Assembly: GCA_022071945.1 (NCBI GenBank)
Contig: JAJVIN010000028.1
Span: forward strand, 186,001 to 250,000
Origin: Thermoanaerobaculia bacterium
Lineage (GTDB): Bacteria; Acidobacteriota; Thermoanaerobaculia; UBA5066
Direction of reading: 5' to 3'
Length of the DNA: 64,000 nt
The notes under the pieces: model-generated
The model's input: only the letters and a program-made list of their open reading frames with translations
What the model was told of the DNA's origin: nothing
Database searches by the model: none
In this document: one piece after another, positions 1 through 64,000 of the stretch
Layout: every line of letters begins with the position of its first letter
Numbering within the stretch: position 1 is the stretch's first letter
Position numbers and translations under genes: made by a program

Positions 1-408
1 AACTCGACAGCTCGACCTTGTTATTGAGACCCTCGACGGCTCCGGAGGAGACGTGAACGACGTGAGGTCACGAGTGGGTGAGGCCTGGATCCACCTCGTC
101 CTTGGCCGGCTCGACACTCCACAGAACCTCCTCGCCAACAAGATCACTGCCTCGTGGAACGGCAAGGGCCGAAGGACTTGGCAGACGTCTGGGCCTTGTG
201 TTGCCTGATGGGGCTCTCCCTGGCCGAGGCACTCGAGAACTCACACGGGAAGACCGCGGATCTCTTTCCCGTCGATGTGGCGCGGCCTCTCCTTCCTGCG
301 ACAGCATCGGACTGGCGGCTCGTTCGCTGGATCGATGCGCCCCGCGTGGACGGTTCTCTCGCTGACTTTCGCCGGATGGGCGAGAAGCTCCCGTTTCCCG
401 AGTCGTGA
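1..408 (+). pseudogene. AbiEii-like nucleotidyltransferase C-terminal remnant, frame-broken
   Basis: The last 84 codons (from 154 to a TGA at 406-408) resemble, from memory of the family, the C-terminal part of AbiEii/AbiGii-type nucleotidyltransferase proteins: KDLADVWALC, then LFPVDVAR, then DWRLVRWIDAP. The matching upstream segment (GRLDTPQNLLANKITA) sits in a different frame from about base 2 to 151. The frames join if one C is restored at about 150-152, giving ITALVERQGPKDLADVW. The gene therefore carries a one-base deletion, or the assembly has an error there. The 5' end lies outside the window. AbiEii proteins act as toxins in abortive-infection modules, but no antitoxin partner is visible and this copy looks non-functional as written. 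The family assignment is by recall of sequence style only. Confidence 0.42.
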
Positions 409-440
409 CATACTCTCCTCCAACCACAAGGAGAGATACC

Positions 441-1814
441 GTGTCCTTCCCGACCGCTGTTGCCGCGTTTCGTGTTGCCTGCGTCTGTCTTTCTGTTCTT
501 CTTCCCATGGCAGCACCATTCTCGCCGGCGGGCCAGGCGCGGGCGGCCGAACCCCCGCAAGGAATCGCGGGCATTGAGGAACTCCTCCCGTCTCTCGATG
601 CTCTCTATCTCGACCTCCATCGAAACCCCGAACTCTCGTTCCAGGAGGAGAAGACCGCCGCGAAACTTGCTTCCCGCCTTCGCTCCTACGGCTACGAGGT
701 CACAGAGCATGTTGGAGGGCTCGGGATCGTCGGGGTCCTCTCGAACGGGGCTGGCCCGACGGTGATGCTGCGGACGGACATGGACGCCCTCCCGATCCAG
801 GAGCAGACCGGGCTGCCATACGCCAGCACAGCCACTGTCAAGAACCAGCGAGGAGAGATCGTTCCCGTGATGCACGCGTGCGGGCACGATGTTCACATGA
901 CAACATGGATGGGCGCGGCCGCACTCCTGGCCCGGTCGAAAGACCGCTGGCGGGGCACGGTCGTTCTTGTCGGTCAGCCGGCCGAGGAGATACTTCAGGG
1001 CGCCCAGGCCATGGTGAAGGATGGCCTCCTCAGCCGATTCCCAAAGCCTGACTTCGTTCTGGGTCTCCATGTGTCGCCCGTCCTTCCGACAGGCCAGATC
1101 GGCATCATCTCCGGCCCCTCATCGTCTGCCTCGAACGCGGTGGACATCACCTTCTTCGGCAAGGGCGGCCACGGAGCGGCGCCACATCGCACGATCGACC
1201 CGATCGTAATGGCGGCGAGGGCGGTCGTCACCCTTCAGACGATTGTGTCGAGGGAGGTGAATCCGTTCGACCACGCCGTTGTCACAGTTGGTACGTTTCA
1301 TGCCGGAACCAAGCGAAACATCATCGGGGACGAAGCTCGACTCGAACTGACGGTCCGTTCCTACAAGCCGGAGATCCAGAAGCAACTTCTGGCCTCCATC
1401 GAGCGGATCGCCAAGGCCGAGGCAGCAGCCGCCGGCGCGCCGAAAGAGCCCGTGGTTTTCGTCGACCCGAAGGAGGCTTCGGAAGTCGTGACCAACGATC
1501 CGGCCCTCTGCACACGACTCGCCGCAGCGCTGCGTCATTCGCTCGGCGAGAAGAACGTCGTTCCCCACGATCCAGTATCGTCCTCGGAAGACTTCGGTGT
1601 TCTCGGCCGGGCTGCCGGCGTTCCTTCAGTTCAGCTCAGACTGGGTGTTTACGAACCCAGCCTGCTGGCTCGATTGAAGGCCGAAGGGAAGACACCTCCC
1701 CTACCTCACACAGCCGGCTTCGCACCCGACCGGGAGAGTTCCTTACGGACCGGCGCCGCAGCACTCTTCTTCTCCGCCATTGAACTCCTCGGGAGCGCGG
1801 GTCCAACCAGGTAG
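441..1814 (+). CDS. Exported M20 family amidohydrolase (M20D type)
   Basis: Predicted zinc-dependent amidohydrolase of the M20D group (N-acyl-amino-acid or hippurate hydrolase type), 457 aa. I chose the GTG at 441 because AAGGAGAG sits just upstream; a start at 405 would add 12 residues and has no ribosome site. The N-terminus is a signal peptide (hydrophobic CVCLSVLLPMAAPF, then an AxA site near QARAAEPP), so the enzyme should act outside the cytoplasm. Visible family motifs are RTDMDALPI, HACGHDVHMT and GQPAEE for metal binding and catalysis, and GKGGHGAAPH in the dimerisation-domain region. Length is normal for the family. The substrate cannot be read from sequence. It stands alone, downstream of a broken gene. 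Confidence 0.88.
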   Translation: MSFPTAVAAFRVACVCLSVLLPMAAPFSPAGQARAAEPPQGIAGIEELLPSLDALYLDLHRNPELSFQEEKTAAKLASRLRSYGYEVTEHVGGLGIVGVLSNGAGPTVMLRTDMDALPIQEQTGLPYASTATVKNQRGEIVPVMHACGHDVHMTTWMGAAALLARSKDRWRGTVVLVGQPAEEILQGAQAMVKDGLLSRFPKPDFVLGLHVSPVLPTGQIGIISGPSSSASNAVDITFFGKGGHGAAPHRTIDPIVMAARAVVTLQTIVSREVNPFDHAVVTVGTFHAGTKRNIIGDEARLELTVRSYKPEIQKQLLASIERIAKAEAAAAGAPKEPVVFVDPKEASEVVTNDPALCTRLAAALRHSLGEKNVVPHDPVSSSEDFGVLGRAAGVPSVQLRLGVYEPSLLARLKAEGKTPPLPHTAGFAPDRESSLRTGAAALFFSAIELLGSAGPTR

Positions 1815-2019
1815 GGAGATGCGGCCCGGCCTCAGTCGAACGGATTTACCACACGAACCCCCGTGGCCGAGAAGTCTCCGTTACCCACTCCCAATCGGTC
1901 GCAAATAGCAGCAACTGCTCAGAGCCAACCGCTGCACCATGACGGGGCGCACGGCCGGGAAGCCCGTGCCTGCCGGAAGGCCGCCCTCAGGCGCAGTCAG
2001 ATTCCCGCGGGAGGCCCGA

Positions 2020-2451
2020 TCACAGCTGCCGCAAAACGTCACCGGAGACCCAGAGGGCCCAGGACAGCTCTCGCGCAGGAGGCCGCCCTTCCAGCCGCGC
2101 CACCAGCGTTTCTTTCAGGTCGGGAATCAGAGCCTCGAGGAAACTCCGGTTCTTCACGGCGGCCCCTGGCAGAACAGCCAACGCTCTGTCCAGCCCGTCG
2201 ATCCTCGACTGGAGAAAGGCACGGAAGCTGGCCGGATCCAAGTCTGCCAGGCGCTCGATCGCCGCCATCTCCCCGGAGATCGCGAGGGCCCGCCTGTTGA
2301 ACTCGTTCTCGCCATCCTCGAATTCAACGGACGAGATGTTCCCCCGCCCGAGCGCCTGTTCGAGCCCCGTCAGGTCAGGTTGCGCCCTCGCATGGACCCC
2401 GATCCGCTCGATGGCCTCGTGAAGCTCCCGTTCCCAGGAGGGGTCAGCCAT
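2020..2451 (-). CDS. Hypothetical protein (143 aa)
   Basis: I do not recognise this family. The 143-residue product is soluble, mostly helical in character and rich in Glu, Leu and Arg, with no signal peptide, membrane segment or Cys cluster. Its start (MADPSWERE) overlaps the end of the YciI-like gene by 8 bases, and GGAGGCGAG lies a short way upstream of the ATG, so the two genes are probably translationally coupled. It is the last gene of the three-gene minus-strand group that begins with the EF-P-like factor. Codon use matches its neighbours, which supports a real gene, but no function is suggested. Confidence 0.6.
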   Translation of the reverse strand: MADPSWERELHEAIERIGVHARAQPDLTGLEQALGRGNISSVEFEDGENEFNRRALAISGEMAAIERLADLDPASFRAFLQSRIDGLDRALAVLPGAAVKNRSFLEALIPDLKETLVARLEGRPPARELSWALWVSGDVLRQL

Positions 2452-2767
2452 CGGTCTCGCGCTCGCCTCCGACCCTGACCGGAGTCGAGGCCTGCTCCCC
2501 CACGACGGTGGTCCAGGGGCGGACTCTCCACGCTTTCACCAGTCCTTCCCGCACGTAGGGATCCTGTCTCGCGAATTCCTCCGCGACTTCGGTCGAGGGC
2601 CCATCGAAAAGCAGGAGAGCGAGGTCGACAGGGTCGGAGACCGCTCCGCCCAGGATCAACTTCCCTTCCCGAACGTACTTCCAGGCAAGTGCCAGGTGCT
2701 GCTCCCTCAGAGCCCCACGCCGCTCGAGATAGTCGGGTGCCAGATCGTAGAAGAGGAGGGAGTGCAC
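2444..2767 (-). CDS. YciI-like protein
   Basis: A 107-residue protein resembling the YciI/YCII ferredoxin-like fold family. It has an N-terminal strand (LLFYDLAPDYLERR), a HLALAWKYVREGKLILGGAV segment, and DLALLLFDGPSTEVAEEFARQDPYVREGL, which matches the usual 'DPYV..G' signature near the end of the domain. The C-terminal AWRVRPWTTVVG strand is also typical. The start is GTG. It lies 7 bases after the EF-P-like gene and overlaps the next gene by 8 bases, indicating one transcript. YciI proteins are mostly of unknown function, although some act as dehydrochlorinases or accessory enzymes, so no reaction is assigned. Confidence 0.75.
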   Translation of the reverse strand: MHSLLFYDLAPDYLERRGALREQHLALAWKYVREGKLILGGAVSDPVDLALLLFDGPSTEVAEEFARQDPYVREGLVKAWRVRPWTTVVGEQASTPVRVGGERETDG

Positions 2768-2774
2768 GGCTGTC

Positions 2775-3350
2775 TCAAGCCCGGCCCGCGAACTCGAAGG
2801 TCTCGGTGTGGACCTTGACCCGCTCGCCTATCTTGATGAAGAGGGGAACGCGGATCTCGAGACCCGTCTCGAGCGTCGCGGACTTCGTGGCTCCGCCGCT
2901 CGCCGTGTCGCCCCGGAAGCCGGGCTCGGTCTCGGTCACGGTCAGCTCCACGTGCGGCGGGAGCTGGACGCCGATTGCGTTGCCGTTCCACTTGAGCAGC
3001 TGCACGGTCGTGTTCTCGACGAGGAGCTTCTGGTTCTCCCCCAGCATCTCGCCACTCACCGGCACGGTCTCGTAGGACTCCTGATCCATGAAGTGGAAGC
3101 CCTCGGCATCCGAATAGAGAAACGACGCCGGCACGAGAACGAGATCCGGCTCCTTGAACTTGTCGCCCGCCTTGAAGGTCTTGTCGAAGACGGCCGAGGT
3201 GAGGAGGTTCCGCATCCGGACCCGGACCAAGGTCTGGCCTCCCCGAGCGGTCGGGGTCGAGATCGTGACGTCCATGCACTGGAAGGGAGCGTCGTCGACC
3301 TCGAAGAACATCTTTCGCTTGACGTCGATGGCTTCGATCAGGGCTGCCAT
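2775..3350 (-). CDS. yeiP: Elongation factor P family protein, EfpL/YeiP type
   Basis: A 191-residue EF-P family factor, which binds ribosomes stalled at poly-proline or similar sequences and stimulates peptide-bond formation. Three domains can be followed: an N-terminal KOW-like domain (residues 1-65), a middle OB domain containing FMDQESYE, and a C-terminal OB domain with ETEPGFRGDT and TGLEIRVPLFI. The tip loop reads SPTARGG-like (TPTARGGQ) with Arg36 where classic EF-P has a modified Lys in PGKG. That loop is characteristic of the EfpL/YeiP paralogue, which works without the usual lysine modification. It heads a small minus-strand operon with a YciI-like and a hypothetical gene. A second, classic EF-P may exist outside the window. 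Confidence 0.85.
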   Translation of the reverse strand: MAALIEAIDVKRKMFFEVDDAPFQCMDVTISTPTARGGQTLVRVRMRNLLTSAVFDKTFKAGDKFKEPDLVLVPASFLYSDAEGFHFMDQESYETVPVSGEMLGENQKLLVENTTVQLLKWNGNAIGVQLPPHVELTVTETEPGFRGDTASGGATKSATLETGLEIRVPLFIKIGERVKVHTETFEFAGRA

Positions 3351-3761
3351 GAATTCCTCGCGGGGGCCTCTATTTCAATCGGGCCGCGCACGGCCCGTTG
3401 AGGCGGCGCCGGATTCTATCGGACCCGCCGCCTGGAATCGGGGGCCAACGTTCCCCGAGCCTTGCTCTCGACTCTCGAAGCGGTTCGCCGGGCCCCCGGA
3501 ACGGGCGCGAAGAAACCCGCGGCCACCCCGAGTGCCAGGCCCAGGACTGCCGCGGTCACCGGTACGCCGCGTGGCCCGGCCGGCCTTGTGCCCACGGCCG
3601 GCGGCCTCGGCGGAGAGGTGACGACTCCGATGGGAAGCCTCCTGCCGAAATTCTGTCACGCCACCGGGCCCCAGCCCAGATCGTCCAGCCCATCCAGGCC
3701 AGGACGCCGGCGCCGAGATTCGTTCCGGTCAAGGATCGAGACCCCCGTCGTCGCGGAAACG
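3351..3761 (-). other. Intergenic region upstream of yeiP-like gene; possible tiny membrane ORF
   Basis: No recognised gene. On the minus strand, 3416-3595 could encode a 59-residue peptide from a GTG start with one hydrophobic stretch (VTAAVLGLALGVAAGFFAPV) and a basic tail. It has no convincing ribosome site, so I treat it as unproven. The promoter of the yeiP-like operon should lie in this interval, but no clear -35/-10 pair stands out. Confidence 0.25.
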
Positions 3762-3795
3762 AAAAAAGGAGTCACGGCCTAAACCGTAACTCCTT
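3762..3795 (-). terminator. Intrinsic terminator of the tRNA-Asp transcript
   Basis: On the minus strand a 12-bp stem (AAGGAGTTACGG paired with CCGTGACTCCTT, one mismatch) and a 6-base loop are followed by a run of T. It lies 18 bases past the 3' CCA end of the tRNA and has the normal form of a Rho-independent terminator. Confidence 0.8.
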
Positions 3796-3813
3796 GAAAT
3801 TCCTGGGTGAAAC

Positions 3814-3890
3814 TGGCGGGGCCGACGGGACTCGAACCCGCGACCTCAGACGTGACAGGCCTGCGTTCTAACCAACTGAACTACGACCCC
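3814..3890 (-). tRNA. tRNA-Asp (GTC)
   Basis: A 77-nt cloverleaf with encoded CCA on the minus strand. The acceptor stem GGGGTCG pairs with CGGCCCC, with one G-T pair. The D arm contains AGTTCAGTTGGTTAGAA. The anticodon loop is CTGTCAC, with GTC at plus-strand 3854-3856. The T arm is CGGGTTCGAGTCCCG, and the discriminator base is G. All features fit tRNA-Asp. It is transcribed alone and followed by a terminator. Confidence 0.96.
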
Positions 3891-4190
3891 GCTCATCACG
3901 CGAGGATCGGGATTGTAGGGAGGACCCTTCCAAAAATCAAGAGGGTCACCCCCGTCGCCAGAGACCCCTCTTCAGAAAATGGATCAGGGCGACATCGCCC
4001 GGTTCGTTTTCCCTTCCCCGCGCACGCGGGGGTGGTCAGGGAGGAGACGCCCCGGTCTTCGTGGCTAGCGGGCGAGGGGTGTCCCCACCCCGGCCCGTCC
4101 CCCGCGTACACGGGGGAGGGAGCCATGGCGTCACACGTGGGGCGAGAGCACGCCCCCCTCCACTCTTCAGCCGTGCACTCACACGCCGGC
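3891..4190. other. Intergenic region with GC-rich palindromes
   Basis: No gene found. Two GC-rich imperfect palindromes are present, CCCCGCGCACGCGGGG at about 4015-4030 and CCCCCGCGTACACGGGGG at about 4099-4116, 85 bases apart. They resemble other CCCC/GGGG hairpins between genes in this window. The tRNA promoter should lie just above 3890. Confidence 0.4.
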
Positions 4191-7100
4191 TCAGTCTCGG
4201 TCTCCGTCCGGGGCACCGGAACCCTCGAGAACCGGCGCGAGCGGGAGCGGCTCGGGCTCGGGCTCGTCTTCCACCAGGCTACAGACCATTCCCCCCCACC
4301 TCACGTCGAACTGGAACTTGCCGGGGAAGGGCACACTCGCCAGGGCGAAGCTCGTCGTCACCGCCTCGACCTTCTGGCCTCGCATCCGGGCGCAGAAGTC
4401 GTTCAAGAAGGCCTGGGAGAGACCCCGGTTTCGGAGCGAGGGAGCGACCACGATCCCCTCGAGCCTCACGACCTTCTTCTCCTCGAAGAGGTACGAGATG
4501 CCGCCCACGACCCGCTCGGCGCCATCCAGGACCATGAGGTACCGGTGCCGCTCGCTGAGCGCGCGAGGCACGCCCGCCCGCAAGGACATCCGGTAGAAGT
4601 GCCCGATCTCCGCCGGCTCGACCGGCTCGCGGACGAGGTACGTGGCCCCGAGACGGTCCTGGATCTGCGTCTGAAAGACGACGTGGCGGAGCCCCTCACT
4701 GACGACTTGGACCTCGACGGGAGATTCGAACCTCGCGCCGGGAAAGACGAGGCGGCTGAAGACGAGCCGGTCAAAGTCTTCCGTAAGGGCGGACTGCAGG
4801 TCGAAGAGCTCCACGAGGGTGGCCGGACGCGCCCCGGCGCCCGATTCGATGGCCGCGAGGACGGCATCAAAGGCCTTCAGAACCGCCGCGTCCGCATCCC
4901 GGAAGTAGGTCTTCCTGTACAGCTGGTACCTCACCAGGTCCGGGTGGAGATCCAGCCGGTAGAGCGAATAGACCTGTTCCACGGCGTCCGCGCGAGCTTG
5001 CGCGGGCGTTCTTGGATGCCTCGCTTCCCACTCCAGGTAGTGGGCGACCGCGGCCCTCAGATCGAGCGGAGCGTGGAACCCCCTCTCGAGTGTCCCCACG
5101 AATCCGGAGAGGAGCTCCTCGAGAGGGGACCCGGCCGGGAGCTCGCTTCTCAGCCTCTGAAGAAGGGGCACGGCCTCGCGCCCGAGAGCCTCGAGACAGG
5201 CCTCGAAGATCCACGCGCGATCCAGCCGTCCCCGGAGCGAGGGGTAGAGGGCCTCGACCTCCTCGAAGAAGCTCCTCTCGATGGCCTCGACGAAGGCCCG
5301 CAAGCCCTGGAACGGAGTCCAGCCCGAGAGCGAAAGGATCGCCCCGCCCTCCCGGAACGACTCCACCGGAACGACCACGTTGGCCGGGCTGAGCGATCCG
5401 GGCACGATCCGCTCCCCGCTCGCCTTCCACAGGGAGAAGAAGCAGGCAAGAGCCCGGACGAACTGGTTCTCCCAGACGTGCTTCTCGGCAGGTCCCTTCT
5501 CGGCGCTGCGAAGCCGGGCCGCCTCGTCCCGGAGCCTTTCGGCCACCGTCAGATCGGTGACATAGGCGAGCGACAGCGCGCCGAGCTCGGGGCGGCTGCA
5601 GCCGAACGCCGGGAGCCGGTGTGCCGACCCCGGGGCCGAGGCCAAGACCATCATCCAGAAGTTCGTGGCCCGGACCGCGCCGCGATCGAGGTCGGGTCTG
5701 AGAACGAGAAGCAGGTCGAAGTGCTTCTTTGCCCAGGTATTGATGGCAACCCGGTAGAGCCGGTAGTCGTGATGCGCCTGCAGCGGCACGACCCAGATCC
5801 CGCGGTCCGGGACGTCCTTCAGATCGAGGTCCTCTCCCTCGAAGGCCAGAAGGACCGACTCGCGCAGAAAGACCGTGTCCGCCAGAACGGCGAGCAGCCG
5901 GCGTGCCTCCTCCTCGCTGATTCCCTCGGCAAGCGCGACCTTGGGCGCCAGCTCCCGTCTCGAGAGCACTTCGGACCGGGAGGCCAGCCATCCCTCGAAC
6001 CAGCGGGCCAGGGTTTCGTGGAGCACCTCCGACCGCCGGGCCAGAACGGCGTCAGCCTGCTGGAGGGCCCATGCCGCAAGCTCGGCGCGGACCGAACCGT
6101 AGTAGTCGGGGTGGTGTTCCACGAACGTGACGAGAAGGGTCAGGACGGAATCCAGAACGGCCGAGGCACTCGCCGGCACGGGAGCCTTGAGCTCGTGGCG
6201 GTAGACGGCAAGCCGGCGCCTGAGGGCCGAGAGCTGCTCCCTCTCGAGATCGGCGTTGGCGATCTTCTCGATGCTCTGCTCCGTTAGGAACGACTTGCCT
6301 GAGCGGACAAAGGAGGAGAGGAGCTCGTCGGTCTCACGGACGGGCTGGTCCAGGAGCAGGATTTCGTACGCCTTCGCCCGGACCTTGACCTCCGGGTGCC
6401 GTGAGAGGGCCTGCAACCGGCGCCGGATTGCCGACCCGGCCCGCCGGTCCTCGTCCTTCAGGATCCCCCCCAGGTGGTCGAGGGCTTCCAGCGACTGCTC
6501 CGGGGTCCCGAAGAGCGCCTCCAGGAAAAGCCGGTGCAAGGAGGCCAGGCGCGGGGACGGCGCCTTTCCGAGCGCCTCCACCCCCGGAACGAGGGGGCTG
6601 TACTGCGGCAAGCGCACCTCGGGCGAGACCGTCCCCAAAGAGACGTCCCACCCATCCTTCACCGAGAGGAATCCCGCCAAAGGGTCGTTTCCGAGCCAGA
6701 GCAGCGGGTGCCGCGCGAAGAGCCCCAGATCGACCTCGGCTCCTCCGGCGCAATACTCGAGGGCGCCGATCCGCAGGTAGTTCCGGTCCGAGGAGGGTGC
6801 GACGAGGAGGCTCTTGTTCCGCCGCCGGTCCCGAAGCCCTCCCGGTCCTGGAACCAGATCCCCCTCGAGGATCCCGAGATCGCGGAAGAGCCACCGCGGA
6901 ACCCGGAACGTGACGCCCGAGGCCGTGATCCTCGCTTCCTTGGAACGGTAGAGCGACTTGATCTCCTCGCCGAAGTTCTTCTCGATCACCTTCCTTCGAT
7001 ACGAGCCCTTCGGTGTCAGCTCTCCGAGATCGAGCTCGAGATCGCGCTTCAGCACGGTGAAGTTGACGACTCGTTCGTACGAGGCGAGGTCCTCGTTGGC

Positions 7101-8813
7101 GGCGGCGACGATCCTCTCGAAGTACTCCCGGGCCGCCTCGCTCTCTGGCTGGCCGCCGAGAACGGGATCCACGGCATCTGGGACGATGAGGAGCACGTTG
7201 TCGTCGCGTCCGTCTCCCGCGAGAAAGACCCGCTTGATCCCCGGCACGCCGTCGAACTTCTGCTCGACTCGCCGCGGCGCCACCGTCCGGCCCCGCGAGT
7301 TCTTGTAGATATCCTTGACTCGGTCAATGATCTCGTAGTGGCCCGAGGGACGCTGCCGGAAAATGTCGCCGGTCGGGATCCAGGATTCCTCTCCGTCGGC
7401 GGTGTCGCTGTCGAGATACCTCGCGACGTAGGCCCCGGCGATCTCGAGCTCCCCCTCCTCCGTCAGCCTGACCTTCATCCCGGGGAGCGGAAAGCCGACC
7501 GAGTTGTCCTCGTACTTCATCGGGGGCGTCATCATGATTCCCCCGGTGGCCTCGGTCATCCCGAAGCCGCTGCACAGGGCGACTCCGTGCTTCTCGAAGA
7601 AGCGAAAGACAGAGGGTTCGAGGGCCCCGGCGGCCGACAGACCCCAGGAAAGGCGGCCCCCGACGACCTGACGGAACGCGGTCAGACCGGCTTCGGGGCT
7701 CCCCGCCCCGTCCATCCGCTTCAGGCACTCGTCGCGGAGCTGCCTCCAGCGGATCGGGATGCTGATCATCCCCGTCGGCTGGTGATCCGACAGCCCTTTC
7801 AGGAGCGACTCGACAGAGGGGTTGCCCGAGAAAACGTAGGTGCCGCCCCAGTAGAGCATCCCCAGCATCTCGAGGTAGCGCCCGAAGGTGTGGTACAGGG
7901 GGAGGTAGGCGACGAGGAGCTCCCCTTCGCCCACGAACGGGAGAGCCGCCGCACGGCAAAAGCGCTTGGAGACCAGGTTGAAGAGAGAGAAGGCGACGCC
8001 CTTCTGCTCGCCCGTGCTCCCCGATGTGAAGAGGACGGTGGCGATCTCGTCGAGGGCGAACCGGCGCCGGGCGGCGAGCCGCCTCTCGACGGTGGCGTGT
8101 CCGAGCCGGGCACACCCGTCTCCCAGCGCGCGGATCCCTCCGCGCGCCAGCTCATCGGCACTGTCGACGACGACGAGTTGGAGCGGCCGGCCAAGCTTGG
8201 CCGAGACGGTCTTGAGACGATGCAGCGTCTCGTCCGAATCGGTCACGACGATGTTGATGTCGAGCCTCGTGAGAATCCGGTGGAGCGCATCGGCGTCGAG
8301 GTGGGGGGCGAGCGGGCTGACGAGGATGTCGTGGGTCAGGCAGGCCAGGTCGCAGAGGGCGCCCTCGAGGTTGTTCTCCATCACGAAGGCGACGCGGGGA
8401 TTGCCGTCCGCAATGTCGTAGAAGAACCCGGCGATCTCCTCGATCCGCCGGCTGACCTGCCGGTACGTCCAGGAGCCCGCCGTCTCCGGACTCTTGAAGA
8501 GGATCCGGTCAGGATGGAGCCGGACACGGTCGGCCAGCATCGAAGCCAGGGTGTACCGGCTCTTTCGGATCGCCCCGAGCGTCGTCTCGGCCCAGCGGGT
8601 CCGCGTCTCCGGATCGGGCAGCCTCATCAGGAACGGCGTCTTGCGGGTCACCTCGAGATAGCGGCTGAAGGTCTCTGCCGTCCCGCCCCCATCCAGAAGC
8701 AGGGCGTCGGCGGCATCGACGAGCGCGACAGCATCCTCGGGAGCGAAACCGTCGAGAGAGGACGCTCTTTCGAGCTCGTCCAGGGTCCGGTCGATCGTTT
8801 CAACGGCGGGCAT
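4191..8813 (-). CDS. Giant fusion: AMP-dependent acyl-CoA ligase-like domain, unassigned helical region, GNAT domain
   Basis: A 1540-residue protein in one unbroken frame. Residues about 90-640 form an AMP-forming long-chain acyl-CoA synthetase-like domain: LFTSGSTGEQKGV at 261-273 (ATP-binding A3 motif), GFGMTE at 416-421, TGDI at 481-484, and RVKDIYKNSRGRTV at 498-511. The ligase part closes with a KxxxRRKVIEKNFGEEIKSLY-like end. Residues about 650-1330 are helical and unassigned; a SLSPANVVV segment faintly recalls the 'HGDLxPxNVL' loop of kinase-like folds, but I would not claim that. Residues about 1330-1510 look like a GNAT acetyltransferase, with IVVAPSLRNRGLSQAFLNDF as the acetyl-CoA loop. 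No signal peptide is seen. It may activate a fatty acid and transfer an acyl group, but the substrate is unknown. It is divergent from the gene at 8921. Confidence 0.8.
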   Translation of the reverse strand: MPAVETIDRTLDELERASSLDGFAPEDAVALVDAADALLLDGGGTAETFSRYLEVTRKTPFLMRLPDPETRTRWAETTLGAIRKSRYTLASMLADRVRLHPDRILFKSPETAGSWTYRQVSRRIEEIAGFFYDIADGNPRVAFVMENNLEGALCDLACLTHDILVSPLAPHLDADALHRILTRLDINIVVTDSDETLHRLKTVSAKLGRPLQLVVVDSADELARGGIRALGDGCARLGHATVERRLAARRRFALDEIATVLFTSGSTGEQKGVAFSLFNLVSKRFCRAAALPFVGEGELLVAYLPLYHTFGRYLEMLGMLYWGGTYVFSGNPSVESLLKGLSDHQPTGMISIPIRWRQLRDECLKRMDGAGSPEAGLTAFRQVVGGRLSWGLSAAGALEPSVFRFFEKHGVALCSGFGMTEATGGIMMTPPMKYEDNSVGFPLPGMKVRLTEEGELEIAGAYVARYLDSDTADGEESWIPTGDIFRQRPSGHYEIIDRVKDIYKNSRGRTVAPRRVEQKFDGVPGIKRVFLAGDGRDDNVLLIVPDAVDPVLGGQPESEAAREYFERIVAAANEDLASYERVVNFTVLKRDLELDLGELTPKGSYRRKVIEKNFGEEIKSLYRSKEARITASGVTFRVPRWLFRDLGILEGDLVPGPGGLRDRRRNKSLLVAPSSDRNYLRIGALEYCAGGAEVDLGLFARHPLLWLGNDPLAGFLSVKDGWDVSLGTVSPEVRLPQYSPLVPGVEALGKAPSPRLASLHRLFLEALFGTPEQSLEALDHLGGILKDEDRRAGSAIRRRLQALSRHPEVKVRAKAYEILLLDQPVRETDELLSSFVRSGKSFLTEQSIEKIANADLEREQLSALRRRLAVYRHELKAPVPASASAVLDSVLTLLVTFVEHHPDYYGSVRAELAAWALQQADAVLARRSEVLHETLARWFEGWLASRSEVLSRRELAPKVALAEGISEEEARRLLAVLADTVFLRESVLLAFEGEDLDLKDVPDRGIWVVPLQAHHDYRLYRVAINTWAKKHFDLLLVLRPDLDRGAVRATNFWMMVLASAPGSAHRLPAFGCSRPELGALSLAYVTDLTVAERLRDEAARLRSAEKGPAEKHVWENQFVRALACFFSLWKASGERIVPGSLSPANVVVPVESFREGGAILSLSGWTPFQGLRAFVEAIERSFFEEVEALYPSLRGRLDRAWIFEACLEALGREAVPLLQRLRSELPAGSPLEELLSGFVGTLERGFHAPLDLRAAVAHYLEWEARHPRTPAQARADAVEQVYSLYRLDLHPDLVRYQLYRKTYFRDADAAVLKAFDAVLAAIESGAGARPATLVELFDLQSALTEDFDRLVFSRLVFPGARFESPVEVQVVSEGLRHVVFQTQIQDRLGATYLVREPVEPAEIGHFYRMSLRAGVPRALSERHRYLMVLDGAERVVGGISYLFEEKKVVRLEGIVVAPSLRNRGLSQAFLNDFCARMRGQKVEAVTTSFALASVPFPGKFQFDVRWGGMVCSLVEDEPEPEPLPLAPVLEGSGAPDGDRD

Positions 8814-8920
8814 CGCTGCCTCCCAGATCTCTATTCTGCTCCGGCCGGACCCTCGGGAGGGAGAGAGCCCTCTTCGACGGAAGCAGACAGGAGACCCGTG
8901 GGCTATGCTCGAAAGGCCCG

Positions 8921-9322
8921 ATGAGCGAAGAGCGCCAGCACACCCAGCCAGCCAGGATCTTCGAGACGCGAAGCGAATCCGCCGGCCGGCTCGAAGCCGA
9001 GGTCTTTCGCCAGATCCTGGCGCGCTGCTCCTTTCCCGGTCTCGAGTTCGTCATGGGGGACCTTGGAGACGGCTTCTATCTCCAGGTCGCGGGGAACCGG
9101 CCGGATGCCGAGACGGGACGGCCCTCCCTCCAGGCGGGACGGAAGTGGTACGTCTCGCGCCATTCCGTCCCTTCCGAGGTCGTCCAGACGGCGTTTCTCG
9201 CCGTCCTGACGTGGCTCGAGCACGAGGCCCGCGAGTCGTTCACGTACCGGGGAGCCCGCATCTTCAGCCCCCACTTCGACGCGGACTTCCTCGCCCGCTT
9301 CCTCGCGACGGGGGCACCGTGA
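8921..9322 (+). CDS. Hypothetical protein (133 aa)
   Basis: I cannot name this family. The 133-residue soluble protein has a conserved-looking core, GRKWYVSRHSVPSEVVQTAF, followed by LTWLEHEARESFTYRG and a His/Asp motif (PHFDADFL). Its stop overlaps the GTG start of the following phosphoesterase (GTGA), so the two are translationally coupled. It starts 107 bases from the divergent ligase-GNAT gene and may share that promoter region. Charge and codon use match the neighbours. Confidence 0.65.
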   Translation: MSEERQHTQPARIFETRSESAGRLEAEVFRQILARCSFPGLEFVMGDLGDGFYLQVAGNRPDAETGRPSLQAGRKWYVSRHSVPSEVVQTAFLAVLTWLEHEARESFTYRGARIFSPHFDADFLARFLATGAP

Positions 9323-10425
9323 CCCGGCTCCGGGCACCCTTGCTCGGCTTCTTGCTCTTCTCGTGTCTCTGGCTTCGGGCAGAGAGCCCGGCTGGGCCGA
9401 TTCACGTCATCCTCGCGGGCGATGCAGGGGAGAACAAAAGGGGCGAAGCGCCCGCTCTCGACGCCGTGAGAGCAGCCGTTTCCGGGTCGAAGGGCGAGAC
9501 GTACGTCCTCTACCTCGGCGACAACATCTACCCGGCGGGTCTTCCCGCCGAGAACGACCCGGGACGGCCCCGGGCCGCCGAGATGCTGCGCCTGCAAGCA
9601 GAGGCTGGCGCAGCGGCGGGGAAGGTGATCTTCATCCCGGGCAATCACGACTGGGCCTACAACCAGCCGGACGGCCTGAACGCCATCCGCAGGCAGGCCG
9701 TACTCCTGTCGACGCTCGGGCCCAACGTGAGCCTCGAACCCAGGGAAGGGTGCCCCGGCCCGGTCGTTCTGGATCCCCGGCCCGGCGTGAGGTTCATCCT
9801 CGTGGACACGCAGTGGTGGTTCCACCCTTTCGAGAAGCCGTCGAAGGAATCGGATGGATGTCCGGTCTTTTCGGAGCCGGCGCTCGAGCTCGCCCTGCAA
9901 CGCGCCCTCGACGTGCCGCCGGGAACGGTCGCCGGCGTCTTCACGCACCACCCCATCGTCTCCGGCGGACCGCACGGCGGGACTTACACATGGAAGGACC
10001 ACATCTTTCCCGCGCGCAACTGGAAAACCTGGCTCTGGGTCCCGCTGCCCGGACTCGGGAGTGCCTATGTCGCATCGCGCCGGAAAGCCCGCCCCGTGGA
10101 GGACCTCGAGTCGCCCCGCTACGTCGAGCTGCGAAACCTCTTCGAGAGGGTCTTCTCGAAGCACCCCCCCCTGTTTCTCGCATCGGGCCACGACCACAGC
10201 CTCCAGGTGATCCGGCAAGACGCCTCCGGTCCCTACCAGCTCATCAGCGGGGCGGGGAGCCCGAAGAAAATGACACCAGTCCGGAATGTCGAGGGGACGC
10301 TCTTCGCGGCCTCCCGGGCGGGGGTCCTGGAGGTGACCATCGAGCCGGGTGGGAGCACCACGGTTCGGGCCCTCACAGGGGATGGCGGGAAGACCCGGGA
10401 GGTCTTCCAGACCCGGATGCGTTGA
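9319..10425 (+). CDS. Exported metallophosphoesterase, calcineurin/purple acid phosphatase-like
   Basis: A 368-residue calcineurin-like phosphoesterase. The metal-binding signatures appear in the expected order: LAGDAGEN (Asp), LYLGDNIYP (GDN), FIPGNHDWAY (GNHD), THHPIVSGG (HH), and ASGHDHSLQ (GHDH). The N-terminus PLLGFLLFSCLWLRAES is a signal peptide, so it should act in the periplasm or outside. I chose the GTG at 9319 because it overlaps the stop of the upstream gene in the GTGA style and places the signal peptide at the N-terminus; a longer in-frame start at 8905 would run through the upstream gene. Members hydrolyse phosphomono- or diesters; the substrate is not predictable. Confidence 0.85.
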   Translation: MTRLRAPLLGFLLFSCLWLRAESPAGPIHVILAGDAGENKRGEAPALDAVRAAVSGSKGETYVLYLGDNIYPAGLPAENDPGRPRAAEMLRLQAEAGAAAGKVIFIPGNHDWAYNQPDGLNAIRRQAVLLSTLGPNVSLEPREGCPGPVVLDPRPGVRFILVDTQWWFHPFEKPSKESDGCPVFSEPALELALQRALDVPPGTVAGVFTHHPIVSGGPHGGTYTWKDHIFPARNWKTWLWVPLPGLGSAYVASRRKARPVEDLESPRYVELRNLFERVFSKHPPLFLASGHDHSLQVIRQDASGPYQLISGAGSPKKMTPVRNVEGTLFAASRAGVLEVTIEPGGSTTVRALTGDGGKTREVFQTRMR

Positions 10426-10564
10426 CGCGGAGGCCGGAGACGGGCCCGGCGGCAGCCCGTCCAGGTCCCTATAATCCGCGCGAGCCTCGAAAGGCTCCAC
10501 ACGCAACGAAATCCGGCTGGCGGCACGGCTTTTGTCCCTCCGCCTGGCCGTGGAGGGTTCATCG

Positions 10565-11989
10565 ATGAGTACCGCCTCTCCCGCCTACGACGTCGTCGTT
10601 CTCGGATCCGGTCCCGGAGGCTACGTGGCCGCGATCCGGTGTGCCCAGCTCGGCCTCAAGACCGCGGTTGTCGAGAAGGACGCGAAGACGCCCGGCATCG
10701 GCCTGGGCGGCACCTGCCTTCACCGGGGCTGCATTCCGACGAAGGCGATGCTGAAGTCGGCGACGCTCCTCGACGAGACGAGGCACGCGGCCGATTTCGG
10801 CGTCAGGACGAGCGGCGTCGAGCTCGACTTTCCGGCCGTCGTGAAGTTCCGCGACAAGGTCGTCATCAAGGGTGCCCGCGGCGTCGAGTATCTGATGAAG
10901 AAGAACAAGATCGACGTTTACGCGGGCTGGGGGATGCTTCTCGCCCCCACTCGCGTCTCCGTGGCCACGAGCGAGGGGACGACGGTTCTCGAGACGAAGA
11001 ACGTCATCCTGGCGACGGGCTCGGTCCCGAGAGATCTCCCCTTCCTGAAGGCCGACGGCAAGAAGATCCTCAACTCCGACCACATCCTGAAGTCGACCAG
11101 CATCCCGAAGTCGATGCTCGTCATCGGGTCGGGGGCCGTCGGCTCGGAATTCGCGTCCTGTTACGCCCGCTACGGGACGAAGACGGTTCTCGTCGAGGTC
11201 CTGCCCCGGCTCTTGCCCATCGAAGACGAGGAGATCAGCAAGGAGATCGAGAAGTCGTTCAAGAAGAAGGGCATCGAGTGCTGGGTGAAGACGGGTGTCA
11301 AGACCGTCACCGAAAACCCGGACGGCACGCTCCACGTGACGGCCGAAACGGCCGACGGCAAGGAGAAGGCCTGGGACGTCGAGAACGTCCTTCTGGCCGT
11401 TGGCCGCAGACCGGTCACGGAAGGGATCGGGCTTGCGGAGCTGGGCGTCAAGACGGAGAGGGGATACGTCGTGGTCGATGGGTTCCAGCGCACGAACGTC
11501 CCGGGTGTTTACGCCATCGGCGACATCGTCATGATGCCGTGGCTCGCCCACGTGGCGTCGGCGGCCGGCATCGTCGCGGCCGAGGCGATCGCGGGCGTGG
11601 ACACACACCCGATCAACCTCGACCAGATCCCGGGCTGCACCTACTGCGATCCCGAGGTCGCCTCGATCGGGCTTTCGGAAGCAAAGGCGAAGGAGCGGGG
11701 CCACGACGTCAAGGTCGGCAGGTTCAACTTCATGGTCCTGGCGAAGTCCGCCATGGAACACACCAACGAAGGCTTCGTGAAGATCGTCTCCGAGAAGAAG
11801 TACGACCAGATCCTCGGCGTCCACATCATCGGTCCCCATGCCACGGAACTGATCGCGGAAGCGGGAGCGCTCCTGCGGTGCGAGGCCACGACCGAGGAGA
11901 TGATCCGGACCATCCACGCCCACCCGACGCTTTCCGAGGCCATGCACGAGGCGGCCGAGGCCGTCAACGGACACAACATCCACGGTTGA
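10565..11989 (+). CDS. lpdA: Dihydrolipoyl dehydrogenase (E3)
   Basis: A 474-residue FAD-dependent dihydrolipoamide dehydrogenase, the E3 subunit of 2-oxoacid dehydrogenase complexes and the glycine cleavage system; it reoxidises dihydrolipoamide with NAD+. Visible features are the FAD Rossmann motif (VLGSGPGGYVAA), the redox disulfide at Cys51/Cys56 (GGTCLHRGCIPTKAM), the NAD Rossmann motif (VIGSGAVGSEFA), YAIGDI for FAD, and the C-terminal HAHPTLSEA base pair. I chose the ATG at 10565 because a GGAGGG ribosome site precedes it. No E1 or E2 gene is adjacent. A terminator follows. All catalytic residues are present. Confidence 0.95.
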   Translation: MSTASPAYDVVVLGSGPGGYVAAIRCAQLGLKTAVVEKDAKTPGIGLGGTCLHRGCIPTKAMLKSATLLDETRHAADFGVRTSGVELDFPAVVKFRDKVVIKGARGVEYLMKKNKIDVYAGWGMLLAPTRVSVATSEGTTVLETKNVILATGSVPRDLPFLKADGKKILNSDHILKSTSIPKSMLVIGSGAVGSEFASCYARYGTKTVLVEVLPRLLPIEDEEISKEIEKSFKKKGIECWVKTGVKTVTENPDGTLHVTAETADGKEKAWDVENVLLAVGRRPVTEGIGLAELGVKTERGYVVVDGFQRTNVPGVYAIGDIVMMPWLAHVASAAGIVAAEAIAGVDTHPINLDQIPGCTYCDPEVASIGLSEAKAKERGHDVKVGRFNFMVLAKSAMEHTNEGFVKIVSEKKYDQILGVHIIGPHATELIAEAGALLRCEATTEEMIRTIHAHPTLSEAMHEAAEAVNGHNIHG

Positions 11990-12015
11990 CCGGGAACCGG
12001 GACCCGCGTGGAACG

Positions 12016-12043
12016 AGGGGAGGCGGGACCTCCCCTTTCCTTT
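12016..12043 (+). terminator. Intrinsic terminator after lpdA
   Basis: An 8-bp stem (AGGGGAGG / CCTCCCCT) with a CGGGA loop is followed by a T/C-rich tail (TTCCTTTG), 27 bases past the lpdA stop. The tail is not a pure T run, so efficiency is uncertain. Confidence 0.55.
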
Positions 12044-12234
12044 GCCTTCGGGGGCTCGGGGCCGGATTCTCACTTCCGAAGATTTTTCGGAGCAAGGGTT
12101 TGATAACGTGCGAGGATTGAAGGTCGTGTCCGGAGCCGCACGAGTAGAGCAAGACGCGGAGGTTTCCATGGGAGAGTGGCGATACGGGATCGGCCGGGGA
12201 TGGCGGAAGTCTGCTCCCTCCGGGGAGGCCTGAG

Positions 12235-13794
12235 ATGCCTCCTGCCTTGATACCCCGATTGCTGGCAACGGTCCTGCCGGTCTCATTGGCCGGGGCCGCC
12301 GCCATCGCCTTCGCCGCGCCACGCTACGGCTGGCAGGTCACGCTGGGAGTGGCCGGCGGGTTCCTCCTTGTTCTCCTCGGCGTTCTCATCTGGACGGGCC
12401 TCTGGATCTCGCGGCCTCTCAAGACAATCGCCAAGAGGCTCCACGACCTCGAGACCGGACACCCTTCCGGACCTGCCGCCGAGACGGACGGCCCGGTCGA
12501 GATCCAGAAGGTCGCGCACGCCGCAAACACCCTGGGCAAGGCCATCCCGGAGCAGATAGAGAAGGTCCGGCTGACGACCGAGCTGAAGGAGAGAAACGAG
12601 CGCGAACACGCGATCGCGTCGGGTCTGCAGCAGGCGATCCTGCCGAAAACCTACCCGATCTTCCCCGATCTTTCGCCCGTCCTGGATGTCTACGGCCACC
12701 TCCGGCCGGGCCGGCAAGCGGGAGGGGATTTCTTCGACGCCTTCGAGCTTCCGTCCGGCCGGATCGCTGTTCTGGTGGCGGGTCTGAGCGAGAAGGGAGT
12801 CGCGGCCTCGCTCTTCATGACCCAGACTCGCATCCTGATCCGCGTTCTGTCGGAGCAGGGAGTGGCCCCGAACGAGGTGCTTCGCCGGGCGAACAGGGTG
12901 CTGGCGAAATCGTCGGCTCACCACGCAACGGCGAGCGTCCTGCTCCTCGACTACGACCCCGTTTCTGGCCTGGCCCGGATGGCTTCGGCCGGGCATCCAC
13001 CTCCGTTCCGGATCCTCTCCGATGGGAACGGAGACGCCCTGTCGCTGCCGGCGGCGCTCCCGCTCGCGGCGGCTCCGTCCACCGCCTTCCCGCTCGTCGA
13101 ACAGAAGCTCGAGCCCGGTGACACTCTGGTCCTGCAAGCAAACGGGACCACGAACCCCGGTGTCAGCCTCTTCGATCCGCAGAAACTCAAGATGCTCTTC
13201 TCGGGAGCTCCGGCGATGTCGTGCCAGGAGCTTGCCAACGCCCTGCTCGGCACCATCGGCGCGCCCGCGGGCCCCGCACCCCAGATCGAGGACGTGACGC
13301 TCGTCGTCATGAGACGCCTGGGCGGAAAGCTCGCCGATCGGACGGAAGTCGTCGATCCGACGCGGTCGGTCCGCGCCATCCTGCCTCCGAGGGCGGAATT
13401 GCAGGGCCTCGTCGCGCACCTCGTCGAGGAGACGGGACGCATGGCCGGACTCGGCAGAGAGGCCACCGAGGATCTCGTGCTCGCCACGGACGAAGTCCTG
13501 GCGAAGGTGATCGAGCATGCCCGCAGGAGCGGGGTCGAGGATTCCGTCATGCTGGACTTTCTGACCGTGGCGACGGGATTGAAGGTGGTCGTCACGGAAA
13601 CGGGAGAGGCCTCGAATCTCGGGAAGTACGTCCTGAGCGATTCGGCCTCGACGGAGGGAGGCGCCCCCGGCCTCCTCCTGGCGAAGTTCTCCGTCTCCTC
13701 CCTGACCCATGACGCCGACGGCCCCGAGGGCCACCAGACGGTGCTCTTCCAGAAGAAGCGAAAGAAGTCTCCGGCCGCCGGGCTGCTTCCGTAG
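12235..13794 (+). CDS. Membrane HAMP-like/SpoIIE-type PP2C protein with C-terminal anti-sigma-type ATPase domain; metal ligands degenerate
   Basis: A 519-residue protein with two N-terminal membrane helices (about 5-28 and 32-56), a HAMP-like linker, a SpoIIE/RsbU-type PP2C phosphatase domain (about 130-365) and a C-terminal HATPase_c_2 (RsbW-like) domain (about 390-510). Such proteins usually dephosphorylate anti-sigma-factor antagonists. The first metal motif, GGDFFD (163-168), is intact, but the usual GDVSGKG reads AGLSEKG (Asp to Gly) and the usual TDGVTEA region reads ANGTTNP (Asp to Asn). The last Asp (EDVTLVV, about 352) is kept. Catalysis may be weak or lost, leaving a scaffold or sensor. 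The ATPase domain also lacks an obvious glycine-rich box. No STAS or sigma-factor gene is adjacent. Confidence 0.8.
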   Translation: MPPALIPRLLATVLPVSLAGAAAIAFAAPRYGWQVTLGVAGGFLLVLLGVLIWTGLWISRPLKTIAKRLHDLETGHPSGPAAETDGPVEIQKVAHAANTLGKAIPEQIEKVRLTTELKERNEREHAIASGLQQAILPKTYPIFPDLSPVLDVYGHLRPGRQAGGDFFDAFELPSGRIAVLVAGLSEKGVAASLFMTQTRILIRVLSEQGVAPNEVLRRANRVLAKSSAHHATASVLLLDYDPVSGLARMASAGHPPPFRILSDGNGDALSLPAALPLAAAPSTAFPLVEQKLEPGDTLVLQANGTTNPGVSLFDPQKLKMLFSGAPAMSCQELANALLGTIGAPAGPAPQIEDVTLVVMRRLGGKLADRTEVVDPTRSVRAILPPRAELQGLVAHLVEETGRMAGLGREATEDLVLATDEVLAKVIEHARRSGVEDSVMLDFLTVATGLKVVVTETGEASNLGKYVLSDSASTEGGAPGLLLAKFSVSSLTHDADGPEGHQTVLFQKKRKKSPAAGLLP

Positions 13795-13819
13795 CTCGGA
13801 GACCCAGAACGGAACGCGA

Positions 13820-13850
13820 AAAGCCCCGGGGCTCACGCCCCGGGGCTTTC
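13820..13850. terminator. Bidirectional intrinsic terminator
   Basis: A perfect 11-bp stem (AAGCCCCGGGG / CCCCGGGGCTT) with a CTCACG loop has T-rich tails on both strands. It sits between the convergent SpoIIE-type gene and the lipase/foldase operon and probably ends both transcripts. Confidence 0.85.
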
Positions 13851-13903
13851 TTCAAGGGAGGGATCTCGTCCGTTGAGGGAACGTCAGCGGGCCCGGTGAA
13901 CCC

Positions 13904-14800
13904 TCAGTAGATCGCCGGAGTGACGCCATCGATCCGGTCGAGGGCGCGAACCCGGACCTGCTCCTGCGAAGAGAAGGTGCGGGAGAGGACCTCCTGGATC
14001 GCCTCCGCCTTGCCCTCGCCCGAAAGGCCCGGAGTCGCCTCGATCTCCTTGCGGGCGGCCCGATAGCTGGCGAGACGGCCCTTGAACTCGGCTTCCTCGC
14101 GGTCGAGAGCCTCCAGGCGGCGCGCCGCCTCGGACCCGACGAGCTCGACGCGGGCTGAACGGACCTCGGCTTCCGAGGCTCCCCTCTTGCGAAGCTCCGA
14201 CTCCTTCTCTGCGAGGACGACCGGGAGGAGGGCCTCGTCGGCACGACGCGCGGCGGCCACCTCGGGGTCGCCGGGGTTCCGGCGGGATTCGAGGAAGCGG
14301 CGAGCGGCCCGCTCTTCCTCCCCGAACAGCTGATCGGCGACGTGACGGCCGAACACCTTCCGGCGGAGATCGGAGAGCCTCTCGAATCCGGTCTCGAGCT
14401 CGGCGGTTTCTCTCTGGGCATTCATCTCGCGCGCCTGGTCTCGGTAGGAGAGGTACTGGGCGAGAAGAGCCTGGGCGTCCAGGCGAGCCTGCCCCGCCAG
14501 GCGAGAGTTGATGTCCGCCGTGATCCTGGACCTGACGCGAGAAAGCCCGTCCTCACCCTGCGCCGTGAGGTAGTAGTCAAAGAGCTGGAGCGCGCCCGGC
14601 GTGGGCACGAAGCGCCCCTGCGCATCCGTGGCGAGTTCCCCATCCGGCTCGGTCCCCTGAAGAGACGCGGGGAGTTCCTTCCCGGCGGCCCGCCCCTCGC
14701 GGTCGAGCCCGCGACGCTCACGTTCGGGACCATCGGCCAGAAGCGGGGAGACGGCCAGGGTGGACAGCAAGGCGAGGGCGGTCAGATTCAGTGTCTTCAT
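13904..14800 (-). CDS. lifO: Lipase-specific foldase (lipase chaperone, Lif/LifO)
   Basis: A 298-residue steric chaperone for the adjacent lipase. It has an N-terminal hydrophobic segment (residues 5-22) that exports or anchors it in the periplasm, the family's SLQGTEPDG motif at 46-54, and the signature block LQLFDYYLTAQGE at 71-83 (consensus RxxFDYxLSAxGE, with the first Arg replaced by Leu). The remainder is long, charged and helical, as expected of Lif, which wraps around the lipase. It starts 13 bases after the lipase stop with an AAGGAGAGG ribosome site, the same lipase-then-foldase order as in Pseudomonas and Burkholderia. It is probably required to fold the lipase before type II secretion. 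Confidence 0.9.
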   Translation of the reverse strand: MKTLNLTALALLSTLAVSPLLADGPERERRGLDREGRAAGKELPASLQGTEPDGELATDAQGRFVPTPGALQLFDYYLTAQGEDGLSRVRSRITADINSRLAGQARLDAQALLAQYLSYRDQAREMNAQRETAELETGFERLSDLRRKVFGRHVADQLFGEEERAARRFLESRRNPGDPEVAAARRADEALLPVVLAEKESELRKRGASEAEVRSARVELVGSEAARRLEALDREEAEFKGRLASYRAARKEIEATPGLSGEGKAEAIQEVLSRTFSSQEQVRVRALDRIDGVTPAIY

Positions 14801-14813
14801 GGTCCTCTCCTTC

Positions 14814-15773
<960 letters not shown>

Positions 15774-15781
15774 TCACACCC

Positions 15782-15799
15782 TGACTGAGCCATCATTCA
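15782..15799. promoter_or_regulatory. FadR/TetR-like operator, proximal copy
   Basis: The 18-bp palindrome TGACTGA-GCCA-TCATTCA. It has the same layout and right half as the copy at 15862. The form TGAnTGA-N4-TCAnTCA resembles operators of TetR-family FadR regulators of fatty-acid degradation. It overlaps TTGACT, a possible -35 for lipA on the minus strand. The regulator is not in this window. Confidence 0.5.
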
Positions 15800-15861
15800 G
15801 TCAAGTTCCATGCCAGCGCGCGGAAAATCTCAAGTCACTGATCGCGCAGCAGATACCAGAC

Positions 15862-15879
15862 TGAGTGACCACTCATTCA
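15862..15879. promoter_or_regulatory. FadR/TetR-like operator, distal copy
   Basis: The 18-bp palindrome TGAGTGA-CCAC-TCATTCA. It shares 13 of the 14 half-site bases with the proximal copy, and the start-to-start distance is 80 bp. Two such sites could allow cooperative or looping repression of lipA. Confidence 0.5.
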
Positions 15880-15956
15880 TGAACGGGACGGGTCAGAAAC
15901 TGAGCAGGGAGGCGGGTCAGCGGGCGGAAGTTGACCCGTGTGGCAGGCAGGACGGT

Positions 15957-16047
15957 GCGTCAGCCACCGCTGACGGCGTCAGCCACTGCTGATGCGCCAG
16001 CCACTGCTGATGCGCCAGCTGCCGCTGGCGCGCCAGCTATCGCTGGT
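15957..16047. repeat. Five tandem 18-19-bp units, each a small hairpin
   Basis: Units begin at 15957, 15976, 15994, 16012 and 16030. Each has the form GCGyCAGCnnnyGCTGr and folds on itself. Pairing bases change together between units (TCAGC/GCTGA in the first two, CCAGC/GCTGG in the last two), while the loop varies freely. The array lies between the stop of the RsbR-like gene and the lipase operators. No protein product is supported. Confidence 0.75.
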
Positions 16048-16057
16048 GCGCCCGGCC

Positions 16058-16540
16058 TCAGAAGCCCGAGGTCCCCTGGAAGAGCGCCTCGAGGTTCAGG
16101 GACCGCATCTTGATCTGGCTGGCGAGCGCGACCCAGGTCCTCGCGGTGACGTCCTTGGCGACGCCCAGGACCGTGGCGACGAGCCCGAGTGCTTCCGGAA
16201 GCTCGGCAGGAGGAACGCTCGTCAGGACGTTTTTCCAGATCGCCTCCTCGAGCACGTTGATGGCCGTCTGCACCTCGGAGAATTCGAATCCCGCCGCGAA
16301 ACGCGCCTCCGACATCGAGTGCGCGTAGCGCGTGATCTCGTCCAGGTGCCTCTTCTCGATTGCGGTGATCGTCAATTCGAGGAGCTTCGCCAGCCGCTCG
16401 CGGACGACCTCTTCCCCGTCCCTCTCGTATCCCGAAAGGCCGGAACGCGAGATGGAAGCCGTCGCGTGCTCCACGATCTCCCGGGACTTTTCCCGGAGGA
16501 GATGCGAGACCGCGTCCTTGTGAGTCTGGAATTCCGTCAT
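16058..16540 (-). CDS. RsbRD N-terminal-like (RsbT co-antagonist type) sensor protein
   Basis: A 160-residue, all-helical soluble protein resembling the N-terminal non-haem globin sensor domain of RsbR/RsbRD co-antagonists, here without the STAS domain that normally follows. Readable signs are an N-terminal helix ending in RSGLSGYERDGEEVVRERLAKLLE, a middle ITRYAHSMSEARFAAGFEFSEVQ segment (typical 'R...G....Ev' spacing) and AINVLEEAIWKN. Its ATG overlaps the stop of the biotin carrier gene (ATGA), so it is translated together with the carboxylase subunits. This suggests that it senses a ligand or state linked to acyl-CoA carboxylation, which is inference. Assignment rests on recalled family patterns. 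Confidence 0.65.
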   Translation of the reverse strand: MTEFQTHKDAVSHLLREKSREIVEHATASISRSGLSGYERDGEEVVRERLAKLLELTITAIEKRHLDEITRYAHSMSEARFAAGFEFSEVQTAINVLEEAIWKNVLTSVPPAELPEALGLVATVLGVAKDVTARTWVALASQIKMRSLNLEALFQGTSGF

Positions 16541-17085
16541 GGCTCGGCCCCCTCCGCTCCCTCTCCCAGGTGAATCGTCACGATCGCGTCCCCCTTGGCA
16601 ACCGAGGCCCCGGCCGAAACGTGCACGGCCGTGACGACCCCGGCGTCCGGCGCCCGGAACTCGTTCTCCATCTTCATCGCCTCGACCGTCGCGACGCTCT
16701 GCCCCGCGACGACGTGGTCGCCCGTCTTGACCCTGACCGCCAAAACGAGCCCCGGCATCGGGGACTTCACCACGTCGAGCCCCGTCTTCTTCACCTTCTT
16801 TGGAGCGAACTTCTTCAGGATCAGCTCGCGCTCCGTTCCGATCTCCACGACCTCCGACGCCCCGTCCAGGTCGATGAGCCAGTCCTCGCCCTCCCGGACC
16901 ATCACGGCCTTGTGGGAGCCGTTGTCGACCAGGAGGGACCAGATGGGCGTTCCGGTGACCTTGCGCGCGTCCACGAAAAACGTCTTCTCTCCCAGAACGG
17001 CCCGTATCGAGCCGTCTTCCTCCTCGCGGAGAAGGACCGGGAACGTGGTCCCACGGACGGTGGCGTAGTACTTCGTCTCGCGCAT
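16537..17085 (-). CDS. Biotin carboxyl carrier domain protein of an acyl-CoA carboxylase
   Basis: A 182-residue biotin carrier. The C-terminal biotinyl domain (about 105-175) carries VEAMKMENEF, with the biotinylated lysine at 138, and the preceding SPMPGLVLAVRVKTGDHV typical of propionyl- or methylcrotonyl-CoA carboxylase carriers. The N-terminal 100 residues (KTFFVDAR, DWLIDLDG) resemble the linker region that follows biotin carboxylase in fused alpha subunits, so this is a split alpha chain. I chose the ATG at 17083-17085 because it follows the biotin carboxylase stop by one base. A longer frame start at 17406 lies inside that gene. The stop overlaps the RsbR-like start. Confidence 0.9.
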   Translation of the reverse strand: MRETKYYATVRGTTFPVLLREEEDGSIRAVLGEKTFFVDARKVTGTPIWSLLVDNGSHKAVMVREGEDWLIDLDGASEVVEIGTERELILKKFAPKKVKKTGLDVVKSPMPGLVLAVRVKTGDHVVAGQSVATVEAMKMENEFRAPDAGVVTAVHVSAGASVAKGDAIVTIHLGEGAEGAEP

Positions 17086-17086
17086 C

Positions 17087-18655
17087 TCAGGGCCTCCCGC
17101 TCGCCTCGAAGCGTCCGGTCGATCTCCAGCGGCTGGTGCCCTTGCCGTTCTCCCCGTACCCCGAGGCCGGCGTGGCGCCTTCCCCGCGCTGCTTTTCGAG
17201 ATGAAAGATGAGGGCCCCCGCCAGGGCCACCATCTCGGCGTCGGACCGCGCCTCGAGCTCCTCGGGCCGGAACACCTCCTCGACGAACTTCGTGTGAACG
17301 TCGTTGGTCTGGTACCTCGGGTGGGCGAGGAGCCACCGGTGAAACTCCAGGCTCGTGTCGACACCCTGGATCTCGAACTCGTCGAGGGCCCGGCGCATGC
17401 GGGCAATCGCCTCGTCCCGTGTTCCGCCCCAGGCGATCAGCTTGGCGATCATGGGGTCGTAGTAGACCGAGATCTCACTTCCGGCCCGCATCGAGCGATC
17501 GACCCGCACGCCGGGTCCGTCCGGGATTCTCAGGAAGTGGATCCGGCCGGTGGCGGGGGCGAAGTTGTGCCAGGGGCTCTCCGCGTTGATACGGCACTCG
17601 ATGGCGTGGCCCTTGGGCCGGGGATCAGCGCAGTAGGCGAGCGCCTCGGGCGTGATGGGGAGGCCCATCGCGATCCGGAGCTGTTCCTTGACGATGTCGA
17701 TGCCGGTCACCCACTCCGTCACCGGGTGCTCCACTTGCAGCCGTGTGTTGACTTCGAGGAAGTAGAAGTTCTTGTCCTTGTCGACGACGAACTCGAAGGT
17801 GCCCGCGTTGCGGTACCCGAGGGCCCGGGCGGCCTTCACGGCCGTTTCCCCCATCCGCCGCCTCATCGCGTCGTCGACGAAGGGTGACGGGGTTTCCTCC
17901 ACGAGCTTCTGGAAACGCCTCTGAACGGAGCACTCGCGTTCTCCGAGGTGGATGAAGTTCCCGTGGGTGTCGCCGAGGATCTGGATCTCGATGTGCCGGG
18001 CCGGGGAGATGTACTTCTCCATGAAGAGGTCCGGGTTGCCGAAGGCCTTTCGCGCCTCGCCCTCGGCCCCACGGAAGGCTTCCTCGACGTCCTCCGCCCG
18101 GTGGACGATGCGCATCCCCTTGCCGCCGCCGCCCCCCGCGGCCTTGATCAGGACGGGGAACCCAAACTTCAACGCCAGGTCCCTGGCCATACCGGCCTCG
18201 GGAATCGCCCCCTCGCTTCCCGGGATCGTGGGAACCCCGAAGCCCTGCATGAGGCGGCGCGCCGCGACCTTCTCGCCCATCTGCTCGATCACCTCGGGCT
18301 GGGGGCCGATGAAGACGATCCCGGCCTCTTCCACGGCCCGCGCGAACGCCTGCCGTTCCGAGAGGAAACCGTAGCCCGGGTGGATCGCCTCCGCGCCGGC
18401 GCGGCGGGCCACGTCGAGGATCTTCGGAATGGAAAGGTAGCTCTCGGCGGCCGCGGCCTCGCCCACCCGGTACGCCTCATCGGCGTGCTCGAGGTGAAGG
18501 GCCTCGCGGTCGGCATCGGAGTAGACCGCCACGGTCCTGAGTCCGGCCTCCTTGCAAGCCCTGAGAACCCGGATGGCGATCTCACCCCGGTTGGCAACGA
18601 GGACCTTCTGGAACGGGCGGGCCTTCGGAAGAGCGGCCGGCGATTCTGTGCTCAT
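17087..18655 (-). CDS. Biotin carboxylase subunit of an acyl-CoA carboxylase
   Basis: A 522-residue ATP-grasp biotin carboxylase that carboxylates the biotin on the neighbouring carrier using ATP and bicarbonate. The order of motifs is normal: VLVANRGEIAIRV at the N-terminus, AIHPGYGFLSE, the glycine-rich ATP loop AGGGGGKGMR, RHIEIQILGD, the metal/substrate site FLEVNTRLQVEHPVTE, and a C-terminal RVDRSMRAG...YYDPMIAKLI. About 50 extra residues after the core (KQRGEGATPASGYGENGKG) form a flexible tail. It lies 13 bases after the carboxyltransferase stop in the same operon. The pairing with a PccB-like subunit makes propionyl-CoA carboxylase the likeliest role. Confidence 0.93.
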   Translation of the reverse strand: MSTESPAALPKARPFQKVLVANRGEIAIRVLRACKEAGLRTVAVYSDADREALHLEHADEAYRVGEAAAAESYLSIPKILDVARRAGAEAIHPGYGFLSERQAFARAVEEAGIVFIGPQPEVIEQMGEKVAARRLMQGFGVPTIPGSEGAIPEAGMARDLALKFGFPVLIKAAGGGGGKGMRIVHRAEDVEEAFRGAEGEARKAFGNPDLFMEKYISPARHIEIQILGDTHGNFIHLGERECSVQRRFQKLVEETPSPFVDDAMRRRMGETAVKAARALGYRNAGTFEFVVDKDKNFYFLEVNTRLQVEHPVTEWVTGIDIVKEQLRIAMGLPITPEALAYCADPRPKGHAIECRINAESPWHNFAPATGRIHFLRIPDGPGVRVDRSMRAGSEISVYYDPMIAKLIAWGGTRDEAIARMRRALDEFEIQGVDTSLEFHRWLLAHPRYQTNDVHTKFVEEVFRPEELEARSDAEMVALAGALIFHLEKQRGEGATPASGYGENGKGTSRWRSTGRFEASGRP

Positions 18656-18668
18656 CGGACCTCTCCTC

Positions 18669-20222
18669 TCAAAGCGGGATGTTGCCGTGCTTTCTCGACG
18701 GCCCCTTCTTCCGCTTGTTCTTCAGCATCTCGAAGGCGGCGATCACCCGCGGCCGCGTGTCGCGCGGGTCGATGACGGCGTCGATGTACCCGCGGGAGGC
18801 CGCGATGTAGGGGTTGGCGAAGCGCTCCCGGTAGTCCTCGGTCTTTTGCTTCAGCGTCGCGGCCGGATCCGCGGACGCGGCGATCTCGGACTTGAAGATG
18901 ATCTCGGCCGCTCCCTGCGGGCCCATCACGGCGATCTCGGCCGTTGGAAACGCGAAGTTGATGTCTCCCCGAATGTGCCTGGAGCTCATCACGTCGTAGG
19001 CGCCGCCGTAGGCCTTCCTCGTGATGACGGTGACCCTCGGGACCGTCGCCTCGCAGTAGGCGTACAGGAGCTTGGCGCCGTGCTTGATGAGGCCGCCGAA
19101 CTCCTGGTTCGTCCCGGGCAAGAACCCCGGAACGTCGACGAACGTCAGAAGCGGAATGTTGAAGGCGTCGCAGAACCTCACGAACCGGGCACCCTTCAGC
19201 GAGGAATCGATGTCGAGGACTCCGGCGAGAACGGCGGGCTGATTCGCCACCACACCCACCGGCCGGCCGTTCATCCGGGCAAAGCCGACCACGATGTTGC
19301 CCGCGAAGTCGGGCTGGATCTCGAAGAGCTCGCCGTCATCGACGACCCTCCTGACGATCTCGCGGATGTCATACGGCTTGTTGGGGTCGTCCGGGACGCA
19401 TTTCAAGAGCTCCTCGTCCCGGCGGTCGGCGGGGTCCGAAGCCGCCCGGGCCGGCGGATCATCCAGATTGTTCGACGGCAGGAAGCTCAGGAGCTTGCGG
19501 ACCGCGCTGAGCGCCTCGACGTCGTTCTGGAAGGCCCCGTGAGCCACCCCGGACCTCTGGCAGTGGACGCTCGGCCCCCCGAGCTCCTCGAACGTCACGT
19601 CCTCCTGAGTCACCGTCTTGATGACGTTCGGGCCCGTGATGAACATGTAGCTCGTGTGCTCCACCATGAAGATGAAGTCGGTGATCGCCGGGGAGTAGAC
19701 GGCCCCGCCTGCGCACGGCCCCATGATGACCGAGATCTGAGGGACCACTCCCGAGGAGAGCGTGTTGCGGTAGAAGATCTCGGCGTAGCCCCCGAGGCTC
19801 TCGACGCCTTCCTGGATCCTGGCTCCTCCCGAGTCGTTCAGGCCGACGACGGGGGCACCGTTCTCGACGGCCAAGTCCATGATCTTGCAGATCTTCTCCG
19901 CGAAGGTCTCCGACAGAGAGCCCCCGAAGACCGTGAAGTCCTGGGAGAAGACGTAGACGAGCCGCCCCTCGATCGTTCCCCAGCCCGTGATGACGCCGTC
20001 GCGGACGATCTTCTGCTCGCTCAGCCCGAAGGCCTCGCACCGGTGGGTCACGAACATGTCGAGCTCGTGAAAGGAGCCGGGGTCGAGCAGGACCTGCATC
20101 CGCTCCTCGGCCGTCAGCTTTCCCTTCTTGTGCTGGGCTTCGATTCGCTTGGCCCCGCCGCCGAGACGGGCTTCCGCCTCGAGAGCACGCAGTTTCGCAA
20201 TCTTCTCTTCAATCGACATCAC
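18669..20222 (-). CDS. pccB: Acyl-CoA (propionyl-CoA type) carboxylase carboxyltransferase subunit
   Basis: A 517-residue carboxyltransferase beta subunit that transfers CO2 from biotin to an acyl-CoA. PccB-like features include [29 protein letters not shown] near residue 60, [20 protein letters not shown] (N-half acyl-CoA oxyanion region), [21 protein letters not shown] and [12 protein letters not shown] in the C-half, and a typical [19 protein letters not shown] end. Start is GTG at 20222 or the ATG one codon later. It is the first gene of the operon, followed by biotin carboxylase, carrier and the RsbR-like gene. Propionyl-CoA to methylmalonyl-CoA is the likely reaction; methylmalonyl-CoA epimerase and mutase are not in the window. 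Confidence 0.93.
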
Positions 20223-20468
20223 TTGGCCTCGCAGAGCCGGGCAATCACCCGGTCATTCTGCCGCAAAAGCCGCCCGGACGAAGGAAGAGTCTCGTCTCGA
20301 GGAACCGATCGAGTGGGGATGGCGGGAACGAGCGGGAAGCGGAGCGGGTTCCTCTTTTCAAAACAGGGTTCCTGGACGGCCAGAGGCCCGCTGGCCCCGG
20401 AGGAGCCGGAGGAAGGGGGCCGGGGCGTTCGGGCGGGCCCGCGAAGACGGCGGCCCGCCGCTCTTCCC

Positions 20469-21995
20469 TCACCTCAGCTCGGTGACGACGACCTCCTGGG
20501 TCCGGGCCAGCGAGTAGTGCTGGACGCCGCAGTACCCCGTTGTGTACGTCCCGTCCTGGGCCGAGAGGACCTCCTCTCCGTCGATTGAGACCGTCAGGAA
20601 GTCGCGGTCGGCGCGGAGCGTGATTCTGACCGGCCGCTCCTTGGGGTTGATCCCCGTTTCGACGTAGCCCAGAACCGTGTCGGGGGCCCGGAACAGACCG
20701 AGACCTCCATTGGCCCTGAGGAAGGCCAGGTATCCCGTTTCCCTGAAGCCGTGCCCGGGATCCTGGGTTCGGGCCATGACGCCGACCCAGTTCCACGGCC
20801 ACTTCAGGTCGCTCGTCATCTGGACGGTGGCCGTGATCTCCATGTCGCCCGAGACCACATCCTTGACCGTCGCCCGGAACTCCTTCTGAGAGTTCTCGAG
20901 AGCCAGCGCCCGGATGCGGTACGCGGAAGACGAGACCGTCCAGCGATAGAGCGTGGGCATCCACGCGCGGTCGAACGACTCCCTCATGAGAGGCAGCGGG
21001 GCCTCGCCCGGGGGCAGTTCTCTTCGAGCGAGGGCGTCGCCGCCCGCCTTTCGAGTCCCGTCGTCGCGGACGAGACCGAGGCGCGTCCCGCTGTTGTCCA
21101 TCAACTCGTAGAAAAAGAGCCCCTCGACCCGCCCGTTCGGAAGGAAGACGTCATAGAGCGAGGTGACGCTCGCGGCGTCGGCGCCTCCGCTCGCGAAGCC
21201 CGTCTCAGTGATGAGGATGGGGCGGTCTTTCAGGGTCGAGCGGTCGATCCAGTAGACCTGGGAGCGGTCGCAGAACCCGCCCTCGAAGAAGCGCTTGTAG
21301 ATTCCACCCGGACCGTTGAAGCTCCCGCAGAGCCCGCCGCCCCCCTCCTCGTAAACGTGCCAGCTGACGAAATCGACGAGGTCCGTCGCCTTGCGGTTGG
21401 CGATCGCGTCGAAGAACGCCTTCGGCCCGATCCGGGGGCTGTCCGTGGCGGAGAGATCCGGGGCGGCGATCCTCGCGTCGATGTCCACCTCCCGTATCGC
21501 CCGGGCCGCCGGCTCGAGGATGGTGGTCACGTACTCCAGAGCGTCCCCCTGCCAGAAGACCCCGACGTTCGGTTCGTTCCAGATGCCATGGATGCCGATC
21601 AGGCCGCGGTAGCGCGTCGCGAACGCACGCACGAACTTCTCCCAGTCGGCGGGATCCTTCGGGACACAGTTCTGTCCGGTGCTGCCGGCCCGGCAGGCCC
21701 AGGCCGGAGTCGTCCCGATGTTGGCGTAGATCGAGAGTCCGCGGGAGACCGCGGCATCGATCGCCGGCTCGAGCCACGACCCCTGCCAGTCGTAGACGCC
21801 GCGGACCGCCTCGACATCGGCCCAGTTCACATCGATCCTCACCCAGTTGAGCTTCATCCTCACGACCTCATTCATCTCGGGTCCCGAGGCGGTGTGGACG
21901 TTCACGCCCCGCACCGGCAGCGCCAGGCGCTGGGCCGGGGCCTCCATGGCCAGCGCGGCCAGGATGAGTCCGAGGGCCAGACGAAAACGCGTCAA
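20469..21995 (-). CDS. Secreted clan-A glycoside hydrolase (GH39/GH5-like) with C-terminal beta-sandwich
   Basis: A predicted exported TIM-barrel glycosidase of 508 aa. I chose the TTG at 21995 because GGAGGA lies just upstream and translation from there begins directly with a signal peptide (LALGLILAALAMEAPAQ); an ATG 22 codons earlier has neither. The acid/base Glu is likely in GIWNEPNVG and the nucleophile in ILITETGFAS, at the expected barrel positions. Four extra Cys in the barrel (ACRAG, QNCVP, LCGSF, FCDR) suggest extracellular disulfides. From about residue 330 a second domain begins, jelly-roll-like (WNWVGVMAR, LTVSIDGEEVL), of the type seen in laminin-G-like sugar-binding modules. 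The substrate is unknown. It stands alone between operons. Confidence 0.75.
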   Translation of the reverse strand: MTRFRLALGLILAALAMEAPAQRLALPVRGVNVHTASGPEMNEVVRMKLNWVRIDVNWADVEAVRGVYDWQGSWLEPAIDAAVSRGLSIYANIGTTPAWACRAGSTGQNCVPKDPADWEKFVRAFATRYRGLIGIHGIWNEPNVGVFWQGDALEYVTTILEPAARAIREVDIDARIAAPDLSATDSPRIGPKAFFDAIANRKATDLVDFVSWHVYEEGGGGLCGSFNGPGGIYKRFFEGGFCDRSQVYWIDRSTLKDRPILITETGFASGGADAASVTSLYDVFLPNGRVEGLFFYELMDNSGTRLGLVRDDGTRKAGGDALARRELPPGEAPLPLMRESFDRAWMPTLYRWTVSSSAYRIRALALENSQKEFRATVKDVVSGDMEITATVQMTSDLKWPWNWVGVMARTQDPGHGFRETGYLAFLRANGGLGLFRAPDTVLGYVETGINPKERPVRITLRADRDFLTVSIDGEEVLSAQDGTYTTGYCGVQHYSLARTQEVVVTELR

Positions 21996-22117
21996 GGACG
22001 GTCCTCCACGAAAAAGGCGATCGAGAGACACACTCTCACAGGAGAGCCTTGCCAGCTCCACGTGGAAGTGACGGAACCGGCCCGGGCCTCACCCGCAAAG
22101 CCGGCGGCCCGCCTCGC

Positions 22118-23185
22118 CTATTGCGGTTTCGGCTGGGGCTCAGCCGGAGGCTGGGGAGCCGGCGCCTCCATGGCTGCCTCCGGCGGCCGGCCGTGACGCC
22201 CCATCATGTAGTTCACGAGGTCGTTCACGTTCATCGTCGAGACGTTCGTCCCCGGAACGATGAGAATCTTCTTCTGGGCCAGCTGCTTGGCGACCTGCAT
22301 CTTCACGAACGCGTCGCCCCCCATCTTGCCCAGGGCCTCGGCCTCCTTGCGGATCCCCTCGGACTCGGCCTGAGCCCGGGCCAGGATCGCCTTGGCCTCG
22401 TTGATCTTCACCTGGTAGTAGCCGTCCGCCGCGTTTCGGGCCCGCCCCGCCTCGCCACGCGCCTCCTCGAGCCGCTGGTTCCAGATGGCTCTCTTCGCTT
22501 CGAGCTCGCTCTGCTTCTGGACCTCCATGTTCTTCTGCTGCTCGACGAGCTTCTGGCGGTCGGCCTCGGCCTGCTTCTGGGCGTTGATGGCGGCCTGGTA
22601 GGCCGGATCGAAGCGGTGTTGCTGGACCTGCAGCATGTCGACCAGGATCCCGTAGGGCTTCAGCGTTTCCCCCAGCTCGTCCTTCGCCTTGGCGGCCATC
22701 TTGTTCTTGATGGACACCTGGTAGTACTCCTCGCTCGAGATCTCGTTGAAGACGTCGCGGATCACCGAGCGGGAGATGGGCCTCACGATCCGTTCCTTGA
22801 TCTCGACGATCGAGTTCCCGACATTGGACACGATGAACCCGGCGTTTTGCGGGTCGACCCGGAACATCACGTTGACGTCGATGTAGATGTTGTTCCCGTC
22901 CTTCGTCTTGAACGTGATGTCGTCGGGTACCGCCCGGTCGCCCTCCGCGGGATTGGCGTTCATCATCAGGTTTTGCTGCGAGGTCGGGAGCGTCGTCCAG
23001 GCGTTGATGAAGGGCAGGACCATGTAGACGCTACCCGGCGCGTAGACGGTCTGGGTCCCCCTCTTGCCGAAGATCCCGATCAGGCTCGTCTTCACCCCGA
23101 CTTCCGTCGAGTTGGTGGCCCGGCAACCCGTCAGAACCGGCACCGAGAGAAGGAGGACGAAGAGGACCGAGAGGTTCCGTTTCAT
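22118..23185 (-). CDS. SPFH (band 7) domain lipoprotein
   Basis: A 355-residue SPFH/prohibitin-like protein. The N-terminus is a lipoprotein signal (VLFVLLLSVPVLTGC, Cys at residue 21), so it is probably lipid-anchored. An SPFH domain follows (about 30-210), with GSVYMVLPFINAWTTLPT and DGNNIYIDVNVMFRVDP. A long charged coiled coil follows (about 210-310, KQAEADRQKLVEQQKNMEV), then a Pro/Ala-rich tail. Its start overlaps the stop of the upstream SPFH gene by four bases (ATGA), so two different SPFH subunits are made together, in the manner of HflK/HflC. Such complexes form ring or cage structures that corral membrane proteins or proteases. Its target here is unknown. Confidence 0.85.
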   Translation of the reverse strand: MKRNLSVLFVLLLSVPVLTGCRATNSTEVGVKTSLIGIFGKRGTQTVYAPGSVYMVLPFINAWTTLPTSQQNLMMNANPAEGDRAVPDDITFKTKDGNNIYIDVNVMFRVDPQNAGFIVSNVGNSIVEIKERIVRPISRSVIRDVFNEISSEEYYQVSIKNKMAAKAKDELGETLKPYGILVDMLQVQQHRFDPAYQAAINAQKQAEADRQKLVEQQKNMEVQKQSELEAKRAIWNQRLEEARGEAGRARNAADGYYQVKINEAKAILARAQAESEGIRKEAEALGKMGGDAFVKMQVAKQLAQKKILIVPGTNVSTMNVNDLVNYMMGRHGRPPEAAMEAPAPQPPAEPQPKPQ

Positions 23186-24324
23186 TTCTTCCCTCCCTCC
23201 TGGGGCAGACCGCTTCCAGACAAGCCCAGAATCGACCAGGCGTTCCTGATGAACTGCATGTACTGTTCGGGCGTCATCACGGCGCCGTCGATGTTCTCGA
23301 ACATCTTGGCTGTCTCGAGCGCCACGACATAGCGCCCGCCCGCCTGGGTCAGGGCGTCGGCCTTCAGACGCTTGGCCTCGGCCGCGGCGACGTTGACTTC
23401 CTTGTCTCCCCTGGCACGGGTCTGGGACGAGTAGAGCTCGGCCTCCGCCTTCACCTTGGCCATCTCGGCCTCGACCTGCGACTCGGCGATCGTGATCGCG
23501 GCATTTCCCTTCGACTCTATCTGCTGAAGCTTGGCCTTCTCCTCGTTGACCAGGGACTCCTTGCGGTTCTTTTCCGTCAGCTGGACGGCGACTTTCTTCT
23601 CCTGAAGCGACTTCTCGTAATCCGGAACGTACTGATAGCTCCTCAGGAGGAGCCGCTCGACCCGAAAGCCGCGCTCCGCGAACCGCTCGCGCAGGTAGTT
23701 CTCCGCCTCCTTGACCGCCGCAATGCGAATCGTCTCGTCGTAAAACTGCTCCGCGTTGATCTTCCCCAGGGTGGTCAAGACCCCGTTTCGAAACGTGTTG
23801 AGGACAAACGAATCAACGTAGAGCGACCCCCAGCCGAAGTCCTTCGCGACCTTGACCGGATTCACGATGGAGTAGAGGAGCGTCACATCGGCCATGACGG
23901 CATAGCCGTCCGAGGTCTGAACGGTCAGGGCGTCGATCGTGCGGTGCGTTGCCTTTCCAAGGATCCGGTCGCGCTTCTCGAAGTACTCCCGCACCCTGCG
24001 CTGAGCCTCGTCGCTCCTCGCCTTGGCGATGGAGGCTTCCCTGTCATTGGAGGCCTCGAAGACGTGGACCTCCCTCGGGAACGTGTGCATCGTCGTCCCG
24101 ACCGGAACGAAGTAGAGCCCCGTCTCGTAGACACGATCCTTGATCCCGGTCTTGAATCCGAACCGGGCCTGCTCGACCCCGTACTCGTAGGGCTCCACGC
24201 GCGCGGTGCACGCGGCATAGAAAAACGTGACAAGAACGACCGTCAGGATTCCCAGAAAGACGGTCCTACCGAGAGACCGGACAAGGCGGCCCAGCGCCTC
24301 GCCCCTGCCAGCGACGTCGACCAT
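23182..24324 (-). CDS. SPFH (band 7) domain membrane protein
   Basis: A 380-residue SPFH protein with one N-terminal membrane helix (TVFLGILTVVLVTFFYAAC, about 20-38) and the SPFH domain (about 45-240, with ETGLYFVPVGTTMHTFPREV and MADVTLLYSIVNP), followed by a coiled coil (about 250-340). I chose the ATG at 24324 because AAGGAGGAG stands before it; the upstream in-frame start at 24375 would add 17 residues without a ribosome site. It is the first gene of a two-gene SPFH operon, and the partner is an SPFH lipoprotein overlapping by four bases. Together they resemble a heteromeric HflKC/slipin pair. Confidence 0.85.
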   Translation of the reverse strand: MVDVAGRGEALGRLVRSLGRTVFLGILTVVLVTFFYAACTARVEPYEYGVEQARFGFKTGIKDRVYETGLYFVPVGTTMHTFPREVHVFEASNDREASIAKARSDEAQRRVREYFEKRDRILGKATHRTIDALTVQTSDGYAVMADVTLLYSIVNPVKVAKDFGWGSLYVDSFVLNTFRNGVLTTLGKINAEQFYDETIRIAAVKEAENYLRERFAERGFRVERLLLRSYQYVPDYEKSLQEKKVAVQLTEKNRKESLVNEEKAKLQQIESKGNAAITIAESQVEAEMAKVKAEAELYSSQTRARGDKEVNVAAAEAKRLKADALTQAGGRYVVALETAKMFENIDGAVMTPEQYMQFIRNAWSILGLSGSGLPQEGGKK

Positions 24325-24411
24325 CAGGCTCCTCCTTTCGTCAGAAAAGCCGTGGGAAGGCCATCCTGCCTTCATGTTACGCCGTGGAGCGCGAAGGAGA
24401 CGTTCCCCGTC

Positions 24412-25110
24412 TCAGAGAGTCGTGCCCTGCGCCTTCGGCCGGACGGCCGCGCGCGCTGTCTCGGGTTCCGTTTCCTTCTCCGCCTCGGCGAGCGCCTGGC
24501 CGCTCGTCATGTAGGTGTTGCAGATCCGCTGGATTTCCTGATCGGCCCTGATCACGAGTTCGTTGACGTTCCTCCCGTAGCCCCGAAAGGCCAGCCAGCG
24601 CCGGATGTTCGGGAAGAGCAGGCCGCCGATCATGAAGGGCAGGACCGCCTCCTTTGACCAGATCGGAATGAACGGAGCCCAGACGACGAAGGCCCCCACC
24701 AGGATCCCCGCGACCCCCCAGCCGAGACGTTCGAGGGCGTGGAGATTCTCCGGGACGAGATAGAAATCGTTCTGCTGCCTTTTCGAGAAGCTGCCCGCCA
24801 TCCGGGAGTAGCCGGGCAGGATCACCTTCCGGAAGAGGTCGTCGACCTTCTTGAAGACCTGCTCGTGTGCCGCCGGCGTCAGGAGCGGCTCCTCCTCCTG
24901 GATGGTCCGCTTCAGGCGCGGGACCTCCTTCTCGTACAGTTCGAGGAAGAAGGCCTCCACACGCTCGGGCCCCCCCGAAAGGACCTCGTCTCCGAGACCC
25001 ATCCGGCAGTTTTCAAACGTCTGGACGACGGAATCGACGAAACGATCGAGGACCGGCGGACCGGCGGGTTCCGCCATCAGGTTGAACGCCCGCTTCAAGA
25101 GCGAGGACAT
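24412..25110 (-). CDS. Hypothetical membrane protein (232 aa)
   Basis: I do not recognise the family. A 232-residue protein with a helical N-terminal domain of about 130 residues, two closely spaced membrane helices (GVAGILVGAFVVWAPFIPIW and AVLPFMIGGLLFPNIRRWL, about 132-170), then an RNVNELVIRADQEIQRICNTY helix and an acidic tail. I chose the ATG at 25110, where Met-Ser-Ser-Leu begins the compact protein. It lies 87 bases upstream of the SPFH operon on the same strand and might be its client or cotranscribed partner, which is inference. It diverges from the PPK2 gene. Confidence 0.65.
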   Translation of the reverse strand: MSSLLKRAFNLMAEPAGPPVLDRFVDSVVQTFENCRMGLGDEVLSGGPERVEAFFLELYEKEVPRLKRTIQEEEPLLTPAAHEQVFKKVDDLFRKVILPGYSRMAGSFSKRQQNDFYLVPENLHALERLGWGVAGILVGAFVVWAPFIPIWSKEAVLPFMIGGLLFPNIRRWLAFRGYGRNVNELVIRADQEIQRICNTYMTSGQALAEAEKETEPETARAAVRPKAQGTTL

Positions 25111-25251
25111 CCTGCCATTATAAGAAGCGGCCGCATTCCTCGACAGGTGGAGGAACGGGCACGCCAGGTGAGTAGACTTGTCGCCAACCAGCGAGAACGA
25201 TGGAGGCGATTCCGGCGCCAGCCGGCAAGGGCGTCTCCCAGGAGGAAGTCG

Positions 25252-26136
25252 ATGGCCAAGGCCCGGAAAGAACTCACGAAGCCATTCCTCGTCCCCGAAG
25301 GCAAGGGCTTCAATCTCGGGAAGATCGACCCGGACGAGACACTCGGATTCAGGTCCAAGGAAAAGGCCGAAGACCTTCTCGCCGAGGGCGTCAAGCGGCT
25401 CACGGAACTCCAGGACAAGCTCTACGCGCAAGATCACTGGGCCCTGCTCCTGATCTTCCAGGCGATGGATGCCGCCGGCAAGGACAGCACCATCGAACAC
25501 GTGATGTCGGGCGTCAACCCGCAGGGCTGCCAGGTCTTCTCCTTCAAGGGACCCTCCGCGGAGGAACTCGACCACGATTTTCTCTGGCGGACCTCTCGCT
25601 GCCTGCCGGAGCGCGGCCGGATCGGGATCTTCAACCGCTCCTACTACGAGGAAGTGCTCGTCGTCAGGGTCCACCCAGCCTTCCTCGCCAAGCAGAAGAT
25701 TCCCCGGAAGCTCGTCGGGAAGGACATCTGGAAGGAGCGCTTCGAGGACATCAACGCCTACGAGCGCTACCTGACGCGAAACGGCGTCGCCATCCGGAAG
25801 TTCTTCCTCCACGTCTCGAAGGAAGAGCAGAAGCGGCGGTTCCTCGCCCGTCTGGCGGAACCCGACAAGAACTGGAAGTTCTCGGCCGCCGACCTCGGCG
25901 AACGAGACCACTGGGAGGCCTACATGGAGGCCTACGAGGACATGATCCAGCATACGAGCACGAGGCACGCTCCGTGGCTCGTCGTGCCCGCCGATCACAA
26001 GTGGTTCACGCGTCTCGTCGTGGCCCAGGCGGTCATCGAGGCCCTCGAAAGCCTCGACCTGGCCTACCCGGTCGTCAGCGAGGAGCAGCAGGCCGAGCTT
26101 CTGGCCTGCAAGAAGAAGCTAGAGGCCGAGAAGTAG
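25252..26136 (+). CDS. ppk2: Polyphosphate kinase 2 family phosphotransferase (PPK2)
   Basis: A 294-residue PPK2, which moves phosphate between polyphosphate and nucleotides (usually making ADP or ATP from AMP or ADP). The Walker A-type motif DAAGKDST lies at about 72-79. GVNPQGCQVFSFKGPSAEE and DHDFLWRTSRCLPERGRIGIFNRSYYEEVLV follow, the second including the Walker B and lid region of PPK2. The ATG at 25252 is preceded by AGGAGGAAG. The length is normal for single-domain PPK2. It resembles class I/III enzymes, but which class cannot be settled by eye. It is monocistronic and convergent with the following gene. With cyanophycin synthetase at 32.3-35.0 kb it suggests use of storage polymers. 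Confidence 0.92.
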   Translation: MAKARKELTKPFLVPEGKGFNLGKIDPDETLGFRSKEKAEDLLAEGVKRLTELQDKLYAQDHWALLLIFQAMDAAGKDSTIEHVMSGVNPQGCQVFSFKGPSAEELDHDFLWRTSRCLPERGRIGIFNRSYYEEVLVVRVHPAFLAKQKIPRKLVGKDIWKERFEDINAYERYLTRNGVAIRKFFLHVSKEEQKRRFLARLAEPDKNWKFSAADLGERDHWEAYMEAYEDMIQHTSTRHAPWLVVPADHKWFTRLVVAQAVIEALESLDLAYPVVSEEQQAELLACKKKLEAEK

Positions 26137-26141
26137 GGACC

Positions 26142-26168
26142 CCCTCCCCTGCCCCGTGCAGGGGAGGG
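26142..26168. terminator. Hairpin between convergent genes
   Basis: A perfect 10-bp stem CCCTCCCCTG / CAGGGGAGGG with a 7-base loop, 5 bases past the ppk2 stop. There is no long T run, so it may terminate weakly or protect a 3' end. It resembles other CTCCCC hairpins in the window. Confidence 0.5.
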
Positions 26169-26182
26169 CCGTCTCATTTCGA

Positions 26183-26776
26183 TTACTTACCCTTCTCGAG
26201 GGTCTCGACGACCTTCTCGAGGCCGTTTTCGATCGCGTCGGGAATCGTTGAGCCGCGAGACTTGTGCCGGATCTCGAAGACGGTCTTGCCCGAGGCGTCC
26301 TTGGCCATCAACTCCTGGACGGCACCGGGATTCGCGTACCAGCCGCCCCAGAACCGCGCCGCGCCCGAGGGTTCCCAGGCATGGACGACATGGCCCTCGA
26401 TTGTCAGATCGGCCTTTCCATCCTTGACGATCTCCCAGCCGAGCTTCTTCGAGCGGGAGATCCACTGCTCGAGGTAGCCCTTTCCGTCCTCGGCCGCCAT
26501 CTTTAGGCGGGAACCCTTCTCCGACGAGAAGTCCTTGATCTTCACCGTCTTGATCTTGGATGCGTCGAAATCGACGAAGTAGACCCAGTCGGCTTCCTTG
26601 CCCTTGACCAGACTGTCGTAGTTCTTCAGCCACGTCGTGGGCTCGTCCTTTTCCTTCGAGGCATCGTCATCGACAAACTTTTTTTCCTTGGCGAGCGCGG
26701 GTCCGGCCAGAGCAGCGGCCACGAAGAGGATCGCGACCGTGAATGCTGCATGACGCTTGAAACCAGAAACAACCAT
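26183..26776 (-). CDS. Exported protein, DUF4410-like
   Basis: A 197-residue exported protein. The signal peptide is HAAFTVAILFVAAALAGPALAKE. The mature part has DWVYFVDFDASKIKTVKIKDF, a helix with YLEQWISRSKKLGWEIV, and DLTIEGHVVHAWEPSGAARFW-like strands ending in a long helix. This pattern recalls the DUF4410 family of periplasmic proteins and lipoproteins of unknown function, though the match is by recollection. The start is supported by AAAGGAGA nine bases before the ATG. It is convergent with ppk2 and separated from nfnB by 111 bases. Confidence 0.65.
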   Translation of the reverse strand: MVVSGFKRHAAFTVAILFVAAALAGPALAKEKKFVDDDASKEKDEPTTWLKNYDSLVKGKEADWVYFVDFDASKIKTVKIKDFSSEKGSRLKMAAEDGKGYLEQWISRSKKLGWEIVKDGKADLTIEGHVVHAWEPSGAARFWGGWYANPGAVQELMAKDASGKTVFEIRHKSRGSTIPDAIENGLEKVVETLEKGK

Positions 26777-26887
26777 GACGACTCATCTCCTTTGTTCGAG
26801 GTGCCAGAATTGTACCGTCAGAGAGCCAAGAAACCGGTGAGGCAGCGCACCGGCGTGCTTCCTGGCCCGGGACGGAGGAGAGGATCC

Positions 26888-28333
26888 CTAGTTGTCTGTT
26901 CCGAGAAACGAGTCGATACAGAGGGCCGCTTCTCTCCCCTGGCGCATCGCGTCGATCACCGAGACGCCCTCCCGGACCAGGTCGCCGCCCGCAAAGACGC
27001 CCCGCCGGGAGGTCATCAGGGTCGCGGGATTGACGGAAACCCTTCCATCGGGCCCCGTCGAAAGTCCCGGCGTCGCCTCCACGAGGAGCGAATTGGGACG
27101 GTGCCCGAGAGACTCGATCACGAGCTCGACGGCGAGTTCCTCGACGTCACCGGGACGGCTCCCGGCTACCGGGCCAAGAAGCCCGACGCCCCGAACCCAG
27201 CCGTCCGCCGATCCCAGGATCTCGACGGGCTTCTCGCCGCGGAAGGCCACCCCCTCTTCCCTGGCCTGCCGGATGGAGTCCTCGCTGGCGGCGATGGCAG
27301 CCCCGGGCTCGGGAGCGAGAAGGAAGACTTCGCGGCTCCCGAACCTGACGGCAGAACGCGCCGCGTCGAGCGCCGTCTCGTCCTGACCGATCACGGCGGC
27401 CCGTGCCCGCCGGGGGACCGGCAGGAACTCCGGGGAGGAGGTGTCCGAGTGGGAATTGACCCTCATCAGGTACTCGAGCGCTGAGTGGACTCCGTTCAGG
27501 GTCTCTCCCGGGATGCCGGCCAGGCGTGGAGGCCCTCCGCCGGCGGCGAGAAAAACGGCGTCGTACCCGTCCGCCAGCATGTCGTCCACGGTGATCGTCT
27601 TCCCAACGACCGTATCGAGCTCGAACTCGACTCCCGCGACCGAGAGAGCCTCGACCTCGGCGCGCACGACCGGCCGCGGGAGCCGGAACTCGGGAATGCC
27701 GTGAACGAAAAAGCCGCCCGCCTCCCCGCGCGCTTCGAACACGGTGACGTCGTGTCCGAGCCTCCGGAGCTCGGCCGCGCACGACAGGCCCGCGGGTCCG
27801 GCTCCCACCACGGCGACCTGGGCCCCCGAGGAGGGAAGCCTGTTCGGAATCTCCCCAGGTCCGTTCGCGCGGTCCCAGTCCGCAAGGAAGGCCTCGACTC
27901 TACCGACCGAAACGGCATAGCCGAGGTCCTTGTGAAGCTGCGACACGGTGCAGTCCTTCTGGCAGTGCTTCTCCAGGGGACAGAGCCGGGCCGCGATCGC
28001 GGGCATGAGGCTCGTCTTCCTGATGACCTTGACGGCCTCGCCGAACTCCCCTTCCGCGGCCAGGAGCAGGAACCTCGGAACGTCCACCCCGAGCGGGCAA
28101 GCGGACCGGCACGGAGAGGTCACGCACTCCAGGCACCTGACAGCCTCGGCCCTGGCCTGCAGGGAACTGGCGGGCGCCACGACTTCCCCGCGGTCCAGAA
28201 GTCTCTGCCGCGCGTCCCGTTCGACCCAGAAGACGGCGGGGAGCTGACCTCTTTGCCTCGGAGTGAGGCTCCTCCGCCGTTCGATCTGGTCCTGCAGTTC
28301 CTTCTCGTTTGCAAGCGGGCGCTTTGCGTCCAA
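26888..28333 (-). CDS. nfnB: NADH-dependent ferredoxin:NADP+ oxidoreductase subunit B (NfnB-like; glutamate synthase small-chain family)
   Basis: A 481-residue flavoprotein of the GltD/NfnB family. In the Nfn complex it carries FAD and [4Fe-4S] clusters and binds NADP(H), the site of flavin-based electron bifurcation. The N-terminal cysteine pattern is present (VRCLECVTSPCRSACPLGVD and LCPLEKHCQKDC). The FAD motif is VVGAGPAGLSCAAELRRLGH, and the C-terminal FAGGDLVREGVSVIDAM binds FAD. I chose the TTG at 28333: it lies one base after the nfnA stop with AAGGA upstream, whereas the longer frame start runs through nfnA. Alternatives are sulfide dehydrogenase or another GltD-like reductase, but the paired NfnA gene favours Nfn. 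Confidence 0.85.
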   Translation of the reverse strand: MDAKRPLANEKELQDQIERRRSLTPRQRGQLPAVFWVERDARQRLLDRGEVVAPASSLQARAEAVRCLECVTSPCRSACPLGVDVPRFLLLAAEGEFGEAVKVIRKTSLMPAIAARLCPLEKHCQKDCTVSQLHKDLGYAVSVGRVEAFLADWDRANGPGEIPNRLPSSGAQVAVVGAGPAGLSCAAELRRLGHDVTVFEARGEAGGFFVHGIPEFRLPRPVVRAEVEALSVAGVEFELDTVVGKTITVDDMLADGYDAVFLAAGGGPPRLAGIPGETLNGVHSALEYLMRVNSHSDTSSPEFLPVPRRARAAVIGQDETALDAARSAVRFGSREVFLLAPEPGAAIAASEDSIRQAREEGVAFRGEKPVEILGSADGWVRGVGLLGPVAGSRPGDVEELAVELVIESLGHRPNSLLVEATPGLSTGPDGRVSVNPATLMTSRRGVFAGGDLVREGVSVIDAMRQGREAALCIDSFLGTDN

Positions 28334-28334
28334 C

Positions 28335-29261
28335 TCAGCGTTCCTTGTCGAAGGGGGGTGAATCGAGTTCCTCTTCCTCGGCACCGGCGGGATGGCACGA
28401 GTGCTCCGGGTCGAGCCGCGCGAGCGCGTCTCTCTCTTCGCTGTAAAAGATCGACTGCCGGCGCAGCAACTCATCGAAGTCCACCTCCGCGCCATCGAAG
28501 CCCGGGCCGTCGATGCAGACGTACTTCAGGTCCATCCCGACCGTCACGCGGCAGCCTCCGCACTGGCCCGTCCCGTCGAGGAGCACCGTGTTGAGGCTGA
28601 CGATGGACGGGATGGCGAGAGGCTTCGTCGTCTCGACGCAGGCCTTCATCATCCCGGCGGGACCGATCGCGACGACGAGGTGCACGGCCTCCCCGTGGTG
28701 CCGCTGCTCGCGGATGAAATCCGCCAGGATCTCCGGACTCTTCGCCCTGCGGCCGACGGAGCCATCGTCGGTGCACAAGAGAAGGCGCTCCGACGCCTCG
28801 TCGAGCCGGTCGACCAGAAGCAAGGATTGGGCGTTTCGGGCGCCGAGAATGGTGACCACTTCATGGCCTCTCGACTGGAAGGCCCGCGCGATGGGGAGCG
28901 TCGAGGCCGCGCCGATCCCGCCCGTTACGCAGACAACCGTTCCCCTCTCGTCCTCGGAACGGCCCGGCAGCGAGATCCTCGCCGGGGTCCCCAGCGGCCC
29001 GACGACCGCCCGAAAGGCACTCCCCTTGCCGAGGCGGTCTCTCATCTCGGTCGTCGTTCGTCCGGCCGAGCGGGCCACGAGAGTGATCGACTCCCGTTCG
29101 AAACTCAGGTCGGCCACGGCCAGCGGAATCCTCTCGGAGCTCGTGAAGGGCCGGACCAGGACGAACTGTCCGGGCCTGTACTTCTGCACCACGCGAGGTG
29201 CATGGACCTCGTACAGCACGACGTTCGGAGCCAGATCCTGCCGCTCGAGAATCTCGAACAT
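28335..29261 (-). CDS. nfnA: NADH-dependent ferredoxin:NADP+ oxidoreductase subunit A (NfnA-like)
   Basis: A 308-residue FAD/NAD-binding protein of the dihydroorotate dehydrogenase electron-transfer/NfnA family, which binds FAD, NAD(H) and a [2Fe-2S] cluster. It has an FAD-binding YRPGQFVLVRP, an NAD-binding VCVTGGIGAASTLPIARAF, and the cluster motif GTGQCGGCRVTVG with a later Cys in YVCIDGPGFDG. A VDFDEL segment and an acidic, variable tail end the protein. The ATG at 29261 has GGAGGGG upstream. It forms a two-gene operon with nfnB, one base apart. Nfn couples NADH and reduced ferredoxin to NADP+ reduction. Confidence 0.87.
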   Translation of the reverse strand: MFEILERQDLAPNVVLYEVHAPRVVQKYRPGQFVLVRPFTSSERIPLAVADLSFERESITLVARSAGRTTTEMRDRLGKGSAFRAVVGPLGTPARISLPGRSEDERGTVVCVTGGIGAASTLPIARAFQSRGHEVVTILGARNAQSLLLVDRLDEASERLLLCTDDGSVGRRAKSPEILADFIREQRHHGEAVHLVVAIGPAGMMKACVETTKPLAIPSIVSLNTVLLDGTGQCGGCRVTVGMDLKYVCIDGPGFDGAEVDFDELLRRQSIFYSEERDALARLDPEHSCHPAGAEEEELDSPPFDKER

Positions 29262-29475
29262 GAGTGCCCCTCCGGATCGATTCGCCAGACAGCCACCGGG
29301 CTGGAGCCGGCAGGTGCCTCGATCACCGGCCCCGATTTCGGGAGCCCGATCATTATTCCCCATCCGGCCGGGAACGACGAAGAGGATCCACATTCGCTTC
29401 GCCGTTTCTCGTCTTGGTCGATCTCGACGGTCCGAGCCGATGCGGACCGGCTCTTTCGAACCTATCGTTCTGCGC

Positions 29476-30372
29476 ATGAAAGTCAGATTCGTGACCTGTG
29501 ACGTCTTCACGAAGCGGCGCTTCACCGGAAATCCGCTTCTCGTCGTTCCCGATGCCCGGGAACTAAACACACCCCAGATGCAGGCGATCGCGCGAGAGAT
29601 CAACTACTCCGAGTCGACCTTCGTCCTGCCGGCGGACGATCCCCGAAACGCCTACCGGCAGCGGACCTTCGTCCCCACGATGGAAATCCCCTATGCGGGC
29701 CACCCGACGATCGGCACGGCCACCGTTCTCGCAACCCTTGGCCTTCTGCCAAGGGACGCCAGGAAGATCACGATCGAGGTCGGATTCGGGCCTCTGGGGC
29801 TCGAACTGTTTCGAGAGGACGGCCGAGTTGAAAAGGTGCAGATGGAACAGGGGACCCCTCGCCTGGACAGCCCCGTCACCGATCCGGCGCTGCTCGACCA
29901 GATCGCCCGGGCGATCGGACTGACGCCGGACTCCTTCCGCGATGACCTCCCCGTGCAGGCCGTCTCGACAGGGAACAAGATGCTCATGGTCCCTCTCCGG
30001 GACCTCTCCGATCTCTCTCGCTCGATCCTCGACCTGAAACTGGGGCTCTCGGTCGAGAAGACCCTCGGAGTCCTGGTCATCTACCCGTTCGTCTGGCTTG
30101 GAGCCGGACAGTGCCGGGCGAGGGGTTTCTGTTCGGATGCCGGAATCGGCGAGGACCCCGCCACCGGCTCGGCCGCCGGGCCGCTCGGGATCTACCTCGG
30201 AACCCACGGGATCGTGACTCCCCAATCGCCCGCCTTCAGGGTCGATCAGGGGATCGAGATGGGACGGCCATCGGAAATCGGGGTCGAGACCGAGTTCACC
30301 GAAGGAAAACCCTCGGGAGTGAAGGTCTCGGGATCGGCGGTCCTGATGATGGAAGGCACGATCGAGGTGTGA
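29476..30372 (+). CDS. PhzF family isomerase-like protein
   Basis: A 298-residue PhzF/diaminopimelate-epimerase-fold protein. The N-terminal VTCDVFTKRRFTGNPLLVV, the catalytic Glu46 in NYSESTFV, IPYAGHPTIGTATVLA and the C-terminal DPATGSAAGPLGIYL are all diagnostic. These proteins isomerise small metabolites, but most outside phenazine clusters have no known substrate, and no phenazine genes are present. The ATG at 29476 is the natural start for the conserved N-terminus. It diverges from nfnA across 214 bases and is followed 67 bases later by a CNB-like gene. Confidence 0.9.
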   Translation: MKVRFVTCDVFTKRRFTGNPLLVVPDARELNTPQMQAIAREINYSESTFVLPADDPRNAYRQRTFVPTMEIPYAGHPTIGTATVLATLGLLPRDARKITIEVGFGPLGLELFREDGRVEKVQMEQGTPRLDSPVTDPALLDQIARAIGLTPDSFRDDLPVQAVSTGNKMLMVPLRDLSDLSRSILDLKLGLSVEKTLGVLVIYPFVWLGAGQCRARGFCSDAGIGEDPATGSAAGPLGIYLGTHGIVTPQSPAFRVDQGIEMGRPSEIGVETEFTEGKPSGVKVSGSAVLMMEGTIEV

Positions 30373-30439
30373 ACGAGTCCAGACGGTGGGGGCCGACTCG
30401 CGATAACCTCTGCTCAACGCTCTCCGGAAAGGACACTCC

Positions 30440-31507
30440 ATGAAGCTCGAGGGACCCGGTCCCGATGATCTCGTTCGTTTCGACACGGCTCTTCTCGCTT
30501 CGGGCCGGCCGGTCCGGTATGGGCTGTCTGGAGGAACGGCCTGGCAGGCGGGCGCTCCTGGCAACGACGCGCTCCTCCTTCTCTCGGGTGAAGCCGTCCT
30601 TCTTGGGCAGACCCCGATGGGACCGTTCGAGCTCTGCCGGCTCGCGGCCCCGGCTCTCTTCGGGCTACCCGAGGTGCTACTGAGCGGGACGAAACGCCAG
30701 TTTCAGCTGGACCTTCTGGGGCGAGCGGCCTTCGTGGGGCTCTCCGCGGACCTTCTGCGGCCCCTGATCCTGGAGGAATCGGCCACGGCGGCGGCGTGCC
30801 GGAGGCTCGCGCTCACGTCGCTGGCGCGGGGCATCCGTCAGACAAACGAGGGACTCCGGCGCTTCTTCGCCGACTCGACGTCCCTGCAGGACCGCTTCGC
30901 CGGTCTGAAGTTCGAGGACTTGATCGCCGAGGCTTCCGAAAGCGGGGTCGCGGAGGCGCTCGCGGCCAACCCCCTGCCACCGCTGGCGCCCGTGCTCATG
31001 CCGCCACCCGCGCAGGCCATCGACACGCAGCCGATCGAGAGACCCGTCGAATGGGACGAGGCGGGCAGCGTGTTCGAGCTGGCGGGGGTCGATCCGTCGC
31101 TCTTTTCGGCTCTGGGGCTCGTCGTCCGCGAGTACAAGACCGGGACGTCGCTCGCGCGCGCCGGGGACAAGGCCGAAGAGGCCTTTCTCGTCCTGGAAGG
31201 GCGGGTGCGGGTTTCGAAGAACATCTCGGGGACGGGCGAGGAGGCGCTGGGCTTCGGCGCCCGGGGCCAATTCCTGGGCGAGATGGCGCTGATCGACAAC
31301 GCGCCCCGGTCCGCGGATCTCATCGTCCATGAAGGCCCCGTCCGGGTCGCCGTGATCCGCAGGGAACCCTTCCAGAACCTGGTGGCCGAGGCACCGGCCG
31401 GATCGGCCCTTCTGGTGGGAGGTCTCGTGGTCCTTCTCGCCAAGCGGATGAAGGAGGCGATCCAGCGCCACATCTCGCTCTACATCATGGCGGGCGGATT
31501 CTCGTGA
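30440..31507 (+). CDS. Cyclic nucleotide-binding-like domain protein (tandem CNB)
   Basis: A 355-residue protein with a clear C-terminal cyclic-nucleotide-binding (CNB/cNMP) beta-roll (about 215-330): REYKTGTSLARAGDKAEEAFLVLEGRVRV, then GARGQFLGEMALIDNAPRSADLI, where FLGEMALIDNAPRSA is the phosphate-binding cassette (Glu and Arg present). The N-terminal half (about 15-115) looks like a second, degenerate CNB, with DALLLLSGEAVLL and AAPALFGLPEVLLSG. No DNA-binding helix-turn-helix or membrane segment follows, so it is not a typical Crp. The cyclic nucleotide or other ligand is unknown. It starts with ATG after GAAAGGA. A repeat-rich non-coding region follows. Confidence 0.75.
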   Translation: MKLEGPGPDDLVRFDTALLASGRPVRYGLSGGTAWQAGAPGNDALLLLSGEAVLLGQTPMGPFELCRLAAPALFGLPEVLLSGTKRQFQLDLLGRAAFVGLSADLLRPLILEESATAAACRRLALTSLARGIRQTNEGLRRFFADSTSLQDRFAGLKFEDLIAEASESGVAEALAANPLPPLAPVLMPPPAQAIDTQPIERPVEWDEAGSVFELAGVDPSLFSALGLVVREYKTGTSLARAGDKAEEAFLVLEGRVRVSKNISGTGEEALGFGARGQFLGEMALIDNAPRSADLIVHEGPVRVAVIRREPFQNLVAEAPAGSALLVGGLVVLLAKRMKEAIQRHISLYIMAGGFS

Positions 31508-31532
31508 GAGAACAGGTGGCCGAAACGGAGGG

Positions 31533-31775
31533 TTGAACCCAGAAACGGCAGTTGAACAGCACCGCGTGGCAACCCTCCTTCAGCGGGAACTTGGACGAAG
31601 GCGCAGCGTCACCGGAAAGGTGATTCCCTCCCACGCGGCGCGGGAGAGGGAACAGCAGGTACTTGTGCGTCAACGCGTTCTCATCAAGAAAACAGGGGAA
31701 TGCGGAGCATTTGGAAGGAACGGCGGAACCACATCCCCGCATTTCGAACCCTTCAACTGCCGTTTCTAGGTTGAA
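31533..31775. mobile_element. MITE-like element with 24-bp terminal inverted repeats
   Basis: Ends 31533-31556 and 31752-31775 are inverted copies matching at 22 of 24 bases (core AGAAACGGCAGTTGAA perfect). The 243-bp body has no meaningful ORF. No target-site duplication is obvious, and no transposase of matching type is in the window. It could be a non-autonomous element mobilised in trans, or a large hairpin repeat. Confidence 0.5.
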
Positions 31776-31857
31776 GCTTCGGCAGGCGGCCTCGGTTCGG
31801 GGAACCGTGCACCACGCCGTGGTGCGGGAGCCGAACATCTCGCCCAATCGCGAGATC

Positions 31858-31980
31858 CCCGCACGCCGTCATCGCATTAGGAGCCTCAGGTCGCGCCGGA
31901 ACACGAATGCCCCGCACGCCGCCATCCTATCGGAAGCCTCACCTTCCGCCGGAACTCGAATGCCCCGCACGCCGCCATTG
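31858..31980. repeat. 53-bp tandem repeat, about 2.3 copies
   Basis: CCCGCACGCCG begins at 31858, 31911 and 31964, an exact 53-base period. The first two units share CCGGAACnCGAATG near their ends; the third is truncated. No coding function is seen. Confidence 0.6.
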
Positions 31981-32008
31981 TTCGGGACGGGTTCAGGATC
32001 GCGAGGGG

Positions 32009-32106
32009 AGCCGGGGGCAGCGCGAAGCTTGCCCCCGGCTAATCTCTGCCGCCCCAAAGGGGCCGAAGGATATTAGCCGGGGACAAACGAAGTGCTGTCC
32101 CCGGCT
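32009..32106. repeat. Pair of REP-like hairpins in a larger palindrome
   Basis: Hairpin 1 (32009-32040) has the stem AGCCGGGGGCA / TGCCCCCGGCT. Hairpin 2 (32075-32106) has AGCCGGGGACA / TGTCCCCGGCT. They are flanked by TAAT and ATTA towards the centre, so the pair is itself inverted around a GCCCC/GGGGC core. The stems differ by a paired change (G-C to A-T). This organisation is typical of REP/BIME elements. Confidence 0.7.
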
Positions 32107-32289
32107 CTCCTTGCGCCCGCTTCGATCGTCTCCTTGCGCCCGCTTCGATCGTCTCCTTGCGCCCGCTTCGATCGTCTCCTCGCGCCCGCTTCGATCGTCT
32201 CCTTGCGCCCGCTTCGATCGTCTCCTTGCGCCCGCTTCGATCGTCTCCTCGCGCCCGCTTCGATCGTTCCCTCGTGCCCGCTTTGAGGC
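32106..32289. repeat. 23-bp minisatellite, eight tandem units
   Basis: Units start at 32106, 32129, 32152, 32175, 32198, 32221, 32244 and 32267. The unit contains GCGCCCGCTTCGATCG; seven copies are nearly identical (units 4 and 7 have CTCG for CTTG) and the eighth is decayed. There are no spacers, so it is not CRISPR. It lies 38 bases past the cphA stop and is a likely variable-number locus. Confidence 0.85.
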
Positions 32290-32326
32290 GGCTGTTGCAG
32301 CCCTGCCCCGGGGAGCCGGGAGAGGG

Positions 32327-34978
32327 TCACGAGCCAGGGTGCTCGCCCTTTTGTTCCTTTTGCCTCTCGAAGTCGATCTGGGCCGCGACTTTGGAAATCC
32401 GGTCGGCGAAGATCGCAATGAGATCGTCCCGCCCCGCCAGCTGGAGGGCGTGTCGAACCGCGTCGGACTCGTTCCTGGCCATTTCGATCTGCTCGACCTT
32501 CAAGCCTTGCTGGAGGAACGCCTCCCTCAGGAGACCGGCGACCTCGCCGGGCTGCCTTCCTCTCAGATCCTCGTCGTCCCGGAGGATGATGTGGTCGAAG
32601 TGCGGCGCGGCCGCCTGGGCCATCTCGACATAGTCCTCGTTTCTCCTGTCGCCCGGAGCGTTGAGAACGCCGATGAGCCTGGCCTTCTTCATCGACGAGA
32701 GGAAGGGCCCGACCGTCTGCATTCCGTGCGCGTTGTGACAGTAGTCGAGGATGACGCGGAAGTTCCGGAACTCGTAGAGGTTCAAGCGTCCCGGCGTCTG
32801 GAAGGGCGAAGGGTGGAAGGTCGTCAACCCCATCTTGATCGCCTCGAGCTCCAGGCCCGCGGCGAAGGCCGCGAGCGAGGCCGCCAGGGCATTCGCGATG
32901 TTGAACCGTGCCTTGCCGTCGTAGGTGATCGGCACCTGCCGGGCGTGAACGATCGGGATCCTCAACGTCGACCGGTAGAGGCAGAGCATGTCGTGCCGGT
33001 CCATGGTGGCGCCGAGACCGCCGCCGGCCACATGAGCCCGGAAGAGCTCCTGCGAAGGATCCAGCGAAAAGAGCGCGAGCCGGGCCTTCGTGCGTGACGA
33101 CATCCAGGGTGTGAAGGAGTCCTCCGCGTTGAGGACAGCGTAGCCGTCCGGAAAGACGCGTTCTGGAACCAGGGCCTTGAGCTTGGCGAGCTCGTCCAGG
33201 GTGTCGATGTCCCTGAGCCCGAGGTGGTCCGGCGCGATGTTCGTCACGACGCCGACGTTGGCGAAGTCGTACCCGAGACCGAACCGGAGCATTCCGCCTC
33301 GCGCCGTCTCCAGGGCCGCGAAGGTGGAGGTCGGATCCCTCAGGACTGCCTGTGCCGAGGCGGGCCCCGTGCAGTCGCCCTTCATGATCATCTCGGAACC
33401 GACGTAGACACCGTCGGTCGTCGTGAGGCCCACCTGGTGCCCGGCCATCCGGGCGATGTGCGCGACGAGGCGCGTCGTCGTGGTCTTGCCGTTGGTGCCT
33501 GTCACCGAGACGATCGGGATCCTGCTGGTTGCGCCGGGCGGGAAGAGCATGTCGATGACGGCTCCCGCCACGTCGCGCGGGGTGCCTTCCGCCGGGTGCG
33601 TGTGCATCCTGAAGCCCGGGGCGGCATTGACCTCGACGATCCCGCCATTCACGTCCGCGATCGGTTTTTCCACGGTGGGCGAGACGACGTCGACGCCCGC
33701 GATGTCGAGCCCGACGATCTTGGCGATTCTCTCCATCATGCTGATGTTGGACGGGTGGACGGAATCCGTGACGTCGCGCGAGATGCCGCCCGTCGAGAGA
33801 TTCGCGGTCGTCTTGACGTAGACGGTCTCACCGGCGGCTGGGACCGAATCGGGACCGAGACCCCGGCGGGCCAGATACGTCAGGGAGAGGTCGTCGAGCG
33901 CAATCTTGGTCAGGACCTTCTCGTGCCCGATTCCACGGCGAGGATCCTTGTTGGTCTCCTCAACGAGCTCCTGAATCGAGCGCTTTCCGTCTCCCACGAC
34001 GTGGGCGGGGACGCGCTGGGCCGCACAGATGAACTTCCCGTTGATGACGACGAAGCGGAAGTCGAACCCGTCCAGAAAGCGCTCGACGATGATCTCCTCG
34101 CGGTGCTTGCGGGCGTCGCGATAGGCGAGTCTGAGCTCCTGTTCCGTCCGGATGTTGGTCAGGACACCGCGCCCGTGCGAGGCGTCGAGCGGCTTGACGA
34201 CGACGGGCCAGCCGAGCTTCTGGGCAACGGCCACGGCGTCTTCCTCGTCCTCGACGATGTACCCCTTCGGGACCGGGATCCCGGCTTCACCCAGGAGCCG
34301 CTTCGTCAGGTCCTTGTCGCCGGCGATCTCGACGCCGAGAAAGGACGTCGTCGAGGCGATCGTCGCCTGGATCCGTCTCTGCCGGGCCCCCGTTCCGAGG
34401 AGGACGAACGACTTCTCGTTCGCCCGCGAGAAGGGGATTCCTCTCCCGACCGCGGCGTCGACGATCGCCTTGGTCGAGGGACCGAGGGAGTACTTCTCTC
34501 GCATCCGCTTCAGCTCATCCATCCGCTCGTCGAACTCGAGCGCGGAAACGGAGTCGTCCGCGCAGGCCTCGACGACGTCCAGGGCGAGCTTCCCCGCCTT
34601 GATGCCGACGCGCTCCTCCTCCATCTCGTAGACGAGGTTGTAGACCCCGCGCTTCTTCGTCGCGCGGGTCCGGCCGAAGCTGACGGGAATGCCAATCCGG
34701 TTCTGGATCTCGATGGCGACGTGCTCCGCCACGTGGCCAATCCACGTTCCCTCCCTGACGCGGGCGAGAAAGCCGCCGGGTGCCCCCTCGGAGCAATAGT
34801 GCTCCTGCAGGGTGGGCAACACCTTCAACAGACGGTCGTAGAAACCAGGAATGGTGTTGGTGGGCCTCTCCTCGAACCCGTCCAGATCGATCCGCATCCA
34901 GATCGAGGGGCGGTTGGACCAGTAGTTGGGGCCGGAAAGAACCAGGGTCTCGAGTAGCCGGATCCGGTCACGTCCCAC
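32327..34978 (-). CDS. cphA: Cyanophycin synthetase
   Basis: An 883-residue enzyme that builds cyanophycin (multi-L-arginyl-poly-L-aspartate) from Asp, Arg and ATP. An N-terminal domain (1 to about 160) begins with the familiar IRLLETLVLSGPNYWS. An ATP-grasp domain follows (about 200-480, with WPVVVKPLDASHGRGV and IVEVNAAPGFRMH). The Mur-ligase-like domain (about 485-880) carries VTGTNGKTTTTRL at about 489-501 and GVVTNIAPDHLG. I chose the GTG at 34978: GGAGGTG precedes it and the protein then starts just before IRLLET, whereas the longer frame adds 45 atypical residues. Length is normal. Cyanophycinase is not adjacent. The C-terminus ends in a charged KEQKGEHPGS tail. Confidence 0.92.
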   Translation of the reverse strand: MGRDRIRLLETLVLSGPNYWSNRPSIWMRIDLDGFEERPTNTIPGFYDRLLKVLPTLQEHYCSEGAPGGFLARVREGTWIGHVAEHVAIEIQNRIGIPVSFGRTRATKKRGVYNLVYEMEEERVGIKAGKLALDVVEACADDSVSALEFDERMDELKRMREKYSLGPSTKAIVDAAVGRGIPFSRANEKSFVLLGTGARQRRIQATIASTTSFLGVEIAGDKDLTKRLLGEAGIPVPKGYIVEDEEDAVAVAQKLGWPVVVKPLDASHGRGVLTNIRTEQELRLAYRDARKHREEIIVERFLDGFDFRFVVINGKFICAAQRVPAHVVGDGKRSIQELVEETNKDPRRGIGHEKVLTKIALDDLSLTYLARRGLGPDSVPAAGETVYVKTTANLSTGGISRDVTDSVHPSNISMMERIAKIVGLDIAGVDVVSPTVEKPIADVNGGIVEVNAAPGFRMHTHPAEGTPRDVAGAVIDMLFPPGATSRIPIVSVTGTNGKTTTTRLVAHIARMAGHQVGLTTTDGVYVGSEMIMKGDCTGPASAQAVLRDPTSTFAALETARGGMLRFGLGYDFANVGVVTNIAPDHLGLRDIDTLDELAKLKALVPERVFPDGYAVLNAEDSFTPWMSSRTKARLALFSLDPSQELFRAHVAGGGLGATMDRHDMLCLYRSTLRIPIVHARQVPITYDGKARFNIANALAASLAAFAAGLELEAIKMGLTTFHPSPFQTPGRLNLYEFRNFRVILDYCHNAHGMQTVGPFLSSMKKARLIGVLNAPGDRRNEDYVEMAQAAAPHFDHIILRDDEDLRGRQPGEVAGLLREAFLQQGLKVEQIEMARNESDAVRHALQLAGRDDLIAIFADRISKVAAQIDFERQKEQKGEHPGS

Positions 34979-35113
34979 GATGCACCTCCGCGTCAGCTCT
35001 GAAAGAAACCGAGAGTATATGAGCAGAAGGCAGTCCGCTCGATGTACCGGATCAAACGGCTCATGGCGGCCGGACGCGAGAGGGGCTAGATTGGTCCGGG
35101 AAACGGAGGACAC

Positions 35114-35989
35114 ATGAAGATCCTGCTCGCAGACTCATTTGACGAATCCCTTCCGGGCCGCCTTTCCGCATTTGGCGAGGTCACGGCCGATCCAGCCCAG
35201 CTTTCCAGCGCCGATGTGCTGCTCGTGAGGTCGAAAACCAAGGTCACCCGCGAGTACCTGGACGGCGCGCCGAACCTCAAGCTCGTCATTCGCGGAGGCG
35301 TCGGCCTCGACAACATCGATGTCGAGACGTGCCGCCAGCGGGGCATCGAGGTCAAGAACACCCCGCGCGCCTCTTCCGTCGCGGTCGCGGAACTGACGCT
35401 CGCCCTCATGCTCGCGATCCCTAACCGCCTGGTCGAGGGCCACATGGGCATGAAGGACGGCAAGTGGCTGAAAAAAGAGCTGAAGAGGACCGAGCTCTTC
35501 CAGAAGACGCTGGGCCTCCTCGGGGCCGGTCTGATCGGCACCGAGGTCGCGCGCCGCGCTCAGGCCTTCGGGATGCGGGTAATCGCCCACGACCAGTACA
35601 TCGCCAACCACGCTCTCGCGGAGCTCGTCGAGCTCGACGAGCTCTTCGCCCAGGCCGACTACATCAGCATCCACCTGCCGCTGACGAACGAGACCCGCGG
35701 GATGATCAACCGGCACTCGATCGCCCAGATGAAGGACGGCGTGATCATTGTGAACACCGCCAGGGGCAAAGTCGTCGACGAGAAGGACCTCGCCGACGCG
35801 CTCAAGTCAGGAAAGGTCAGGGCCTACGGAACCGACGTCTTCTACGGTGATCCGCCGGATCCGACGAGTCCCATCCTGTCTGCCCCGAGCGTGGTGATGA
35901 CCCCCCACATCGGCGGCTCGAGCCAGGAGAACCTGCTCCGGATCGGCGACAACGTCGTCGAGCTCCTCAAGAAGTGGAAGCGGGCCTAG
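35114..35989 (+). CDS. D-2-hydroxyacid dehydrogenase (phosphoglycerate dehydrogenase-like, short form)
   Basis: A 291-residue NAD-dependent D-2-hydroxyacid dehydrogenase. It has VIRGGVGLDNID in the substrate domain, the Rossmann motif GLLGAGLIGTEVARR, catalytic Arg in NTARGKVVD and His in TPHIGGSS. The position usually held by the catalytic Glu (DVFxxEP in SerA) reads DVFYGDPPD, an Asp. There is no C-terminal ACT domain, so serine feedback is not expected. The ATG has CGGAGGA upstream. It diverges from cphA over 135 bases. The substrate could be 3-phosphoglycerate or another 2-hydroxyacid. Confidence 0.85.
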   Translation: MKILLADSFDESLPGRLSAFGEVTADPAQLSSADVLLVRSKTKVTREYLDGAPNLKLVIRGGVGLDNIDVETCRQRGIEVKNTPRASSVAVAELTLALMLAIPNRLVEGHMGMKDGKWLKKELKRTELFQKTLGLLGAGLIGTEVARRAQAFGMRVIAHDQYIANHALAELVELDELFAQADYISIHLPLTNETRGMINRHSIAQMKDGVIIVNTARGKVVDEKDLADALKSGKVRAYGTDVFYGDPPDPTSPILSAPSVVMTPHIGGSSQENLLRIGDNVVELLKKWKRA

Positions 35990-36020
35990 CGCCCCGCGCC
36001 CAGAAGGAAGACCCCGAAAA

Positions 36021-36056
36021 CCCTCTCCCGCGTTGACGCGCCCCGGCGGGAGAGGG
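36021..36056. terminator. GC-rich hairpin after the dehydrogenase gene
   Basis: An 11-bp stem CCCTCTCCCGC / GCGGGAGAGGG with a 14-base loop, 32 bases past the stop. No T run follows, so it may be a repeat or 3'-stabilising hairpin rather than a true terminator. Confidence 0.45.
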
Positions 36057-36191
36057 TCCAGAACCCGAGTGGCGCGCGGCCGGTCCGCGAACGCAGGAGA
36101 GGAACGGGAGCCGCAACGCCCCGCGACAAGTGTACGTGTTGACACGCGCCCCTGTTCGTCGTCATCCTTGTCTCATCGGAGTCGTTTTCTT

Positions 36192-36848
36192 GTGACCGAG
36201 CGGGACGCCTCGCAGAACCGGTTCTCGAAGGAGGAGATCAGGGCCTCCTCGGACTTCATTCGCCTTTTCGCCGAGGTGGAGGCCGCCTATGAGTCGACCC
36301 TCGAGGGCTGGATCCGGGCGCTGGATCTGAGGGACCGTGAGACCGAGGGCCACAGCCGGCGGGTGACCGAGATGACCGAGGCGATCGCGGCCGCCTACGG
36401 CATCCAGGGGATGGACCTCGTGGCCGTCAGACGCGGGGCCCTCCTGCACGACATCGGCAAGATGGCGCTCCCCGACCGGATCCTCCTCAAACCAGGTCCG
36501 CTGGACGAGGAGGAGACGCTCGAGATGCAGCGCCACCCCGTCTATGCGAAACAGATGCTGTCGGGGATTCCCTTTCTCCGCGCCTCGCTCGACATCCCGG
36601 TCGCTCACCATGAAAGATGGGATGGGACCGGGTATCCGTACGGACTGAAGGGCGAGGAAATCCCGCTCGGCGCGCGCCTCTTCGCCGTGGTCGACGTCTG
36701 GGACGCCCTCAGCCACGACCGGCCTTACAGGAAGGGCTGGCCGTTGGCGATGGTCCTCGACCACATCCACTCGCTCGCGGGCTCCCACTTCCAGCCAGAG
36801 GCCGTTATCGCCTTCGAGCAGGAAATGCACCGCAGAAAACAGATCTGA
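36192..36848 (+). CDS. HD-GYP domain cyclic-di-GMP phosphodiesterase-like protein
   Basis: A 218-residue stand-alone HD-GYP protein. The HD pair is in RGALLHDIGKMALPDRIL, and the signature HHERWDGTGYPYGLKGEEIPLGAR follows, with VVDVWDALSHDRPYR closing the domain. Residues H, D, HH, and DGxGYP are all kept, so hydrolysis of cyclic-di-GMP is plausible. There is no receiver or membrane domain; a helix of about 45 residues precedes the HD core. The start is uncertain: GTG at 36192 has a GGAG about 11 bases upstream. It stands alone and is convergent with the chalcone-isomerase-like gene. Confidence 0.85.
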   Translation: MTERDASQNRFSKEEIRASSDFIRLFAEVEAAYESTLEGWIRALDLRDRETEGHSRRVTEMTEAIAAAYGIQGMDLVAVRRGALLHDIGKMALPDRILLKPGPLDEEETLEMQRHPVYAKQMLSGIPFLRASLDIPVAHHERWDGTGYPYGLKGEEIPLGARLFAVVDVWDALSHDRPYRKGWPLAMVLDHIHSLAGSHFQPEAVIAFEQEMHRRKQI

Positions 36849-36861
36849 ACCGGGCACAATG

Positions 36862-36886
36862 AAAAAGGACCCCGCCACCGGGGTCC
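36862..36886 (-). terminator. Intrinsic terminator of the chalcone-isomerase-like gene
   Basis: On the minus strand a perfect 8-bp stem GGACCCCG / CGGGGTCC with a 4-base loop is followed by TTTTTC. It lies 26 bases past the stop at 36913. Confidence 0.85.
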
Positions 36887-36912
36887 CGCGGCTGGACCAG
36901 ACCGTCAAAGGG

Positions 36913-37488
36913 CTACTTGCCCAGCATCCCGTTCTTCAGATCGTCAGACGGCGGCTTGGGGCCGAACCAGAGAGAGAACAAGACCTCCGCGAAGTCCTTG
37001 CCCTCGATCGTGCCGGTGTCCTTGCCATCCTGATTGATGATCGTGCCGGTCCCCGGGATGTAGGCGAAGGTCCACTTCGTACCATCCTTGACGTCCTTGA
37101 CGAGCGCGAGGAACTTGTCGATGTTCGCCTTCTGGGCGCCCATCTTCGCGGCCGCGTTGGCCTGGAAGCCTTCCTGGTAGGTCTCGACGAGCTTGGCCCG
37201 CTCGACCGACCTGAGGAATTGCATCGAAACGGCCTTGGGAACGTCTCCGGTCAGGACCGTGTTGGCGTCCTTCGTCGGAGTCTCGAGGTAGAGACCGCCG
37301 ACATAGACCTTGAAGATCGCTTTTTTACGCAGGCCGAGACCGTTGAGCTTCAGCGTCTTGCCCGCGATGGTCGTCGTGTCGGGCAGGTTCACTCCCGCCA
37401 TTTCCTTGGCGGAAACCGGAAGGGCCACGGCAAAGAGCATCGCGGCGAGGGAAAACGCACCGAGGCGGGACAGGGTCCTGGCAGTCAT
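36913..37488 (-). CDS. Exported chalcone isomerase-like protein
   Basis: A 191-residue protein with a signal peptide (LGAFSLAAMLFAVALPVSAKE) and a chalcone-isomerase-like domain: GVNLPDTTTIAGKTLKLNGLG at the start, KVYVGGLYLETPTKDANTVL, MQFLRSVERAKLVETYQEGF, and an NQDGKDTGTIEGKDFAEVLFSLWFG end. In bacteria these domains are not flavonoid enzymes; a lipid or fatty-acid-binding role has been proposed for the fold. The ATG at 37488 has AAGGAGGAAC five bases upstream. A terminator follows, so it is a single-gene unit. Confidence 0.85.
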   Translation of the reverse strand: MTARTLSRLGAFSLAAMLFAVALPVSAKEMAGVNLPDTTTIAGKTLKLNGLGLRKKAIFKVYVGGLYLETPTKDANTVLTGDVPKAVSMQFLRSVERAKLVETYQEGFQANAAAKMGAQKANIDKFLALVKDVKDGTKWTFAYIPGTGTIINQDGKDTGTIEGKDFAEVLFSLWFGPKPPSDDLKNGMLGK

Positions 37489-37553
37489 CAGTTCCTCCTT
37501 CACTCTTGGGGAAAGCATACCTGAGTGAGGGCGGGGCGGACGACCCGATCGCG

Positions 37554-37934
37554 TCAGTCGAGCTTCGCCGGGCGCAGGAGCGAGTTCGGGTTCTCTCCGG
37601 CGCGAAGCGACAATTCCGCCCCCTCCTCCGCGTACCCGAGGCACTCGAAGAGGTTCCGCACCGCCTGGCCGAGCCGGTCGTTGCCCACCCCGAGCTCTTC
37701 GATGAGCACGACCAGCTTCCGAGCGATGCCGGTGGCCTGCTCGCAGACCTCCGCGCAGTCCTCGCCCGGGTCATTCTCGGCGTCGAAGGGATTCAGGACC
37801 TCGGCGAGCTCGGCCAGCACGTTCCCGAGCTCCCCGGTGTCGAGCTCGTCCCTCTCGAGGACGGGAGCGAGCCGGGCCTCGATTCTCTGCGCGATCGTCC
37901 GGGCGTGGGGAACGTTGACGGGAATCCCGTTCAC
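37554..37934 (-). CDS. Hypothetical protein downstream of glyS (126 aa)
   Basis: Not recognised. A 126-residue acidic, helical soluble protein from a GTG start 12 bases past the glyS stop, in the same direction as glyQ-glyS. It contains GELGNVLAELAEVLNPFDAEN and two Cys (GEDCAEVCEQ), with no membrane or signal segment. Position suggests cotranscription with glycyl-tRNA synthetase. No role can be inferred. Confidence 0.55.
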   Translation of the reverse strand: MNGIPVNVPHARTIAQRIEARLAPVLERDELDTGELGNVLAELAEVLNPFDAENDPGEDCAEVCEQATGIARKLVVLIEELGVGNDRLGQAVRNLFECLGYAEEGAELSLRAGENPNSLLRPAKLD

Positions 37935-37946
37935 GCCCGGACCCCC

Positions 37947-40016
37947 TCAGGCCTGGATCTCGTTGAAGCGCGCCACCCTCGAGAAGTTGTCGCGCATCGC
38001 CCGCAGGAGCGAGAGCCTGTTGTTCCTCACGGCCTCGTCGTCGACCATCACCATGACTTCCTTGAAGAACCGGTCGAGGCTCGGCCCGAGGGACGCCATG
38101 ATGCGGAGCGCCTCTTGGTACTTCCTCTTCTCGTTGAGCATGTCGAGCATGAACTTCGCCTGGAAGAAGTCGGAAGCGAGCTGCCGCTCGGCGTCCTCGC
38201 TCATCAGGCCGGGGACCGGTTCTTCCGGGATCTCCCCGCCAGCCTGGACAAGGATGTTCTGGATTCGCTTGAAGGCCAGGGAGAGAGGAACGAAGTCCTC
38301 CTGGGAGCGGATGGCCGCAACAGCGGTCACGCGGTCGAGAGCGTCCGTGACGTCCCCGCAGTCGGTCGTCAGGACGGCCTGGATCTCGTCGTACTTGAAA
38401 CCGCGCTTGTCGAGGAGGAAGCGAAGACGCTCGATCAGGAAGTCGTAAAGCTCCGAGAGAGCCTCTTCCGCCTCGCGCGGGAGCGACCCGTGGAGCGCGA
38501 AGGCGGCCTCACAGGCCCTTCTGAGGTCGAGTCGCCATCCCTTCTCGAGCAGGATCCTCACGACGCCCAGACCCGCGCGCCTGAGGGCATAGGGGTCCTT
38601 CGACCCGGTCGGGACGAGCCCGAGGCCGAAGAGGCCGGTCAGCGTGTCGATGCGGTCGGCCAGGGCCGTGATGGCCCCCACGTCTCCGCGCGGCAGCCCG
38701 TCCTCGGCCGAGGCGGGCAAGTACTGGTCGTAGATTGCCTGCCAGACCTCATCCGTTTCCCCCTGGTACCGGGCGTAGATGCCCCCCATGACGCCCTGCA
38801 GGTCGGTGAACTCCCGGACCATGCTGGTGACGAGGTCTGTCTTCAGAAGACGCGCGGCCCGGAGCGCCCAGACGGCCTGGTCCTCCTTCCCGAGCTGCGA
38901 GGCGAGGATGTCGGAGAGGTTCTCGAGCCGCTCGGTCTTGGCCCGATAGTCGCCCAGCTTCTCCTGAAACTGGAGGTGGGAAAGGAACTCGAGCCGGTCC
39001 TCGAGAGGCTTTCTGAGGTCTTCCTCGAAGAAGAACTTCGCGTCGGCGAAGCGGGCTTCGAGCACCCACTCGTTTCCCTGGACGATCAAGCCCTTCGGAT
39101 CTGTGGTGTGGTCGGAGACCGCCAGGAAGAACGGCGCCATCGTTCCCTCGGCGCTTCTCACGGGGAGGACCTTCTGGTGCTCGCGCATGGAGGTCACGAG
39201 AACCTCCTCGGGCAAGGCCAGGAACGCCGGATCGAAGGATCCACAGACGAGTCCCGGGATCTCGACGAGGTCGGCCCAGGTTTCGACCAGGCCCCCAGCG
39301 TGCGCGGGCACGCCGCCAGCCTCCCCCGCGAGCGATTCGGCCTTCTCCTGGAGCACCCGGCGCCTTTCGATAAAGTCGGGCTCGACGTGATGCAAGCGGA
39401 GCTTGGCGAAGTAGTCCTCTACCCCGGTGATGATCAGGCGCGCCTTCGAGAGTGTCCTGTGACCCATCGTCGTCCGTGAGGACTCGACGCCGAAGACGGT
39501 GAGCGGCACGACGAGACCGTCAAAGAGAGCCACGATCGAGTGGACGGGACGGACCCAGTTGTACCGGCCGTCTCCCCACCTCATCATCCGCGGGAAGGTC
39601 ATCTTCTCGATGACGGGCGGAAGGATGTCGGCCAGGATGTCGGTCGTGGGGCGCCCCTCGATGGTCTTTCGGGCCACCACGTATTTCCCTTTCGGGGTCG
39701 TCGTCACCGTCAGCGTTCCGAGGTCGACCCCCTGGGACCGCGCGAAACCCTCGGCTGCCTTCGTCCAGTTCCCCTCCTTGTCGAGCGCCGCCGACAGGGG
39801 CGGGCCCACGACGTCGAGGACGGCGTCGTCCTGCATCTCCGGGAGGTCCTTGGCAACGAGAACGAGCCTCCTTGACGTCGAGTAGGTGAAGAACGTTCCG
39901 TTGATCCGCTCGGCGGCAAGACCCTTGGCAACACCTTGCAGGAGGTCCTTGCGGGCGGTGCCGATCACTCCCGCCGGGATCTCCTCGGCCAGGATTTCGA
40001 GAAGGAACTCACTCAT
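37947..40016 (-). CDS. glyS: Glycyl-tRNA synthetase beta subunit
   Basis: A 689-residue beta subunit of the alpha2beta2 bacterial glycyl-tRNA synthetase, involved in tRNA-Gly recognition. It starts with the family-typical [15 protein letters not shown] and contains [25 protein letters not shown] and [11 protein letters not shown]. The HD-like region [33 protein letters not shown] and the DALR-type anticodon-binding C-terminal domain follow. Length is normal. Its ATG overlaps the glyQ stop by four bases (ATGA), so the two subunits are coupled. The hypothetical gene at 37554 follows. Confidence 0.96.
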
Positions 40017-40927
40017 GACAGGATCTCCTCGGGCATCTGGGGCTCCGCGGGCGGCTCGGGCGGAGGCATGAGGGGGAACCCGAGCGCCTTGCGGGACTCG
40101 ACATACGCTCCGGCACACGCGACCGCCAGGTCCCTGACCCTGCGAATCACACCGACGCGGTCGGTCGCGGAAACGGCTCCTCTGGCATCGAGGATGTTGA
40201 ACGTGTGCGAGCACTTCAGGGTCTGATCAAAGGCCGCCAGGACGAGCCCGGCGGACAGCGCCCGCCTCGCCTCGGCCTCCGAGCGCTCGAACTGATCCTG
40301 ATAGAACCCCGTGTCCGCGACCTCGAATCCGTACTTGGAGATCTCGTATTCCTCTTGCTTGCGAACGGCGCCGTACGGGATGCCGGGGGCCCACTCGATG
40401 TCGTAGACACTCTTCTTCTTCGTCAGGAACATCGTGAGGCGCTCGAGGCCATAGGTGATCTCGGCCGTGATCGGCGCCAGGTCGATTCCCCCGGCCTGCT
40501 GGAAGTAGGTGAACTGCGTGATCTCCATGCCGTCGAGCAGGACCTGCCAGCCCACACCCCACGCACCCAGGGTCGGCGACTCCCAGTTGTCTTCCTCGAA
40601 GCGCAGATCGTGATCGGCGGGCTCGATCCCGAGCGCCATCAGGCTCTCGATGTACAGGTCCTGAATGTCGATCGGCGACGGCTTGATGACCAGCTGGAAC
40701 TGGTAGTGCTTCACGAGCCGGAACGGGTTCTCGCCGTAGCGGCCGTCGGCGGGACGGCGGGACGGCTGAACGTACCCGCATCGCCACGGCTCTGGACCGA
40801 GGACTCGCAAGAAAGTGGCCGGGTGCATCGTCCCGGCTCCGACCTCGATGTCGTAGGGTTGCTCGATCAGGCAGCCCTTCGAGGCCCAGAACTCCGACAG
40901 CTTCAGGATGAGATTCTGAAAGTTCAT
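40013..40927 (-). CDS. glyQ: Glycyl-tRNA synthetase alpha subunit
   Basis: A 304-residue catalytic alpha subunit, activating glycine with ATP. It begins [18 protein letters not shown] and contains the class II motifs in [37 protein letters not shown] and [12 protein letters not shown], plus [20 protein letters not shown] and [11 protein letters not shown]. The ATG at 40927 fits the conserved N-terminus. It heads glyQ-glyS, 48 bases after recO on the same strand, so recO-glyQ-glyS may be one transcript. Confidence 0.96.
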
Positions 40928-40974
40928 CGTAACCTCGGTGTTGACCGTTCCAAGACGGGCGGGCGGCCGGAAGG

Positions 40975-41736
40975 TTAGCACGGCGAGCGGGGCGTCGCGT
41001 CCAGCACTCCGAGCAGGGCGTAGCTCTTCAACTCGAAGCCCAGGAAGTGACGGCGGACCTCCCGCGCGATCATCTCGGCACCCAGAAGAGCTTCTCTTTC
41101 TTGCGCCTGGGGCAGCCGGACCGCGGGGAGGGGAGAGGCGGTTATGGACTGCAGAAGAGCGACCGTTCCTTCCGTCACCAGGGGCCGGCCCCGTTCCCCG
41201 CAATCCGGGTGCAGGAGGAACGGTCCAGAGGGCTCGAAGGCGGCCTTGCCCGAGAGGGCGTTCCCGCAGACCGAACATGTCCGGACCGACGGGAAGATTC
41301 CGGCCAGCTTCAGGATCCAGCACTCGAAATAGCGGCCCGCCAGCGGACCAGGCGCCTGTCCCTCGATCAGCGCGTCGAGCACGTGGCGAATCAGGCGGTA
41401 GGTCTCCTGCACCGCCATCTCGGGAGGGCAGAAGGCAAGCGCGCTCTCGGCCATGTAAGGGAGGAGCAGGGCCGTATCCGGCCTCATCGCCAGCGAGAAC
41501 GCGCTCTGTCTCGGCTCGATCTCCCGCACGCTCCCGAGGTCGCTTCCCTCCCTGCGGAAGACCGAGATTTCGACCTCGGTCAGGAGCTGGAGCGAGGCTG
41601 CCCGTTTCGATCTGCCCCTGGCGCCATGGACGACAGCTCGCAGGAGCCCCCGCTCTCTCGTCAGGACGGTGGCCACGACATCCTTCTCGGAGAGAATGTC
41701 GACTTTCAAGATGAACGCCGAGGCAGAGAACAGCAC
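40975..41736 (-). CDS. recO: DNA repair protein RecO
   Basis: A 253-residue RecO, which helps RecR load RecA onto SSB-coated DNA in the RecFOR pathway. The N-terminal OB fold starts [38 protein letters not shown], typical of the family, followed by a helical domain. A partial zinc site is present (CSVCG and HPDCG). I chose the GTG at 41736 because it places SASAFILK at the normal N-terminal position. That start overlaps the beginning of the divergent MFS gene by about 26 bases. Downstream is glyQ on the same strand. Confidence 0.88.
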
Positions 41737-42937
41737 GTTGGATCCCGAAAAGACCCCGGGCCGGCTCCCCAAGACCGTGGTCTCTCTCGGATGGGTCTCC
41801 TTCTTGACCGATGTCTCCTCGGAGATGATTTTCTCGCTTCTGCCGGCCTTTCTGTCCACTCTTCCGGGAGCGCCGGCCGTGGCGCTGGGCTGGATCGAGG
41901 GTGTCGCCGAGGCGACGGCCTCGGCCGTGAAGGTCGTGTCGGGGCGGGTCACGGATGTCCTCGAGAAGAAGAAACCTCTCGTCCTCTCGGGATACGGGCT
42001 CTCGGCCGCCGTCCGCCCCCTGACCGCGCTCGCCACGGCGTGGCCCGCCGTCCTCGCCCTGCGCTTTCTCGACCGGATCGGCAAGGGGGTTCGCTCCGCG
42101 CCCCGCGACACGATCATCGCGTCGGTGACCGCGCCGAATCAGCGCGGGGCGGCGTACGGTCTCCACAGGGCGTTCGACAACGCCGGAGCCGTCCTCGGAC
42201 CGCTCCTCGGCGCGGCCCTCCTGAGCTTCTTCGCGCTCCCGTTACCCTCGATCTTCGCCCTCTCGGCGATCCCGGGCCTCCTCTCCGTTCTCGTTCTCGT
42301 CTTTTTCGTGAAGGAGGCATCCGCCCCCTCGAGGGTCCGAAGCGTGGCGGGACCTCCCGCTCCTCTGCCGGCCTCGTTCAAGCGCGCGGCCTCCCTCATC
42401 TTTCTCTTCACCCTCTCGGCGTCCTCCGACAGCTTCCTTTTGCTGAAGGCGAGGGAGACCGGAATGGCGCTCGCTTCGGTCCCTCTCCTCTGGGCGTTCT
42501 CGAACTTCATCCGGGCCGCCTTCTCCCGATTCGGTGGCGGCCTGTCGGACCGTGTCGGCCGCCGGAAGGTCCTCTTGGGAGCCTGGAGCCTGTACGCGGT
42601 CTGCTACGCCCTCTTCGCCTTCGTGACGACGCCCCTCGCGATGGTCGCGGTCTTTGCCGTGTATTCCCTGCACTCGGCGCTGTCGGAGGGAACCGAGCGA
42701 GCCCTGATCGCCGACCTCGTCCCGCACGAGAGCCGCGGGCGGGCCTTCGGCTGGTTCCACGGCCTCTGCGGGCTGGCGGCCCTGCCGGCCAGCGTGGTCT
42801 TCGGCGCCCTGTGGCAGAGGTGGGGATCAGGGGCGGCCTTTCTGACCGGCGCCGGAATCGCCGCGGCGGCGGCCCTCGGCCTGCTCCTTCTTCCCCTTCA
42901 CGCCGAGGGGGAGGCCCGGAGGGCCCGTCAGGGATGA
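41711..42937 (+). CDS. Major facilitator superfamily transporter
   Basis: A 408-residue membrane protein with about 12 hydrophobic helices of MFS type. The loop 2-3 signature region appears as [19 protein letters not shown], with [18 protein letters not shown] in the following loop, a pattern common in MFS transporters of unknown substrate. The loop 8-9 repeat reads [17 protein letters not shown]. The start is uncertain: ATG at 41711, ATG at 41696 or TTG at 41738 are possible, and none has a strong ribosome site. All overlap the divergent recO start or lie within a few bases of it. The substrate is not predictable. Confidence 0.85.
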
Positions 42938-42941
42938 ACGA

Positions 42942-44783
42942 CTAGGGGGACGGACGGCGGCGCTTGAACCCCAGCTCGGGAGTTCCCATCCGGATCCCTC
43001 CCGAATCCGCCGACATCCCGAAGGCCAGGGAAGGAGCGGGACGGCCGATGAGGTACCCCTGGGCGTAGTCGACCTTCATCTCCGCCAAGAGGGTCAAGAC
43101 GTCGAACGTCTCCACCCCTTCGGCGATGGTCTTCAGACCAAGGCCATGAGCCATCTCGTTCATCCCCCTCACGAAGACCTGGTCGAACTCGGAGTTCGTC
43201 AGGTTCCGGACGAAGGAGATGTCGAACTTCAGGTAGTCGAGGGGCAAGGTGCGGAGGTGGGAGAACGCGGAGTACCCCACGCCGAAGTCGTCGAGGGCGA
43301 ACCGGATTCCCTTCTCCCTGAGTTTCTCGATGAAGGCCCGCGTTCTCTCGGTACTCCTGATCGCGACGGTCTCGGTGATCTCGAGGATGAGGTCGGAGGC
43401 CGAGTTCCCGGTCGCCTCGAGCATCTCGAGAATTCGCGCGGGCAGCGAGTCGTCATCGAGCGACTGGGCCGAGAGATTCACGGCGACGGCGCCCCACGAC
43501 TTTCCAGCCCTGCGCAGCGACTGGATCCTCTCCAGGGAGGCTTTCAGAACGACGAGATCGAGGCGGGGTGACAGTCCAAAGTGATCGGCCGCGGGGAGGA
43601 ACTCGGAGGGGAACCGAACCCCCGCGGGAGACACCCAGCGCGCCAGGGCCTCGTTCTTTTCCAAACGGCCGGACGTGAGGTTCAAGACGGGCTGGAAATA
43701 GGGCACGAAGGCCCCCGAGTCGAGCCCCTCGAGGATCTCCTCGCGGCGCCGCCAGAGGCCGGCCATGCGCGTCGTCTCCCCGGGCCGGATCTCGGCGACG
43801 CGCCACTGATTCCGCCCCCGCTCCTTGGCGTCGTGCAGGGCGGCGTCGGCGGCGGCCAGGAGCTCGCGGGCCGAGTGTCCATGCTGCGGGAGGCTCGCCA
43901 CGCCGAAGCTCGCCGTCATCCGGAGCTTGAGGCCGTCCGCCACCGTCAGGCCCTGGGCGCCGAGGGCGGAGAGCAGTTTTCTCGCCACGGCGGGAGCGTT
44001 GTCGACGGAGGTCTCCGGGAGGAGGATCCCGAACTCGTCGCCTCCCAGGCGGGCCACCATGTCCGGCTTTCTGAGATTCTCGCGAAAGAGCTGCCCCACC
44101 ATCACGAGAGTCTGGTCTCCGGTCGCGTAGCCGGAGGTCTCGTTGATCTCCCGGAACCGGTCGAGGTCGGCCAGGATCAGCGTCAGCTGCCGGGACTTCG
44201 CGGTGGAGAGGTTGATGGCCCGTTCGAGCTGCGCGAGGAACCAGTCCCGGTTGGGCAAATGGGTCAGCGAGTCGGTCTCCGCGATCTGGGTGACCTGCCG
44301 GAGGAGCTCGATCCTCTGCTGTTCTCCCTCGCGGCGCCTCGAGATGTCTCTCTGGAACGAGATCCAGTGCGTGAGGGTGCCGGTGTAGTCGAAGACCGGC
44401 TCGATCGAAATCTCGGCCCAGAACGTCCGGCCGTCCTTCTTGTAGTTCAGGATCTCCACCCTGATCGGATCCCTCTGATCGAGCGCCTGCCGGATCCTGT
44501 CCCGTGTCATCGGGTCGGTCTGGGCACCCTGCAAGAAGCCCGCCCGCCTTCCGAGGGCTTCTTTCTCTTCGTATCCGGTCAGGTCCACGAAGGCGGGATT
44601 CACGGCGATGATCCTCTCCGTCGCGTCCGTCAGGACGATGGCGGACTGGGCCTGCGTGAAGGCCGAGGCGAGGATCTTGGCCAGCTGGGAGGGAAGAAGG
44701 CTCTCCCTTCCGGGAGGCTGTATCCCCGGGAACGTGGCCTCTCCGTGCCCGTGATCCTCGATTTCGTCTCCCTCGTCAGCCAT
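42942..44783 (-). CDS. PAS(LOV-like)-GGDEF-EAL cyclic-di-GMP signalling protein
   Basis: A 613-residue soluble regulator. The PAS domain (about 35-150) has LOV-like spacing, GRRAGFLQGAQTD and ILNYKKDGRTFWAEISIEPVFD, but Ala replaces the photoactive Cys of GRNCRFLQ. A GGDEF domain (about 165-325) has intact RLGGDEFG at 244-251 and no obvious RxxD inhibitory site upstream. The EAL domain (about 345-600) keeps NEALARW, AVNLSAQ, LEITETV, DDFGVGYS, LKFD, AEGVET and AQGYLIGRP, so both synthesis and breakdown of cyclic-di-GMP are possible. The input signal is probably not light. It is convergent with the MFS gene and lies 49 bases after parA on the same strand. Confidence 0.9.
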   Translation of the reverse strand: MADEGDEIEDHGHGEATFPGIQPPGRESLLPSQLAKILASAFTQAQSAIVLTDATERIIAVNPAFVDLTGYEEKEALGRRAGFLQGAQTDPMTRDRIRQALDQRDPIRVEILNYKKDGRTFWAEISIEPVFDYTGTLTHWISFQRDISRRREGEQQRIELLRQVTQIAETDSLTHLPNRDWFLAQLERAINLSTAKSRQLTLILADLDRFREINETSGYATGDQTLVMVGQLFRENLRKPDMVARLGGDEFGILLPETSVDNAPAVARKLLSALGAQGLTVADGLKLRMTASFGVASLPQHGHSARELLAAADAALHDAKERGRNQWRVAEIRPGETTRMAGLWRRREEILEGLDSGAFVPYFQPVLNLTSGRLEKNEALARWVSPAGVRFPSEFLPAADHFGLSPRLDLVVLKASLERIQSLRRAGKSWGAVAVNLSAQSLDDDSLPARILEMLEATGNSASDLILEITETVAIRSTERTRAFIEKLREKGIRFALDDFGVGYSAFSHLRTLPLDYLKFDISFVRNLTNSEFDQVFVRGMNEMAHGLGLKTIAEGVETFDVLTLLAEMKVDYAQGYLIGRPAPSLAFGMSADSGGIRMGTPELGFKRRRPSP

Positions 44784-44832
44784 CGCCGCGCCGCTATTCT
44801 AGGCAGGCTGTCATCCCGAGGAGAGAGTCTTT

Positions 44833-45642
44833 TCACTCTCCTGTTTCAGCAGGGGAATCGGGCGGGAGGAGGGAAAGGCGGTAGACCACCTCCCGGGCGA
44901 GCTGGACGTACGCCTGAGCACCGGGTGAGCGGAGCTGGTTTCCGGCCACGGGGCCTCCCCCGCCGAACTCGAAGACGAAGCTGTCGCTTTTCGGGATGAC
45001 GGTCTCGAAGACGGCTTCCTCCGGGAAGGAGGCCCAGATCTGCTCCGCGACTCTCGCCTGGGCCTCGATTCTGGGCTCGTACATCGTGATCACGACCCCC
45101 GACAGTTCGAGCCGCGAGTTGTACGAAGACCGGATGGAGAAGAGCGACTTCAAGAAGGACGGGAGTGTACGCAGGGCGAGCGGATGGGCCTGGAGCGGAA
45201 CGAGGACTCCCTGGGCGGCGACGAGGGCCGCGATGGTCAGGGGGCTCAAGCCGGCGGGAGTGTCGATCAGAACGAAGTCGTATCTCGAGGCGACGAGTCC
45301 GAGAGCGGCTTCCAGGCGCCCAGGATCGGCCGAGAGGAGAAGGCTCGCCTTCCTCGCGTCGATCTCGTCGTCCACCGTTCCGGCCAGGCAGGCATCCAGG
45401 CCGCTGATGCCGGTTTCGACGAGGATGGAGTCGAAATCGCCCCCGGTCTCGAGAAGGGTGAAGAGCCCGGGATTGCCGAGGAGGTGGACGAGCCCGAGCC
45501 CGTGCAGGACTCCGTTTTGAGGATCGAGGTCCACGAGAAGGACCCGGTGCCCGAGCGCGGAGAGGGCCGCGCCCAGATTGACGACCGTCGTCGTCTTTCC
45601 AACGCCCCCCTTGTTGCTCGCCACCGCGAGAATACTCGTCAT
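44833..45642 (-). CDS. ParA-family ATPase (orphan)
   Basis: A 269-residue ParA/MinD-type ATPase. The deviant Walker A SNKGGVGKTTTVVNL, the switch DLDPQNGVLHGLGL and Walker B FVLIDTPAGLSPLT are all present. A LVPLQAHPLALRTLPSFLKSL segment follows, as in chromosomal ParA. The ATG at 45642 starts the Walker A strand; a longer in-frame start at 45810 adds unrelated residues. No ParB or parS-like site is seen nearby, so it is an orphan that may position a complex other than the chromosome. It is followed 49 bases later by the GGDEF-EAL gene, which may share its transcript. Confidence 0.9.
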   Translation of the reverse strand: MTSILAVASNKGGVGKTTTVVNLGAALSALGHRVLLVDLDPQNGVLHGLGLVHLLGNPGLFTLLETGGDFDSILVETGISGLDACLAGTVDDEIDARKASLLLSADPGRLEAALGLVASRYDFVLIDTPAGLSPLTIAALVAAQGVLVPLQAHPLALRTLPSFLKSLFSIRSSYNSRLELSGVVITMYEPRIEAQARVAEQIWASFPEEAVFETVIPKSDSFVFEFGGGGPVAGNQLRSPGAQAYVQLAREVVYRLSLLPPDSPAETGE

Positions 45643-45778
45643 GCTGCGTCCCCGGCGCGGGTCACTCGCCCTCCCTCCCCCCGAGGCTTGTTCTGAGGCT
45701 CGAGAAGAGAGTTTACCTTCGAGCGGCTTTCTGGCCGACGGATGACCGAAAAACCGCCCTGAGGCTAGAATCCGGCCG

Positions 45779-46024
45779 ATGTCTGGCCCCGTTTGGAAAC
45801 TCATGCGCATGAGCGGTCCCTGTGACTGCTGCGGCGAGACGGCGGACGAACTCCTCGCCGTCGGGACCGTCGCCGACTTCGTCTTCCGTCCCGACTTCGC
45901 CTACTGCCGTGTCTGCTACGACCGCTACAACGGCCGCCACGACGAGCTGCATCCCGAGGCCGTCGCCGAACAGCGCGCTCCCCGGCTGATCTCCAGGCCC
46001 GACGACGTTTCCGACATCGAGTGA
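45779..46024 (+). CDS. Small Cys-rich (zinc-ribbon-like) protein
   Basis: An 81-residue protein with two Cys clusters, CDCCGE and YCRVCYDR, 26 residues apart, which could bind one zinc ion. The rest is polar with an acidic tail. I do not recognise a family. It lies 51 bases upstream of mqnE on the same strand and may be cotranscribed. The Cys spacing resembles small zinc ribbons. Function unknown. Confidence 0.6.
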   Translation: MSGPVWKLMRMSGPCDCCGETADELLAVGTVADFVFRPDFAYCRVCYDRYNGRHDELHPEAVAEQRAPRLISRPDDVSDIE

Positions 46025-46075
46025 GCTCGTCTCGGACGAATCTGACGGACGAGGGCCGGCCGGAAAGAGGGCAGG

Positions 46076-47329
<1,254 letters not shown>

Positions 47330-47342
47330 CCGCTCTTTCCTC

Positions 47343-47486
47343 GCCTCCCCTTGCGAAGGGGAGGCCGGGCCCTCAGGCCCGGGTGGGGTCTGGCGGCGTT
47401 CGGATCGAAGAACTCTCTTCCATCCGTGCCCCGGCGTGGACCCTTCCGGCCCTCCGGGCCGCCTCCCCTTCGTGAGGGGAGGCGGC
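47343..47486. repeat. Cluster of three GC-rich hairpins between convergent genes
   Basis: Stems are GCCTCCCCTT / AAGGGGAGGC at 47343-47365, CCGGGCC / GGCCCGG at 47365-47382, and GCCGCCTCCCC / GGGGAGGCGGC at 47458-47486. They separate mqnE and the DegP-type gene and may end both transcripts, although no T runs follow. The CTCCCC form recurs at 26142 and elsewhere. Confidence 0.6.
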
Positions 47487-47502
47487 GAGGGGACCGAGAA
47501 CC

Positions 47503-49056
47503 TCAGTCCGCCTTGAGCCTGACGACCGCGATGAACTGCTGAGGACGCGGCTGCGAGCGGAGAACGTAGAACCGGACCCAGTCCTTCTTCGCGGCGGCCT
47601 TCATCTCGCGCTGATAGTCATCGACCGAGGCAATCTCGACCCCGTTGACTTCCAGGATGACGTCTCCCTCGGTCAGGTTCGCGTCGGCGGCCGGAGAGAC
47701 GGCCCTGACCCCCGAGATGACGACTCCGCGGGTCGCGGACTTGTCGAGGTTGTAGGTCCTCTTGAGAGCCGGAGTCAGGTTCTGGATCGTGATCCCGATC
47801 GTCTCCTTGGACTCCTTCTCGCTCTCCTCGACTTCCGGCCGCTCCCCCTCGACGTTGCGCGTCTCGAGGGAGGCCGTCGCGCTCTTTTCCTTTCCGTCGC
47901 GCAGGAACGTGATCACGACCTTCGAGCCCGGAGCCTTGCTGGAGACGTAGTCGATGAGGTCGCGATTGGTCTTGATGAGCTGATTGTCGACCTTGAGGAT
48001 GACATCCCCGTGCTTGAGGCCGGCCTTGTCAGCGGGCATCCCCTTCTCGACCGACTGGACGATGACGCCCTCGGCGCTCTTCAGGCCGAACGCCTCCTGG
48101 TAGCTTTTGTCGATCGGCGCGATGGTCACGCCCAGGTAGCCCCGGACGACCTTCCCCTGCTTGAGCTGGGGCAGGAGCTGCTGGGCGACGTTGATCGGGA
48201 CGGCAAAGCCGATGTTCTGCGCGAAGCGGGAGATCGCCGTGTTGATCCCGATGACCTCGCCGTAGATGTTGACGAGAGGACCGCCGGAGTTGCCGAAGTT
48301 GATGGCCGCGTCTGTCTGGATGAGATTCTCGAAGTTCTGGGTGGCCCGGGAAAGGCCCGCCTGCCGCCCCTTGCCCGAAACGACCCCCACCGTGACCGTC
48401 TTCTCGAACTGGAGGGGATCCCCGATGGCGACGACCCAGTCTCCCGGCCGCATCCTGTTGGCGTCCCCCATCTTCACAGTCGGGAACGGCTTGGCGCCGT
48501 CGATCTTCAGAAGGGCGAGGTCCGTGGCCGGATCCCGTCCGACGATGCGGGCCTTGTAGACATCCCGCTCGCCGACCGTGACTTCCACCTTTTCGGCTCC
48601 GTCGACCACGTGGTGGTTCGTCAGGACGAAGCCATCCGCCTCGATGATGAAGCCCGTTCCCCCGGAGAGCTCGCGATGCTCGGAGTCCTCGTCCTCGCGC
48701 CCTCGCTTCTTGTCGGGCGGGAAGAAGAAGTCGAATGGTCCCTCGCCCTCTCCCCAGTTGTGGTAGGGCGTGCGGCGAGTGTCTTCCTTGACGATGTCTG
48801 TGGCCCGGATCGAGACGACGGCCGGCATGACGAGCTCGGCGACGTCGGCAAACGACGGAAGGGCCGCCGGAGAGGCGGCCTTTCCGCCTCCTCCCGAACC
48901 GGGATCCGCGGGTCCCGGAACGGCCGCGGTCGTTGCGGGGCCCCTCTCGGCGGAGGCTCCCCGGGTCAGATCAAGACTGCCGGCGAGGATCATCCCGAAG
49001 ACGACCCCACCGGATACCAGAGCTGCGATCGACAGGACCTTGGTCTTGGTGCGCAT
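47503..49056 (-). CDS. degP: DegP/HtrA-family (Do) periplasmic serine protease
   Basis: A 517-residue periplasmic protease/chaperone. It has an N-terminal membrane or signal helix (VLSIAALVSGGVVFGMILAG), a trypsin-like domain with the triad in TNHHVVDGA, DLALLKID and NFGNSGGPL (about 147, 178 and 256), and two PDZ domains (PAVVS...RGYLGVTIAP region onward, then GIVI/GVVISGVRAVSP). A negatively charged, Gly-rich linker follows the signal. I chose the ATG at 49056, preceded by AAGGA; other in-frame ATGs lie 18-57 bases upstream. All catalytic residues are intact. It faces mqnE across a hairpin cluster, and a TonB-like gene lies upstream on the same strand. Confidence 0.92.
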   Translation of the reverse strand: MRTKTKVLSIAALVSGGVVFGMILAGSLDLTRGASAERGPATTAAVPGPADPGSGGGGKAASPAALPSFADVAELVMPAVVSIRATDIVKEDTRRTPYHNWGEGEGPFDFFFPPDKKRGREDEDSEHRELSGGTGFIIEADGFVLTNHHVVDGAEKVEVTVGERDVYKARIVGRDPATDLALLKIDGAKPFPTVKMGDANRMRPGDWVVAIGDPLQFEKTVTVGVVSGKGRQAGLSRATQNFENLIQTDAAINFGNSGGPLVNIYGEVIGINTAISRFAQNIGFAVPINVAQQLLPQLKQGKVVRGYLGVTIAPIDKSYQEAFGLKSAEGVIVQSVEKGMPADKAGLKHGDVILKVDNQLIKTNRDLIDYVSSKAPGSKVVITFLRDGKEKSATASLETRNVEGERPEVEESEKESKETIGITIQNLTPALKRTYNLDKSATRGVVISGVRAVSPAADANLTEGDVILEVNGVEIASVDDYQREMKAAAKKDWVRFYVLRSQPRPQQFIAVVRLKAD

Positions 49057-49143
49057 AGATTCCTTCATCATAGCCATGTGTTCCCGCGCAAGAGTGATGC
49101 CGGATTCCGCCACGCCGTTTCGACGCTTGCGGCGGCGGGACGC

Positions 49144-50520
49144 CTAACGGTTCCAGTTCGGGACCTCTTCGGGGCGGAGGTTGTAGAAGAACCCGATCGT
49201 CACTCCCTCGCGGTCGGTGTTGAGATCCGCCGGAAGAGGCTTGAAGGGGCTCGCGTGCCGGATCGCCATGGCGGCGGCGTTGTCAAACGGCGGGACCCCT
49301 GACGACTGAAGGATTCTCACGTCCTCGACGGTCCCGTCCCGGCGGATGTAGAACTTGATGACCAGCCATCCCTTGACCCCATAGTGAGCCAGCCCCGGAA
49401 CCTCCCAGTTCCGCTTGATCTTGCGGACCATCTCGGCCGCGTAGGAGCTCCAGTCGTAGTTCTTGGTGTCAAACGACAGGGGTCCGTTGTCGACAAATCC
49501 CCCGTCGCTGTTGAACCCGGCCCCTCCATCGCCCCCCTGGTCTCCCATCCGGGCAGCGCGGGCCGCGTCCTCGGCCGTCATCCCCGAAAGGGGCGAGACG
49601 GGCAGACCGGAAAGCCCGCGGCGAGAGAGGCTCTCGGCCGAAGCGACCGGCGCCTCTCGCTGCGGAGGAGGATAGGGGGCGGCCTTCGCGGTCTGCGACC
49701 CGTCGGCGCCGGCGTTCTCGGCCATCTTCTGGGATCTCTGCCCGGCCGCGAGGTCCTGAATGCCCTGCTTGGCAACGGATTTCGGAGTCTCGGCCTTGGG
49801 GAGAGCGGGGTCTCCCCCGTGGGCCCGGCGGCTCTCGTCCGAGGGAAGGACCCTCTTGAGGGCGGATTCCTGACGCTGTCCGGGCGCGGGGTAGAAGTGG
49901 ACCGGGATGGGCGGAGGCTTCTCAGGGACCTGAAGCAGCTTCACGAGCCCCATCGGGTCCGGCATGTTCTCGGGCTTCACGTTCGCTTTGGACTCGGGTC
50001 TCGGAATGAGGAGCCAGAGCGTCGCGAGCAAGAGGTGCGCGATGAGGGACAAGGCCGTTCCCCACTCGAGATCGAGGGTCCACGGTTTCTTGTCGCGAAC
50101 CCTCTCGACGTCGCCCTCCAGGGAGGAGAGATGAAGGGGATCCGGATCCGGGTCGCGGGGCCTGAAGAACGGGTCCTGCTCGGGGTCGAGGCCACCGGCT
50201 GGCGGCCAGGGCTTCGCGAGGCTGTCGATGTTTTCCGGTTCGTTCAGGCGGACGACGGTGAGATGGCTGATGGTGTCCTCGAATTGGGGCTTTTCGGCAC
50301 CGGGAGTAAGACCATGGAAGAGGCGTGCCAGACCGGAAAGATACTCGAAAAACAGGCAGGGTCCCGCGGCTTGAGCGTCCCGGGGGCTTCTGTTAGCATG
50401 CCGCGCGGTAACGTTTTCCTTGGAAAGCGGGCTCGACCCGCTTTTTTGTTCCGCAAGAAACCCTAGAGCCCTTCTCAAACACTCCGGAGCCTGCCCAAAC
50501 CTTCGTGACCGCCTCGACAC
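49144..50520 (-). CDS. TonB C-terminal domain protein
   Basis: A TonB-like energy transducer or cell-envelope protein. It has a long cytoplasmic N-terminus, one membrane helix (ALSLIAHLLLATLWLLIP), a Pro/Ala/Lys-rich periplasmic linker and a C-terminal TonB domain (YAAEMVRKIKRNWEVPG, GWLVIKFYIRRDGTVEDVRIL, FDNAAAMAIRHASPFKPLP). The start is unclear: upstream of the membrane helix the frame has no ATG, only GTG at 50520 or TTG at 50478, and the first overlaps the rimP start on the other strand. The real start may be a rarer codon further in. No ExbB/ExbD genes are adjacent. It may pair with outer-membrane receptors elsewhere. Confidence 0.78.
   Translation of the reverse strand: MSRRSRRFGQAPECLRRALGFLAEQKSGSSPLSKENVTARHANRSPRDAQAAGPCLFFEYLSGLARLFHGLTPGAEKPQFEDTISHLTVVRLNEPENIDSLAKPWPPAGGLDPEQDPFFRPRDPDPDPLHLSSLEGDVERVRDKKPWTLDLEWGTALSLIAHLLLATLWLLIPRPESKANVKPENMPDPMGLVKLLQVPEKPPPIPVHFYPAPGQRQESALKRVLPSDESRRAHGGDPALPKAETPKSVAKQGIQDLAAGQRSQKMAENAGADGSQTAKAAPYPPPQREAPVASAESLSRRGLSGLPVSPLSGMTAEDAARAARMGDQGGDGGAGFNSDGGFVDNGPLSFDTKNYDWSSYAAEMVRKIKRNWEVPGLAHYGVKGWLVIKFYIRRDGTVEDVRILQSSGVPPFDNAAAMAIRHASPFKPLPADLNTDREGVTIGFFYNLRPEEVPNWNR
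50371..50399 (+). promoter_or_regulatory. Candidate promoter for the rimP-nusA operon
   Basis: TTGAGC and TAGCAT are spaced by 17 bases, a good sigma-70-like arrangement, with transcription expected to begin near 50406, about 100 bases before rimP. It overlaps the N-terminal frame of the TonB-like gene on the other strand. Confidence 0.45.
50424..50447 (+). terminator. Attenuator-like intrinsic terminator in the rimP leader
   Basis: A perfect 8-bp stem AAAGCGGG / CCCGCTTT with a CTCGA loop, running into six T's. It lies between the candidate promoter and rimP, so full-length transcription would need read-through. Similar leader terminators are known before rimP in other bacteria. Confidence 0.7.
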
Positions 50521-50987
50521 ATCCGCCGCTCCCCTTCGGACCCGAAGTCGTTGAAGACCTGCGAGCCAGCCTGGCTGGACTGGGGCTTGTGCTGTGCCAC
50601 ATCGCCTGGGTCCCGCGAAAGCGTCGCGGAGTGCTGACGTTCTTCATCGACCGCGACGGCGGGGTCACGCTCGACGACTGCGAGGCGGCCAGCCATGCTC
50701 TCGAGGGGAAGCTCGACACCCTGGAGGAACTGGGCGGTTCCTACCTCCTCGAGGTCTCTTCCCCGGGGCTCGATCGTCCCCTCTGGACGGTTGCGGACTG
50801 TGAGAGATTCACCGGCCGGCGGGTGCGGGTTCAATTGCACGAACCCGTGGAGGGCACGGCACGGTTGAAGGGCTTGCTCGAGAGCGTCTCGGGGAGCCTC
50901 CTGACCATCCTTGATGAGGACCGGCAACGCCGCTACACTGTTCAATTCGGTGACGTCAAGCTCGCCCGGCTGATTCCGGAGTTCTGA
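50505..50987 (+). CDS. rimP: Ribosome maturation factor RimP
   Basis: A 160-residue RimP, needed for 30S subunit maturation. It has an N-terminal domain with VLTFFIDRDGGVTLDDCEAASHAL and LLEVSSPGLDRPL (the strongest RimP signature), then a C-terminal SH3-like domain with RVRVQLHEPVEGTARLKGLLES. It is the first gene of the operon and starts with GTG, close to the divergent TonB-like frame. A promoter and attenuator-like hairpin lie within 135 bases upstream. Confidence 0.93.
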   Translation: MTASTHPPLPFGPEVVEDLRASLAGLGLVLCHIAWVPRKRRGVLTFFIDRDGGVTLDDCEAASHALEGKLDTLEELGGSYLLEVSSPGLDRPLWTVADCERFTGRRVRVQLHEPVEGTARLKGLLESVSGSLLTILDEDRQRRYTVQFGDVKLARLIPEF

Positions 50988-51048
50988 GACTCCGGACGGG
51001 AAGAAGGACGGGACGTTGACCGCGAACCCTAATGGAGAGACACACGCG

Positions 51049-52799
51049 ATGACATCAACTGAGGCCCCGAACCGAAACGGTACGAACGGCGCCTCCGCGT
51101 CGAAGGGCAAGGCCCAGCGGGGGACAAAGGTCGCAAAGGCCGTGAAGGCTCCCCCGCCGACCCGGGCGGAGGAGATCCTCGGGGCATTGGAGACCGCCTC
51201 GAAGGACCGTGAAATAGACAAGGAGCGGTTCGTGACGGCCCTCGAGGAGGCCGTCGCCACGGCTGCCCGGCGCGTCTATCGCGTGCGAGAAATGGCCGCC
51301 CACGTCGACTTGCGGACGGGCGACATCACCGCCTGGACTCCGTACCGCATCGTCGAGAAGAAGACGAAGCCGGAAGTTCCCATCCTCGATCCTGACGACA
51401 TCCCGCTCGGGAAGATCGCGGCCGCGCCTGCTCCGCTCCTCGAGCACGAGAAAGAGGCGAAGCTGCCCTGGATCGAGGTCTTGCTCGACGAGGCTCGAGC
51501 CCTCGTGACGTCGGGCGAGCTCGCCGACAAGCCGTGGGAGATCATCCGGGACCCGGATGGCGCGCCATACGTCTTGAAGGATGTCGACGAGGCCGTGGCC
51601 GGCGACGAGATCCGCTACTACAGGTCGACCGAGGGCCTCGGCCGCATCGCGGCCCAGAGCGCCAAGCAGGTCCTTTACCAGAAGGTCCGCGAGGCGGAGC
51701 GCGACAAGATCTACGACGAGTACATCCGGAAGGTCGGAGAGCTGATCACCGGGACCGTCAAGAGATTCGAGAAGGGGAACATGATCGTCGACCTCGGAAA
51801 GACCGAGGCCGTGATCCCCAAGGAACACCAGTCGCGCGCCGAGCGGTACACGCAGGGCGAGCGCGTCCGGGGCGTTCTCGTGGACGTCCAGAAGAACCAG
51901 AAGGGCGCCCAGCTGATCCTCTCGCGCACCTCCCCCGAGCTCCTGAAGAGCCTCATGCGCATGGAAGTCCCCGAGATCTACGACGGATCCGTCGTCATTC
52001 GCGGGTGCGTGCGGCACGCGGGTGAGCGGGCCAAGGTCTCGGTCTCCTCCCGCGAGCGCGACGTCGACCCGGTGGGGGCGTGCGTTGGAATGCGCGGGGC
52101 GCGCGTGCAGGCGATCATGCGGGAGCTCCGAGGCGAGCGAATCGACATCATCCAGTTCTCGGATGACCTCGTGACCTACGCCCAGAACGCCCTCTCGCCG
52201 GCCAAGATCACCCGCGTGTCGGTCATGCCGACCCAGGAAGAGGAGCAGGAAGACAGACCCGTCCCCATCCCGGTGATCGAGTGCCTGGTCGAGGACGACC
52301 AGCTCTCGCTGGCGATCGGCAAGAAGGGCCAGAACGTCAAGCTGGCCTCCGAGCTCATCGGAGCCCGGATCGACATCAAGAGCGAGCAGGCCGTCAAGGC
52401 GGAGGTCGCCAAGACCCTGCAGATGATGATGCTCCTGACGGAACGGCGGAAGACGGCCCTGGCCGACATTTCCGGAATCCTCGAGGAGTGGCTGCCCGCC
52501 TTCACGGATCAAGGGATAGAAACCGCGGGAGACTTCCTGGAGATCGGGGACGGCGAGTCGGAAGACGACATCGCCGCCTGGAACGCGATCGATCTCGACG
52601 AGGCTTCGAAGGAAGAAGCGCTCGAGATCGTCCGGGAGTTCGTCAACGCCAGCGGCGAGGGCGAGGCCCTCGAAGAAGAACCCGGCGGCGATGAAGGCCA
52701 GGACGCCCTCGAAGCCACCGCAGAGGAACAGGGCGAGGTCAGCGAGGGCGAAGACCTCGAACCCGAAGCCACCGAAGCGACCACGGAGAAGCTGAATCA

Positions 52800-52803
<4 letters not shown>
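51049..52803 (+). CDS. nusA: Transcription termination/antitermination factor NusA
   Basis: A 584-residue NusA acting on RNA polymerase pausing, termination and antitermination. The N-terminal domain (about 45-200) includes REIDKERFVTALEEAVATAAR and LGRIAAQSAKQVLYQKVREAE. The S1 domain (GTVKRFEKGNMIVDLGKTEA), KH1 (DPVGACVGMRGARVQAI) and KH2 (AIGKKGQNVKLASELIG) follow. A C-terminal helical part and strongly acidic tail complete it. A block of about 60 residues is inserted in the N-terminal domain (roughly 120-180), and the first 35 residues are a basic extension. Start ATG at 51049 or TTG at 51016. The stop overlaps the infB start (GTGA). Confidence 0.94.
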
Positions 52804-56396
<3,593 letters not shown>

Positions 56397-56498
56397 CAGG
56401 CCGACACATGAACATCACGTCCCGGGCGGGAGCGCGCCTCGCGCGCTTCCGCCCGTCTTCGAACCCCGCCCGCGAATCCGAGCTCCAGGCCTCCGCCG

Positions 56499-56852
56499 AT
56501 GGTCGTCGCTGTCGCCTTGTTTGATCTCCACCTCCCGTTCTGCCGCGGCCTGAAGGAGAAGCGCGCCTTCGTGCGTCCGCTGAAAACCAGGCTGCGGGGG
56601 CAGTTCGAGATCTCCGCCGCCGAGGTCGGCCACCAGGATCTGCTCCAGCGGGCCCTGGTCGGCATCGCGGCAGTGGGCGGAGACCGCGAGGCGATCGAGC
56701 CCCTCCTCGGCCGCGTCTTTGATTTCGTCGAGACCTACGCGGAGGAGAACGGCGCCGAGCTGACCCTGGCCGAGCACGAGTTCCTCGCGTATGGCGACCC
56801 CGGCGCCCCGGGCTTCTCGCTCCAGGCTCCGGCTGAAGGAGAACCCCGATGA
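56499..56852 (+). CDS. ylxP: DUF503 family protein (YlxP-like)
   Basis: A 117-residue ferredoxin-like-fold protein of the YlxP/DUF503 family: VVAVALFDLHLPFCRGLKEKRAFVRPLKTRLRGQF, then EISAAEVGHQDLLQRALVGIAAVGGD. The conserved 'SLKeKR...l..rl...F.vs.aEv...d' layout is clear. Members usually sit between infB and rbfA, as here, but the biochemical role is not settled. The ATG lies 102 bases after infB, and the stop overlaps rbfA (ATGA). Confidence 0.9.
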   Translation: MVVAVALFDLHLPFCRGLKEKRAFVRPLKTRLRGQFEISAAEVGHQDLLQRALVGIAAVGGDREAIEPLLGRVFDFVETYAEENGAELTLAEHEFLAYGDPGAPGFSLQAPAEGEPR

Positions 56853-57238
56853 AAGAAACCCGCAGGACACGCCAGGTCAGCGACGTGGTCCGTGCCGAGC
56901 TCGTCCGCCTCATCCGTGAGGAAGTCCACGACCCGGAGGTCGGCTTTGCCACGATCACCGGAGTGGAGATCTCGCCCGACCTGAAGACCGCGCGCGTCTA
57001 TGTCTCCGTCCTCGGTCCCGCCGAGCAGTTCGCCAAGACCGTGGCGGCCCTCAACCACGCCAGGGGCTTTCTGCGCGGCCCCGTCGGCCGGAACTGCGGT
57101 TTGCGGTATGCCCCCGAGCTCACCTTCGTCGAGGACCACTCCCTCGAGCGAGGGGCCCGCATCGAGGAGCTCCTCAGGGAAATCCACCAGGGTGAAGAGA
57201 CCAAGGGTCCCGCGGACGGGTCCAAGGACGAGCAGTGA
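56849..57238 (+). CDS. rbfA: Ribosome-binding factor A
   Basis: A 129-residue RbfA, a KH-fold factor for late 30S maturation and cold adaptation. It begins RQVSDVVRAELVRLIREEVHDPEVGFATITGVEISPDLKTARVYVSVLG, matching the family closely, and ends with a disordered acidic tail. It overlaps ylxP at the start and nrnA at the stop (GTGA) by four bases each, showing tight coupling. Confidence 0.95.
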   Translation: MKETRRTRQVSDVVRAELVRLIREEVHDPEVGFATITGVEISPDLKTARVYVSVLGPAEQFAKTVAALNHARGFLRGPVGRNCGLRYAPELTFVEDHSLERGARIEELLREIHQGEETKGPADGSKDEQ

Positions 57239-58254
57239 TCGTCGCCTCCGCCGAGAAGGATGACCGCGAGGCGGTCGCCGAGGTCCTCCGGAAGGGGAGC
57301 CGGTTTCTCCTGACGGGGCACCGGAACCCCGACGGAGACTCCCTCGGGTCCGCTCTCGCCCTGGCCTTGGCCCTGAGGGCCGAGGGCAAGACGGCCCGGG
57401 TGATCGTCCGCGACCGGTGGCCGAGCGCCTACGACTTCCTTCCCGGGCTCGACACGGTCGAGGTCTCCGACTCCTTGCCGGAGGGCTGGTTCGAGAGTCA
57501 TGACGCCATCCTCGTGATGGAGTGCCCGGAGCCCGAGCGTCCCGGATATCCGGATCTCCTCCGGGGGAACGTGATCAACATCGATCACCACCCCGGAAAC
57601 ACGCTGTACGGCAGGCATAACCTCGTCGACCTGCCCGCCGCGGCGGTCGGCGAGATGATGGCGGACCTTCTGGACCACCTCGGCTGGCCCATCACGCGGG
57701 AGATCGCGACCAACATCTGGGTCTCCCTCGTCTCCGACACCGGCTCCTTCCGCTACGGCAACACGACCGCCAAGGCTCTCGCCCTCGCGGCCCGGCTCGT
57801 GACCCTGGGTGTCGAGCCCGGACCGGTGGGAGAGCACCTCTTCGAGTCGCGGCCCCGGGCGGCGGTCCGGCTCGAAGACCTGGTCATGGGCACGATGAAG
57901 TTCCATTCGCGAGACCGGATCGCGACCGTCGAGCTCTGGCAGCGGTTCCTGGACGAGACCGGGGCTCAGGCCGCCGACTCGGAGAACCTGATCAATCGCG
58001 CCCGCGGCATCGAGGGCGTCCAGGCGGCGATCCTCTTCCGCGAGGCGGGGCCCCCGGGTGAATTCCGCTGTTCGTTCCGGTCAAAAGGAACGGTGGACGT
58101 CCGGTCCGTTGCCGCGGCGTTCGGAGGCGGCGGTCACCGCAACGCGGCGGGGTGCGGCGCACAGACAACCGACTTCGCGGCGCTTTTGCAAGACATCGTG
58201 TCGCGCGTGGAGGCAGCCATCGAAAGAGCCGCCCCCGCTCCGGGCCCAGAATGA
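57235..58254 (+). CDS. nrnA: DHH-family phosphoesterase (NrnA-like oligoribonuclease/pAp phosphatase)
   Basis: A 339-residue DHH/DHHA1 protein. NrnA enzymes degrade short RNA and dephosphorylate 3'-phosphoadenosine 5'-phosphate. Visible motifs: GHRNPDGDSLGSALALALAL (motif I), INIDHHPGN (DHH), SDTGSFRYGNTT, and the C-terminal GGGGHRNAAGCG (DHHA1). The usual Asp between them reads Glu (LVMECPEPER), a conservative change. It starts with GTG overlapping the rbfA stop, and its stop overlaps truB. Its place among RNA genes fits a role in RNA turnover. Confidence 0.9.
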   Translation: MIVASAEKDDREAVAEVLRKGSRFLLTGHRNPDGDSLGSALALALALRAEGKTARVIVRDRWPSAYDFLPGLDTVEVSDSLPEGWFESHDAILVMECPEPERPGYPDLLRGNVINIDHHPGNTLYGRHNLVDLPAAAVGEMMADLLDHLGWPITREIATNIWVSLVSDTGSFRYGNTTAKALALAARLVTLGVEPGPVGEHLFESRPRAAVRLEDLVMGTMKFHSRDRIATVELWQRFLDETGAQAADSENLINRARGIEGVQAAILFREAGPPGEFRCSFRSKGTVDVRSVAAAFGGGGHRNAAGCGAQTTDFAALLQDIVSRVEAAIERAAPAPGPE

Positions 58255-59186
58255 CACACACCTCGCCGAGCCCGGGCTTCTCCGGGCTTCTCCTGATCGA
58301 CAAGCCCGAGGGTCTGACGTCGCACGACGTCGTGGACGAGGTCCGCGAGATCCTGGGGACACAGCGGATCGGCCACACGGGCACGCTCGACCCGGCGGCC
58401 ACGGGGCTCCTCGTTCTCTGCGTCGGCCGCTCCGCGGGCCGCCTCCAGTCGTTCCTGACGGGGCTCGACAAGAGCTACGAGGGCGAGATGCGCTTCGGGA
58501 TCGAGACGGACACGTACGACCGCGAGGGAACTCAGGTCGGCGCGACCCACCCGGAGCCCTTCCCCGAGCGAGAGGCCGTCCTGTCAGCCGCGGCCGCCTA
58601 CACCGGGGAGTTCGAGCAGAGCCCGCCCCCCTTCTCCGCCAAGAAGTTCGGCGGCAAGAAGTTCTACGAGCTGGCGCGCAAGGGCGAGGCCGTGCCCGTC
58701 ACGTCGAAGAGGGTCCGGGTCGACCGCTTTGCCATCCGCGGACTCGCGGGAGACCGGGCGGACTTCGACGTCGTCTGTACCTCGGGGACCTACATCCGCT
58801 CCCTCGTGCACGAGGTCGGCAAGATCGTCGGGATGGGGGCCCACCTGACACAGCTCAGACGGACCTCCATCGGGCGATTCCAGCTCGAGGACGCAATCAC
58901 CCTGGAGGCCCTCAGGGCCCGGCCGGAAGAGTCGAGATTGACGAAACCGCACTGGATACCGACCTCGGAGATCCCGCTCCCCTTCCCGTCCGTCGCCCTC
59001 GCCGTTCTCGAAGCCGAGAAGGTGAGACGCGGCCAGGCGGTTCCGGTGCGGCTCCCCTCGGAGGTCTCGCCGTCATCCTGGATCCGCCTCACGACGGGCG
59101 GCCACCTCCTGGCGCTCGGGCTTCTCGAGCCCCTGGGCCGCGGAACAGTGGCCCTGGCGCGGCCCAAGATCGTCCTTTCGGATTGA
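58251..59186 (+). CDS. truB: tRNA pseudouridine-55 synthase TruB
   Basis: A 311-residue TruB, making pseudouridine-55 in the T loop of tRNA. GLLLIDKPEGLTSHDVVDEVR at the N-terminus, catalytic Asp47 in GHTGTLDPAATGLLVLC, and GTYIRSLVHEVG (motif III) are all intact. A C-terminal PUA-like region follows (VRRGQAVPVRLP). I chose the ATG at 58251 because it overlaps the nrnA stop (ATGA). 90 bases separate it from rpsO. Confidence 0.95.
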   Translation: MTHTSPSPGFSGLLLIDKPEGLTSHDVVDEVREILGTQRIGHTGTLDPAATGLLVLCVGRSAGRLQSFLTGLDKSYEGEMRFGIETDTYDREGTQVGATHPEPFPEREAVLSAAAAYTGEFEQSPPPFSAKKFGGKKFYELARKGEAVPVTSKRVRVDRFAIRGLAGDRADFDVVCTSGTYIRSLVHEVGKIVGMGAHLTQLRRTSIGRFQLEDAITLEALRARPEESRLTKPHWIPTSEIPLPFPSVALAVLEAEKVRRGQAVPVRLPSEVSPSSWIRLTTGGHLLALGLLEPLGRGTVALARPKIVLSD

Positions 59187-59276
59187 GGACAGCTGCAAGG
59201 CCGGTCCTCCGGTTGACCCAACAGCAATCAGAACCTAGACTCAGGGGTTCGAGAGAATAGGAAAGGGAAAAGAAAA

Positions 59277-59546
59277 TTGACTCAGTTGACTGCACAAAAA
59301 GCCGAGACGATCACCACGTACCGGCGCCACGAGAGCGATACGGGCTCTCCTGAGGTGCAGGTGGCGCTGCTCTCGCAGCGAATCTCCTCCCTCACGGATC
59401 ACTTCAAGTCCCACAAGAAAGACCACCACTCCCGCCGCGGTCTCCTGAAGATGGTCGGCCAGCGCCGCCGCCTTCTCGATTACCTCAAGAATCGTGATCT
59501 CGAACGCTATCGCTCCCTGATCGAGCGCCTCGGGCTCCGCAAGTAG
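59277..59546 (+). CDS. rpsO: Ribosomal protein S15
   Basis: An 89-residue S15 that binds 16S rRNA early in 30S assembly. The sequence [48 protein letters not shown] is nearly consensus. It starts with TTG at 59277 after a purine-rich AGGAAAGGGAAAAG. A strong hairpin follows before pnp, the same rpsO-pnp order as in many bacteria. Confidence 0.97.
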
Positions 59547-59627
59547 AAACAACTGGATTCAGCGAGGCTCCCCGGTCGGAGTTGGGTCACGACTCGCTTT
59601 TGCCTGGCAAAACAGGTCCAAACGGCA

Positions 59628-59665
59628 CCGGGCGGCTGCACGATTTCAGCCGCCCGGTTGCTTTT
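59628..59665 (+). terminator. Terminator-like hairpin between rpsO and pnp
   Basis: A perfect 11-bp stem CCGGGCGGCTG / CAGCCGCCCGG with an 8-base loop, then TTGCTTTTT. It may end most rpsO transcripts or act as an RNase III-type processing site ahead of pnp. Confidence 0.75.
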
Positions 59666-59752
59666 TGGGCCGGGAAGCGCGTCCCTGCGACCCTGCGGTC
59701 ACGGACCTGGCTCCGCTGGCTGGACTGACCCTCGCCAAGGAAAGGAAAACTG

Positions 59753-62017
59753 ATGCACGAATCCATCACCGTCGACATCGGCGGACGAGCGCTCACGATC
59801 GAAACCGGCAAGCTCGCCAAGCAGGCGGACGGGGCTGCCCTCGTCCGCGTGGGCGGCACCTGGGTCCTCGTCACCGCCTGCTACAGCCGCGAGGCGAGGG
59901 ACGTCGATTTCCTCCCGCTGACCGTCGAGTACAAGGAATACCAGTACGCCGCCGGCCGGATCCCCGGAGGCTTCTTCAAGCGTGAAGGCCGCCCGACCGA
60001 GAAGGAGATCCTCACCTCCCGGATGATCGACCGGCCCTTCCGGCCGCTCTTCCCCGAGGGCTTCCGGCTCGAGACCCAGATCGTTGGCCTCGTCCTCTCC
60101 GCCGACGGAGAAAACGACCCCGATGTTCTGGCCATCAACGGCGCCGCCGCCGCCCTCGCCATCAACTCCATCCCATTCCAGTACACCCTCGGCGCGGTCC
60201 GCGTGGGCCGCATCGACGGCCAATTCGTCTTCAACCCGACGTCCGCCGAGCGCGAGAAGTCGGAGATGGACCTCGTCGTCGTCGGCACCCGTGACGCCGT
60301 CTGCATGGTGGAGGCTGGAGCCAAGGAAGTCTCCGAGGCCGTCATGCTGGACGCGATCCTGGCCGGTCATGCGGAGCTCCAAAAGGTCATCGACGGCATC
60401 GAGGAACTCGCCCGCCGGCAGGGGGTCGCCAAGGCCGCCTTCGTACCTCCTCCTGGCGTCCCGGCCGAGATCGCCGCGGCCGTCCGCGCCAAGTGGGAGG
60501 GACCGATGATGGAAGCCCTCACCCACAAGGGGAAGATCGAGTCCTACGCAATGATCAAGGACGTCAAGAAGGCGGCCGTCGAGGAGGTCCCCGAGACCGA
60601 GACCGAAAGGCGGGCCTTCACCAAACGCGCCATCTCCGAACTGGTCGAAACCCTCACCCGCGAGACCATCCTGCACCGGGGCCAGAGGCTCGACGGGCGG
60701 CAGTTCTACGAGGTCCGGCCGCTCACCATCGAGGTCGGTCCCCTGCCCCGGACTCACGGTTCCGCCCTCTTCACCCGTGGCGAGACACAGGCCCTCGTCA
60801 CGGTCACTCTCGGGACGTCGGATGACTCCCAGCTCATCGAGGACGTGTCCGAGGGCGATACCGAGCGCCGCTTCATGCTCCACTACAACTTCCCGCCGTT
60901 CTCCGTCGGCGAGGTGAAGCGATTCGGCTCCCCGGGACGCCGCGAGATCGGCCACGGCCGCCTCGCCCAGCGCGCCCTGGAGACGATGCTCCCCGAGGAG
61001 AAGGACTTCCCCTACACCATCCGGGTGGTCTCCGACATCCTCGAATCGAACGGCTCCTCCTCCATGGCCACGATCTGCGGCGGGTCCCTCGCTCTCATGG
61101 ACGCCGGGGTCCCCGTGAAGTCTCCCGTGGCCGGTGTCGCCATGGGCCTCGTCAAGGAGGGCGACCGCTGGGCCGTTCTGACCGACATCGCCGGCCAGGA
61201 AGACCACTACGGCGACATGGATTTCAAGGTCGCCGGCACCCGCAACGGCGTCACGGCCCTGCAGATGGACATCAAGATCTCCGGGATCACTCGCGAGATC
61301 TTCGCCAAGGCGCTCGAGCAGGCGCACGGCGGCCGCATGTACATCCTCGACGTGATGGACGCGAGCCTCAAGGCCGCCCGGCCCGAGATCTCCGCCTATG
61401 CCCCGCGCCTCCTGACGATCCACATCCCCGAGGAGAAGATTCGCGACGTCATCGGCTCCGGCGGCAAGACGATCCGCGCCCTGCAGAAGGAGTACGACTG
61501 CAAGATCGACATCCAGGATGACGGCTCCGTCACGGTGGCGTCGGTCGACCTCGCATCCGCCGAGAAGTGCCTGGACGCCATCCGGCAGCTCACCACGGTC
61601 CCCGAGATCGGCACCGAATACGTCGGGACGGTCAAGCGGATCGAGGCCTACGGCTGCTTCGTCGAGATCCTCCCGGGCCTCGACGGCCTCGTTCACATCT
61701 CGGAACTCTCGGGCGGCCGCGTCAAGGAGACGACGGACGTCGTCAAGCTGGGAGACAAGACCAAGGTCAAGATCATCGCGATCGACCCGGCCAACGGAAA
61801 GGTCAAGCTCTCCCGCCGGCAGGCCCTCTCCCCCGAGGAGATCGCCGAGGAGACGGCCCGGCTGAACCTTCAGCCGTCAGCTGCTCCCTCGGGCGGACCT
61901 CGCGAGGGAGGATTCCGCCGCGACCACGACGGTCCTCCACGCCGCGAAGGTGGCTTCAGGGACCGTGATCGCGGCCCTCGCCGGGACGGCGGCGGACACG
62001 GCCACGGCCGGCGCTGA
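59753..62017 (+). CDS. pnp: Polyribonucleotide nucleotidyltransferase (PNPase)
   Basis: A 754-residue 3'-5' phosphorolytic exoribonuclease. Two RNase PH-like domains (about 1-140 and 320-550) flank an all-helical linker. The active-site region contains RGETQALVTVTLGTSDDSQ, FGSPGRREIGHGRLAQRAL and DIAGQEDHYGDMDFKVAGT. A KH domain (about 555-615, IGSGGKTIRAL) and S1 domain (about 620-695) bind RNA. The tail (about 700-754) is rich in Gly, Arg, Asp and His. The ATG has AAGGAAAGGAAAAC upstream. It is the last gene of the RNA cluster, followed by a terminator. Confidence 0.97.
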   Translation: MHESITVDIGGRALTIETGKLAKQADGAALVRVGGTWVLVTACYSREARDVDFLPLTVEYKEYQYAAGRIPGGFFKREGRPTEKEILTSRMIDRPFRPLFPEGFRLETQIVGLVLSADGENDPDVLAINGAAAALAINSIPFQYTLGAVRVGRIDGQFVFNPTSAEREKSEMDLVVVGTRDAVCMVEAGAKEVSEAVMLDAILAGHAELQKVIDGIEELARRQGVAKAAFVPPPGVPAEIAAAVRAKWEGPMMEALTHKGKIESYAMIKDVKKAAVEEVPETETERRAFTKRAISELVETLTRETILHRGQRLDGRQFYEVRPLTIEVGPLPRTHGSALFTRGETQALVTVTLGTSDDSQLIEDVSEGDTERRFMLHYNFPPFSVGEVKRFGSPGRREIGHGRLAQRALETMLPEEKDFPYTIRVVSDILESNGSSSMATICGGSLALMDAGVPVKSPVAGVAMGLVKEGDRWAVLTDIAGQEDHYGDMDFKVAGTRNGVTALQMDIKISGITREIFAKALEQAHGGRMYILDVMDASLKAARPEISAYAPRLLTIHIPEEKIRDVIGSGGKTIRALQKEYDCKIDIQDDGSVTVASVDLASAEKCLDAIRQLTTVPEIGTEYVGTVKRIEAYGCFVEILPGLDGLVHISELSGGRVKETTDVVKLGDKTKVKIIAIDPANGKVKLSRRQALSPEEIAEETARLNLQPSAAPSGGPREGGFRRDHDGPPRREGGFRDRDRGPRRDGGGHGHGRR

Positions 62018-62044
62018 GCCGCATCCCGGGATCCCCATCGCCAG

Positions 62045-62077
62045 GCGGCGGGACCACGGTCCCGCCGCTTGCCTTTT
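62045..62077 (+). terminator. Intrinsic terminator after pnp
   Basis: A 10-bp GC stem GCGGCGGGAC / GTCCCGCCGC with a CACG loop, followed by TTGCCTTTT, 28 bases past the pnp stop. Confidence 0.75.
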
Positions 62078-62108
62078 CTGGCCCGCTCCTTCGGATAGAG
62101 GGAAGCGC

Positions 62109-63761
62109 TCAGCGAGCGCCCGGGGACCTGTACCGGCGGTCCGCTGGCGCCACCCCGGGCGCCGCCATCACTTCCTCCCAGCGCTGCCCCAGGATCCAGG
62201 CTCTCGCGGTGGCAAGGCCGCTCCCCCGATAGCGGTCGTCCTCCCCTTCCCGGACATAGCGCTCGACTTCCCGGTAGCCCGCCTCTGGAGACTCCAGGGC
62301 CTCGGCGAGTGTCGCGGCCACCATCGCATCGGAAAACCGATGCCGGGAGGTGGGGACGACCGGCGGCAAGACCGCCACGAGCGTGAAGGAGGCCGCGAGA
62401 AGGAGGGACGCGAGAACCGAAAGTCTCCTCCCCTCGCGAAGGGCCCGAACTCCGAGGGGCAGGCCGAACCCGATCCCGGCCGCGAGCACCCCGATGATGG
62501 AGGTTCTATATCGCGAGGTCGTGGAGACGAGAAGGCACGACGCCAGCGGGAAGACGACCCCTGACAGGAGCACAAGGAACTCCCACCGCCTCAGGACTCT
62601 TCCCCTCACCGCGCCCGCCAGTCCGGCAAGCCCCACCCCCACGACACAGGCGAAGACCGGGAGCCACGACAGGATGGACAGCCTGTCCGCGAAGAAGTAG
62701 TAGCTTGCGTTGTCGGGGATCTCGTGGACGTGGAAGAACGTGATCAGCTTTCTGAGCTCGAGATCGAAATAGCCCCACGGATCGTCCTTCCAGCTCGCGG
62801 CGATGAGGCGCACCGTCTTGGCGGTGGAGCCCTCTGACTCGTTCAGGATGACGCCCAGAATCGGCGAGGGGACGGGCGTCCCGTCTGCTCCTCGCGCCGA
62901 ACCCCAGACGAGGCTGATCTGCTGACGCGTGTCGAATGCCGTGAGCGGAGCCCCCACGCTGTGGTTTCTGACGGCGAGCGGGACGAGCGGGAGAAAGAGA
63001 CCCGCGAACCCCAGAGCCAGGAGCTTCCTTCGCCTCTCTCCTCCTGAAATCGCGAGGGCCACGACCGCGATCGCGCCCAGCGGCAGGACCGTCTGCTTCA
63101 GAAGCGTTGCGATCCCGCCGAGGAGCCCCGTGCCGAGGGAAAGGAACCCGGACACTCTTGCTCTCGGCCACAGAGGCAGGATGAGAAGGCACGTCGAGAG
63201 ATGCGTGACCGGACCGTCGCGGTAGAGAAACCCGTCGTGGAAGACCAGGGGACCGTAAAGGCCGTAGACGAGACCCGCAAGTGCGGAAGAGAGGAGCACG
63301 AGCCTCTCTCCGAAATCGCACCGCTCGAGCCTTCTCGCGACAAATGCCGTGACGGCGGCCGCCGTCAGGCTCCCGAGGAAGAGGAGCTGCAGGACCCTCA
63401 CGGGCACGACCGGAAACCCCGCAACGAGCCTGACGAGCGCCAGAAAGTACGTGTACCCGGGACCCTGGAAGTACGCGTTCTTCTGGTACCACCCTTCCCA
63501 GACCTCGGGGGGCGCGAAGATTCGCTGCCAGACGTGGTAGGGGCGATACGCCGGCACATCGAGCCAGTTCCCCTTCGCGATCCTCTCCGACGACACGAGA
63601 AAAGTGTGTTCGTCGGTCTCTCGCCAGAGGTACCAGGAAGAGAGCGGGCTCCCCTCAAGCGCGGCCCAGTAGGCGGCACGCACCGCGAAGACCGCCACGA
63701 AGACGAGAAGCGGCCCCCGGATGACGGACCACGAAATCCCCCGCGGCCGCGTCTCCTCCAT
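62109..63761 (-). CDS. Integral membrane protein, ArnT/PMT-like glycosyltransferase (GT-C fold)
   Basis: A 550-residue protein with about 10-12 membrane helices. An N-terminal helix (GPLLVFVAVFAVRAAYWAAL) is followed by a periplasmic loop with WRETDEHTFL, where acidic residues match the catalytic position of GT-C enzymes, and YFQGPGYTYFLALVRLV (typical 'PPLyp.llalv' segment). Such enzymes move a sugar from a polyprenyl carrier to lipid A, protein or another acceptor; the acceptor is unknown. I chose the ATG at 63761, which overlaps the stop of the upstream metallopeptidase gene by one base (TGATG). The C-terminus is a short soluble domain. Confidence 0.72.
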   Translation of the reverse strand: MEETRPRGISWSVIRGPLLVFVAVFAVRAAYWAALEGSPLSSWYLWRETDEHTFLVSSERIAKGNWLDVPAYRPYHVWQRIFAPPEVWEGWYQKNAYFQGPGYTYFLALVRLVAGFPVVPVRVLQLLFLGSLTAAAVTAFVARRLERCDFGERLVLLSSALAGLVYGLYGPLVFHDGFLYRDGPVTHLSTCLLILPLWPRARVSGFLSLGTGLLGGIATLLKQTVLPLGAIAVVALAISGGERRRKLLALGFAGLFLPLVPLAVRNHSVGAPLTAFDTRQQISLVWGSARGADGTPVPSPILGVILNESEGSTAKTVRLIAASWKDDPWGYFDLELRKLITFFHVHEIPDNASYYFFADRLSILSWLPVFACVVGVGLAGLAGAVRGRVLRRWEFLVLLSGVVFPLASCLLVSTTSRYRTSIIGVLAAGIGFGLPLGVRALREGRRLSVLASLLLAASFTLVAVLPPVVPTSRHRFSDAMVAATLAEALESPEAGYREVERYVREGEDDRYRGSGLATARAWILGQRWEEVMAAPGVAPADRRYRSPGAR

Positions 63762-64000
63762 CAGAACGGCATCTCCTCGTCCTCCAGGCCGAAATAGTGG
63801 CCGAGCTCGTGCATCACCGTCTCCCGGATCTCCTGGATCGCCTCCTGACGGGTCTCTGTGCACCGGAGGATGGGGTTCTTGAAGATCACGATCTGCGCCG
63901 GAAGCTCCGGGAGAGAGTCGAAGGAGCGCTCGGTGAGCATCGACCCCCGGTAGATGCCGAGGATCTCCTCATCTTCTGGGATACCGGCCAGTTCGTAGTC
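63761..64000 (-). CDS. Zincin-like metallopeptidase family protein, 3' part
   Basis: The last 79 codons of a gene whose 5' end is beyond the window. The end reads MHELGHYFGLEDEEMPF, where HExGHxxxxxDxxxM is the zinc site of the zincin_1 (DUF1025-like) metallopeptidase family. The upstream segment PAQIVIFKNPILRCTE and EAIQEIRETVM matches the family layout (helix with the HExxH). Its stop overlaps the start of the membrane gene (TGATG), so they are coupled. The family's proteins are small (about 120-140 aa) and their substrates unknown. Confidence 0.85.
   Translation of the reverse strand, partial: DYELAGIPEDEEILGIYRGSMLTERSFDSLPELPAQIVIFKNPILRCTETRQEAIQEIRETVMHELGHYFGLEDEEMPF

Follow-up and report, generated by a model that had tools for sequence, protein, structure and literature searches.

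The gene under study and its homologues

The gene under study lies on the minus strand of the window (the whole stretch of 64,000 nucleotides of DNA that was analysed) and forms a single frame of 1540 residues, from an ATG at position 8813 to a stop ending at 4191. A GGGAGG ribosome-binding site, a good match read directly from the sequence, is located 5 nt 5' of the ATG, and the same stretch read on the plus strand is interrupted by stops. The coordinates, the length and the order ligase, central region, GNAT domain proposed in the initial annotation were all borne out, the coding strand being the minus strand. The features are as follows, with residue numbers referring to the protein.

4191–8813, minus strand: whole gene, 1540 aa, ATG start, homologues full length
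8819–8824, minus strand: Shine-Dalgarno sequence GGGAGG, read directly
8571–8813, minus strand: N-terminal region, residues 1–81, helical by inspection, partly conserved (L53, L62, W74)
7299–8570, minus strand: AMP-forming (ANL) ligase core, residues 82–505, from PF00501, motif columns and alignment to carboxylic acid reductase A domains
6939–7298, minus strand: ANL C-terminal domain with the A10 lysine, Lys602, residues 506–625, from Pfam (PF23562) and the conservation of K602 (102/102)
6660–6908, minus strand: small beta-rich domain, residues 636–718, predicted (model mc6b5a6206234, pLDDT 50–79)
6555–6659, minus strand: low-confidence linker, residues 719–753 (pLDDT ~40)
5859–6554, minus strand: predicted HEAT-like all-helical domain, residues 754–985, from the model secondary structure and Foldseek matches to PI3K helical plus kinase units
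4746–5831, minus strand: predicted pseudokinase (protein-kinase fold), residues 995–1356, lobes to ~1234 and a helical extension after (model mbf3f18bb0ff8, pLDDT 92, pTM 0.89; Bud32 Z 14.8)
4269–4658, minus strand: GNAT acyltransferase domain, residues 1386–1515, from Pfam and fold comparison (GCN5 Z 15.0, 124 aligned, 2.4 Å)

The 1540-residue frame is a real gene and no accidental fusion. A chance or shadow reading frame was considered and rejected: Pfam recognizes nothing in the long plus-strand frames, and only those portions of them that lie opposite the gene match other loci. An assembly or annotation artefact joining separate genes was also rejected, the same architecture being found in independent assemblies. 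In two genomes (G013 and G009), where the gene appears split, the observed pieces end at or near contig ends wherever the contig extent is known.

Other features of the window were recorded. A tRNA-Asp(GTC) gene (3814–3890, minus strand) lies ~300 bp past the 3' end of the gene, on the same strand. Further away, and also on the minus strand, are a lipase chaperone-like gene adjoining an alpha/beta hydrolase, constituting a foldase-lipase pair in an acidobacterium (13904–15770), a biotin carboxylase and carboxyltransferase pair corresponding to an acyl-CoA carboxylase (17087–20222), and two adjacent SPFH/Band 7 genes (22118–24375).

Collinear homologues share ~30–52% identity, and 102 sequences, that of the window included, were analysed. 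These originate from Acidobacteriota, Gemmatimonadota, Bacteroidota, Krumholzibacteriota, Myxococcota, and Calditrichota. All the domains occur in the same order in each aligned sequence, with gaps only at contig ends, so that the three-part order holds in every relative. Among 40 relatives, several same-family genomes and one from another family in the class contain full-length collinear homologues (33–52% identity); split genes were looked for among close relatives and none was found. The nearest relatives that carry a name are Acidobacteriota, probably of the class Thermoanaerobaculia. A scan of genome contigs, queried with a ligase-containing alignment, gave 321 matching stretches, of which 80 were kept, nearly all covering most of the query. 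Going by record titles, the kept loci belong to Acidobacteriota (with Aminicenantes), Gemmatimonadota, Bacteroidales, Ignavibacteria, Kapabacteria, Krumholzibacteriota, Deltaproteobacteria/Polyangiaceae, and Calditrichota, several of the records being metagenome bins of doubtful taxonomy. In a phylum scan, 27 of 297 genomes encode the family; part of them form a divergent outer clade, whose members are also full length (~31% identity). Overall, the family is encoded at these 80 collection loci and at 31 further whole-genome regions (two overlapping sets, some records being the same), nearly always in one frame, and no relative was encoded on the viral contigs. The length of the homologues is nearly constant, at ~1520–1550 aa. 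Because architecture, domains and length are kept across relatives, the fusion is ancient and stable, though patchy among species.

Activation and transfer domains

Pfam recognizes AMP-binding (residues 95–457, E 9.6e-51) and AMP-binding_C_3 (506–625) in the N-terminal part, while many NCBIfam ligase families are matched, none close to its cut-off. The closest solved relatives are adenylation domains of carboxylic acid reductases (6oz1, 5msp, 5mso). The motifs TSGSTGxxKG, YHTFGR, SGFGMTEATGG, TGD, and DRVKDIYKN can be read directly, covering motifs A3, A5, A7, and A8 of ANL acyl-CoA ligases, to which the A10 lysine is added. In the 102-sequence alignment, the columns TSGSTG-x-x-KG, FGMTE, TGD, and DR-x-K are invariant or nearly so, and the catalytic positions K271, T420, E421, D483, R498, and K602 essentially invariant. 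The ATP-binding residues are intact after alignment. Of all the parts of the protein, the ligase also shows the strongest conservation (median identity of 51% within the window's clade), which, together with the near-invariant columns, argues for a working enzyme rather than a relic. The position of the pocket-closing Trp414 of acetyl-CoA synthetase corresponds here to Gly418 (aligned by eye on motif A5), and the substrate is, therefore, probably larger than acetate.

At the C-terminal end, Acetyltransf_1 is matched at residues 1419–1486 (E 1.3e-5). The GNAT fold is confirmed by comparison with GCN5, with the GNAT domain of a Streptomyces PAT (Z 12.5), and with N-acetylglutamate synthase (Z 13.7). 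It is accompanied by the R/Q-x-x-G-x-G/A CoA motif, in which the motif-A glycine, Gly1464, is present in 96 of the 102 sequences and position 1466 is G, A or S in 94; the R/Q position is occupied by K or H in many of them. An acidic residue at position 1452 (92/102) is a candidate general base. The initial suggestion that activation and acyl transfer could occur on one chain gains partial support, as the ligase is motif-complete, the GNAT domain carries its CoA motif, and relatives keep the same order.

The completeness of the ligase bears on a reading in which this domain is a sensor, binding an acyl-AMP or acyl-CoA ligand and thereby regulating a GNAT domain that acts on metabolic enzymes with ordinary acetyl-CoA. 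A precedent exists in the type I and II bacterial protein acetyltransferases, in which an NDP-forming synthetase domain without activity of its own serves to sense acetyl-CoA (PMC8556138). Nevertheless, this reading is unlikely here: contrary to the inactive domain of Pat, the synthetase motifs are kept in all the sequences, down to an A10 lysine that never varies.

Beta-rich, HEAT-like and kinase-fold domains of the middle region

Between the end of AMP-binding_C_3 (residue 625) and the start of Acetyltransf_1 (residue 1419), Pfam gives zero matches. A model of residues 636–1540, built with 8 sequences (pLDDT 74.7, pTM 0.61), predicts five successive parts: a small domain of beta structure, a linker of low confidence, a HEAT-like domain made wholly of helices, a domain with two lobes, and the GNAT domain. 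With Foldseek, the helical and two-lobed parts retrieve PI3-kinases (E 8e-5, low TM-score). The two-lobed domain, folded alone (residues 978–1365, 53 sequences), reaches a pLDDT of 92.1 and a pTM of 0.89. All 50 matches listed in the VIA comparison are kinase-like, the best being Bud32 (Z 14.8, 202 residues aligned, 3.5 Å), and Foldseek agrees with a kinase-like fold (E 2.6e-5); the two lobes are those of the protein-kinase fold. Sequence profiles of this domain find no PDB kinase and no credible Pfam family, so that only a fold search reveals it. The central region had first been described as helical and as matching nothing recognizable. The helical part stands, in the form of the HEAT-like domain, which has the kinase fold on one side and the small beta domain on the other; the second statement is not supported, as the centre resolves into these three by predicted structure.

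The motif positions of the kinase fold were placed by eye, using the sequence together with predicted secondary structure, independently of any residue-level structural superposition. On this basis, the sequence of the catalytic loop is P-G-x-I-S-P-x-N. Where the catalytic Asp would stand (1140), the window's clade mostly has A, L, S, I or M; S or L takes the place of the DFG Asp, and lysine is absent at the beta3 place. In the outer clade, the catalytic-loop Asp occurs in 9 of 12 sequences, the DFG Asp and beta3 Lys still being absent. The residues expected of an active protein kinase are, thus, incomplete, and since the beta3 Lys and DFG Asp are missing, together with the catalytic Asp in the window's clade, the modelled domain is classed as a pseudokinase by the usual criteria.

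Some pseudokinases perform AMPylation or glutamylation. The domain could likewise be an enzyme with such unusual chemistry, using the ATP or AMP handled by the ligase, and the conservation of Asn1145 (100/102), of Arg1021 (53/53 in one alignment), and of the outer-clade Asp is in keeping with this. It is, however, improbable, as the loss of the beta3 Lys and DFG Asp extends to both clades and makes metal or nucleotide binding doubtful.

Gene neighbourhood and proposed function

Neighbouring ORFs were clustered in 111 loci and the window, and checked with NCBIfam and tblastn. In a Bacteroidales clade, citrate synthase and a mitochondrial-type aconitase are transcribed away from the gene, and an NADP-isocitrate dehydrogenase lies directly behind it (25–174 bp in most). 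A different citrate synthase subfamily is found at L033, L057, L077, L095, L143, L158, L159, and L164, in varied arrangements: upstream with a different, eukaryotic-type isocitrate dehydrogenase at L057 (and similarly L077), alone in two further arrangements at L033 and L095, and, in the outer clade, behind the gene at L158 and L159, farther off at L164, or, at L143, which belongs to the window's own family, immediately upstream in the same orientation and accompanied by an aconitase-family gene. Methylaspartate mutase and ammonia-lyase adjoin the gene at 12 loci, in three arrangements; these methylaspartate (glutamate mutase) pathway genes belong to an Aminicenantes-like clade. At L090 and L096, which are related to each other, a glutamine synthetase gene is transcribed divergently from the gene.

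Chance alone would place about 0.3 citrate synthase genes in 80 loci. On the tree, the link with citrate synthase turns up independently, by place or arrangement, at least five times; the association with these neighbours was noticed after looking at the loci. At 40 stand-alone ligase loci from the same and related genomes, all within the window's class, none of these citrate or glutamate neighbours was found (0/40). At the window's own locus, citrate synthase is absent nearby and the link with the TCA cycle is weak, consisting of a dihydrolipoyl dehydrogenase (10532–11989) one gene away. Most loci outside the Bacteroidales, the Aminicenantes-like clade, and part of the outer clade have other neighbours (copper ATPase, two-component genes, glgC). 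Overall, the context points to citrate and glutamate metabolism over lipids, the latter having been among the initial proposals.

Several other neighbours were observed. In the window, a divergent 506-aa ORF with a sub-threshold metallophosphatase match (8905–10425, plus strand) separates the gene from the dihydrolipoyl dehydrogenase. In a Gemmatimonas-like clade (L039, L040, L043, L050), a copper-translocating P-type ATPase and a small membrane protein lie 5' of the gene and diverge from it. In Krumholzibacteria (L044, L049, L051, L080), a sensor-kinase-like ORF comes first, followed by a response regulator that adjoins or overlaps the start of the gene (families assigned by eye), which suggests one operon with the gene. 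At L158, L160, L161, L165, and L168, in the outer clade, a glgC-like ORF located 5' is transcribed away from the gene, as is an archaemetzincin-like ORF in three of them (both by eye).

The glutamate connection is compatible with a small-molecule enzyme, in which the ligase would make an acyl-CoA and the GNAT domain join it to a free amine, e.g., glutamate, yielding an N-acyl amino acid or a storage compound or osmolyte, with the middle region as a scaffold only. The neighbouring genes make and break 2-oxoglutarate and glutamate, and the N-acetylglutamate synthase match to the GNAT fold fits as well. This is rather unlikely, however, since all the relatives carry ~600 residues of HEAT-like domain and pseudokinase, a feature more typical of recognizing proteins or of regulation, and a conserved transporter or export gene is absent beside the gene. 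No carrier-protein partner was found among the conserved neighbours either.

The preferred reading, with a probability of about 40%, is a protein acyltransferase coupled to a ligase that supplies its donor, with the citrate/2-oxoglutarate/glutamate node as its site of action and the HEAT-like domain and pseudokinase as scaffold or gate. As suggested by its complete motifs, the ligase would convert ATP and a carboxylic acid, probably larger than acetate, to an acyl-AMP and then an acyl-CoA, from which the GNAT domain would transfer the acyl group to an amine. Judging from gene context, the acceptors would most likely be lysines of the enzymes of this node. The HEAT-like and catalytically dead kinase-fold domains may bind the target protein and/or sense nucleotide, and so gate the transfer. 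An acyltransferase making its own donor is proposed because intact activation and transfer domains flank a recognition or regulatory core.

Comparison with known protein acyltransferases and related enzymes

Searches of the literature on the named fusion, the pseudokinase-acetyltransferase combination, the gene cluster, and the Aminicenantes link returned nothing on this protein, which may belong to a kind of metabolic control enzyme that has yet to be described. Bacterial protein acetyltransferases are believed to use the shared acetyl-CoA pool. If the proposed reading is true, an acid activated and transferred on the same chain would couple that specific acid to the control of central metabolism. 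The family, whose length varies little around 1530 aa, is spread widely over metagenome bins from many bacterial phyla. Pfam lacks a model for the kinase-fold domain, so the label left by annotation would be just 'AMP-binding protein'. With its catalytic-loop Asp, the outer clade offers a natural series for a kinase fold losing catalysis inside a metabolic enzyme.

Among bacterial GNAT acetyltransferases, type III carries a cAMP-, NADP- or ACT-domain, type IV is a GNAT domain alone, and type V a tandem GNAT (PMC8556138). The domain content here differs from all three, and the synthetase part is, by Pfam, AMP-binding plus AMP-binding_C_3. The best reading of the sequence is that the protein falls outside the five described types, all of which lack both an AMP-forming ligase and a kinase fold. 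That it would represent a sixth type, with the donor made in cis, the pseudokinase recognizing or gating the target, and a non-acetyl acyl group setting the flux of the node, is a doubtful, tentative extension.

The class III PI3-kinase Vps34, matched by Foldseek at E 8e-5, also has a helical domain followed by a kinase-fold domain, although the TM-score of ~0.2 and the 13% identity denote a shared arrangement without evidence for a shared function. Bud32/PRPK and APH-like kinases share the fold of residues ~995–1234, whereas the catalytic Asp, DFG Asp, and beta3 Lys are missing here and no Pfam or PDB match exists at the sequence level. Carboxylic acid reductases provide the closest solved adenylation domains, but in these enzymes PCP and reductase domains follow; here, neither occurs after residue 625, and the beta-rich domain that comes next has no Pfam carrier or reductase match. 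Pat/PatZ (type I) resembles the protein in its large synthetase-like N-terminal part and C-terminal GNAT domain, while its synthetase is inactive, NDP-forming, and ~700 aa long, as opposed to an AMP-forming ligase with intact motifs followed by an inserted HEAT-like domain and pseudokinase. Pat/PatZ ties the acyl-CoA state to protein acylation, and the protein described here is likened to it on this point as well.

Follow-up and report, generated by a model that had tools for sequence, protein, structure and literature searches.

The lipase locus

The window, that is the whole stretch of DNA that was analysed (64,000 nucleotides), carries on its minus strand the gene of a secreted lipase of the LipA type, followed by the gene of its foldase (Table 1). 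The lipase matches the P. aeruginosa lipase 1ex9 (1e-110) and, with a PF03280 chaperone gene next to it, forms a lipase-with-foldase pair (13904-15770). It is most closely related to myxobacterial and proteobacterial lipases, including a Myxococcaceae protein with 67% identity. No close copy of the lipase was found in the 59 nearest relatives searched (best match 6.8e-10); PF03280 is named as a proteobacterial family. The stretch at 15954-16049, immediately downstream of the 16058-16540 gene, is a series of hairpin repeats set back to back (such as CAGCCACTGCTGATGCGC and CAGCTGCCGCTGGCGC), with four long imperfect inverted repeats.

Table 1. Positions of the genes and sequence elements considered in this work (window coordinates unless a contig or locus is given)
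Feature	Position	Strand	Remarks
Lipase foldase (chaperone)	13904..14800	-	PF03280, 3.8e-29; next gene of the presumed operon
Secreted LipA-type triacylglycerol lipase	14814..15752 (open frame to 15770)	-	PF00561; likely ATG 15752
Putative operator O1, TGACTGAGCCATCATTCA	15782..15799	.	Exact motif match; ends ~30 bp before the lipase ATG; adjoins the sigma-54-like -12 box
Sigma-54-like -24/-12 element, TGGCATGGAACTTGA	15801..15815	-	GGCAY-N5-TYG; adjoins O1
Putative operator O2, TGAGTGACCACTCATTCA	15862..15879	.	Exact motif match; ~110 bp before the lipase ATG
GGGTCA-N12-TGACCC inverted repeat	15914..15937	.	Possible upstream activator site, tentative
160-aa protein	16058-16540	-	Sub-threshold RsbRD_N; between biotin-carboxylase-type genes and the lipase
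TetR-family FadR gene (fadR)	G000:C1:218545-219261 (= L017:7543-8262)	-	TetR domains, FadR model, operator; protein opens MAHSSSG
Fourth exact site	L018:8963-8980		20 bp upstream of the hydrolase ATG (9001)

An earlier note on this DNA had described O1 and O2 as near-identical palindromes. Both 18-mers are present, 80 bp apart from start to start, and both match the motif TGANTGANNNNTCANTCA exactly, with the left halves TGACTGA (O1) and TGAGTGA (O2) and the right half TCATTCA in common; as palindromes, however, they are imperfect, with 6/9 dyad positions matching in each. Further half-sites surround them: TGACTGA-N8-TCAGTCA spans 15782-15803, with the extra half-site TCAGTCA (15797-15803) flanking O1, and an overlapping inverted repeat, GACTGAGTG/CACTCATTC, lies at O2 (15859-15878).

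Allowing one mismatch, the window contains two matches to TGANTGANNNNTCANTCA, both exact, against a mean of 0.05 in dinucleotide shuffles of the window, none of which (0/100) reached two. The genome-wide scan proposed in the earlier note, carried out at the same threshold on 6.17 Mb (69 contigs, 96% complete), returned four sites, again all exact, against none for the reversed-pattern control. Two of them are those of the window lipase, one is at a FadR-type TetR gene with its beta-oxidation cluster, and one is at a second secreted hydrolase. At up to two mismatches, the genome has 44 sites compared with 10 for the control; of nine weaker sites inspected by eye, seven lie inside genes and none at an obvious fatty-acid gene. 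The shortness of the motif (12 fixed bases) and the mostly noise-like character of these two-mismatch matches would favor the view that O1 and O2 are palindromes arisen by chance, in intergenic DNA that is richer in AT. Against it stand the excess over the shuffles in the window and the four sites to none in the genome, all at relevant genes, and we find this explanation hardly credible.

A FadR-type regulator in the same genome

The TetR-family regulator that the earlier note had anticipated near fatty-acid genes exists and is of the FadR type: behind fadR, on the same strand, lie genes for a thiolase, a FadJ-like multifunctional protein, and an acyl-CoA dehydrogenase. The protein has a TetR_N domain (7.1e-17) and a TetR_C_4/YsiA-like C-terminal domain (PF08359, 8.6e-20), both above the cut-offs. 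FadR was the best of all NCBIfam models (NF053878, 3.5e-45), with 154 bits against an equivalog cut-off of 200, and the protein is therefore named FadR-type and not NCBI equivalog.

The best PDB relatives of the regulator are 1vi0, 3whb, 5gp9, and 5gpa (E values from 1.4e-34 to 2.2e-31), all of which we take to be Bacillus FadR; 3whb is titled fatty acid metabolism regulator protein. The recognition-helix region is nearly identical to that of Bacillus FadR (GVAEGTVYLYFHNKEDLL aligns with GVADGTIYLYFKNKEDIL), a likeness to the TetR-family FadR (YsiA) of Bacillus subtilis which adds to that of the TetR_C_4 domain. The alignment to the ligand-bound entries 3whb and 3whc extends through the C-terminal domain, and this match is suggestive for the predicted binding of acyl-CoA.

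The fadR operator (L017:8248-8265, TGATGGCTCA) contains the fadR start codon. This placement recurs in the relatives of the FadR family, and thus a very short or absent fadR leader is suggested.

Co-occurrence of FadR and the motif across relatives

A total of 60 genomes were searched, including our own and 59 relatives. The exact site was found in 36/60, whereas the reversed control gave matches in 0/60. FadR orthologues, defined as the best match at E <= 1e-20 (the next best being ~1e-15), are present in 35/59 relatives. Among these 59 genomes, 34 have both FadR and the site, 23 have neither, one has FadR only (G029), and one has the site only (G006), a highly significant association (Fisher p = 4e-14). 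In G006, the site is found at the end of a contig, over an ATG opening MAHSALRR, which resembles the FadR start of this genome. By coordinates, the exact site is at most ~100 bp from fadR in 31 of the 35 FadR-bearing relatives; among the exceptions (G037, G028, G029, and G046), a one-mismatch site is found upstream of fadR in G037 and two-mismatch sites in G028 and G029.

Of the 82 exact sites in the relatives, 80 were taken with their neighborhoods, omitting those of G006 and G011. By clustering, 69/80 sites are flanked by fadR or by beta-oxidation/ETF gene groups: fadR (29), acyl-CoA dehydrogenase (19), FadJ-like (12), thiolase (3), ETF (3), and FeS oxidoreductase (3). Pfam was used to check nine representative proteins, drawn from these groups and from the other TetR genes. 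Among the other 11 sites, five were assigned: L261 and L268 are, by their coordinates, at FadR, L204 is at a masked acyl-CoA dehydrogenase, and two are at other TetR genes (L250:2949-2966 in G053 and L264:2979-2996 in G050), and thus the motif is not perfectly exclusive to FadR. These last two sites are a variant with two TGACTGA/TCAGTCA half-sites, which may belong to a paralogue of the regulator whose half-site has shifted.

The class-wide form of the site is TGAATGA-N4-TCATTCA, with A in 71/80 and T in 69/80 at the two free positions. This is also the form of the Bacillus FadR box and, by sequence, it is found at the regulator's own gene and at beta-oxidation genes, relatives included. The flanking genes across relatives recall the Bacillus FadR regulon as well (acyl-CoA dehydrogenase, hydroxyacyl-CoA dehydrogenase, thiolase, ETF, and FeS oxidoreductase). 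As the motif tracks the FadR gene and adjoins beta-oxidation/ETF genes, the reading of the sites as TetR/FadR operators in the earlier note is supported.

It could be that O1 and O2 are real TetR-type operators and belong to another TetR paralogue, or to a lipid-unrelated regulator sharing the TGANTGA half-site. The TGACTGA-half variant at the other TetR genes of G053 and G050 points in this direction, as does O1, in which one half is TGACTGA with TCAGTCA nearby. Nevertheless, both O1 and O2 have the class-common TCATTCA half, a site is common to fadR and the second lipase, and among the 12 TetR_N genes of this genome, only FadR has a TGANTGA dyad upstream of its HTH (450 bp considered). On this basis, we regard control by another regulator as improbable. 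Several other TetR genes of the genome carry unrelated dyads.

The second secreted hydrolase and the origin of the operators

The second hydrolase is secreted and alpha/beta-hydrolase-like, with THSFGG. It has no Pfam match and only a weak similarity to the esterase BlEst2 (7e-4), for which reason “lipase” is a likely, not a proven, label for it. Matches were found in 27/148 genomes of the class, eight of which at >=71% identity (hereafter, close orthologues). A site at <=2 mismatches lies within 260 bp upstream in 5/8 close orthologues: it is exact in G000, occurs as two one-mismatch sites in G006, and has two mismatches in G046, G064, and G065. In the same 260 bp and at the same threshold, no site was found in G005, G003, and G011, nor in the remaining 19 relatives (0/19). 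The chance expectation per 260 bp is ~0.002, calculated from the <=2-mismatch rate of our own genome (44 in 6.17 Mb).

The two lipase promoters have CTGGCATGGAACT in common. A duplication of one promoter from the other was rejected, the local alignment score being 19, with shuffles reaching up to 23.5.

The inheritance of the operators together with the window lipase was also rejected: in the 400 bp upstream of 80 more distant lipase relatives, no FadR site was found at <=2 mismatches (the best has three mismatches). Therefore, either the operators were gained with or after the arrival of the lipase in the lineage, or its true donor has not been sampled. As for the LipA lipase and foldase, the sequence comparisons make horizontal transfer probable.

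A sigma-54-like element beside the operators

The earlier note had seen a possible -35 (TTGACT) overlapped by one of the operators. A sigma-70 promoter at O1 was rejected, as these bases have no -10 partner and no sigma-70-type match occurs in 15700-16100. They fit better into the -12 part of TGGCATGGAACTTGA, a sigma-54-like element with a putative promoter function. The sigma-54 consensus is TGGCACGN4TTGC, with GG at -24, GC at -12, and a fixed spacing. Compared to it, TGGCATGGAACTTGA has two mismatches: GG, the spacing, and TTG are kept, with GA instead of GC at -12. If this element is a promoter, transcription would start near 15790, inside O1.

The pattern GGCAY-N5-TYG is present in the first 7/7 lipase promoters tested (the window lipase and six second-lipase genes), compared to 0.5-1% of shuffles for each. 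On a wider search, it was found in 8/8 close second-lipase orthologues and in 2/19 of the remaining relatives. Within 60 bp of the other FadR sites, the element occurs in 1/80, against 2.7 expected, and it is thus a property of these lipase promoters and not of FadR sites. The loose pattern GGCAYN5TTGM occurs three times in the window where one is expected; since it is not rare by itself, the case for the sigma-54-like element rests on its recurrence among orthologues. Among the 80 relatives of the window lipase, the strict element was not found (0/80), and the loose form is in 3/80 (~3 expected). The genome has one rpoN and 36 matches to PF00158 (sigma-54 activator domain), of which ~30 are strong.

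Predicted regulation and comparison with known systems

Taking these results together, O1 and O2 are very probably operators of the genome's own FadR, which would repress the lipases and the beta-oxidation genes until released by acyl-CoA; at the lipase, binding, repression, and release are all predicted from the sequence. In the absence of fat, FadR dimers on O1 (over the putative start) and O2 would hold the lipase-foldase operon low, and FadR would also repress its own gene, the downstream thiolase, FadJ-like, and acyl-CoA dehydrogenase genes, and the second secreted hydrolase. In the presence of lipids, basal lipase would free fatty acids that, once taken up, would be converted to acyl-CoA. 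Acyl-CoA would then release FadR, and lipases and beta-oxidation would rise together in a positive loop through the product. Less surely, initiation may occur from the sigma-54-type promoter, with FadR acting as a veto over an activator. Such a testable circuit would couple extracellular fat digestion to intracellular fatty-acid oxidation in a bacterium outside the usual models.

To our knowledge, the Bacillus lipases are outside the FadR regulon. Unlike in Bacillus, two secreted lipases are here part of the predicted regulon, and a sigma-54-like element stands beside their operators.

A closer precedent is FadRSa of Sulfolobus acidocaldarius, described in the sections of PMC6449355 considered here as a TetR-type repressor of lipases/esterases and beta-oxidation genes that is released by acyl-CoA. 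TetR-FadR control of lipases is, given this precedent, not new as a concept. The likeness includes a TetR-type FadR with lipases and beta-oxidation genes as targets, and the acyl-CoA release that we predict. The same sections report four sites in the FadRSa gene cluster and binding of a second dimer; by analogy, the extra half-sites at O1 and O2 could accommodate a second dimer as well (PMC6449355). FadRSa differs in being archaeal, in controlling one 30-kb cluster instead of the dispersed loci found here, and in having non-homologous ligand residues and a different ligand entry; those sections do not present its esterases as being of the LipA-foldase type (PMC6449355).

The LipA-type lipase with its foldase recalls the LipA-Lif operons of Pseudomonas (CbrAB, LipQR, sigma-54), where the lipase has a sigma-54 promoter with an NtrC-type activator, according to the portion of a 2025 review of lipase regulation used here (PMC12134079). 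In the same portion, long-chain fatty acids are reported to repress lipase in several bacteria, including Pseudomonas and Acinetobacter (PMC12134079), whereas induction by the product is predicted here, with the opposite sign. The repression reported in those bacteria would be in line with another scenario, in which FadR activates the lipase, or acts mainly elsewhere (e.g., on the 16058-16540 gene), and acyl-CoA lowers lipase expression. The position of O2 upstream of the promoter-like element, possible for an activator, would also agree with it. Conversely, O1 adjoins the -12 box and covers the putative start, which is a blocking position, and the fadR start codon is overlapped by its operator. 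Furthermore, O1 and O2 lie behind the stop of the 16058-16540 gene, because this gene is upstream on the same minus strand. We judge this scenario quite improbable and retain repression by FadR with release by acyl-CoA.

In Proteobacteria, fatty-acid degradation is under PsrA, FadP (a TetR protein), and GntR-type FadR, as far as the consulted part of PMC5343134 describes. PsrA and FadP are like the present regulator in being TetR proteins that control fatty-acid degradation, and are different regulators from the FadR found here (PMC5343134). The word “lipase” is absent from the main text of PMC5343134, and FadR and TetR have 0 occurrences in the lipase-regulation review PMC12134079. No bacterial FadR-lipase regulon was found in our literature search, which was thin on subscription papers.

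A possible activator site and a wider set of promoters

Upstream of O2 are the GGGTCA-N12-TGACCC inverted repeat and, on the minus strand, one more TGACCC (15890-15895). GGGTCA/TGACCC repeats occur 11 times genome-wide, compared with 4 for the control, and 2/11 are at the two lipases. In lipase-family promoters, copies are found ~120-190 bp upstream of the ATG; they are absent in G046, G064, and G065, and for this reason the activator site is only tentative. A shared activator regulon through these repeats is a lead, not a result.

We tentatively propose, with a confidence somewhat short of even, that the lipase promoters of this lineage need two keys: sigma-54 and an enhancer-binding activator would drive them, and FadR, sitting across the start, would act as an acyl-CoA-controlled veto. 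The foreign-type LipA-foldase pair would follow the same local plan, unlike its known relatives. The predicted circuit also suggests a way for a host metabolic regulator to gain control of a secreted enzyme of foreign type.

One of the 11 GGGTCA repeats is at an alpha-amylase-like gene (L315:1501-1704, G000:C7) that is laid out like the lipases, with GGGTCA-N5-TGACCC, then GCGTTAACGC and the sigma-54-like AGGCATCGGCTTTGC. Such a layout may point to a broader sigma-54 regulon of exoenzymes. Only at this gene is the sigma-54-like box also preceded by GCGTWWACGC.
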